Assembly: GCA_021830925.1 (NCBI GenBank)
Contig: JAKBNS010000207.1
Span: forward strand, 1-32,022
Source: Pseudomonadota bacterium
GTDB lineage: Bacteria > Pseudomonadota > Gammaproteobacteria > Burkholderiales > Burkholderiaceae_C
Length of the DNA: 32,022 nt
Reading direction: 5' to 3'
Every line of letters begins with the position of its first letter. The stretch's first letter is position 1. The notes below the pieces were generated by a model. The model was given only the letters and a program-made list of their open reading frames with translations, ran no database searches and was not told the origin of the DNA. This document shows, one piece after another, positions 1 through 32,022 of this stretch. The translations under genes were made by a program, and so were the position numbers.

Positions 1-28
1 CCCCCTCCGGTACTTCAACAGCCTGCTA
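1..28. repeat. Terminal repeat of a second two-armed element, cut by the window edge
   Basis: These bases match the right-hand terminal inverted repeat of the complete element at 19901-20173, with one clear difference near the outer end (CCTGCTA here, CCTGTTA there). The element body would lie upstream of the window. The repeat ends 1 base before the ATG of the DUF721 gene, so the element forms that gene's immediate 5' flank. Confidence 0.8.
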
Positions 29-29
29 A

Positions 30-497
30 ATGGCCAGCGAATCGACCCCCGGCAAGACCCCCATCCGACGCCCGGCCGCCGGGCGCCGCGCCGCGCCCGG
101 CGCCCCCGGGCGCAGCGCCACGGTGCATCAATGGATGCAGCGCACGCCGCTGTTGCTCGGCTTGCAGCAGCAGGCGCTGGATTCGCGCCGCATGGGCGAG
201 GAACTGGCGCGGGCCCTGGGGTCGGACCTGGCCGGCGCGGTACAGCCGGGGCGATTCGCCGAGGGCTGCTGGACCCTCAGCGCCAGTTCGCCGGCGGTGG
301 CCGCCAAGCTGAAATTGCACGTCCCGCTGTTGCTGCGCCGCCTGCAGCAGGCCGGCTGGGCGCTGCAGCGCATCCAGGTGCGCGTGGTAATGGCCCAGGG
401 GCTCGGCGTCCCGGGCCGCGCCGAGGCACCCGTGCTACCCAGCACCGCGCCGCTCGCGGTGCGCGAGCGCCTGCGCGCGCTGCGCGGCAGGTTCTGA
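30..497 (+). CDS. dciA: DUF721 / DciA-like protein
   Basis: A 155-residue protein with a basic, Pro/Arg-rich N-terminus (residues 1-32) followed by a DUF721-type region. That region holds an ELARALGSDLAGAV segment, a strand with LSASSPAVAAKL, a helix with LLLRRLQQAG and a closing strand with IQVRVV. DciA is the DnaB helicase operator or loader in bacteria lacking DnaC, and it binds DNA and DnaB. A DUF721 gene close to lpxC is a common arrangement in Betaproteobacteria, which supports the call. The ATG at 30 has no Shine-Dalgarno sequence because the end of a repeat element lies 1 base upstream. The start could instead be the GTG at 123 or the ATG at 132, just before the conserved part. The gene converges on lpxC. 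Family assignment is by pattern only, so I am moderately sure. Confidence 0.65.
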   Translation: MASESTPGKTPIRRPAAGRRAAPGAPGRSATVHQWMQRTPLLLGLQQQALDSRRMGEELARALGSDLAGAVQPGRFAEGCWTLSASSPAVAAKLKLHVPLLLRRLQQAGWALQRIQVRVVMAQGLGVPGRAEAPVLPSTAPLAVRERLRALRGRF

Positions 498-519
498 GGG
501 CCGGACGCGAACCGGCCCT
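497..519 (+). terminator. Hairpin after dciA, possible terminator
   Basis: A perfect 8-bp stem (AGGGCCGG with CCGGCCCT, loop ACGCGAA) begins on the last base of the dciA stop codon. No T-run follows, so it is at best a weak intrinsic terminator or an mRNA 3' stabiliser. Confidence 0.35.
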
Positions 520-610
520 GGGGGCCGCCTCAAGTCATCGCAGGGCCGCCCCAAGATGACTTGCCCCCCTCGTGGGGCGGGTCAGGCGCAGCCTGGCCCT
601 GGGGGCCGTC
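515..610. repeat. Diverged copy of the hairpin repeat, at the lpxC 3' end
   Basis: Related to the tandem repeat at 1816-1971. It contains the stem AAGTCATC (532-539) with GATGACTT (555-562) around a 15-base loop (540-554) identical to the loop in the other copies. It ends in the shared TGGGGGCCGTC, whose last two bases are part of the lpxC stop. GGCCCTGGGGGCCG occurs at 515-528 and again at 595-608, so the tail of a preceding unit is also present with an 80-bp period. Confidence 0.7.
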
Positions 611-1538
611 AATACAGCAGGCTGCGCGCCGACGCCCGAAAGCCCGCCGGAGCGTCGGCCTCGTCGTCGAACACCACCATCTCGAAGGCCTCGGGATCGT
701 TGCCCAGGGCACGCAACAGCGCGTTGTTGAGGGCGTGCCCGCTGCGGTAGGCGCTGTAGGCGCCCAGGATGGGGTGCCCGATCACGTACAGATCACCGAT
801 GGCGTCGAGCATCTTGTGCTTGACGAATTCGGCGTCGAAGCGCAGACCGCCCTGGTTCAGGATGCGCGACTCGTCCATGACGATCGCGTTCTCCAGGCTA
901 CCGCCCTGGGCCAGGCCGATTTCGCGCAGGGCATCGACGTCGCGCATGAAGCCGAAGGTGCGCGCGCGCGCGATCTCCCGCACGTATTCCGGCATCGAGA
1001 ATTCGAAACGGAAGTCCTGCGCGGTGCGGTCGATGGCCGGATGGCCGAATTCGATGGCGAAATCCAGCCGGAAGCCGTCGTGCGGTTCCAGGCGGGCCCA
1101 TTTCTCGCCGTCACGCTCCTGGGTGCGCACTTCCACGGGTTTGAGCACGCGCACGAAACGCCGGGGCCGGTCCTGGTCCTGCAGGCCTGCCGATTGCAGC
1201 AGGTAGACGAAGGATGAGGCCGAGCCGTCGAGGATGGGGATTTCCTCCGCGTCGACCTCGATCACCAGGTTGTCCACTCCGAGACCGCAGCAGGCCGACA
1301 GCAGATGCTCGACCGTGTGCACCTTGGCGCCGCCGGAGCCCAGCGTGGTGGCCATGCGGGTGTCCACCACGGCCTGCGGGCTCAGCGGGATGCTCACCGG
1401 CTGCGGCAGGTCGACGCGGCGCACCACGATGCCGCTGTCCGGCGGGGCCGGCAACAGGCTGAGTTCCACGCGCTCGCTGCTGTGCAGGCCCACGCCGACG
1501 GCGCGAGTGGCGGAACGGATCGAGCGCTGGGCGAGCAT
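609..1538 (-). CDS. lpxC: UDP-3-O-acyl-N-acetylglucosamine deacetylase LpxC
   Basis: A 309-residue cytoplasmic zinc amidase that removes the acetyl group from UDP-3-O-acyl-GlcNAc, the committed step of lipid A synthesis. The E. coli enzyme has 305 residues. Family features in order: an N-terminal [10 protein letters not shown] segment, the zinc-site helix HTVEHLLSA (about residues 73-81), the substrate loop [21 protein letters not shown] with the second zinc His and Asp, and [13 protein letters not shown] with the catalytic His. The ATG at 1538 is chosen because [19 protein letters not shown] lines up with the family start and AGAGG lies 8 bases upstream. A frame-compatible ATG at 1568 would add ten unconserved residues. 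The gene follows ftsZ, its usual place in Proteobacteria, but is separated by 435 bases holding repeats and a likely promoter. Confidence 0.97.
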
Positions 1539-1585
1539 CGATGGGCCTCTGGAAACTGGTTTTTTCAATCGGACAATGCTTTCTT

Positions 1586-1610
1586 ATTGTTATCGTTTAT
1601 TGTAACCGTA
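1586..1610 (-). promoter_or_regulatory. AT-rich probable lpxC promoter region
   Basis: The only AT-rich stretch between ftsZ and lpxC lies 48-72 bases upstream of the lpxC ATG. On the minus strand it holds two -10-like hexamers, TACAAT (1599-1604) and AACAAT (1586-1591). No good -35 is seen at 17 bp from either, so the exact promoter is uncertain. Confidence 0.4.
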
Positions 1611-1644
1611 GACGGGGCCGCATGCTGGCATGACGCCGACGCCG

Positions 1645-1688
1645 GCGCCCCCGTTGCGCGCAGGAGGCAGTGCGCGCGCCGGGGGCGC
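1645..1688. other. Long GC-rich hairpin between ftsZ and lpxC
   Basis: Arms 1645-1661 and 1672-1688 are complementary at 15 of 17 positions around a 10-base loop. No T-run flanks it on either strand. It could slow or end transcription reading out of ftsZ, or be a structured repeat remnant. The rest of 1689-1815 shows no gene I can support. Confidence 0.4.
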
Positions 1689-1815
1689 GGATTCCGGCGC
1701 GCCGGCGACGCACCGGCAAGGCCACGGGGAGAGGCCCTGCCGGCACGCCGCGCGGCGCGCCGCGGCGGAGGTAAGCGCTATCTCATGGACAACCGACACA
1801 CGTTCGCAGCGGCAA

Positions 1816-1971
1816 GCTCAGTCGGCGCAGGGCCGCCCCAAGCCGACTGACCCCCTCGGGGGGCAGCGAGCGCAGCGAGCGGTGGGGGCCGTCGCTCAGT
1901 CGGCGCAGGGCCGCCCCAAGCCGACTGACCCCCTCGGGGGGCAGCGAGCGCAGCGAGCGGTGGGGGCTGTC
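1816..1971. repeat. Two 78-bp tandem copies of a hairpin repeat after ftsZ
   Basis: Copy 1 (1816-1893) and copy 2 (1894-1971) are nearly identical. Each contains a stem CAGTCGGC/GCCGACTG around the loop GCAGGGCCGCCCCAA, then a C-run/G-run hairpin (CCCCCTCGGGGGG), then GCAGCGAGCGCAGCGAGCGG and GTGGGGG. The array ends 2 bases from the ftsZ stop codon. I recall similar units as common intergenic repeats in Comamonadaceae-type genomes, but did not search. Confidence 0.9.
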
Positions 1972-1973
1972 CA

Positions 1974-3170
1974 TCAATCTGCCTGCTTGCGCAGGAAGGC
2001 GGGGATTTCCATTTCTTCCATGCCGCCCTGCATCAACGCGTTGACGTGCGCGGACGGTGCATTGCCGCGCGGGTTGCGCCAGATCGCCGGGATCTGGCTG
2101 CTGTCCACGCCGACGCCGCCCAGCGCCGCGCCCATGCTCACCGGCGCCGCGTCGGTGCCGGTGCGCAGCACGGTCAGCGTGGGCGCCGCCTTCGCGGCGG
2201 CCTTGGCGCGCGAAAGGCCGGTGGCCAGCACGGTCACGCGCAGCGAGTCGCCCATCGACGGGTCGTTGACGGTGCCGAAGATGATGTGGGCGTCGGCCGA
2301 CGCGTAGGCGCGGATGGCGTTCATCGCCTCACGCGTCTCGCTCAGCTTGAGCGAGTCGTCGGCGGTGATGTTGACCAGCACGCCCTTGGCGCCCGACAGG
2401 TCCACGCCGTCGAGCAGGGGGCACACGACGGCCTGCTCGGCCGCCAGGCGCGCGCGGTCGGCGCCGCTGGCGACAGCGGTGCCCATCATCGCCTTGCCCG
2501 GCTCGCCCATCACCGTCTTCACGTCCTCGAAGTCGGCGTTGATCATGCCCGGCACGTTGATGATCTCGGCGATGCCGCCGGTGGCGTTCTTCAGCACGTC
2601 GTTGGCCTTGGCGAAGGCTTCCTTCTGCGAGATGTCGTCGCCGTAGACCTCGAGCAGCTTCTCGTTGAGCACCACGATCAGCGAATCGACGTTCTTCTCC
2701 AGTTCCTCCAGTCCGCCTTCGGCGTGGCCGAGGCGCTTGGTGCCCTCGAACTCGAAGGGCTTGGTCACCACGGCGACCGTCAGGATGCCCATTTCGCGCG
2801 CGATGCGCGCCACCACCGGCGCCGCGCCGGTGCCGGTGCCGCCGCCCATGCCGGCGGTGATGAACAGCATGTGCGCGCCGGTCAGGGTCTCGCGGATCTG
2901 CGCCTGCGCCTGCTCGGCGGCGTCGCGCCCGACCTGCGGCTTGCCGCCGGCGCCCAGGCCTGTGCGCCCGAGCTGGATGAAGCGCTGCGAGCTCGAACTC
3001 TTGAGCGCCTGCGCGTCGGTGTTCGCGCAGATGAACTCCACGCCCTTGACGCCGCTCGCGATCATGTGCTCGACGGCGTTGCCGCCGCCGCCGCCCACGC
3101 CGATCACCTTGATGTTGGTTCCATTGTTGAAACCGCTGTCGCCAACGTCCTCGATCATTTCAAAACCCAT
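1974..3170 (-). CDS. ftsZ: Cell division GTPase FtsZ
   Basis: A 398-residue tubulin homologue that polymerises into the Z ring at midcell and recruits the division machinery. Visible features: the nucleotide-binding GGGGGN (residues 26-31), the tubulin signature GGGTGTG (109-115), the T7 loop NADFEDV (about 213) that supplies the catalytic acid to the neighbouring subunit, a short variable linker (about 320-385), and the C-terminal tail EIPAFLRKQAD that binds FtsA and other partners. The start is fixed by GGAGGTG 6 bases before the ATG. The gene is last of the coupled dcw run, 90 bases after ftsA, and is followed within 2 bases by the tandem hairpin repeats. Length and motifs are normal for the family. 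Confidence 0.99.
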   Translation of the reverse strand: MGFEMIEDVGDSGFNNGTNIKVIGVGGGGGNAVEHMIASGVKGVEFICANTDAQALKSSSSQRFIQLGRTGLGAGGKPQVGRDAAEQAQAQIRETLTGAHMLFITAGMGGGTGTGAAPVVARIAREMGILTVAVVTKPFEFEGTKRLGHAEGGLEELEKNVDSLIVVLNEKLLEVYGDDISQKEAFAKANDVLKNATGGIAEIINVPGMINADFEDVKTVMGEPGKAMMGTAVASGADRARLAAEQAVVCPLLDGVDLSGAKGVLVNITADDSLKLSETREAMNAIRAYASADAHIIFGTVNDPSMGDSLRVTVLATGLSRAKAAAKAAPTLTVLRTGTDAAPVSMGAALGGVGVDSSQIPAIWRNPRGNAPSAHVNALMQGGMEEMEIPAFLRKQAD

Positions 3171-3220
3171 GATGCACCTCCGTCCGGATAAGAAAAGACT
3201 TCACCTGCCTGCTGCCAATC

Positions 3221-3258
3221 GCCCGCCGCGAACGACGGGCCCCCGTGAAACGTTCACG
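3221..3258 (-). other. Two inverted repeats in the ftsA-ftsZ spacer
   Basis: In the 90-base spacer, 3221-3240 forms on the minus strand an 8-bp stem (GCCCGTCG with CGGCGGGC, one G-U pair) capped by TTCG. Just after the ftsA stop, 3244-3258 holds CGTGAA and TTCACG separated by 3 bases. Between the hairpin and the ftsZ ATG there is also TTGGCA with a -10-like TCTTAT 19 bases on. This could be an internal ftsZ promoter or mRNA control, but none of it is proven. Confidence 0.4.
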
Positions 3259-3260
3259 AT

Positions 3261-4508
3261 TCAGAAATTCCCCGCGAACCAATCGCGTACGCGGGTGAAA
3301 AGCCCCCCGGCGCTGCCCGACTTGGTTCCCGCCGCGCGGGCGCCGCGCTGGCGCTGCGTGAGCGCCTCCAGCAACAGGCCCATGGCGGTGGAATTGCGCG
3401 GGCTGCGCGCCATGTCCGCCAGCGGGCCGCTGTACTGCGGCAGCCCGAGACGGACCGGTTTGAGAAAAATGTCCTCGCCCAGCTCGACCATGCCGGGCAT
3501 CAGCGACGCGCCTCCGGTCAGCACCACCCCGGAGGACAGCACCTCCTCGTAGCCGGATTCGCGCACGACCTGCTGCACGAGGGAGAAGATCTCCTCCACG
3601 CGCGGCTCGATGACCCCGGCCAGCGCCTGGCGCGACAACATGCGCGGGCCGCGGTCGCCCAGGCCGGGAACCTCCAGGCGTTCGTCCACGCCGGCCAGCA
3701 GCTGCTTGGCCACGCCGTGCTCGATCTTGATGTCCTCGGCGTCCTTGGTGGGGGTGCGCAGCGCCATCGCGACGTCGCTGGTGATGAGCTCGCCGGCGAT
3801 GGGGATGATCGCGGTATGGCGGATGGATCCGCCGGTGTAGATGGCCACGTCCGTGACACCGGCGCCGATGTCCACCAGCACCACGCCGAGCTCCTTCTCG
3901 TCGGGAGTCAGCACGGCGTGGCTGGATGCCAGCGGGTGCAGCACCAGCGCGTCCACCTCCAGACCGCAGCGCCGCACGCACTTGATCACGTTCTCGGCGG
4001 CGGTCTGCGCGCCGGTGACGATGTGCACCTTGGTCTCCAGGCGGATGCCGCTCATGCCCACCGGCTGGCGCACTTCCTGGCCGTCGATGATGAACTCCTG
4101 GGGCTCCACCAGCAGCAGGCGCTGGTCGGCCGGGATGTTCACCGCCTTGGCCGTCTCGATCACGCGCATGACGTCGTTGGGCGCCACCTCGCGATCCTTG
4201 ATCGCCACCATGCCGGCGGAGTTCTGGCCGCGGATGTGGCTCCCGGTGATGCCGGTGATGACCCGCGTGATGCGGCAGTCGGCCATCAGCTCGGCTTCCT
4301 TGAGCGCGGACTGGATGGACTGCACCAGCGCCTCGATGTCGACCACCACGCCGCGGCGCATGCCGGCGGTCGAGGCCTGTCCCATGCCGACGATCTTCAG
4401 GGTTCCGGCGGCCTGATCCTGCCCCGGCAGGATCTCCCCGACCATCGCCGACACCTTGGACGTGCCGATGTCCAGCCCGACCACCAGGTCCTTGTACTCC
4501 TTCGCCAT
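3261..4508 (-). CDS. ftsA: Cell division protein FtsA
   Basis: A 415-residue actin-like ATPase that tethers FtsZ to the inner membrane and signals to the septal synthases. The N-terminal phosphate loop reads VVGLDIGTSKV (residues 9-19). The second phosphate motif is VLVDIGAGVTDVAIYTGG and the adenosine motif is GVVLTGGASLMPGM. The C-terminal RVRDWFAGNF is the amphipathic membrane-targeting helix expected of FtsA. The ATG directly follows the ftsQ stop (TAAATG), so the two are probably translationally coupled. GGGGAG lies about 9 bases upstream inside ftsQ. Order ftsQ-ftsA-ftsZ and length are standard. Confidence 0.99.
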   Translation of the reverse strand: MAKEYKDLVVGLDIGTSKVSAMVGEILPGQDQAAGTLKIVGMGQASTAGMRRGVVVDIEALVQSIQSALKEAELMADCRITRVITGITGSHIRGQNSAGMVAIKDREVAPNDVMRVIETAKAVNIPADQRLLLVEPQEFIIDGQEVRQPVGMSGIRLETKVHIVTGAQTAAENVIKCVRRCGLEVDALVLHPLASSHAVLTPDEKELGVVLVDIGAGVTDVAIYTGGSIRHTAIIPIAGELITSDVAMALRTPTKDAEDIKIEHGVAKQLLAGVDERLEVPGLGDRGPRMLSRQALAGVIEPRVEEIFSLVQQVVRESGYEEVLSSGVVLTGGASLMPGMVELGEDIFLKPVRLGLPQYSGPLADMARSPRNSTAMGLLLEALTQRQRGARAAGTKSGSAGGLFTRVRDWFAGNF

Positions 4509-5354
4509 TTACCGAGCTCCCCTCGACTTGCCCCTGCTGCCCGTGCCACGCGATGTGCCGCGGGCTCCCTGCGCGGCTTTCGCCGCGTCGTTGTCGTCCT
4601 TCGCCAGCTTCACCGCGAAGCCGTTGGCATAGCGCAGATCGGCCGACACCACGGCGCGGCCGTAATGCGCGGCCACGCCCGGCTCCAGGCGCACGAAGCG
4701 CTGCAGCCGCTCGGCGAAGGCCTGCGCGTCATCGTCAGTACCCAGGTCGATGCTCGGCCCCTGCGCGATCTGCACCTGCCAGTCGCCCTGCGCGCCCAGG
4801 CCCAGCCTGGCGATGCGCCAGCGCAGCGGCGCGAAACGCTGCTGCAGGTCGCGATACATGGCGGTCACCTGCTGCTGACTGGCGGGCGGGCCGAAAAAGC
4901 GCGGCAGGCCCAGGTCCTGCACCTCGCCGAGGTTCGCCTCGAAACTCTCGCCCTGCGCGTTGACCAGGCCCACCGCGTTGCCCGTCGCGTCCAGCCACAA
5001 GGCCAGCGGCTGCTGCTCCTGCAGACGCACCAGCAGGGACAGCGGCCACACGCGCTGCACCACCGCCTTGCGCACCCAGGGCACCTGCTCGAAGGCCTGC
5101 TGCACGGCGCCCAGGCTGACCGTGAACCAGTTGCCCTGCACGCGCGGCAGCGCCTGGCTGCGCAGCGAGGTCGCGCTGACGTGCTGCAGCACGCCTTCCA
5201 CGCGCACGCTGCGAATGGACCACCACGGGCGCTGCAGCAGCCAGTTTCCGGTTGCCGCCAGCGCGCCGAGCACGAACAGCCACACCAGCGCACGGCTGGT
5301 GAAGTTCATCAGCCGGATGTCCAGCGGCAGGTCCTGGCGCAGCATGCCGTTCAC
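4509..5354 (-). CDS. ftsQ: Cell division protein FtsQ
   Basis: A 281-residue bitopic inner-membrane protein that joins FtsB and FtsL to control septal peptidoglycan synthesis. It has a short cytoplasmic N-terminus, one membrane helix (about 22-42, [19 protein letters not shown]), a POTRA domain beginning [15 protein letters not shown], and the FtsQ beta domain ending at [13 protein letters not shown] Lys/Arg/Gly/Ser-rich tail (about the last 20 residues) is periplasmic by topology and looks unstructured. The GTG at 5354 overlaps the ddl stop in GTGA and has AGGAG 7-8 bases upstream. The in-frame ATG at 5345 is a less likely start. The gene sits between ddl and ftsA as usual. Confidence 0.97.
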
Positions 5355-6334
5355 GCGGGCTCTCCTCGCGCGCGCGGCGTCTGGTCAAGGCGCGCGCCGG
5401 CCAGGATGCGCAGGCACAGATCCTCGTAGTCGATGCCGGCGGCGCGGGCGGCCATCGGCACCAGCGAATGGCCCGTCATGCCGGGGCTGGTGTTCATTTC
5501 CAGCAGGAAGGGCCTGCGGTCGGTGGCGCGGATCATGATGTCGGCGCGCGCCCAGCCGCGGCAGCCCAGCGCGCGATAGCTGCGCAGCACCAGCTCGGCG
5601 ATGGCCGCCTCCTCGCCCTCGGGCAGCAGCGCCGGGCACAGGTAGCGGGTGTCGTCGCTGTAGTACTTGTGCTCGAAGTCGTAGTTGCCCCCCGGCGCCT
5701 GGATGCGCACCAGGGGCAGCGCGTGCGCCTGTTCGCCCTCGCCGAGCACCGCGCAAGTGACCTCGTCGCCGGTGATGAAGCTCTCGGCCAGCACCGCGCT
5801 GTCGTAGCGCGCGGCCTCGGCGTAGGCGGCGTCCACCTGCTCGGGCGTGTCGGCGCGCGCCAGGCCCAGCGTGGAGCCTTCGTGGCTGGCCTTGAAAATC
5901 AGCGGCAGGCCCAGCGTCCGCGCGGCCTCGCGCGCCTGCTCCAGGCTGTCCACGAGACGCCATTGCGGAGTCGACAGGCCTTCGCAATGCCAAAGGCGCT
6001 TGGTCATGTGTTTGTCGATGGCCAGCGCCGAGGCCAGCACGCCGGAGCCGGTGTAGGGCAGCCCGAGCAGCTCGAGCGCGCCCTGCACCGTGCCGTCCTC
6101 GCCGAAACGTCCGTGCAGCGCGATGAACACGCGCTGCGCGCTCAAGCCCACCAGGCGCTCCAGCGGCTGCTCGGCGGGATCGAAACCGAAGGCATCGATC
6201 CCGCGGCCGCGCAGCGCCTGCAGCACGCGCTCGCCCGACATGAGCGAGACCTCGCGCTCGGCCGAACGCCCGCCGAACAGGACGGCGACGCGGCCGAAGT
6301 CGCGTGGGTCGGTGGTATTCGAAGGAGTGTTCAC
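5351..6334 (-). CDS. ddl: D-alanine--D-alanine ligase Ddl
   Basis: A 327-residue ATP-grasp enzyme that joins two D-alanines for use by MurF. Seen in order: the N-terminal [32 protein letters not shown] with [10 protein letters not shown], the mobile ATP loop [17 protein letters not shown], and the metal- and substrate-binding [15 protein letters not shown] near the C-terminus. The start is the GTG at 6334, overlapping the murC stop in GTGA, with GGAGGAG 6-7 bases upstream. Its stop overlaps the ftsQ GTG the same way. The position between murC and ftsQ suggests the B-type (DdlB) role. Length is typical. Confidence 0.98.
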
Positions 6335-7749
6335 GCCTGCTCCTCCCTGGGCTGCGCGGCCTGTGCCGCGATCTGCCCGGCCACCGCGCCGATCGAGCCG
6401 GCGCCCATGCACAGCACGACGTCGCCATCGCGCGCGAAATCGGCGATGGCCCGCGGCAGCGTGCGTACGTCCTCCACGAACACCGGTTCGATGCGCCCGG
6501 CCACGCGCAGCGCGCGCGCCAGGCCGCGGCCGTCGGCGGCCACGATGGGCGCCTCGCCGGCGGCATACACCTCGGTGAGCAGCACGGCATCGGCGCTGCC
6601 GAGCACGCTGACGAAATCCTCGAACAGGTCGCGGGTGCGGGTGTAGCGGTGCGGCTGGAAGGCCAGCACGATGCGCCGCCCCGGATAGGCTCCGCGCGCC
6701 GCCGCCAGCGTGGCGGCCATCTCGACCGGATGGTGCCCGTAGTCGTCGATCAGGGTGTAGCTGCCGCCGGCGGCCGCGGGCATCTCGCCCAGGCGCTGGA
6801 AGCGCCGGCCGACGCCGCGGAACTCGGCCAGCGCCTTGCACACCGCGGCGTCGTCCACGCCCAGCTCGGCCGCCACCGCGATCGCCGCCAGGGCGTTGCG
6901 CACGTTGTGCAGGCCGGGCAGATTCAGGCGCACCTGCAGCGGCGGCAGCACCACGCCGTTGCGCCGCAGCACGGTGAACTCCATGCCGGTGCCCGCCGCG
7001 CGCACATCCACCGCGCGCACCTGCGCTTCCTCGCCCAGGCCGTAGGGCGTCACCGGCTTGGACACGAAGGGCAGGATGGCGCGCACCCCGGGGTCGTCGA
7101 TGCACAGCACGGCCGCGCCGTAGAAGGGCAGGCGGCCGAGGAACTCGACGAAGGTCTGGCGCAGCCGGGCCATGTCGTGGCCGTAGGTGTCCATGTGGTC
7201 GGCGTCGATGTTCGTGACCACAGCCATCACAGGCAGCAGGTTGAGGAAGGAGGCGTCGGATTCGTCGGCCTCCACCACGATGTATTCGCCGCCGCCCAGC
7301 TTGGCATGGGTGCCGGCGCTGTTCAGGCGCCCGCCGATGACGAAGGTCGGATCGAGCCCGCCCTCGGCCAGCACGCTGGCCACCAGGCTGGTGGTGGTGG
7401 TCTTGCCGTGGGTGCCGGCGATGGCGATGCCGCGCTTGAGGCGCATCAGCTCGGCCAGCATGACCGCGCGCGGCACCACGGGGATGCGGCGCGCGCGTGC
7501 CGCGCGTACCTCGGGGTTGTCGGCGCCCACCGCGGTGGACACCACCACGGCGTCGGCTCCGGCCACGTGCGCCTCGTCATGCCCGATGAACACCTTGGCG
7601 CCGGCCTCGCGCAGGTGCCGCACGGCGGCGCTGTCGCCCAGGTCGCTGCCGCTGATCTGGTAGCCCAGGTTGAGCAGCACCTCGGCGATGCCGCTCATGC
7701 CAGCGCCCCCGATGCCGACGAAATGGATGTGATGGATGGCGTGTTTCAT
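6331..7749 (-). CDS. murC: UDP-N-acetylmuramate--L-alanine ligase MurC
   Basis: A 472-residue cytoplasmic Mur ligase that adds L-alanine to UDP-MurNAc using ATP, the first amino-acid step of the stem peptide. The N-terminal Rossmann-like motif is [16 protein letters not shown]. The ATP loop is GTHGKTTTT (around residue 112), the central domain has [12 protein letters not shown] and NIDADHMD, and the C-terminal domain has [10 protein letters not shown] and FQPHRYTRT. The ATG at 7749 overlaps the murG stop in ATGA. No clear Shine-Dalgarno is seen, which fits translational coupling. Length and motif order are normal. Confidence 0.99.
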
Positions 7750-8828
7750 GTCGGGGTATCCAGCGCTTCGCAGACGGCGACGATGCGCTCGACGGCATCG
7801 CTGCGCGCCAGCTCGCGCGCCTTGCAGGCCATCTCCAGCAGGCTCTCGCGCCGCAGCGCGCGCAGTTGCGCGGCCAGGCGCGGCGCGTCGAGCTCGGCCT
7901 GCTGCACCAGCAATGCCGCGCCCGGCCCCGCCAGATAGCGCGCGTTGGCGCTCTGGTGGTCGTCCACCGCGAAGGGGAAGGGAACGAATAGCGCGGCCAC
8001 GCCGGCGCACGCCACTTCGGTGACGGTGGAAGCGCCTGCGCGGCACACCACCAGGTCGGCCTGGGCGTAAGCCTCGGCCATGTCATCGATGAACTCGCGG
8101 CAGTCAGCCTCGACGCCCGCGTCGGCGTAGGCCTGGCGCAGCGCCGGCAGCCGCCCGCGGCCGCTCTGGTGCACCACGCGCGGGCGCTCGGCCGGCTCGA
8201 TCAGGGCCAGTGCGCGCGGCAGCATGTCGTTGAGGGCGAGCGCGCCCAGGCTTCCGCCCACCACCAGCAGCTGCAACGGGCCGCTGCGCGCCGCGTAGCG
8301 CTGACGCGGCCCGGTCAGTTCGCGGATGGCGCGGCGCACCGGGTTACCCACCCATTCGGCGCCCGACAAGGCGCCGGGAAAGGCGCACAGCGCGCGCGTG
8401 GACAGGCGCGCCAGCAGGCGGTTGCTCAGGCCGGCCACGGCGTTCTGCTCGTGCAGCACCAGGCGCGCGCCGTACAGACGCGCCAGCAGGCCGCCCGGCA
8501 CGGTGATGTAACCGCCCATGCCCAGCACCACGCGCGGGCGCTCCTCGCGCAACGCGCGCGCCGCCTGCGCCAGCGCGCGCAGCAACTGCAGCGGCAGGCG
8601 CAGCCAGCGCGCCGCGCCCTTGCCGCGCACCCCGCCGAAATCGACCCAGCGCATGCGGTAGCCCTGCGCCGGGACCAGGCGCGACTCCATGCTGCCGGGC
8701 GCGCCCATCCAGGCCACGTCCCAGCCGGCCGCGCGCAGCCCCTCGCCCACCGCCAGGCCGGGAAAGATGTGGCCGCCGGTTCCGCCGGCCATGATCAGTG
8801 CGCGCTTGATCGCCGATGCCGGTTTCAT
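7746..8828 (-). CDS. murG: Lipid II synthase MurG
   Basis: A 360-residue GT28 glycosyltransferase at the inner face of the cytoplasmic membrane. It adds GlcNAc from UDP-GlcNAc to lipid I to make lipid II. N-terminal glycine loop: [15 protein letters not shown]. Further motifs: [25 protein letters not shown], the second glycine loop [12 protein letters not shown] and the UDP-binding [12 protein letters not shown]. The ATG at 8828 overlaps the ftsW stop in ATGA, and its own stop overlaps murC likewise. The position between ftsW and murC is canonical. Confidence 0.99.
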
Positions 8829-10054
8829 ACATGCCCCCCGCGCATGAGCACGCGGTTCTCGTAGTCCACGCGCAGCAGCAGGGCCAGCGCGACCAGCGAG
8901 ACCAGCGTGGCCGAGCCGCCGTAGCTGAGCAGCGGCAGGGTCAGGCCCTTGGTGGGCAGCAACCCGAGGTTGACTCCGATGTTGATGAAGGCCTGCCCGC
9001 CGATGAGCACGCCGATGGCCTGCGCCACCAGGGCCGAGAACATGCGGTCGGCGGCCAGCGCCTGGCGCCCGATGTCGAAGGCGCGCTTGGTCAGCCAGGC
9101 GAACACGCCGATGAGCACGATGACCCCGGCGAAGCCCAGTTCCTCGCCGACGATGGCCAGCAGGAAGTCGGTCTGCGGCTCCGGCAGGTAGTGCAGCTTC
9201 TCCACGCTGCCGCCCAGGCCCACGCCGAACCAGTGACCGCGCCCGACGGCGATCAGCGCATGCGCGAGCTGATAGGCGCTGCCTTCGGCGTTCACCTGGG
9301 CCCACGGGTTGAGGTAGGCGAAGATGCGGTCACGCCTCCACGGCGACAGCACGATCATGAGCACGAAGGCGCCGATCACCACCACCGACAGCGCCGCGAA
9401 CATGCGTCCGTTCACCCCGCCGAGGTACAGGATCACCATGGCCACCGAGGCGATCACCAGGAAGGCGCCCATGTCGGGCTCGGCCAGCAGCAGCAGACCG
9501 ATGAAGGCCAGCGCCGCGGCCATCGGGCCGAAGGCCTTGGTCGGGCTTTGCTTGACCTGCTGCTTGCGCACCATGAAGTCGGCCGCGTACAGCACCATGG
9601 TCAGCTTGACCAGCTCGGAGGGCTGGAAGTTCAGCACCCCCAGCGGGATCCAGCGCCGCGACCCGTTGACCCCCTTGCCGATAAAGGGGATCAGCACCGC
9701 GAACAGCCCGACCAGGGAAATGATGAACAGATAGGGGGCCCAGCGCTGCCAGAAGGTCATGGGGAACTGGAAGGCCACCCAGCCAGCGCCCAGGCCGAGG
9801 GCGATGGCCGCCAGATCGCGCCAGAAGAAGTGGAACTGGCTCCAGCTCGCGTAATGCGGGTCCTCGGGAATGGCGATGGTGGCCGAATAGACCATCACCA
9901 GCCCGAAGGCCAGCAACAGCACGATCACCCACAGCAGGTTCTGGTCATAGTCCAGCATGCGCGATGCGCTGGGGCCGACGTAGCCCACGCGCACCGGCAT
10001 GGGCATCTGCGATGCCCCCGCCTTGCCCCTGCCGGGCAGCGCGAACGATTTCAT
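8825..10054 (-). CDS. ftsW: Septal peptidoglycan glycosyltransferase FtsW
   Basis: A 409-residue SEDS-family polytopic membrane protein with about ten hydrophobic segments. It polymerises lipid II at the septum together with FtsI. Conserved stretches include GSRRWIPLGVLNFQPSELVK, EPDMGAFLV, the loop GRGHWFGVGLGGSVEKLHYL, PEPQTDFLLAIVGEELGF and the closing PLLSYGGSATLVSL. A roughly 35-residue cytoplasmic N-terminus precedes the first helix. The ATG at 10054 overlaps the murD stop in ATGA, and its stop overlaps murG. Order murD-ftsW-murG is standard. Confidence 0.99.
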   Translation of the reverse strand: MKSFALPGRGKAGASQMPMPVRVGYVGPSASRMLDYDQNLLWVIVLLLAFGLVMVYSATIAIPEDPHYASWSQFHFFWRDLAAIALGLGAGWVAFQFPMTFWQRWAPYLFIISLVGLFAVLIPFIGKGVNGSRRWIPLGVLNFQPSELVKLTMVLYAADFMVRKQQVKQSPTKAFGPMAAALAFIGLLLLAEPDMGAFLVIASVAMVILYLGGVNGRMFAALSVVVIGAFVLMIVLSPWRRDRIFAYLNPWAQVNAEGSAYQLAHALIAVGRGHWFGVGLGGSVEKLHYLPEPQTDFLLAIVGEELGFAGVIVLIGVFAWLTKRAFDIGRQALAADRMFSALVAQAIGVLIGGQAFINIGVNLGLLPTKGLTLPLLSYGGSATLVSLVALALLLRVDYENRVLMRGGHV

Positions 10055-11583
10055 GGCGCGCCCTCCAGCAGCGCGCCGCGCTCGGCGGCCAGCTCGGCCA
10101 GTTCCTGCGCGAACACCTCGGCGCGGTGCTTGTAGTCGCGGAACATGTCCAGGCTGGCGCAGGCCGGCGACAGCAGCACCACGTCGCCGGAGCGCGCCAG
10201 TTCGGCGGCTCGGCGCACCGCGGCGCGCAGATCCGGCAAGGTCTCGCAGTCGATGCTCTCGCCCAGGGCCTGGCGCAGCGCCGGCGCGTCGCGTCCGATG
10301 AGCAGCGCGCAACGCACCCGGTCGCGCGCCGCCTGCGCCAGCGGCGCGAAGTCCTGCCCCTTGCCGTCGCCGCCGGCGATCAGGATCACCGGGCGATCCA
10401 GGCCGCGCAGCGCCGCCACGCTGGCGCCGACGTTGGTGCCCTTGCTGTCCTCGATCCACTCCACGCCGTCGAGCACGCCCAGGCTTTGCATGCGGTGCGG
10501 CTCGCCACGGTACTCGCGCAGCGCGTGCAGCATCGGCGCCAGCGCCGCGCCGGTGGAGCCGGCCAGCGCCAGCGCGGCCAGCGCATTGGCCTGGTTGTGG
10601 CGCCCGCGGATGCGCAGCGCGTCCGCCGGCATCAGCGCCTGCAGCTGCACCGCCTGCGGCGTCAAGGGCGTGGCGGCACGGCCTCGGCGCGGCGTCGGTC
10701 GCGGCTCGGACTCGTCGGCGCGCGCGCGCGCCAGCCAGTCCATGCCGTGCTCGCGCACGATGCCCCAGTCGCCCTCGGCGCGCGGCGCGTCCAGCCCGAA
10801 GCTGCAGGCGCGCCGGCCTTCTCGGCGCAGGGCCATGACCGCGGCGTCGTCGCGGTTGAGCACCATCAGCCCGGGCACGCCGGACAGGTTCCAGGGTTGC
10901 GGCCCGAACACCCGCGCCTTGTCGGCGGCGTAGGCCTGCATGTCGCCGTGCCAGTCCAGGTGGTCCTGCGTGAGGTTCAGCACGGTGGCGGCGCTGGCCG
11001 CGAAGTCGTTCACGCCGTGCAACTGGAAACTGGACAGCTCGAGCACCCAGGCCTGCGGCAGGCGCTGCTCGCGCAGGCGCTGCGCCAGCACGTCGAGCAT
11101 GGCCGGACCGATGTTGCCGGCGACCACCGCATCCTGCCCCGCCGCCTGCAGCAGCAACGCGGTCAGGGTGGTCACGGTGGTCTTGCCGTTGGTGCCGGTG
11201 ATGCCGATCAGCGCCGGTGCGTAGCCCTGCGCATCGTGCAGCTCGCGCAGCGCCTGCGCGAACAGCGATAGCTCGCCGCGCAGGTCGATGCCCCGTTCGC
11301 GCGCCGCGCGCAGCAGCGGGCCGAAGGCCGCATCGTCGGGCGCGATACCCGGGCTCAGGCACACCAGGTCGACGCCGTCGAGCAGTTCCACGGCCCCGGC
11401 GCCCGCACCCGCGTGCACCTGCGCCTGCGGAAGCTCCTCGCGCACGGTCCGCAGCCCCGGCGGCACGTCACGGCTGTCGGCGGCGCGCACGCGCGCGCCC
11501 TGGCCGGCGCACCAGCGCAGCATCGCCAGCCCGGAGATTCCCAGGCCGAGCACGAGGACGGTCTTGTCGCGCAACATGGTCAT
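10051..11583 (-). CDS. murD: UDP-N-acetylmuramoylalanine--D-glutamate ligase MurD
   Basis: A 510-residue Mur ligase that adds D-glutamate to UDP-MurNAc-L-Ala. It starts with [14 protein letters not shown] and has the ATP loop [13 protein letters not shown], the family motif [28 protein letters not shown], and the C-terminal [10 protein letters not shown] and [12 protein letters not shown]. It is longer than the E. coli enzyme (about 438), partly through an Arg/Pro-rich insertion near [16 protein letters not shown] that I do not recognise as a domain. The ATG at 11583 is chosen because it overlaps the mraY stop in ATGA. A second ATG at 11577 is nearly equivalent. Confidence 0.98.
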
Positions 11584-12758
11584 CGCAACTTCAGGCTCGC
11601 CAATCCCGCCAGGCACAGCATCATGCTGACGATCCAGAAACGAATCACCACCTGGGATTCCTTCACGCCCAGCTGCTCGAAGTGATGATGCAGAGGCGCC
11701 ATCTTGAAAATGCGCCGTCCCTGCCCGTACTTCTTTTTCGTGTACTTGAAGTAGCTCACCTGCACCATCACCGAGACCGTCTCGGCGACGAACACCCCGC
11801 CCATGATGAACAGCACGATCTCCTGGCGCACGATCACCGCGATGGTTCCCAGCGCGGCGCCCAGCGCCAGCGCGCCCACGTCGCCCATGAACACCTGGGC
11901 CGGGTAGGCGTTGAACCACAGGAAGGCCAGACCCGAGCCGACCATGGCGCCGATGAAGATCAGCAGTTCCCCGCTGCCGGCGATGTACGGGAACAGCAGG
12001 TAGCGCGAGAACACGGCGTTGCCGCTGACGTAGGCGAACACGCCCAGCGAACCTCCCACCATCACCGTGGGCATGATGGCCAGCCCGTCGGCACCGTCGG
12101 TCAGGTTCACCGCGTTGCTGGAGCCGACAATCACCAGGTAGGTCAGCACGATGAACCCGGTGATGCCCAGCGGATAGCTCACCGTCTTGAAAAAGGGCAC
12201 GATGAGGTCGGCCGCCGGCGGCAGCGGCATGGTCAGCCCGCTACGCAGCCAGGACACGAACAGATGCCAGACCTGCGCGTTGCCGGCGCCCGAGACCGCG
12301 AAGGCCAGGTAGAAGGCCGCCACCACGCCGATCAGCGATTGCCAGAAGTACTTCTCGCGCGAGCGCATTCCGTTCGGGTCGCGGTGCACCACCTTGCGGT
12401 AGTCGTCCACCCAGCCGATCGCCCCGAATCCCAGGGTGACGATGAGCACCAGCCAGACGAAGCGGTTCGAAAGATCCATCCACAGCAGCGACGAGGCGGT
12501 GATGGACAGCAGGATCAGCACCCCGCCCATGGTCGGCGTGCCGGTCTTGATCAGGTGGGTCTGCGGACCGTCGGTGCGCACGGCCTGCCCCACCTTCATC
12601 GCGGTGAGCTTGCGGATCAGCGCCGGGCCGGCGGCCAGGCCGATCAGCAGTGCGGTCAGGGTGCTCATGACCGCACGAAAGGTGATGTAGTTGAACACCC
12701 GGAAGAAGCGCAGGTCGGGTGAGCTCTGCATCAACCACAAGGCCAGGCTATGCAGCAT
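11580..12758 (-). CDS. mraY: Phospho-N-acetylmuramoyl-pentapeptide transferase MraY
   Basis: A 392-residue, ten-helix membrane enzyme that moves phospho-MurNAc-pentapeptide from UDP to undecaprenyl phosphate, giving lipid I. Hallmarks: [11 protein letters not shown], the catalytic [32 protein letters not shown], and the histidine-rich loop APLHHHFE close to the C-terminus. The ATG at 12758 has GGGAGAG about 7 bases upstream and overlaps the end of murE-murF by 11 bases, the only junction from ftsL to ftsQ that is not a 4-base overlap. Confidence 0.99.
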
Positions 12759-15720
12759 GTTCGGCTCTCCCACGGCTCGCGCCGTCCTTGTCCCGCGGGT
12801 CGGTGCTCCAGCGCTGGCGCAGCGCCCCCACCACGCGTTCCATGCGCATGAAGCGCGAGCCCTTGACCAGCACCACGTCGGCCGGGTCGGCGGCGAGTGC
12901 GTCCAGGTCCATCTGCTCGAAGCTCTCGGCATGCCGCGCCGCCAGGCCCGCGGCCGTGGCGGCCTCGGCGGCCTCGCGCGCGGACGTGCCCAGGGTCCAC
13001 AGACCCTGCAGCCCGCGCTGCGCCGCGGCATGCCCCGCCTCGGCGTGAAACCGCGCGCCCTGGTCTCCCACCTCGCCCATGTCGCCGAGCACCAGCAGGC
13101 GGCGCCCCGGCAGCGCGGCCAGGCCGTCGATGGCGGCACGCACCGAATCCGGGTTGGCGTTGTAGGTGTCGTCGATCAGCAGCACGCGGCTGCCGTCGGC
13201 GCGGCGCAGCGTGCTGCGCTGCATGCGCCCCTGCACCGGCTCGAAGGCCTCCAGGCCGCGCACCACGGCATCCATCGGCGCCCCCGCGGCCAGCGAGGCA
13301 GCGGCCGCGGCCAGCGCGTTGTGGGCGTTGTGGCGCCCGAGCAGGCGCAGGCGCAGACTGGCCTGGCCGGCGGCGCAGCGCAGCAGCAGTTGCATGAGCG
13401 GCTGCCCGGCTACCTCGGCTTGCGGCGCATCGAGCAGCCAGCCCTCGAGTTCGGCGGCGGGAAGTTCCCCGCCCACGCCGTCCCCCGGCTGGCCGTCGCG
13501 CAGGGCGAAGCGCAGCAGTCGCCGCGGAGCGCTCAGTTCGCTCCACAGTCCGGCGTAGGCGTCTGTCGCCGGAAACACGGCCACCCCGTGCGCGGGCAGC
13601 GCCTGCAGTACCTGAGCGTTCTCGCGCGCCACCGCCTCGACGCTGTGCATGAATTCCAGGTGCTCGCGCTGGGCGTTGTTGACCAGCGCCACGTCGGGAG
13701 CCGCGATGGCCGCCAGGTGCGCGATCTCTCCCGGATGGTTCATGCCCATCTCGACCACCGCCGCCTGGTGCCCCGGACGCAGGCGCAGCAGGGTCAGCGG
13801 CACCCCCACGTCGTTGTTGAAATTGCCCTGGGTGGCCAGGCGCCCGTCCTCGCCCAGCCAGGCCGCCAGGATGCCCGAGACCATCTGCGTGACCGTGGTC
13901 TTGCCGTTGCTGCCGGCCACCGCGATCAGGGGCATCGCCGGCTGCTGCGCGCGCCAGGCGCGCGCCAGGCGCCCCAGCGCGACCCGGGTGTCGGCCACGC
14001 GCACCCCGGGCAATCCGCTGGCCTCGAGGTCGCGCTCGGCCAGCACCGCGCGGGCGCCGGCGGCCGCGGCCTGGGGCAGGAAGTCGTGCGCGTCGAAGCG
14101 CTCGCCACGCAAGGCCACGAACAACTCGCCCGCGCCGATGCGCCGGCTGTCGGTGCTGACCCCGGCCGGCGCGCGGGCGCCGTCGCCGTGCAGCTCGCCG
14201 CCGGTCCAGTCGGCCAGCTCGCGCAGCGCGAACCAGCCCGCGCCACGCGCGGCCAGCGCGGCGCGGGCATGGAATACGTCGCTGAAGGCGATGCGCCGGC
14301 CGCGCAGTTCCTGTGTGGCCTCGTGGCCCTTGCCGGCCAGCAGCACGACGTCTCGCGCGTCGGCGTGCGCCACCGTCTGCGCGATGGCCTGCGCGCGCTC
14401 GCTCAGCACCAGCAGCTTCGCCGGAGCCACCGCTCCCGCCAGCAGCTGGTCGAGAATGTCCTGGGCGGCCTCGCTGCGCGGGTTGTCGCTGGTCAGCACC
14501 ACGCGATCGGCCCCGGCCTCGGCCGCCGCGGTCATCGGCGCGCGTTTGGCGCGGTCGCGGTCGCCCCCGGCGCCGAACACGCACCACAGCTGGCCGCCAC
14601 GGCTGCGGGTCACGCCGCGCAGGGCCTGCAGCGCCTTGGCCAGCGCATCCGGCGTGTGGGCGTAGTCCACCACCACCAGCGGCGCACCCGTGCCGCCCAG
14701 CGCCTGCATGCGCCCCGGAGCGGGCTGCACCGCGGCCAGTGCGCGCGCGAGCGATTCGAACTCCAGCCCGCAGGCCTCCAGCAGCCCGCACACCAGCAAC
14801 AGGTTCGCGGCGTTGAACTCGCCCAGCAGCGGCAGCTCCAGCTCGGCGCGCATACCGTCGCGCAGCAGTTCCAGGCGCATGCCGGCGGGCGCGTCGGCGG
14901 GGCCGCGTGCCTGCCAGTCGGCGCCCTGCGCGCCGGCCAGGGACACGCGCAGCGTGCGCAGCCCGCGCTGGCGACAGTGCACGGCCAGCTCGGCGCCCAG
15001 GGAATCGTCTACATTGAGCACCGCGGCCTGCAACTGGGGCCAGTCGAACAGCCGGCGCTTGGCGGCCGCGTAGGCCTGCATGTCGCCGTGGTAGTCCAGG
15101 TGATCCTGACTCAGGTTGCTGAACGCCGCCGCGTGGATGCGCAGCCCCGCCAGACGTTGCTCCTCCAGGCCGATGGACGAGGCCTCGATCGCGCAGTGGC
15201 GCACCCCGTCGCGCAGCATCGCGGCGAGCTCGGCGTGCAGGCGCACCGGGTCGGGCGTGGTCAGTCCGGTGGAACGCAGCGCGCCCGGCATTCCGACGCC
15301 CAGCGTGCCCACGACTCCGCAGGCCAGCCCGGCGGCCTGCAGGGCCTGGGCCGTCCACAAGGCCACCGAGGTCTTGCCGTTGGTGCCAGTCACCGCCAGC
15401 ACCCGCATGTGTCGCGAGGGGTGCCCGAACCAGGCGTCGGCGATGTCGCCGGCCAGCGCCTTCAGGCCGCGAACCCGGATCACTTGCGGCGGCAGCGCGA
15501 AGGCGTCCGCGCCCTCGTGTTCGACCAGCGCGGCGCAGGCGCCGCGCGCCAACGCGTCGGCGACGTGGCGCCGCGCGTCCGCGGCGGCGCCAGGCCAGGC
15601 CACGAACACGTCGCCGGCCCGCAGCGCGCGCGAATCCGTACCCAGCGCGGCGCCCGGACCGGCCACGGCACGCAATGCGTGCACCACGCTCGCGGCGGAG
15701 TCGAGCACGGCCTGGTTCAT
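12748..15720 (-). CDS. murE-murF: Fused MurE-MurF peptidoglycan ligase
   Basis: One uninterrupted 990-residue frame carries two Mur ligases. Residues 1 to about 490 are MurE: ATP loop TGTNGKTS (near 116), [27 protein letters not shown] and SDNPRSE. The DNPR motif marks specificity for meso-diaminopimelate. From about 492 on is Mur[13 protein letters not shown] loop [12 protein letters not shown] (near 605), [20 protein letters not shown], and [12 protein letters not shown]. The MurE end ([11 protein letters not shown]) runs into the MurF start ([13 protein letters not shown]) with almost no linker. The fusion adds meso-DAP and then D-Ala-D-Ala to the stem peptide. A MurE-MurF fusion is known in Bordetella, so this is rare but not new. 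The ATG at 15720 overlaps the ftsI stop in ATGA. The frame stays open upstream across ftsI, but that part is a shadow. Confidence 0.97.
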
Positions 15721-17504
15721 GCGCCCGCCCCCGCTCCGGCGCGCGCCACCACCGGCTGCGCCGGAGGAACCTCGGGTTGCACGGGCAAGTCCGGCGGCAC
15801 GCCGAGCATGCGCAGCGCCTGGCCCACCACCTCGGAGAACACGGGCGCGGCGACCTGGCCGCCGAAATGCATCTTCGCGTCGGGCTGATCCACCGAGACC
15901 GCCATCACCAGGCGCGGGTGGTCGATGGGCGCCATGCCCACGAACTGCGCGCGGAACTCGTGCTTGTCGTAGGCCTTGCCGCGCCAGATGTAGGCGGTGC
16001 CGGTCTTGCCCCCAGTGGAATAGCCGGGGATGCGCGCCGCCTTGGCGGTGCCCTGCGGCGAGGTCACCAGCGCCAGCATCGAGCGCACGTCGGCGGCCAC
16101 GCGAGCCGAGATCACGCGTACCGCGGGCGCCGGCTGGGCCGTCTTGAACAGCGTGGCCGGGCGGATCACGCCGTCGTCGGCGAACACCAGGTAGGCATGC
16201 GCCAGCTGGAAGGTCGACACCGCCAGACCGTAGCCGAAGCCCTGGGTGACGGCGTCGATGGGGCGCCAGCGCTTCCACGGACGCAGGCGTCCGCTGGCCT
16301 GCCCGGGGAAGGGCAGCTGCGGGCGCTGGCCCAGGCCGACGGCGGTGTACATGTCCCACTGTTCCTGGGGCTTCATGCGCATGACGATCTGACCCGTCGC
16401 CACGTTGCTCGAGTACTGGATCACCTGCGGCAGCCCGATGGTGCCGTTGTCGGAGTCGTCGCAGATGCGATTGCCGTACATGAGCATGCACCCCGGGGCG
16501 GTCTGGAACATGCTGCGCATCGTCACCACGCCGTCCTGCAGCGCCGCGGCGATGGTCAGGGGCTTGATCACCGAGCCCGGTTCGTAGATGTCGGTGAGGG
16601 CGTAGTTGCGCATGTCGGCATTCGTGTAGCCGCTGCGCTTGTTGGGGTCGAAGCTCGGATAGTTGGCCATTGCCAGCACCTCGCCGGTGGCGGCGTCCAG
16701 CACCACCGCGCTGGCGTTCTTGGCGTGGCTGGCCTTCACCGCCTTCTCCAGCGCCTGGTAGGTCAGGTCCTGGATCTTGCTGTCGATGGACAGCTGCACA
16801 TCCTGGCCGTTGACCGGCGGTGTTCCGCCCTCGACGTCCTCGATCACGTTGCCCAGGCGGTCGCGCATGACCTTGCGCGTGCCGGCGTGCCCGGCCAGCA
16901 CGCGCTGGAACTCCAGCTCCAGCCCGCCGCGCCCCTGGTTCTCGATGTCGGTGAAGCCCAGCAGCTGCGCCGCCGCCGCGCCTTCGGTGTAGAAGCGGCG
17001 GTAGCTCGGCGACATGTACACGCCCTTGATGTGCAGGGCCGCGACCTTGCGCGCGGTGTCCACGTCGACCTGGCGCTTGACGTAGACGAACTGCAGCTGG
17101 TCCTGCGCGAAGCGCTGGCGCAGAGTGCCGGCGTCGATTTGCAGCAGCGCGGCCAGCTCGTCCACCTGGCGCGGATCGGCCTGCAGGGTCTGGGGATCGG
17201 CCCAGATGGTCTTGACCGGGATGCTCGAGGCCAGGATGTTGCCGTGGCGGTCGAGGATGCGCCCGCGCATCGCAGGAAGCTCGATGGTGCGCACGAAGCG
17301 CAGGTCGCCCTGGCGCTGGTAGAAGCCGGTGGTGATGCCCTGGATCCACAGCGCGCGAAGGGCCAGCGCGGCGAAGGCCAGGAACATCAGTCCCTTGATC
17401 AGCCAGGCGCGTCCGGGAGGCAGACGCAAGTGCAACAGGTGGCTGTTGCGGCGCTGGGCGGGAATGGCGAAGGGGCGCGATGCGAGTCTCATGATGCGCG
17501 TCAT
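15717..17504 (-). CDS. ftsI: Septal transpeptidase FtsI (PBP3)
   Basis: A 595-residue class B penicillin-binding protein that cross-links septal peptidoglycan in the periplasm with FtsW. It has a short cytoplasmic N-terminus, one membrane anchor (about 36-56), and a pedestal region starting ELPAMRGRILDRHGNILA. The transpeptidase domain carries the three active-site motifs SVIK (near 309), SSN (near 366) and KTG (near 500). The tail is Pro/Ala/Val-rich (PPDLPVQPEVPPAQP). The ATG at 17504 overlaps the ftsL stop in ATGA, and the stop overlaps murE-murF. Confidence 0.98.
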   Translation of the reverse strand: MTRIMRLASRPFAIPAQRRNSHLLHLRLPPGRAWLIKGLMFLAFAALALRALWIQGITTGFYQRQGDLRFVRTIELPAMRGRILDRHGNILASSIPVKTIWADPQTLQADPRQVDELAALLQIDAGTLRQRFAQDQLQFVYVKRQVDVDTARKVAALHIKGVYMSPSYRRFYTEGAAAAQLLGFTDIENQGRGGLELEFQRVLAGHAGTRKVMRDRLGNVIEDVEGGTPPVNGQDVQLSIDSKIQDLTYQALEKAVKASHAKNASAVVLDAATGEVLAMANYPSFDPNKRSGYTNADMRNYALTDIYEPGSVIKPLTIAAALQDGVVTMRSMFQTAPGCMLMYGNRICDDSDNGTIGLPQVIQYSSNVATGQIVMRMKPQEQWDMYTAVGLGQRPQLPFPGQASGRLRPWKRWRPIDAVTQGFGYGLAVSTFQLAHAYLVFADDGVIRPATLFKTAQPAPAVRVISARVAADVRSMLALVTSPQGTAKAARIPGYSTGGKTGTAYIWRGKAYDKHEFRAQFVGMAPIDHPRLVMAVSVDQPDAKMHFGGQVAAPVFSEVVGQALRMLGVPPDLPVQPEVPPAQPVVARAGAGAGA

Positions 17505-17800
17505 CGCGTGGGGATGCTCGGCGGCAGGCCGGGCAGCTGCGCGGCGCTGACATAGTCGCTGCGCGCCGGGGTGATGGGCACCATGCCGAGCTGGCCGCGG
17601 GCCAGCGACTCGATGCGCGAGGGCACCGACAAGGCCCGCACCTCGACCTGCAGCCGGTCATGGTCGAGCGCGAGCTGGGTCGCGCGTTGCTGCGCGGCGT
17701 CCAGCGCGGCGAAGCCGCGGCGCGCCTCGTACTGGGCGCGTACCAGACTCATGGCGCAGGCCACGGCCAGCACCAGCAGGAGCAGGTTGACGCGGATCAT
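17501..17800 (-). CDS. ftsL: Cell division protein FtsL
   Basis: A 99-residue bitopic membrane protein. It has one N-terminal helix (residues 3-21, [18 protein letters not shown]) and a periplasmic heptad-type coiled coil (about 25-65, [20 protein letters not shown]) ending at ARGQLGMVP, a typical FtsL feature. It pairs with FtsB and FtsQ to activate FtsWI. The sequence is poorly conserved in the family, so the call rests on topology and on its place between rsmH and ftsI. Both ends are ATGA overlaps. Confidence 0.93.
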
Positions 17801-18774
17801 GCCGGCTGCCCCGACGCGAGACGCTCGGCCACGCGCATCACGGCCGAGCGGCTGCGCGGGTTGTCGCGCACCTCCGCGTCGCCGGGGCGCACGCGCGCGA
17901 GCGCGCGCAGGCCCGGCACGAACTCGGTGCTCGGCAGCGGCAGGCGCCGCTGCTGCGGGGTCAGCGCCGGCGGGCGCGCGTGCGCCTGCACGAACTGCTT
18001 GACGATGCGGTCCTCGAGGGAGTGGAAGCTGATGACCACGAGCCGGCCTCCCGCAGCCAATCGGTCCATCACCTGCGCGAGCGCCGCCTCGAGCTCGGCG
18101 AGTTCGGCATTGACGTGAATCCGAAGAGCCTGAAAGGTGCGGGTGGCCGGGTCCTGGCCCGGCTCGCGACTGCGCACCGCCTGCGCAACGAGGGCGGCAA
18201 GTTCGCCGGTGCGGGTGACGGGCTGGCCCCGTTCGCGGCCAGCCACAATCGCCTTTGCAATCGCGAAAGCAGCCCGTTCGTCCCCGTAGTCCCGCAGCAC
18301 CCTAGTGATTTCATCGACGTCTGCCTCGCCCAGGAATTGCGCGGCCGTCAAGCCGCGCGTGGTGTCCATGCGCATGTCCAGCGGCGCGTCGCCGCGAAAG
18401 CTGAAACCGCGCTCGGTCTCGTCGAGCTGGGGCGAGGAAACCCCCAGGTCCAGCAGCAGGCCCTGGATGCTGGCGATGCCCAGCCGGTCCAGCACCTCGC
18501 CCCATTGCGAAAACGCCGCATGCACCAATTGCAGCCGCGGCTCGCCGCGCGCCAGCTCCGCGCCGGCCTGGATGGCCTGCGGATCGCGGTCCAGCGCCAC
18601 CACGCGGCCCTGCGGCTGCAGGCGTGCCAGCAGCTCGCGCGTATGCCCGCCACGCCCGAAGGTGGCGTCGACGTAGGTGCCGCGCGGGTCGACCGCCAGC
18701 CAGTCGACGGCCTCCTGCAACAACACGGTGCGATGCTGCAGCGCGGCTGCAGCGCGGTGGGATGGAGCGGACAT
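17797..18774 (-). CDS. rsmH: 16S rRNA (cytosine1402-N4)-methyltransferase RsmH
   Basis: A 325-residue SAM-dependent enzyme (formerly MraW) that methylates C1402 of 16S rRNA. Motifs: [13 protein letters not shown] at the N-terminus, the SAM loop [50 protein letters not shown], and the C-terminal [14 protein letters not shown] and [15 protein letters not shown]. The ATG at 18774 lies 12 bases after the mraZ stop, with AAGGTG about 7 bases upstream. It overlaps ftsL in ATGA. Second gene of the dcw operon as usual. Confidence 0.99.
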
Positions 18775-18786
18775 CGGCGGGCACCT

Positions 18787-19215
18787 TCACACCACGATGT
18801 CGCGTACGGCATCGGGCATTCCCGCCTCGATCACCGCCGCTTCGCGCGCCTGATGCGTGGCGCGGTCCCAGACTTCGAAATGCGAACCCATGCCGATGAG
18901 GTCGATCTCCCGCTCGATGTGCGCAGCCACCCGAAGCTCGGGCGGAATCAGCACCCGCCCGCTGGCGTCGATCTCGGTCTCGGTGGCGTGGCCCAGGTAG
19001 ATGCGCTTCCAGCCCTGCGCCGACATGGGCAGCGCGGCGATCTTGGCGCGGAAATCCTGCCATTGCTGATCGCCGAACATGAGCAGACAACCCTCGGGGC
19101 TCTTGGTCAGGGTCAGGCGTCCGGCGGCTTGCGCGAGCAGCATGTCGCGGTGACGGGCAGGCACGGTCATCCGACCTTTGCCGTCCAGCGTCAATGCCGA
19201 TATGCCGATGAACAC
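18787..19215 (-). CDS. mraZ: Transcriptional regulator MraZ
   Basis: A 142-residue protein with two SpoVT/AbrB-type DNA-binding repeats. The first is FIGISALTLDGKGRMTVPAR (residues 2-21) and the second is TETEIDASGRVLIPPELR (about 78-95). MraZ forms ring oligomers that bind direct repeats in its own promoter and repress the dcw operon in E. coli. Such repeats are present here at 19250-19289. The start matches the family (MFxG) and lies 34 bases from the last operator repeat, with GGAGAAG upstream. First gene of the cluster. Confidence 0.99.
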   Translation of the reverse strand: MFIGISALTLDGKGRMTVPARHRDMLLAQAAGRLTLTKSPEGCLLMFGDQQWQDFRAKIAALPMSAQGWKRIYLGHATETEIDASGRVLIPPELRVAAHIEREIDLIGMGSHFEVWDRATHQAREAAVIEAGMPDAVRDIVV

Positions 19216-19249
19216 GCGCTTCTCCGATTCCGCCTGGTGCTGGATGGTG

Positions 19250-19289
19250 CTGCTGCACTTTCACCCACTTTTCTGCACTTGGCTGCACT
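19250..19289 (-). promoter_or_regulatory. Four direct repeats, probable MraZ operator
   Basis: On the minus strand four units begin exactly 10 bases apart: AGTGCA, AGTGCA, AGTGGG, AGTGCA (19284-19289, 19274-19279, 19264-19269, 19254-19259). E. coli MraZ binds TGGG-type repeats with the same 10-bp period. The upstream unit overlaps the -10 of the mra promoter and the rest cover the likely transcription start, as expected for autorepression. Confidence 0.85.
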
Positions 19290-19315
19290 GTATGGGGCAA
19301 AGCGGGGCCCGTCAA
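19287..19315 (-). promoter_or_regulatory. Sigma-70 promoter of the dcw cluster
   Basis: Minus-strand TTGACG (19310-19315) and TACAGT (19287-19292) are separated by 17 bp, matching the -35 at 5 of 6 and the -10 at 4 of 6 bases. The predicted start near 19280 lies inside the MraZ repeats and gives a leader of about 65 bases. Confidence 0.8.
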
Positions 19316-19352
19316 TAGCAGGCCGAGAATTTCGCTTACCAAACAATGACTT

Positions 19353-19386
19353 AGCGCGTTTCTCGCGCTGGTTATTTAACCAGCGC
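19353..19386. other. Two overlapping palindromes upstream of the dcw promoter
   Basis: AGCGCG/CGCGCT (19353-19369, 5-base loop) overlaps GCGCTGGTTA/TAACCAGCGC (19365-19386, 2-base centre). The second is a perfect 22-bp palindrome. They share bases 19365-19369, so only one can form at a time. It lies 38 bp upstream of the -35 and could be an operator. The remainder of 19387-19475 shows no gene. Confidence 0.5.
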
Positions 19387-19475
19387 CATGGAAAAAAAGT
19401 CCCTTGAAATCAGCACTTGAAGATCAGGCTGAAAGTAACGGTTTGACATGACGCCGGCGCGCCGCGCGCGCCCCA

Positions 19476-19511
19476 AGCGAAAACGGGCGCCTGGACTCAT
19501 CCAGCGCGCCC
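19476..19511 (-). terminator. Rho-independent terminator of rnpB
   Basis: On the minus strand, GGGCGC and CTGGA pair with TCCAG and GCGCCC (one bulged base, loop TGAG), followed by GTTTTCGCTT. It lies about 25 bases past the mature RNase P 3' end. Confidence 0.85.
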
Positions 19512-19534
19512 GCCAAAGTCTTCGGGGAATATGG

Positions 19535-19870
19535 GGCAAAGCAGGCCTATAGGCCGGATTCTGTGCATCGGTTACCCGATGTGGCAGTCATTCCTCTGGG
19601 CCGCCCGTTACCGGATCGGCTCGGTGCCACCTACCCGCAGGCTCGCGCGGGCCGCGCTCCCGGCGCCTTGCGGCGCCCTCGCCTGCCTATTTGGTGTTGC
19701 TCCGGGTGGAGGTTGCCGCGTTTCACGTCCGCGCGGCTCGCGCCGCGCATACTCGTCTCTGTGGCCCTGTTCGTCGCGTCGCCGCGCACGGCCGTTAGCC
19801 GTCACCCTGCCCTGTGGAGTCCGGACCTTCCTCGCCGCTCGCGCGGCGCGACTGCCCAGCCTGCTTCGCC
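19535..19870 (-). ncRNA. rnpB: RNase P RNA, bacterial type A
   Basis: The catalytic RNA that removes 5' leaders from tRNA precursors. The first and last strands pair as helix P1 (GAAGCAGGC with GCCTGCTTT, plus-strand 19859-19867 and 19538-19546). Universally conserved blocks are present: GAGGAAGGTCCGGACTCCAC and AGGGCAGGGTG near the 5' end, CCACAGAGACGAG, GTGAAACGCGGCAACCTCCA, CACCAAATAGG in the middle, and ACAGAATCCGGCCTATAG near the 3' end. Length of about 335 bases suits the type A form of Betaproteobacteria. The end points are inferred from P1 and may be off by a few bases. A terminator follows, and the two-armed element begins about 30 bases upstream. Confidence 0.97.
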
Positions 19871-19877
19871 GCCGCGG

Positions 19878-19906
19878 ATTATGCCTGTTGTCCCGCTGCC
19901 TAACAG
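19878..19906 (-). promoter_or_regulatory. Probable rnpB promoter, -35 lies in the mobile element
   Basis: Minus-strand CATAAT (19878-19883) is a 5-of-6 match to the -10, about 8 bases from the RNase P 5' end. At 17 bp spacing the -35 position is CTGTTA (19901-19906), a 3-of-6 match formed by the outermost six bases of the element's terminal repeat. Confidence 0.6.
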
Positions 19907-20173
19907 GCTGTTGAAGTACCGGAGGGGGCCGCGCGCAGGCGCTGCGGGATGAGCTGCAAGGCGCCCAAGCCAAGGCCAGGCTGGACGCCTGGCCTGCTTG
20001 GGCAACGCCGCAGATCGCCCGCAGCGCCTGCGCCCGAAGGGTTGGCGCAGAATCGGGCGCTGGCCGCACCCCGGATCTTGCGCGGGCGCCCAGCCCGCGC
20101 TGCGATCCGGCGCACGCCCATCATCCCGATTCTGCGCCAACGCGACCCCCTCCGGTATTTCAACAGCCTGTTA
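19901..20173. mobile_element. 273-bp non-coding two-armed inverted-repeat element (MITE-like)
   Basis: Terminal inverted repeats of 28 bp (19901-19928 and 20146-20173, 27 of 28 matching) enclose two self-complementary arms. Arm 1 (19933-20033) is closed by a perfect 16-bp stem and nests GCCCAAGC/GCTTGGGC and GGCCAGG/CCTGGCC. Arm 2 (20041-20141) is closed by a perfect 17-bp stem and nests CCGGATC/GATCCGG and GCGCGGGC/GCCCGCGC. Both arms are exactly 101 bp, with 4, 7 and 4 unpaired bases at the junction. There is no gene inside. The ends start and finish with TA, which might be a target-site duplication. A terminal repeat of another copy is at 1-28. Which transposase would act on it is unknown. 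Confidence 0.8.
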
Positions 20174-20530
20174 GTCGTCGATGGCCGCCAGAACCGCGAT
20201 GCGCAGTTCCTGCGGGTCGCGCGAGCGCAGACCGCGACGCATGCCGGAGATCCGGTGCCCCTTGCGCGTGCCCTGGGATTCCACGTAGATCACGTCGCCA
20301 TCGCGCAGCGAGGGCTCGACCGTGACCAACGTGGCCTTGCCGTTGGCGGACAGCTTGACCCGGGCCCGCAGGGGCTGGCGCTCCGATGGGTTCCTGAAGG
20401 CCGCCAGATGGGGGTGCGGCTCGTCGCCGCGCTCGCCGAAATCGGCGGCAAGACCGTCGTGCGCCCACGCGGTAGCCTCCGCGTTGTCCCGCGCTCTGCC
20501 GTCCTTCGCATCCTGCGTCTCGCTTTCCAT
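20171..20530 (-). CDS. Small paralogue A of unknown function
   Basis: A 119-residue acidic-to-basic protein with no family I recognise. The first 50 residues are polar and probably unstructured. From about 54 on (LRARVKLSANGKATLVTVEP) it looks beta-rich. The block LRDGDVIYVES, HRISGMRRGLRSRD and ELRI closely matches the protein at 21631-22002, so the two are paralogues. No signal peptide or membrane segment is seen, so it is probably cytoplasmic. The start at 20530 has GGGGG about 7 bases upstream and lies after a shared bipartite motif. Its TAA stop is made of the last three bases of the neighbouring element. It may have been shortened or extended by that insertion. Confidence 0.75.
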   Translation of the reverse strand: MESETQDAKDGRARDNAEATAWAHDGLAADFGERGDEPHPHLAAFRNPSERQPLRARVKLSANGKATLVTVEPSLRDGDVIYVESQGTRKGHRISGMRRGLRSRDPQELRIAVLAAIDD

Positions 20531-20570
20531 CTTGATGCCCCCGGACCCTGTGGCAAGGGCCCATGGCGAC

Positions 20571-20657
20571 GATCCTAGGTAGGCGGGTCGCGGTATGCGC
20601 CCAACTATTTCACGGCAAAGAGGCTGGGAAATGGTGCAACCTGCAAATATTTCACGG
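20571..20657 (-). promoter_or_regulatory. Bipartite promoter-like motif with a doubled upstream box
   Basis: On the minus strand CCTAGGATC (20571-20579) lies 22 bases downstream of CCGTGAAATAGTTG (20602-20615). A second box, CCGTGAAATATTTG (20644-20657), lies exactly 42 bp further upstream, four helical turns. The same pair of motifs with the same 22-base gap precedes the paralogue at 21631-22002. It may be an alternative-sigma promoter or an activator site plus a -10. The hydrolase on the other strand starts 86 bases away and could share it. Confidence 0.65.
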
Positions 20658-20742
20658 ATACACGGGGTTTCGCCAAGATGCGGCGGCAGGACCTGCGCCG
20701 TGCCATGCCCTAAGCTTCGCCTTCGACCCTTCCGAAGCCGCC

Positions 20743-21591
20743 ATGCCCATTCCCGCCGAGCTCCAGACACGCGAACAATTCACGGCCGCCTACGACAACC
20801 TCGCGATCATCGCCGACGCCGCCGAGGTGGCGGCGCAACTGCGCGAGCGCAGCCGGGCCTTCCACGCGGCGCACGCCTGCGTGACCGATATCCCCTACGG
20901 AGCTGGGCCGCGCCAGGTCTACGACTGGTATCCCGCGCAGGGGGACGGCACGGCCGCCCCGGTGCTGGTGTTCATTCATGGGGGCTACTGGCAGGCGCGA
21001 GACAAGCGCGACTTCAGTTGCGTGGCGTCGGGGCCGCTGGCCGCGGGCTTTCATGTGGTGATGGCCGAGTACACCCTGGCACCTGGGGCGAAGGTGCCGG
21101 ACATGGTGGGCGAGATCGGCATGCTGCTCGATGCCTTGCGGGTCCACCCGGTGCTGGGCGCTCGCGCGGGGAGCTTCCCGCGCATCGTGCTGAGCGGGCA
21201 CTCGGCGGGAGGGCACCTGGCGGCGATGCATCGGGCCCATGCCGCCGTGGCCGGCGTGCTGGCGATCAGCGGGCTGTTCGACCTGGAGCCGATCCGGCGT
21301 GGGGCGCTCAACGACGCACTGGGCCTGCGCGAGCACGACGTGGCGGTCTGCAGCCCGCAGGCTCGTATCGGTCGCGGAGTGCCGACCGTGGTTGCGGTGG
21401 GGGGCGCGGAGTTGTCCGAATTGCAGCGCCAGAGCCGGGAATACCAGGCCGGCCTGCGCGACGCGGGCGAGTCCTCGCGGCTGCAGGAAATCCCGGGTGC
21501 GAACCACCTGAGCATCCTGGCGGAGCTCGAGGGGCGCGAAGGCGTCTTGCTGGCGGCGGCGCTGGCGCTGATCGAGCAGACCCGGCGCTGA
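20743..21591 (+). CDS. Alpha/beta hydrolase, arylformamidase-like
   Basis: A 282-residue cytoplasmic alpha/beta hydrolase. It shows the oxyanion motif HGGYWQ (about residue 82), the nucleophile elbow GHSAGGH (about 151-157) and a late acid/His segment ending PGANHLSIL. HGGYW is typical of kynurenine formamidase-type esterases, which cleave N-formylkynurenine, but no other kynurenine-pathway gene is here and the true substrate is unknown. The ATG at 20743 (MPIPAELQTREQF) is preferred. The frame is open to 20563, but that extension runs through the regulatory motifs and has no recognisable sequence. It is flanked on both sides by the two small paralogues, reading divergently from one and towards the other. 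Confidence 0.85.
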   Translation: MPIPAELQTREQFTAAYDNLAIIADAAEVAAQLRERSRAFHAAHACVTDIPYGAGPRQVYDWYPAQGDGTAAPVLVFIHGGYWQARDKRDFSCVASGPLAAGFHVVMAEYTLAPGAKVPDMVGEIGMLLDALRVHPVLGARAGSFPRIVLSGHSAGGHLAAMHRAHAAVAGVLAISGLFDLEPIRRGALNDALGLREHDVAVCSPQARIGRGVPTVVAVGGAELSELQRQSREYQAGLRDAGESSRLQEIPGANHLSILAELEGREGVLLAAALALIEQTRR

Positions 21592-21608
21592 GTCAGCGCG
21601 TGCGCCGG
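21582..21608. terminator. Hairpin between convergent genes, weak terminator candidate
   Basis: It overlaps the hydrolase stop. CCGGCGC (21582-21588) can pair with GCGCCGG (21602-21608), or GCGCTGA with TCAGCGC (21585-21599). No T-run follows on either strand. Confidence 0.3.
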
Positions 21609-21630
21609 GTGGGGGCCTCGGGCGTGGGAC

Positions 21631-22002
21631 TCAGGACGCGAGCTCCTCGCGTTGTTCCAGTTCCTCGAGCTCACCGATGCGCAGCTCCGCGTTGTCGCGT
21701 GCGCGCGCTCCGCGCCTCAGGTTGCGGATCCGGTGCGGGCGGCGCTGACCGGCCGTGGCCACGTAGACCACGTCGCCATCGCGCAGCGTGGCCTCGGTGG
21801 TCGTGATGGTCGCGCCGCTGCCGTCGAGCAGCCGGACCTTGGCGTCGATGGCCTGTTTGTCGTCGTGGCTCAGGTAGACGTTGCAGTAGACGGGATGGGC
21901 GGTTCCGCGCGCATTGAAGTCCAGGCCCGCCGTGGTGTGCATCGGCACGCCTCGCGCCTGCGCCGCGCCGTCCTCCGTGCCTTCCCAATCGATGAGTCTC
22001 AT
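21631..22002 (-). CDS. Small paralogue B of unknown function
   Basis: A 123-residue protein related to the product of 20171-20530. The shared core is LRDGDVVYVATAG, HRIRNLRRGARARD and AELRI, preceded by a beta-type stretch (DAKVRLLDGSGATITTTEAT). It differs at the N-terminus (MRLIDWEGTEDGAAQARG, then a segment with HPVYCNVYLSHDD) and ends in a Glu-rich tail (ELEELEQREELAS). No signal peptide or membrane segment. I know no family for it. The ATG at 22002 has GGAGG about 6 bases upstream, and the bipartite motif also found before paralogue A lies 29 bases upstream. Similar promoters suggest co-regulation with paralogue A. Confidence 0.78.
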   Translation of the reverse strand: MRLIDWEGTEDGAAQARGVPMHTTAGLDFNARGTAHPVYCNVYLSHDDKQAIDAKVRLLDGSGATITTTEATLRDGDVVYVATAGQRRPHRIRNLRRGARARDNAELRIGELEELEQREELAS

Positions 22003-22031
22003 GCATGCCTCCGTGGCCAGCCGTGTGCCCA

Positions 22032-22075
22032 GATCCTAGGCGCGGCCGCGCCGCAAGGCCTGCAACTATTTCACG
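22032..22075 (-). promoter_or_regulatory. Bipartite promoter-like motif of paralogue B
   Basis: Minus-strand CCTAGGATC (22032-22040) and CGTGAAATAGTTG (22063-22075) are separated by 22 bases, as before paralogue A. The 22-base spacers are unrelated in sequence (GC-rich here), so the two boxes and their spacing are what is conserved. Only one upstream box is present here. Confidence 0.65.
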
Positions 22076-22423
22076 AAAAGCAGATGTTTGGCTCCGGGGG
22101 GAGGTGACGCCGGCCGGCCCGCGCGGCCGACGAGAGCGCTATTGCGGCCTCCGGCGCCGGGCCCTGCGAGACCGTGGCGTGCCCCTTCGGGGGCCGGGCA
22201 GGCACCTCGTGGCAGTGAATCAGTCCCGGGCGATGATCATGAACGACGACGTTCAGGCGGGCGACGAACGGGAGCCTGGACATATCGGCAACGAAGCTGC
22301 GGCCAAGATCGAATTCGGGCCGAATATGCTGGCCCGGCTCGCCACGGTCATTCTGCGCCGACAATGCGAAGCTGGACTTCATTGAGCGCGTCGAATGGGG
22401 GATTTCGCAGAATCGGGGCATGC
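22076..22423. other. Gap without a supportable gene
   Basis: Between the motif of paralogue B and the terminator of the KGG gene. Open frames occur on both strands, including a 50-codon plus-strand frame at 22233-22385 starting MIMNDDVQAG, but none has a ribosome-binding site or recognisable content. The 22233 frame could be a gene remnant. Confidence 0.5.
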
Positions 22424-22455
22424 GGAAGAAAAGGGGCTTGCCTGCGACAAGCCCC
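22424..22455 (-). terminator. Rho-independent terminator of the KGG-repeat gene
   Basis: Minus-strand GGGGCTTG pairs perfectly with CAAGCCCC (loop TCGCAGG, 22433-22455) and is followed by TTTTCTT. It lies 46 bases after the stop. A second GC-rich hairpin (about 22457-22475) lies between. Confidence 0.9.
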
Positions 22456-22500
22456 GCCCCCGGCTGCCGCCGGGGCGGCCGGGAAAGTCGGCGCGGCACG

Positions 22501-22872
22501 TCAGTGCTGGCCGCCTTTATGCCCGGTTTCGGCCGCGCGCGCGGGGTCGTTCCTGACGTTGCCGCTGGACACCTGGCCGCCCTTGTGGCCGGCCACGGCC
22601 GCGCGGGCGGGGTCGTTCTTGAAATTCCCGCCGGAGACCTGGCCGCCCTTGTGGCCGGCTTCGGCCGCGCGCTCGGGGTCGTTCTTGAAGTTCCCGCCGG
22701 ACACCTGGCCGCCCTTGTGGCCGGCCTCGGCCGCGCGGGCGGGATCGTTCTTGAAGTTGCCGCCGGACGCCTGACCGCCCTTGGAGGCGATCTGGCGCTG
22801 CTGCTCCTCGCTCATCGAGGCAAAGCCTCGCTTGGATGTCTCGTGGTTGCCGTGCTGGTTATGCTCTGCCAT
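22501..22872 (-). CDS. KGG-repeat stress protein (GsiB/Con-10-like)
   Basis: A 123-residue, very hydrophilic protein. After a 33-residue lead (MAEHNQHGNHETSKRGFASM) it consists of four 22-residue repeats of the form GGQxSGGNFKNDPxRAAExGHK, ending in GGQH. Such KGG (stress-induced) repeats occur in B. subtilis GsiB and fungal Con-10. They are Gly-rich, largely disordered and linked to desiccation and general stress. No signal peptide, so probably cytoplasmic. The ATG at 22872 follows AAGGAG by 7 bases, although the frame stays open upstream to 23223. The repeats are also nearly identical as DNA (66-bp period), which points to recent duplication. A strong terminator follows. Confidence 0.93.
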   Translation of the reverse strand: MAEHNQHGNHETSKRGFASMSEEQQRQIASKGGQASGGNFKNDPARAAEAGHKGGQVSGGNFKNDPERAAEAGHKGGQVSGGNFKNDPARAAVAGHKGGQVSSGNVRNDPARAAETGHKGGQH

Positions 22873-23213
22873 TTTCCGCTCCTTGAATCGAGGTCGCCGA
22901 TGAAGTTTTGTGCGGGTCGACAGATTCCGCTGCTCCGCGCGTGTTCCTTCGAATATCGCGTGGTGCTGGGAATTGTCGATTCGCGGCTTCAGTTTATCGA
23001 GAAATCGATAATGACGACTGAATTCCAGGAGTTCCTTGAATTCGGAAATGGATATATTTTTTGTGGGATTTTTGAATGATTTCCGGGCGCGAGTAAAGCG
23101 CGCGCGAATTCCTGCACAGCGCGCACCCGATCCCCCCGCGGAAAAGTCGGAAGTCGGTGGGTTGAGCGGATCGAGCCGTGACAGGCCCTTCGCATCGACC
23201 TTCTCCGACGCAA
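22873..23213. other. AT-rich upstream region of the KGG gene, no gene seen
   Basis: About 340 bases, much richer in A and T than the surroundings at 22984-23090. It contains the palindrome TATCGA/TCGATA (22995-23010, 4-base spacer) and two GAATTC sites flanking GGAACT-like sequence. It probably holds the stress promoter of the KGG gene, but I cannot place -35 and -10 with confidence. Confidence 0.5.
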
Positions 23214-23238
23214 GGCAGCCCACCTTGCGTGGGCTGCC
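23214..23238 (-). terminator. Hairpin after the His-rich protein gene
   Basis: A perfect 10-bp stem (GGCAGCCCAC with GTGGGCTGCC, loop CTTGC or its complement) begins 12 bases after the stop at 23251. Only TT follows on the minus strand, so it is a moderate terminator candidate. Confidence 0.55.
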
Positions 23239-23250
23239 CGGACGGATCGC

Positions 23251-23565
23251 TTACTTGCTGCCCGAAGACGACTTGGAGCTCTTGTCGCTCAGCGCCTTCT
23301 TGGTGGCGTGGTAGCCATGCTCCACGCCGTGCGCGACGTCCTTGCCGACGGTCTTGCCGGCATGCCAAACGCCGTGGCCCGCCTCGGAGCCGGCGTGCAC
23401 GACCGCGTGGCCCGCATGGGAGGCGTCGTTCTTCAGGTCGTGCCCGTATTGGGACACGGTCATGGCCTGTGCGCCGGCGCACAGGCTCGCGGCGGCCACG
23501 GCCGCGCCGGCCAGGCGCAGCCCGGATTTCAGCAGGGAAGACGGATTCTGGCGATCTTGGGTCAT
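23251..23565 (-). CDS. Exported small His-rich protein, function unknown
   Basis: A 104-residue protein with a likely Sec signal peptide: basic LLKSGLRLAG, then hydrophobic AAVAAASLCA and AGAQA-type cleavage near residue 34. The mature part (about 70 residues) repeats short helical units with His and Gly at regular places (HAGHAVVHAG, EAGHGVWHAG, DVAHGVEHGYHATKKAL) and ends in a Ser/Lys tail (SDKSSKSSSGSK). The spacing gives a His-lined amphipathic helix that could bind metal or lie on a membrane, but that is inference. The ATG at 23565 has GGAG about 9 bases upstream. No known family recognised. It lies between a KGG stress gene and a diguanylate cyclase on the same strand. Confidence 0.8.
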   Translation of the reverse strand: MTQDRQNPSSLLKSGLRLAGAAVAAASLCAGAQAMTVSQYGHDLKNDASHAGHAVVHAGSEAGHGVWHAGKTVGKDVAHGVEHGYHATKKALSDKSSKSSSGSK

Positions 23566-23672
23566 CGATGGATTCTCCGGATGAAGCGGGCCGCGGCCCG
23601 CGTGCGTATCCCCCGTAGCGCGTGCGAAATCCCGTGGAAGTGTCCGCGGATGAGCACGTCGTCGATGCATTG

Positions 23673-24902
23673 TTATGGGGACATTATGCCAGCCGCGGCC
23701 CCCGCCACGGACTCCTGAGGCGGTCGGGCCGGTTCGCCCACTTCTACCCTGGATGGTCCGGCCTGCGCGCGCGCGGGCCACCAGCCGGCACGGCCGTGCG
23801 CTTTGTGCTTCTTCCCGTGGTACATCGCCGCGTCGGCATGGCGCAGCAGCGTGTCCGCTTCGGTTCCGTCCAGCGGATAACGGGCCACGCCGATGGTCAT
23901 GCCCACGCGAGCTGTCGTGCCGGCGAGCTCGAATTCGCTCTGCACGGCGCGGTGCAGACGCTCGACCACGGCGTCGAGCTGGGTCACGGCGTGTTGGGGG
24001 TCGAGGTCCTCGACCAGCAGCACGAATTCGTCGCCGCCCAGCCGGGCGATCAGTTCGCTCGAGCGCAACTCGTCGCGCCAGCGCGTGGCGAGCTGGCGCA
24101 GCAGGGCGTCGCCCGCGGCATGGCCCAGCGAGTCGTTGACGGGTTTGAAGTCATCCAGGTCGATGTAGCCCAGTGCCACTTCGGTACCGTGGCGTCGGGC
24201 GCGCGCGAGGGCTTGCTGCAGGCGGACTTCGAGGTCCAGGCGATTGCCCAGCCCGGTCAGGGGGTCGCGAGACAACTGTGCCGAGGCCCGTGCGCGATGC
24301 AGCGCGATGAGCTGAAACTGCGCGTGGGTCCTGCGCGTGGCGTGCAGGAGAAAGGCGATATACAGGAGGTAGAGCACCCCCATCTCACGCGGCAGCGTCT
24401 GCCCGGACAGCAAGAGGTGCCAGGTCGCCGCGGTCACGGTGGGCATCACGAACAGCAAGGCGGACGCGGAATCGGCGGAGTAGATGGCCATGCCGCCTCC
24501 GCACACCGCGCAGGCGATGAGGGCGACCGCCAATGCGTGCATGGGGTCGGCTGGAAACAGCAAAGCCGGGAGAATGGCCCACCCGAGCCCGACCGAGAAC
24601 ACGCTGAGGCGGACCCGGAGAAGCCAGCGCGAGGGTGCTCGCGCCACGGTGCCTTCGGTGCGCGCACGCAGCCAGGTCCCGAGGCGCACGAGGTATAACG
24701 CGCAATAGACGGCGAGCCAGGCTTCCAGCGCACGAGACGATTCGACTCCGCGAAGGACCCATGCGCAAGCCGTCGCCGAAACCACGCCCACCACGAAATT
24801 GATGGGCACTCCTCGCAGCAGCAACTGCACCTGGTCCGTGGCGGCGTCCTCCGCGATGGCCCGGGACGGAAGGTCCCGCTCATGGGATGGGCGAACGCTC
24901 AC
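23673..24902 (-). CDS. Membrane-bound diguanylate cyclase (GGDEF)
   Basis: A 409-residue protein. The N-terminal half (about 30-205) has around six hydrophobic segments and probably forms a membrane sensor of the MASE type. The GGDEF domain (about 210-375) makes cyclic di-GMP from two GTP: DPLTGLGNRLDLE, YIDLDDFKPVNDSLGH, and the active-site motif GGDEF near residue 288. The inhibitory site, normally RxxD just upstream, reads RSSE here, so product inhibition may be weak. A Pro/Ala/Gly-rich tail of about 30 residues follows. The start is GTG at 24902, the only early start in frame. The 107 bases downstream of its stop hold the promoter region of the His-rich gene. Confidence 0.93.
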   Translation of the reverse strand: MSVRPSHERDLPSRAIAEDAATDQVQLLLRGVPINFVVGVVSATACAWVLRGVESSRALEAWLAVYCALYLVRLGTWLRARTEGTVARAPSRWLLRVRLSVFSVGLGWAILPALLFPADPMHALAVALIACAVCGGGMAIYSADSASALLFVMPTVTAATWHLLLSGQTLPREMGVLYLLYIAFLLHATRRTHAQFQLIALHRARASAQLSRDPLTGLGNRLDLEVRLQQALARARRHGTEVALGYIDLDDFKPVNDSLGHAAGDALLRQLATRWRDELRSSELIARLGGDEFVLLVEDLDPQHAVTQLDAVVERLHRAVQSEFELAGTTARVGMTIGVARYPLDGTEADTLLRHADAAMYHGKKHKAHGRAGWWPARAQAGPSRVEVGEPARPPQESVAGAAAGIMSP

Positions 24903-24982
24903 GGCGTGCCCCGCCCCTGCTTGCGCTGCACAGGTACTCTCATCTCGTTTCCCCCGCTGAACACTGCGTGTGCCCGGATGGC

Positions 24983-25013
24983 GCCGATGGGCTCCGGCTC
25001 GGCGCCCATCGGC
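24983..25013. terminator. Hairpin between pagP and the diguanylate cyclase
   Basis: A perfect 10-bp stem (GCCGATGGGC with GCCCATCGGC, 11-base loop) lies 142 bases after the pagP stop. No T-run follows on the minus strand. The rest of 24903-25154 shows no gene. Confidence 0.35.
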
Positions 25014-25154
25014 ATTCTGGTTCGCAGTTTAGGGGCGAGGGTCGCTGTGAGCCGTGAAACATTGCACAGCCGGGAGCCTCTTGATCAGCCTCTCCCGAGG
25101 GTGAATCAGAGCGCTGCGCGAATTTCGGGGCGATTTGTTCCGATTGCGGCGAGT

Positions 25155-25775
25155 TCAACGAAACTGGAAACTGGCGAAAAAGAAGGCCACGTTCCCGTTA
25201 TTCAACTTGTCCGTTACCCTTGGCAGAAAGGTGCCGTACAAGCGAATTGCACCAACGCCCACAGAAAACAAGGGCAAAACGATAGGGAACGGAATGTTGT
25301 TCAGAATGTCCGTCCGGGATGTCAGGCCAGCCGTGTATCCGGCACCCAGGCTGACCGGTCCCTGCGCCGGGCGCCAGATCCATTGTTTCGCGTAGCCCAC
25401 AACCGGTTCGGGCTTGCGGTGCGAATCCGCGAACACCATCGCGTAGACCATCTCGTCATTGCCGTCGGCATCGACCAGGCGCTTGCCGGCTCCGAAACCC
25501 CAGGCGTGACTGTTCAGCGTGGCGAGTTTGGCCGCCGTGTAGGTGTGGGGATCGTGCCAGGCGTATCCGGTGACGAACAACTCCGGCTGCCCCTGCTGGT
25601 AGATGTCCTCCAGGTGCGAGCCGGCCTCGGAAACCCAGCCGCGGCCGTCCGCCACGACTCCGGCGTGGCAGACCTGGGTCGCGCCGACTGCCGCCAGGCA
25701 GACCCCCGTCAGGACCCTCCGCAGACGCGCCGCGATAGCCGGCGCCGTCACTGCCAGGCGTAATGGCGGTTGCAC
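25155..25775 (-). CDS. pagP: Lipid A palmitoyltransferase PagP
   Basis: A 206-residue outer-membrane beta-barrel enzyme that transfers palmitate from a phospholipid to lipid A, strengthening the outer membrane against cationic peptides. There is a signal peptide (about 1-38, RLRRVLTGVCLAAVGATQVCHA). The mature part shows ELFVTGYAWHDPHTYT with the catalytic His, SHAWGFGAGK, VFADSHRKPEP with the catalytic Asp-Ser pair, LGAGYTAGLTSR, NNIPFPIVLPLFSVG and the C-terminal GNVAFFFASFQFR ending in Phe-Arg. Start uncertain: GTG at 25775, overlapping the previous gene by 28 bases, or GTG at 25751, whose GTGA overlaps that gene's stop. The latter still leaves a good signal peptide. Coupling to the upstream unknown gene is likely. 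Confidence 0.93.
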   Translation of the reverse strand: MQPPLRLAVTAPAIAARLRRVLTGVCLAAVGATQVCHAGVVADGRGWVSEAGSHLEDIYQQGQPELFVTGYAWHDPHTYTAAKLATLNSHAWGFGAGKRLVDADGNDEMVYAMVFADSHRKPEPVVGYAKQWIWRPAQGPVSLGAGYTAGLTSRTDILNNIPFPIVLPLFSVGVGAIRLYGTFLPRVTDKLNNGNVAFFFASFQFR

Positions 25776-26086
25776 GAGGGCGCGTGTTCCGCGCCGCGGT
25801 GCGCCTGCAGCAGCGCGGAGAGTTCCCGCACTGCGTGGATGCAGTCCGGCGTGTGGGGCAGTTCACCCTCGCGCAACACGGTCAGCGCGCCGCGCGCGGC
25901 GCGAAGGTGCTGGCGGCCGAAGGCGCTCCACGAAGCCTCGACGGCGTCGATGCCCTCGATCGCGCGCTGGGCGGCTGCGGCCGGGGCCAGGCTGCCGATG
26001 CGTGCCTGGGCCAGCACGCGCCTCGCATGTTCCAGTTCTCCCAGCAGATCGACGTAGCTTTGTGTTGCGTACGGGTTGTGGTTCAT
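25748..26086 (-). CDS. Unknown small helical protein upstream of pagP
   Basis: A 112-residue protein, mostly alpha-helical by composition (YVDLLGELEHARRVLAQARI, RAIEGIDAVEASWSAFGRQH), with a C-terminal CNRHYAWQ. Two cysteines and several His lie in the last third (HTPDCIHAVRELSALLQAHRG, SCNRHYAW). No signal peptide or membrane segment is visible. I do not recognise a family. AAGGAGG about 9 bases before the ATG at 26086 makes it a convincing gene. It overlaps pagP and is presumably co-transcribed with it, and it diverges from the large GGDEF-EAL gene. Confidence 0.75.
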   Translation of the reverse strand: MNHNPYATQSYVDLLGELEHARRVLAQARIGSLAPAAAAQRAIEGIDAVEASWSAFGRQHLRAARGALTVLREGELPHTPDCIHAVRELSALLQAHRGAEHAPSCNRHYAWQ

Positions 26087-26171
26087 TGCGGAGTCCTCCT
26101 TCGCGGATGTTGCCGCCCGAAGATCGCGGGGCGATGATCGGGGCGCAGGGTGGATGCGCCGCAGGCCATAA

Positions 26172-26203
26172 GCGTACCTGCGAAAAATGTCCGCAAGGTA
26201 CGC
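26172..26203. promoter_or_regulatory. Inverted repeat in a divergent intergenic region
   Basis: GCGTACCT (26172-26179) pairs with AGGTACGC (26196-26203), extended by GCG/CGC with one bulged A, around an A-rich loop. It lies midway between the divergent genes starting at 26086 and 26349, and fits a dimeric repressor site for either. No clear promoter hexamers were assigned. Confidence 0.5.
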
Positions 26204-26348
26204 AGGGAATGTGTCGCATTTATTGCTAGGGTCTACCCGAAGTGTCCCCCCCGGACGCCCGTGGCGGGCGCTTGCGGCCCGCTCGCGCCGCCGGCGTCCC
26301 CGGCAGGGGACGGCATGCGAGAATCCCCGGCACCCCGACGCTCCTGCC

Positions 26349-29300
26349 ATGTCCGTTCCCGAACTCCCTTCCGCTGCTCTGCCCGACGACGAGGCGCAGC
26401 GCCTGCGAGTCCTGCAGGAACTCGACATCCTGGATACCGCCCCCGAGGACGTGTTCGACGACCTCGCAGCACTGGCGGCGCAACTCACGAGGGCGCCGAT
26501 CGCGTTGCTCAGCCTGGTCGATGCCGGACGCGTGTGGTTCAAGACCCGCCACGGCGCGGACTTGTTCGAGACGCCGCGGGACGGCTCATTCTGTGCCCAG
26601 GCTATTCTCGGTGATTCCCTTCTGGAGGTGGAAGATGCGCTAACAGATGAGCGCTTCGCCACCAATTCTGTTGTGCAATGCGCGCCGCATGCGCGTTTCT
26701 ACGCAGGCGTGCCCTTGCGCACGGCCGAGGGGCACGCGCTGGGCACCCTGTGCGTGCTCGACCTCGTGCCGCGGCGGCTGGACCCGGCGCAGCGCGACGG
26801 GCTTGAGCGTCTGGGCCGCCAGGCGGTACGGGTGATCGAAGCCCGCCAGGCGGCCGTGCGCCTGCGCCGCGCCCAGCAGCGCCTGCGCCGCCTGGCCGAT
26901 TTCCGGGCCCTGCTGGCCGGCGTCAGCCAGGCGATCGCGGATGCCGCAGACGACCTGGCGATGCTGGGCCAGGCCTGCGCCCTCGGCGTGCGCTACGCCG
27001 GCGCGAGGCTCATGTACGTGGCGCGACCCGACGCGCAGGGCCGTTTCGTGTTCCTGGCCAGCGCCGGGCAGACGGAGTACCTGCGACACATCGTCATTTC
27101 CAGTCGCGCCGAGGATCCGCACGGGGGCGGTTTCGCGGGTGTGGCCTGGCGCGAGGGCAGGGCGCTGTACGCCGACGATTTCCTCGGCTCGCCCGAACTC
27201 GGCCCCTGGCGCGAGATGGCGGGACGCTACGGTTTTCGCGCCGCGGCCACGCTGCCCATCCGGCGCGGGCGCGAGATCTGGGCGATCATGACCATCCTCG
27301 ACGCGCAGACAGCGGTGTACGACCAGGACCTGCGCGAATTGCTGGAGGAACTGTCGGACAACCTGTCGCGGGGGCTGGATCGCATCGACCTGGCCGAGCG
27401 CGAGCGCGAATCCCGTCTGCGCCTGGAGCGCTCCCTGGCCTACCAGCGCCGCCTGATGGACAAGAATGCGGCGGGGATGTTCACGCTGGACCCGCAGGGG
27501 CGCATCGGTGACCCGAATCCGGCGCTGTGCGAGATGCTTGGGCATGTCCGCGAGGAGTTGCTGGGGCAGTCCGCCGAGCAGCTGTTCGAGCCGGGGCCGG
27601 ACAGCGCGCGTTTCGAGGCCATCGCCGAGCAGACTCGACAGGGCGTGTTGCGCGGCCGCGTGGAGCAGCGTTTTCGCCGCCGCGACGGCGGGCCGCGGGT
27701 GTGCGAGGTCAGCGGCGTGCCCATCGAACTGCCCGACGGCGCGCCCGGCGTGCTGTGGAGCGTCATCGACGTCAGCGCGCTGCACGAGGCCCGCGACATC
27801 ATCGCTTTCCAGGCTCGCCACGACGCGCTCACGGGACTGCCCAACCGGCGCGCGCTGGAGCAGTACCTGCCGCGCGCGCTGCGCCGGGCCCGCCGGCCCG
27901 GCAGCCGGGTGGCCGTGGGCATGCTGGACCTGGATGATTTCAAGCCGGTCAACGACGCCCACGGGCACGAGGCCGGCGACGGCTTGCTGCGCGAGTTCGG
28001 GCGTCGTCTGCGCGAGGCGATGCGCGCATCGGATTTCCTGGCGCGCTTCGGCGGCGATGAGTTCGTGCTGGTGCTGGAGGATCTGGACGAGCACCAGCAC
28101 GAGGCGCAGCTGGACGCCGTGCTGGCGCGCCTTCACGCAGCCGTGGAACACGATTTCGTGCTGCCGCTGGGGCAGCGCGTGCGGGTGGGCATGAGCCTGG
28201 GACTGGCCTTGGTGCCCACGGATGGCGGTGGTGGCGCAGCGGTACTGCGCCAGGCCGACGCGGCACTCTACGAGCTCAAGGCGCACAAGCTCCAGCGCGC
28301 GCGCTGGTGGCAGCTCGGCACGAGTGCGGGCGCGGCGGGCGATCCGTCCCCGGATTTCGACCCCTTCGGAGTGCGCGCTATCGATCTGCTGGGCCTGGCC
28401 GCGGTGCGCGCGCTGGTCGAGCCGCCCGCCTACGAGCAGCGCCTGTTGGCCGCGTGGGCACGTCCCGGAGGCAGACCCGGCGGGGAGGCGTTGCGCGAGT
28501 TGGTCGTGGAGCAGGCCCGGCATCTGCAATGGCTGCTCGGGCCGCAGGCGCAGGCCGAGGAGGTGGCGCGCCGCGCCGAGCAACGCGGACGGGCGCGCGC
28601 ACTCGTCGGACTGGGGCCGGCCTTCGTGGCGCGCGGTACCGCGCTGCTGCAGGAGGAACTGGCATCGCGCCTGCGCGCCTCGAGCGTGATGGCGCGCACG
28701 CGCTACGAACTGTCGCAGATCGCGGAGGCCAGGCTGCGCGAGGATCTGCAGGGACAGATGCTCGCGCACGACCGGGTGGTGGGGCGCTATTTCGCCGTGT
28801 TCGACGAGGAGCCTCCGGCTCCGGGCACGCCCTGGGGCGATGCGCTGGAGGCCTTGCTGCGCTCGGTGGGCGAGCTCGACGGCATGCTGGCCTGCGTGCT
28901 GATGCGCCCGGACTCGCAGGGTTGTTTCCAGGCGGAGGCCGGCGCGGGGTCCTGTGCGCAGGCGATCGGCGCCGACCTGCGAGAAGGGCGCTACCAGGTT
29001 CGCCAGGACGACGACAGTCCGGCCGGGCGCGGGCTGGTGGGCAGCGCCTGGCGTAGCGGGCGCATCCAGACCACCGGCGAGTACTCGCGCGACGTGCGCC
29101 TGGGGCTGTGGCACGGGCGCATGCAGGCGCACGGGGTGCGCAGCGTGATGGCCATTCCGGTGCCGGCGCAGCAGGAGGGCGCGGCCTTCGTGCTGGTGTT
29201 GTTCGGCGCCTGGCCCGAGCAGTTTCACGCGCGGCGCATGCGCTATTTCGCCAACTTGCTGCAGCAACGCGCGGGCCAGTACTGGCGCGCCTTCCGCGTG

Positions 29301-30374
29301 CCTTCCAAGGCCGCGCTCCCGCCGTCCCAGGAAGTGGCGCAGGCGCACCGCGCCGCGTTGTTCCGCGGGGGGCTGGAACTGCACATGCAGCCGGTGGTGA
29401 GCCTGCTCGACGCAAGCGTGCGGCGGGTCGAGGCGCTGGCGCGACTGCGTGCGACGGACGGCTCGCTGGTGATGCCGGGCGTGTTCCTGCCCTTGCTGGG
29501 GGACGCCGAGCTGGACCGCCTGCTGCGCATGGTGCTGGAGCAATCGCTGGCGTGGTTGCGGCGCTGGGATTCCGAGGGGCTGGAGCTGGAGGTCGCTGTC
29601 AATCTGGCGCCGACCACGCTGGTGCATCCGCAATGCGCCGAATGGGTGGAGCAGGCGCTGCGCGACAGCGGCGTGGCGCCGGCGCGGCTGACCCTGGAAC
29701 TGCTGGAGACCCAGGAGCTCGATCGCGCGGCGCAGTCGCGCGCCATCGCGGCGCTGGCGGCGCTGGGGGTGAAGCTGGCGATCGACGACCTGGGCTCCGG
29801 CTACAGCAGTCTCAAGCGCCTGACCGAGCTGCCCTTCGACACCATCAAGGTCGACCAGAGTCTGACCCTGAACCTGCGCCGCTCGCCCATGCTCAGCTTC
29901 AACCTGGTCGGCACGCTGATCCGCATGGGGGCGGAACTCGGACGCCAGGTGATCGTGGAAGGCGCGCAGGACGCCGATACCGTGGATGCGGTGCGCGAAC
30001 TGGGCGCCACGCTGGCACAGGGTTTCGCGCTGGCGCGCCCGATGGCGGCCGCCGAACTGCATGCATGGTGTGCCAACGGCGGTCCTCGACTGGGGCGCGA
30101 GCGCATCCACGGGCCGCTGGGGGCGTTGGCGCTGCACTGGGCGCTCGCGCAGGACAGTGCGCAGGCGCCCGGGGCGGTGGACGATTGTCCGGTGACCCCT
30201 TGGCTGCACAACGCAGGGCTGCGCGGCCACGAGGTCGATACCTGGCACGCGGCGCTGCATCTCGCGCCGGCCGCCTGGTCGCCCGAGCAGCCTTTCGTGC
30301 GCTGGCTGCTGCAGCAACTGCAGGCGGGAGAATCTTCCGGTGCGCGCGAATCCGCGACGCCGGGAGCGGCGTAG
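26349..30374 (+). CDS. Multi-sensor GGDEF-EAL cyclic-di-GMP protein
   Basis: A 1341-residue soluble protein. Domains in order: GAF (about 18-170; RFATN, FYAGVPLRTAEG, GTLCVLD), second GAF (178-354), PAS (356-488), GGDEF (491-654; GGDEF near 567, with intact inhibitory RASD), a helical region (about 670-810), third GAF (828-975) and EAL (about 998-1240). The helical region resembles a sensor globin lacking the proximal His (RGRARALVGLGPAF). EAL residues present: VEAL, VNLAP, LELLE, DDLGSGYSS, IKVD and QGF, but the EGVE motif reads EGAQ. The last 100 residues carry ALHW, DCPVTPWL and WHAALH, which recall a zinc-binding CZB tail. Net activity (synthesis or breakdown) cannot be told. The start at MSVPELP lacks a clear Shine-Dalgarno. 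Co-directional with the HD-GYP gene 48 bases on. Confidence 0.92.
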   Translation: MSVPELPSAALPDDEAQRLRVLQELDILDTAPEDVFDDLAALAAQLTRAPIALLSLVDAGRVWFKTRHGADLFETPRDGSFCAQAILGDSLLEVEDALTDERFATNSVVQCAPHARFYAGVPLRTAEGHALGTLCVLDLVPRRLDPAQRDGLERLGRQAVRVIEARQAAVRLRRAQQRLRRLADFRALLAGVSQAIADAADDLAMLGQACALGVRYAGARLMYVARPDAQGRFVFLASAGQTEYLRHIVISSRAEDPHGGGFAGVAWREGRALYADDFLGSPELGPWREMAGRYGFRAAATLPIRRGREIWAIMTILDAQTAVYDQDLRELLEELSDNLSRGLDRIDLAERERESRLRLERSLAYQRRLMDKNAAGMFTLDPQGRIGDPNPALCEMLGHVREELLGQSAEQLFEPGPDSARFEAIAEQTRQGVLRGRVEQRFRRRDGGPRVCEVSGVPIELPDGAPGVLWSVIDVSALHEARDIIAFQARHDALTGLPNRRALEQYLPRALRRARRPGSRVAVGMLDLDDFKPVNDAHGHEAGDGLLREFGRRLREAMRASDFLARFGGDEFVLVLEDLDEHQHEAQLDAVLARLHAAVEHDFVLPLGQRVRVGMSLGLALVPTDGGGGAAVLRQADAALYELKAHKLQRARWWQLGTSAGAAGDPSPDFDPFGVRAIDLLGLAAVRALVEPPAYEQRLLAAWARPGGRPGGEALRELVVEQARHLQWLLGPQAQAEEVARRAEQRGRARALVGLGPAFVARGTALLQEELASRLRASSVMARTRYELSQIAEARLREDLQGQMLAHDRVVGRYFAVFDEEPPAPGTPWGDALEALLRSVGELDGMLACVLMRPDSQGCFQAEAGAGSCAQAIGADLREGRYQVRQDDDSPAGRGLVGSAWRSGRIQTTGEYSRDVRLGLWHGRMQAHGVRSVMAIPVPAQQEGAAFVLVLFGAWPEQFHARRMRYFANLLQQRAGQYWRAFRVPSKAALPPSQEVAQAHRAALFRGGLELHMQPVVSLLDASVRRVEALARLRATDGSLVMPGVFLPLLGDAELDRLLRMVLEQSLAWLRRWDSEGLELEVAVNLAPTTLVHPQCAEWVEQALRDSGVAPARLTLELLETQELDRAAQSRAIAALAALGVKLAIDDLGSGYSSLKRLTELPFDTIKVDQSLTLNLRRSPMLSFNLVGTLIRMGAELGRQVIVEGAQDADTVDAVRELGATLAQGFALARPMAAAELHAWCANGGPRLGRERIHGPLGALALHWALAQDSAQAPGAVDDCPVTPWLHNAGLRGHEVDTWHAALHLAPAAWSPEQPFVRWLLQQLQAGESSGARESATPGAA

Positions 30375-30422
30375 TGTTGGAGAAGGCCGCGGGCCCACGC
30401 GACCGCGACCAGGGAGCCTGAC

Positions 30423-31787
30423 ATGCAGCAGCAACTGAGACTGTCCGAACTGATCGGGGCGCTGAGCCACGCGCTGGACATCACCGAGGGACAGCCGCGG
30501 GGGCACTGCGTGCGCTGCGCGTGGATCGGCATGGCCCTCGGGGAGGAACTCGGGCTGGGCGAGCAGGCTCTGTGGGAGCTGTACTACACGCTGCTGCTCA
30601 AGGACCTGGGCTGCAGCAGCAACGCGGCGCGCATCTGCGAGCTCTATCTCAGCGACGACCTGCGGTTCAAGCGCGACTTCAAGCTCGTGGGCAGCTCGCT
30701 GCCGCAGGTGGCGCGTTTCGTGTTGACCCACACCGGTCTGCGCTCCGGCATGGCCGAGCGCTTTCGCGCGACCTTGGACATTTTCCAGCACGGCGACGAC
30801 TTTTCCCGCGAACTCATCCGCACGCGCTGCCAGCGCGGCGCCGACATCGCGCGCCAGATGCGTTTCGGCGAGGCGGTGGCCGAGGGCATCCACGCGCTGG
30901 ACGAACACTGGGACGGCGGCGGCAAGCCCGACGGTCTCGCGGGGGAGGCCATCGCGCTGCCGGCGCGCATCGCGCTGCTGGCCCAGGTGGTGGACGTGTT
31001 CCACACCACCGGCGGCCCGGATGCGGCGCTGCGCGAGGCGCGCCTGCGCGCGGGAAGCTGGTTCGATCCCGCGCTGGTGCGGTCGCTGGAGCGTGTGGCG
31101 GGCGAGGCATTCTGGCGCGGTCTGCGCGACCCCGCGCTGGCGCAACGGGTCTACGCGCTGGAGCCGGCGCGGCACAGCGTTCCGGTGGACGAGGACTACC
31201 TGGACGAGATCGCCGAGGCCTTCGGCCAGATCATCGACGCCAAGAGCCCGTTCACCGCGGGGCATAGCGCGCGCGTGGGCTTGTACGCGGACCTGATCGC
31301 CGAGCAACTGGGCATCGACGCGCAGCGCAGGCGCTGGCTGCGGCGCGGGGCGCTGCTGCACGACCTGGGCAAGCTGGGCGTGAGCAACACCGTGCTGGAC
31401 AAGCCGGGTCGGCTCGACGAGGCGGAATGGCAGGCGGTGCGCATGCACGCGCTGTACACCGAGCAGATCCTGTCGGGCATCGAGCCCTTCGCCGAGCTCG
31501 CCCGCGTGGCGGGCGCGCATCACGAGCGCCTGGACGGCACCGGCTACCCGCATGGCCTCGGGGCGGCGGAGATCCCGCTGGAGACCCGGGTGATCACCAC
31601 GGCGGACATATTCGATGCCATTTCCGCCGATCGGCCCTATCGCGCGGCCGTGCCCGTCGCGAAGACCCTCGACATGATGCAGGGGCTGGTCGGCAGCGCG
31701 CTGGACGAGCGCTGCATGGTCGCATTGCGAGCGGCGGCGCAGCGCGTGGAGGGCGATCTGCTGGACAGCCGCGCCGCGGCGGCGTGA
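30423..31787 (+). CDS. Tandem HD / HD-GYP cyclic-di-GMP phosphodiesterase
   Basis: A 454-residue cytoplasmic protein with two HD-type halves. The C-terminal half is a full HD-GYP domain: GHSARVGLYADL (near 279), LLHDLGKLG (near 310), HHERLDGTGYP (near 367) and ITTADIFDAISADRPYR. It is expected to hydrolyse cyclic di-GMP to GMP. The N-terminal half follows the same plan but is degenerate: GHCVRCAWIG (near 28), LLLKDLG where the HD His is replaced by Lys, and HWDGGGKPDGL in place of HxxxDGxGYP. It probably serves as a regulatory or dimer domain. The ATG has AGGGAG about 7 bases upstream. It lies 48 bases after the GGDEF-EAL gene, so the pair is likely one operon. Confidence 0.95.
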   Translation: MQQQLRLSELIGALSHALDITEGQPRGHCVRCAWIGMALGEELGLGEQALWELYYTLLLKDLGCSSNAARICELYLSDDLRFKRDFKLVGSSLPQVARFVLTHTGLRSGMAERFRATLDIFQHGDDFSRELIRTRCQRGADIARQMRFGEAVAEGIHALDEHWDGGGKPDGLAGEAIALPARIALLAQVVDVFHTTGGPDAALREARLRAGSWFDPALVRSLERVAGEAFWRGLRDPALAQRVYALEPARHSVPVDEDYLDEIAEAFGQIIDAKSPFTAGHSARVGLYADLIAEQLGIDAQRRRWLRRGALLHDLGKLGVSNTVLDKPGRLDEAEWQAVRMHALYTEQILSGIEPFAELARVAGAHHERLDGTGYPHGLGAAEIPLETRVITTADIFDAISADRPYRAAVPVAKTLDMMQGLVGSALDERCMVALRAAAQRVEGDLLDSRAAAA

Positions 31788-31849
31788 AATGGCGCCTTCG
31801 TGCGCCCGATCGCACGCACTCATTTTCAGACCAAGGACGGAAGCACGAC

Positions 31850-32022
31850 ATGGAAATTCAAGGACAAAGCGCGCTGGTCACCGGGGGAGGCTCCGGGTTG
31901 GGCGAAGCGGTTGCACGGGAACTCGCCGCTCAGGGCGCGAAGGTGGCGGTGCTGGACCTGAACGCCGAGCGCGCGCGCGCGGTGGCCGCCGCCATCGGCG
32001 GCATCGCGCTGACGGCCGACGT
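31850..32022 (+). CDS. Short-chain dehydrogenase, N-terminal part only
   Basis: The first 57 codons of an SDR-family oxidoreductase, cut by the window end. The NAD(P)-binding loop VTGGGSGLGEAVARELA (about residues 10-26) and the strand KVAVLDLNAERA, with Asp favouring NAD, are clear. The sequence resembles type II 3-hydroxyacyl-CoA dehydrogenases, which act in beta-oxidation, but the catalytic YxxxK lies outside the window. AAGGACGGAAG precedes the ATG. The gap of 62 bases after the HD-GYP gene contains no obvious terminator. Confidence 0.9.
   Translation, partial: MEIQGQSALVTGGGSGLGEAVARELAAQGAKVAVLDLNAERARAVAAAIGGIALTAD

Follow-up and report, generated by a model that had tools for sequence, protein, structure and literature searches.

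A MITE-like element with a conserved two-arm core beside rnpB in a Thiomonas-like bacterium

In the window analysed here (a contig stretch of 32,022 nucleotides from a Thiomonas-like bacterium), a core element of 267 bp at 19904-20170, flanked by CTAA and TTAG, adjoins the RNase P RNA gene (rnpB). The element is short, non-coding and multicopy and carries terminal inverted repeats; as to the ends that MITEs have in common with an autonomous transposon, they are of the IS5-family kind and exact in two of the 13 Thiomonas insertion sequence (IS) loci inspected. That the element is MITE-like is well supported, and it is likely that its arm core is maintained by selection. The explanation that we favour, and hold to be rather probable, is that of a superfamily of IS5-type MITEs in which a folded-DNA core is retained as a module acting in cis. 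A description of such an element was not found in the open-access literature searched by title and abstract start.

Structure and genomic context of the window element

An earlier note on this DNA, made from the sequence, had described an inverted-repeat element with two nested-stem arms next to rnpB, and such an element is indeed present. Its terminal inverted repeats (19900-19933 and 20141-20174; 34 nt, 94% complementary) are slightly longer than noted, and the position beside rnpB proved right, the element starting 32-36 bp upstream of the rnpB 5′ end. Two arms are found as well, but the claim that both measure exactly 101 bp hinges on the limits chosen for the left arm, as its outer repeat pair runs from 19930 to 20036 (19930-19948 with 20018-20036, 19 nt, 95%); the outer repeat of the right arm joins 20041-20057 with 20125-20141 (17 nt, 100%). 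The midpoint of the 267-bp element, 20037, falls on the middle base of the central motif CCCGAAGGG (Table 1). Folding covered one strand for each type of molecule: as DNA, the plus strand reaches -133.4 kcal/mol, where shuffles average -70.4 (z -15.2), and as RNA, the minus strand reaches -236.6 against -140.3 (z -17.4), with none of 200 shuffles as good in either case. The end stem and the two nested-stem arms are present in both folds, whereas the central motif forms a tiny hairpin in the RNA fold only and is unpaired in the DNA optimum. Open frames overlap the element, and 267 bp are too short for any transposase frame.

Table 1. Features of the element and related sequence in the window
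Feature	Position	Strand	Basis
Left flanking tetranucleotide CTAA, YTAR-type target	19900..19903	.	Sequence; many other copies also have YTAR-like flanks
Left terminal inverted repeat; its outer 17 bp, CAGGCTGTTGAAGTACC, match IS5-family ends	19904..19933	+	Repeat search; IS ends
Arm 1	19938..20028	-	Model R1 match on minus strand, 107 bits; arm 1 is among the R1-building sequences
Central motif CCCGAAGGG, possible mini-hairpin, element centre	20033..20041	+	Sequence; such a motif no more than 3 nt from the centre in 48 of 64 elements of the two-arm class
Arm 2	20047..20135	+	Model R1 match, strand opposite to arm 1, E 2.2e-4; arm 2 is absent from the R1-building set
Right terminal inverted repeat	20141..20170	-	Repeat search
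Right flanking tetranucleotide TTAG, holding the stop codon (TAA, minus strand) of ORF 20171-20770	20171..20174	.	Sequence; ORF list
Further end of this element type, at the contig start; any remainder lost with the assembly break	1..28	-	

The rnpB gene occupies 19534-19867 on the minus strand and is the sole Rfam match at gathering score in the window. Between gene and element (19868-19903), the element start falls where the rnpB -35 region would be expected, and CATAAT on the minus strand of this interval may be a candidate -10, although the promoter scan found none; a scan of 19840-20240 detected neither an intrinsic terminator nor a sigma-70-like promoter. On the other side, the minus-strand ORF ends with its stop codon inside the flanking tetranucleotide. 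Since YTAR-type targets contain TAA or TAG, such insertions can sit at gene ends.

Elsewhere in the genus, 25 rnpB loci from other genomes were examined, and an element end stands beside the gene in only one (genome G019), where a stub of about 28 bp lies at the same CTAA. The right-hand gene of the window is located on a different contig of that genome, beside decayed element ends. The simplest reading is that the window copy arose by recombination between two copies in one lineage, which would explain why CTAA and TTAG at its flanks do not form a direct repeat; the copy sits at a likely rearrangement breakpoint.

Copies, relatives and covariation of the arms

A copy search in the whole genome and in related genomes, as the earlier note had proposed, identified at least 40 matches to the element query in the genome of origin (40 scored of 263 candidates, with partial and self-inverted matches included) and matches at E<=1e-3 in 22 of 27 other genomes of the genus, so the element is not single-copy, whereas a single copy is what the note had named as speaking against its reading. 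Several of the pieces in the genome of origin end at contig breaks, as repeats do in short-read assemblies; copies of the element break assemblies. The note had also allowed that other copies might lack the arms: 14 other long Thiomonas copies, with 92-99% identity to the window copy, keep both, but one-ended or partial copies are common. A pattern scan of named genomes yielded 49 stretches, from Thiomonas sp. FB-6, MAGs and one Acidocella contig. Four copies consist of bare inverted ends with spans of 48-51 bp. Armless inverted ends of two unrelated end types stand at L097 (4770-4820), L139 (1311-1358), L141 (478-525) and G104:C5:30670-30719, the one in G104 being known by its span alone.

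Two loci may be mentioned separately. A contig end of the alphaproteobacterium Acidocella sp. KAb 2-4 carries a Thiomonas-type end with the start of an arm (L132, 3843-3921), a possible sign of exchange among bacteria living in acidic habitats. In L056 (G000:C206:6500-10800), two inverted end pieces flank two genes that by eye resemble GlxA/DJ-1-type regulators (648-2418); the right-hand end gives one open frame its last residues and stop, and another frame crosses the left-hand end.

The wider distribution was examined with models of the arm. Model R1, built from 18 arm 1 sequences in a MAFFT alignment made without structure (A1), matches 76 of 300 sampled genomes of the order (E<=1e-3), and it also matches, on the opposite strand and down to weak scores, arm 2 of more than ten other elements. 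A broader model of 47 arms, some of them second arms (R2), matches 60 of 369 sampled genomes from the class and, in a phylum sample of 398, 28 genomes (both at E<=1e-5), 14 of these 28 lying outside the class; the two samples share a few genomes. As only some 7-14 candidates in each genome were scored in the wide scans, counts of genomes and copies are lower bounds. The model E-values are rough. Two-armed relatives occur in Gammaproteobacteria and other Pseudomonadota, and complete ones are present on plasmids of Azotobacter chroococcum and Pseudomonas aeruginosa. A phage origin was rejected, since a phage collection gave no match at E<=0.01. Two genomes have several listed arm matches of equal score (13 in G236, the genome of L192, and eight in G553, that of L252), which suggests recent amplification of two-armed elements there.

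Inverted ends were detected in 80 of the 84 loci examined, of which seven score weakly (10-13); none were found in L181, L182, L266 and L248, the last of which was examined at the wrong position, its arms being at 79-272. The two-arm class is defined simply as the 64 elements of 240-300 bp, some with doubtful limits. Fifty-two of these fall within 263-276 bp (median 269), and 48 have CCCGNAGGG or CCCTNCGGG no more than 3 nt from the centre. Adjacent arm pairs are head-to-head in all 58 cases (from 85 sources, four pairs being close Thiomonas copies), with a spacer of 13-20 nt in 56. The ends, in turn, form 31 clusters at 70% identity, or about 29 without two faulty ones (an empty string from L179, cut by the contig, and a shifted end from L055, which resembles L177), and a CTGTTNA-like core is common to several clusters. 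Total length, arm orientation and central motif are thus kept across relatives. A one-arm class comprises 11 elements of 145-200 bp, six of them at 160-163 bp. An unrelated end, GGGCTCGTTAATGAAT, present in six of ten genomes searched, delimits exact-end spans, most known by span alone, of 265-267 bp (ten), 160, 167, 50 (two), 193 and 365 bp. Taken together, the main sizes suggest a series of approximately 50 + 108n. When up to eight ORFs per locus were compared all against all for 78 elements, no protein occurred in more than four loci, and the one recurring in four consists of reading frames that run through the element itself.

The earlier note had argued that balanced arms imply a maintained structure and had recommended a search for compensatory changes, and the results bear out the argument, with compensatory change between many kinds of ends and a largely fixed geometry. 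In A1, 15 of 28 pairs show double changes. In an alignment of 145 arms, pairing holds in 89.2% of cells and covariation scores 0.700, compared to 0.161 in shuffles and at most 0.127 when the structure is slid; further pair types, one of five measures, gave a weaker result that 14 of 500 shuffles reached. Fitting to the model, as for A2, A3 and the alignment of the 145 arms, favours its structure, while A1 was not so fitted, and related sequences inflate the cell counts. Pairing falls to 66-69% of cells in the inner helices 5 and 6. Two bulges, TTG and TT, are conserved beside a GGCG helix, and their four T positions are kept in roughly 83-98% of the sequences with a base there.

The note had left the choice between a DNA and an RNA structure undecided, and this can be narrowed. 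Of 1688 cells in the outer two helices, 1602 hold Watson-Crick pairs, 23 GU and 20 AC, whereas variable pairs of rnpB, used as a control (26 sequences), show 144 GU and 12 AC in 790 cells; the GU excess is 12-fold in this RNA and almost nil in the arms. The control is from one genus and shallower, and its RNAalifold structure admits GU but not AC, as does that of the arms, which was made likewise. Over all 28 arm pairs, mismatches comprise 86 GU, 63 AC and 366 others in 3986 cells. Since GU is as rare as AC in the outer helices, unlike in rnpB, the symmetry points to DNA rather than to an RNA read from one strand.

Ends, insertion sequences and target sites

Whether the element matches the end of a known IS, which the note had listed as a possible objection, has a divided answer: the outer ends match those of IS5-family IS, but R2 found no arm (E<=1) in 21 IS-bearing or end-matching loci. 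The outer end CAGGCTGTTGAARTACC also occurs at the ends of an IS5-family IS on Pandoraea plasmids, which has CAGGCTGTTGAAATACC ends, CTAG flanks and a transposase scoring 278.5 bits to the NCBIfam IS5 model NF033581 (cut-off 140). In a stretch of C. metallidurans without annotation, related ends (CAGGCTGCTGAAATACC at the left) lie between TTAG direct repeats. Matches to the Pandoraea transposase (E<=1e-20) are present in eight of 28 genomes of the genus; at the same threshold, none was detected in the genome of the window, which is about 90% complete. Regarding the 13 Thiomonas IS loci inspected, two, both fragments in genome G015, read TTAG|CAGGCTGTTGAAGTACC at their ends, and the other 11 differ from the element by at least one base, ten with CAGGCCGTTGAA-type ends and one (L211) more altered.

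Evidence on other end types comes from an Azotobacter two-armed element with a second end type, CTAGGGTCTGTTGACGTTTTG. An identical 22-bp copy of this end is found elsewhere in that strain; some 1.4 kb further in, after an IS4 CDS, lies an IS5-family CDS, and we read this locus as an interrupted IS, the far end of which was not found in the stretch examined. Plasmid searches led to IS5 loci with the Azotobacter end type and, with four others, gave no match for two and short matches for two. That other end types, too, would belong to IS5-family IS is supported for only one further type, that of Azotobacter.

IS5-family elements insert at YTAR-type targets. The flanks of Thiomonas copies are often CTAG on both sides or TTAA on both sides, which, being palindromes, cannot alone prove target duplication; in L185, a two-armed element with CAGGCTGTTGAA ends that comes from a different family within the order, the flanks are TTAG direct repeats, which are non-palindromic. 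By a crude test, direct repeats of at least 4 bp border 20 of the 64 elements of the two-arm class, many of them the palindromic CTAG. As for empty sites in relatives, which the note had suggested looking for, the orthologous site of one copy in genome G005 is without element in G016, but 14 unaligned bases lie between the flanks and the site is not base-precise; sister plasmids of P. aeruginosa and Azotobacter provided no clean empty site. An attC-like reading of CCTAAC...GTTAG at the ends was dropped, as other copies show CTAG or TTAA there.

Possible role of the core and comparison with known systems

The element would be non-autonomous, with ends that are presumably recognised in trans by an IS5-family transposase inserting at YTAR-type targets. 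Between the ends, two head-to-head hairpins around the central motif would constitute a conserved core that probably works as folded DNA, either as a cruciform or as a hairpin on whichever strand is single-stranded; as one arm is an inverted copy of the other, either strand would offer the same kind of folded shape. The core may act in cis in the propagation of the element, for example by holding the ends at a set spacing or by presenting a bulged hairpin to a transposase or a host protein. A cis-acting part in propagation is the most likely role of the arms and, at the same time, the least certain step of the proposal, which we put forward with more doubt than confidence. On a broader view, which is somewhat more speculative again, one ancient folded-DNA module of about 268 bp (two inverted bulged hairpins with a central GNA-type motif) could have been joined to some 30 unlike IS-type end sets across Pseudomonadota and kept as a junction-like DNA structure read by a transposase or a widespread host factor, its strand symmetry letting it work on either single strand. 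If the core acts in cis, many mobile elements may have in common a portable structure that aids transposition, or else a site for a host factor, and the natural forms with no, one or two arms offer a ready-made test series.

Two other explanations of the arms deserve consideration. The arms might be an RNA element transcribed from neighbouring genes, such as a terminator, an mRNA stabiliser or an RNase III target, the insertions being harmless or useful. Correia and ERIC elements among the MITEs provide precedents (available text of PMC10969869), and the very stable RNA fold, the UNCG-like loop that the central motif has on one strand and the closeness of many elements to an ORF (about 20 bp or less, with ORFs called crudely) agree with such a role. 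The scarcity of GU in the outer helices, in contrast to rnpB, and the lack of an intrinsic terminator in the region scanned argue against it, although GU would also be suppressed if both strands were used equally as RNA, and on balance we consider it unlikely. An RNA gene or riboswitch was rejected on the same GU/AC control and because of the Rfam result, the six matches to 19880-20200 at E<=10 all being below gathering score. Palindromes can also be kept self-complementary by template-switch (quasipalindrome) correction, and the arms could accordingly be palindromes of an ancestral MITE that persist without function. The almost exclusively Watson-Crick changes of the outer helices fit this explanation, as the correction could yield both double changes and low GU, and the frequency of partial copies and armless forms indicates that arms are lost easily. 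However, correction should erase the TTG and TT bulges, the T positions of which are retained, and length, orientation and central motif are kept between some 29 end clusters; this explanation appears to us a little less likely even than an RNA role.

With regard to known systems, RAYT (HUH tyrosine transposase) enzymes read paired inverted hairpins with extrahelical bases, and an element of the REP/REPIN type, moved by a RAYT that reads its hairpins as single-stranded DNA, would account for the paired inverted hairpins and conserved bulges. Against this stand the long terminal inverted repeats, which the element shares with DDE-type IS, and the lack of a recurrent neighbour gene around the 78 elements, making such an origin quite improbable. 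REP dimers likewise consist of paired inverted palindromes, but according to the part of PMC3733652 available they are built of GTAG- or CGTC-tagged units of 20-40 bp without such long terminal inverted repeats; the ends of GTAG REPs often supply a stop codon (same source). The TIME elements, Tn3-derived Pseudomonas MITEs of fixed length, resemble the present family in that a length near 262 bp is held despite sequence change and that a less conserved core folds (available text of PMC4133298). Two 262-bp TIME-like elements lie on plasmid QKH54 (L298; 12288-12549 and 41496-41757), and the predicted fold of one comprises an end stem and two unequal branches separated by a small hairpin, a likeness of outline that is confined to one copy and superficial. 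TIMEs, however, have Tn3 ends and repeats of 5-6 bp, whereas the ends of the window element are IS5-type, and R2 has no match in the first 50 kb of QKH54, which hold both elements; membership in that family was rejected as extremely improbable, while a remote link between the TIME core and the two-arm core is possible. Correia and ERIC elements are, like ours, MITEs with a strong fold beside genes, and are set apart by description only, as the portion of PMC10969869 describing them includes no two-arm plan. The closest relation is with IS5-family MITEs, which are equally short, non-coding and multicopy, with IS5-family outer ends, YTAR-type flanks and many partial copies. MITEs are usually described by their ends, similarity to the IS being confined to the ends in type II (PMC10969869, in the text available). 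Here, by contrast, the ends are variable, and it is the two-arm interior that keeps its structure, and some of its sequence, across about 29 end clusters.
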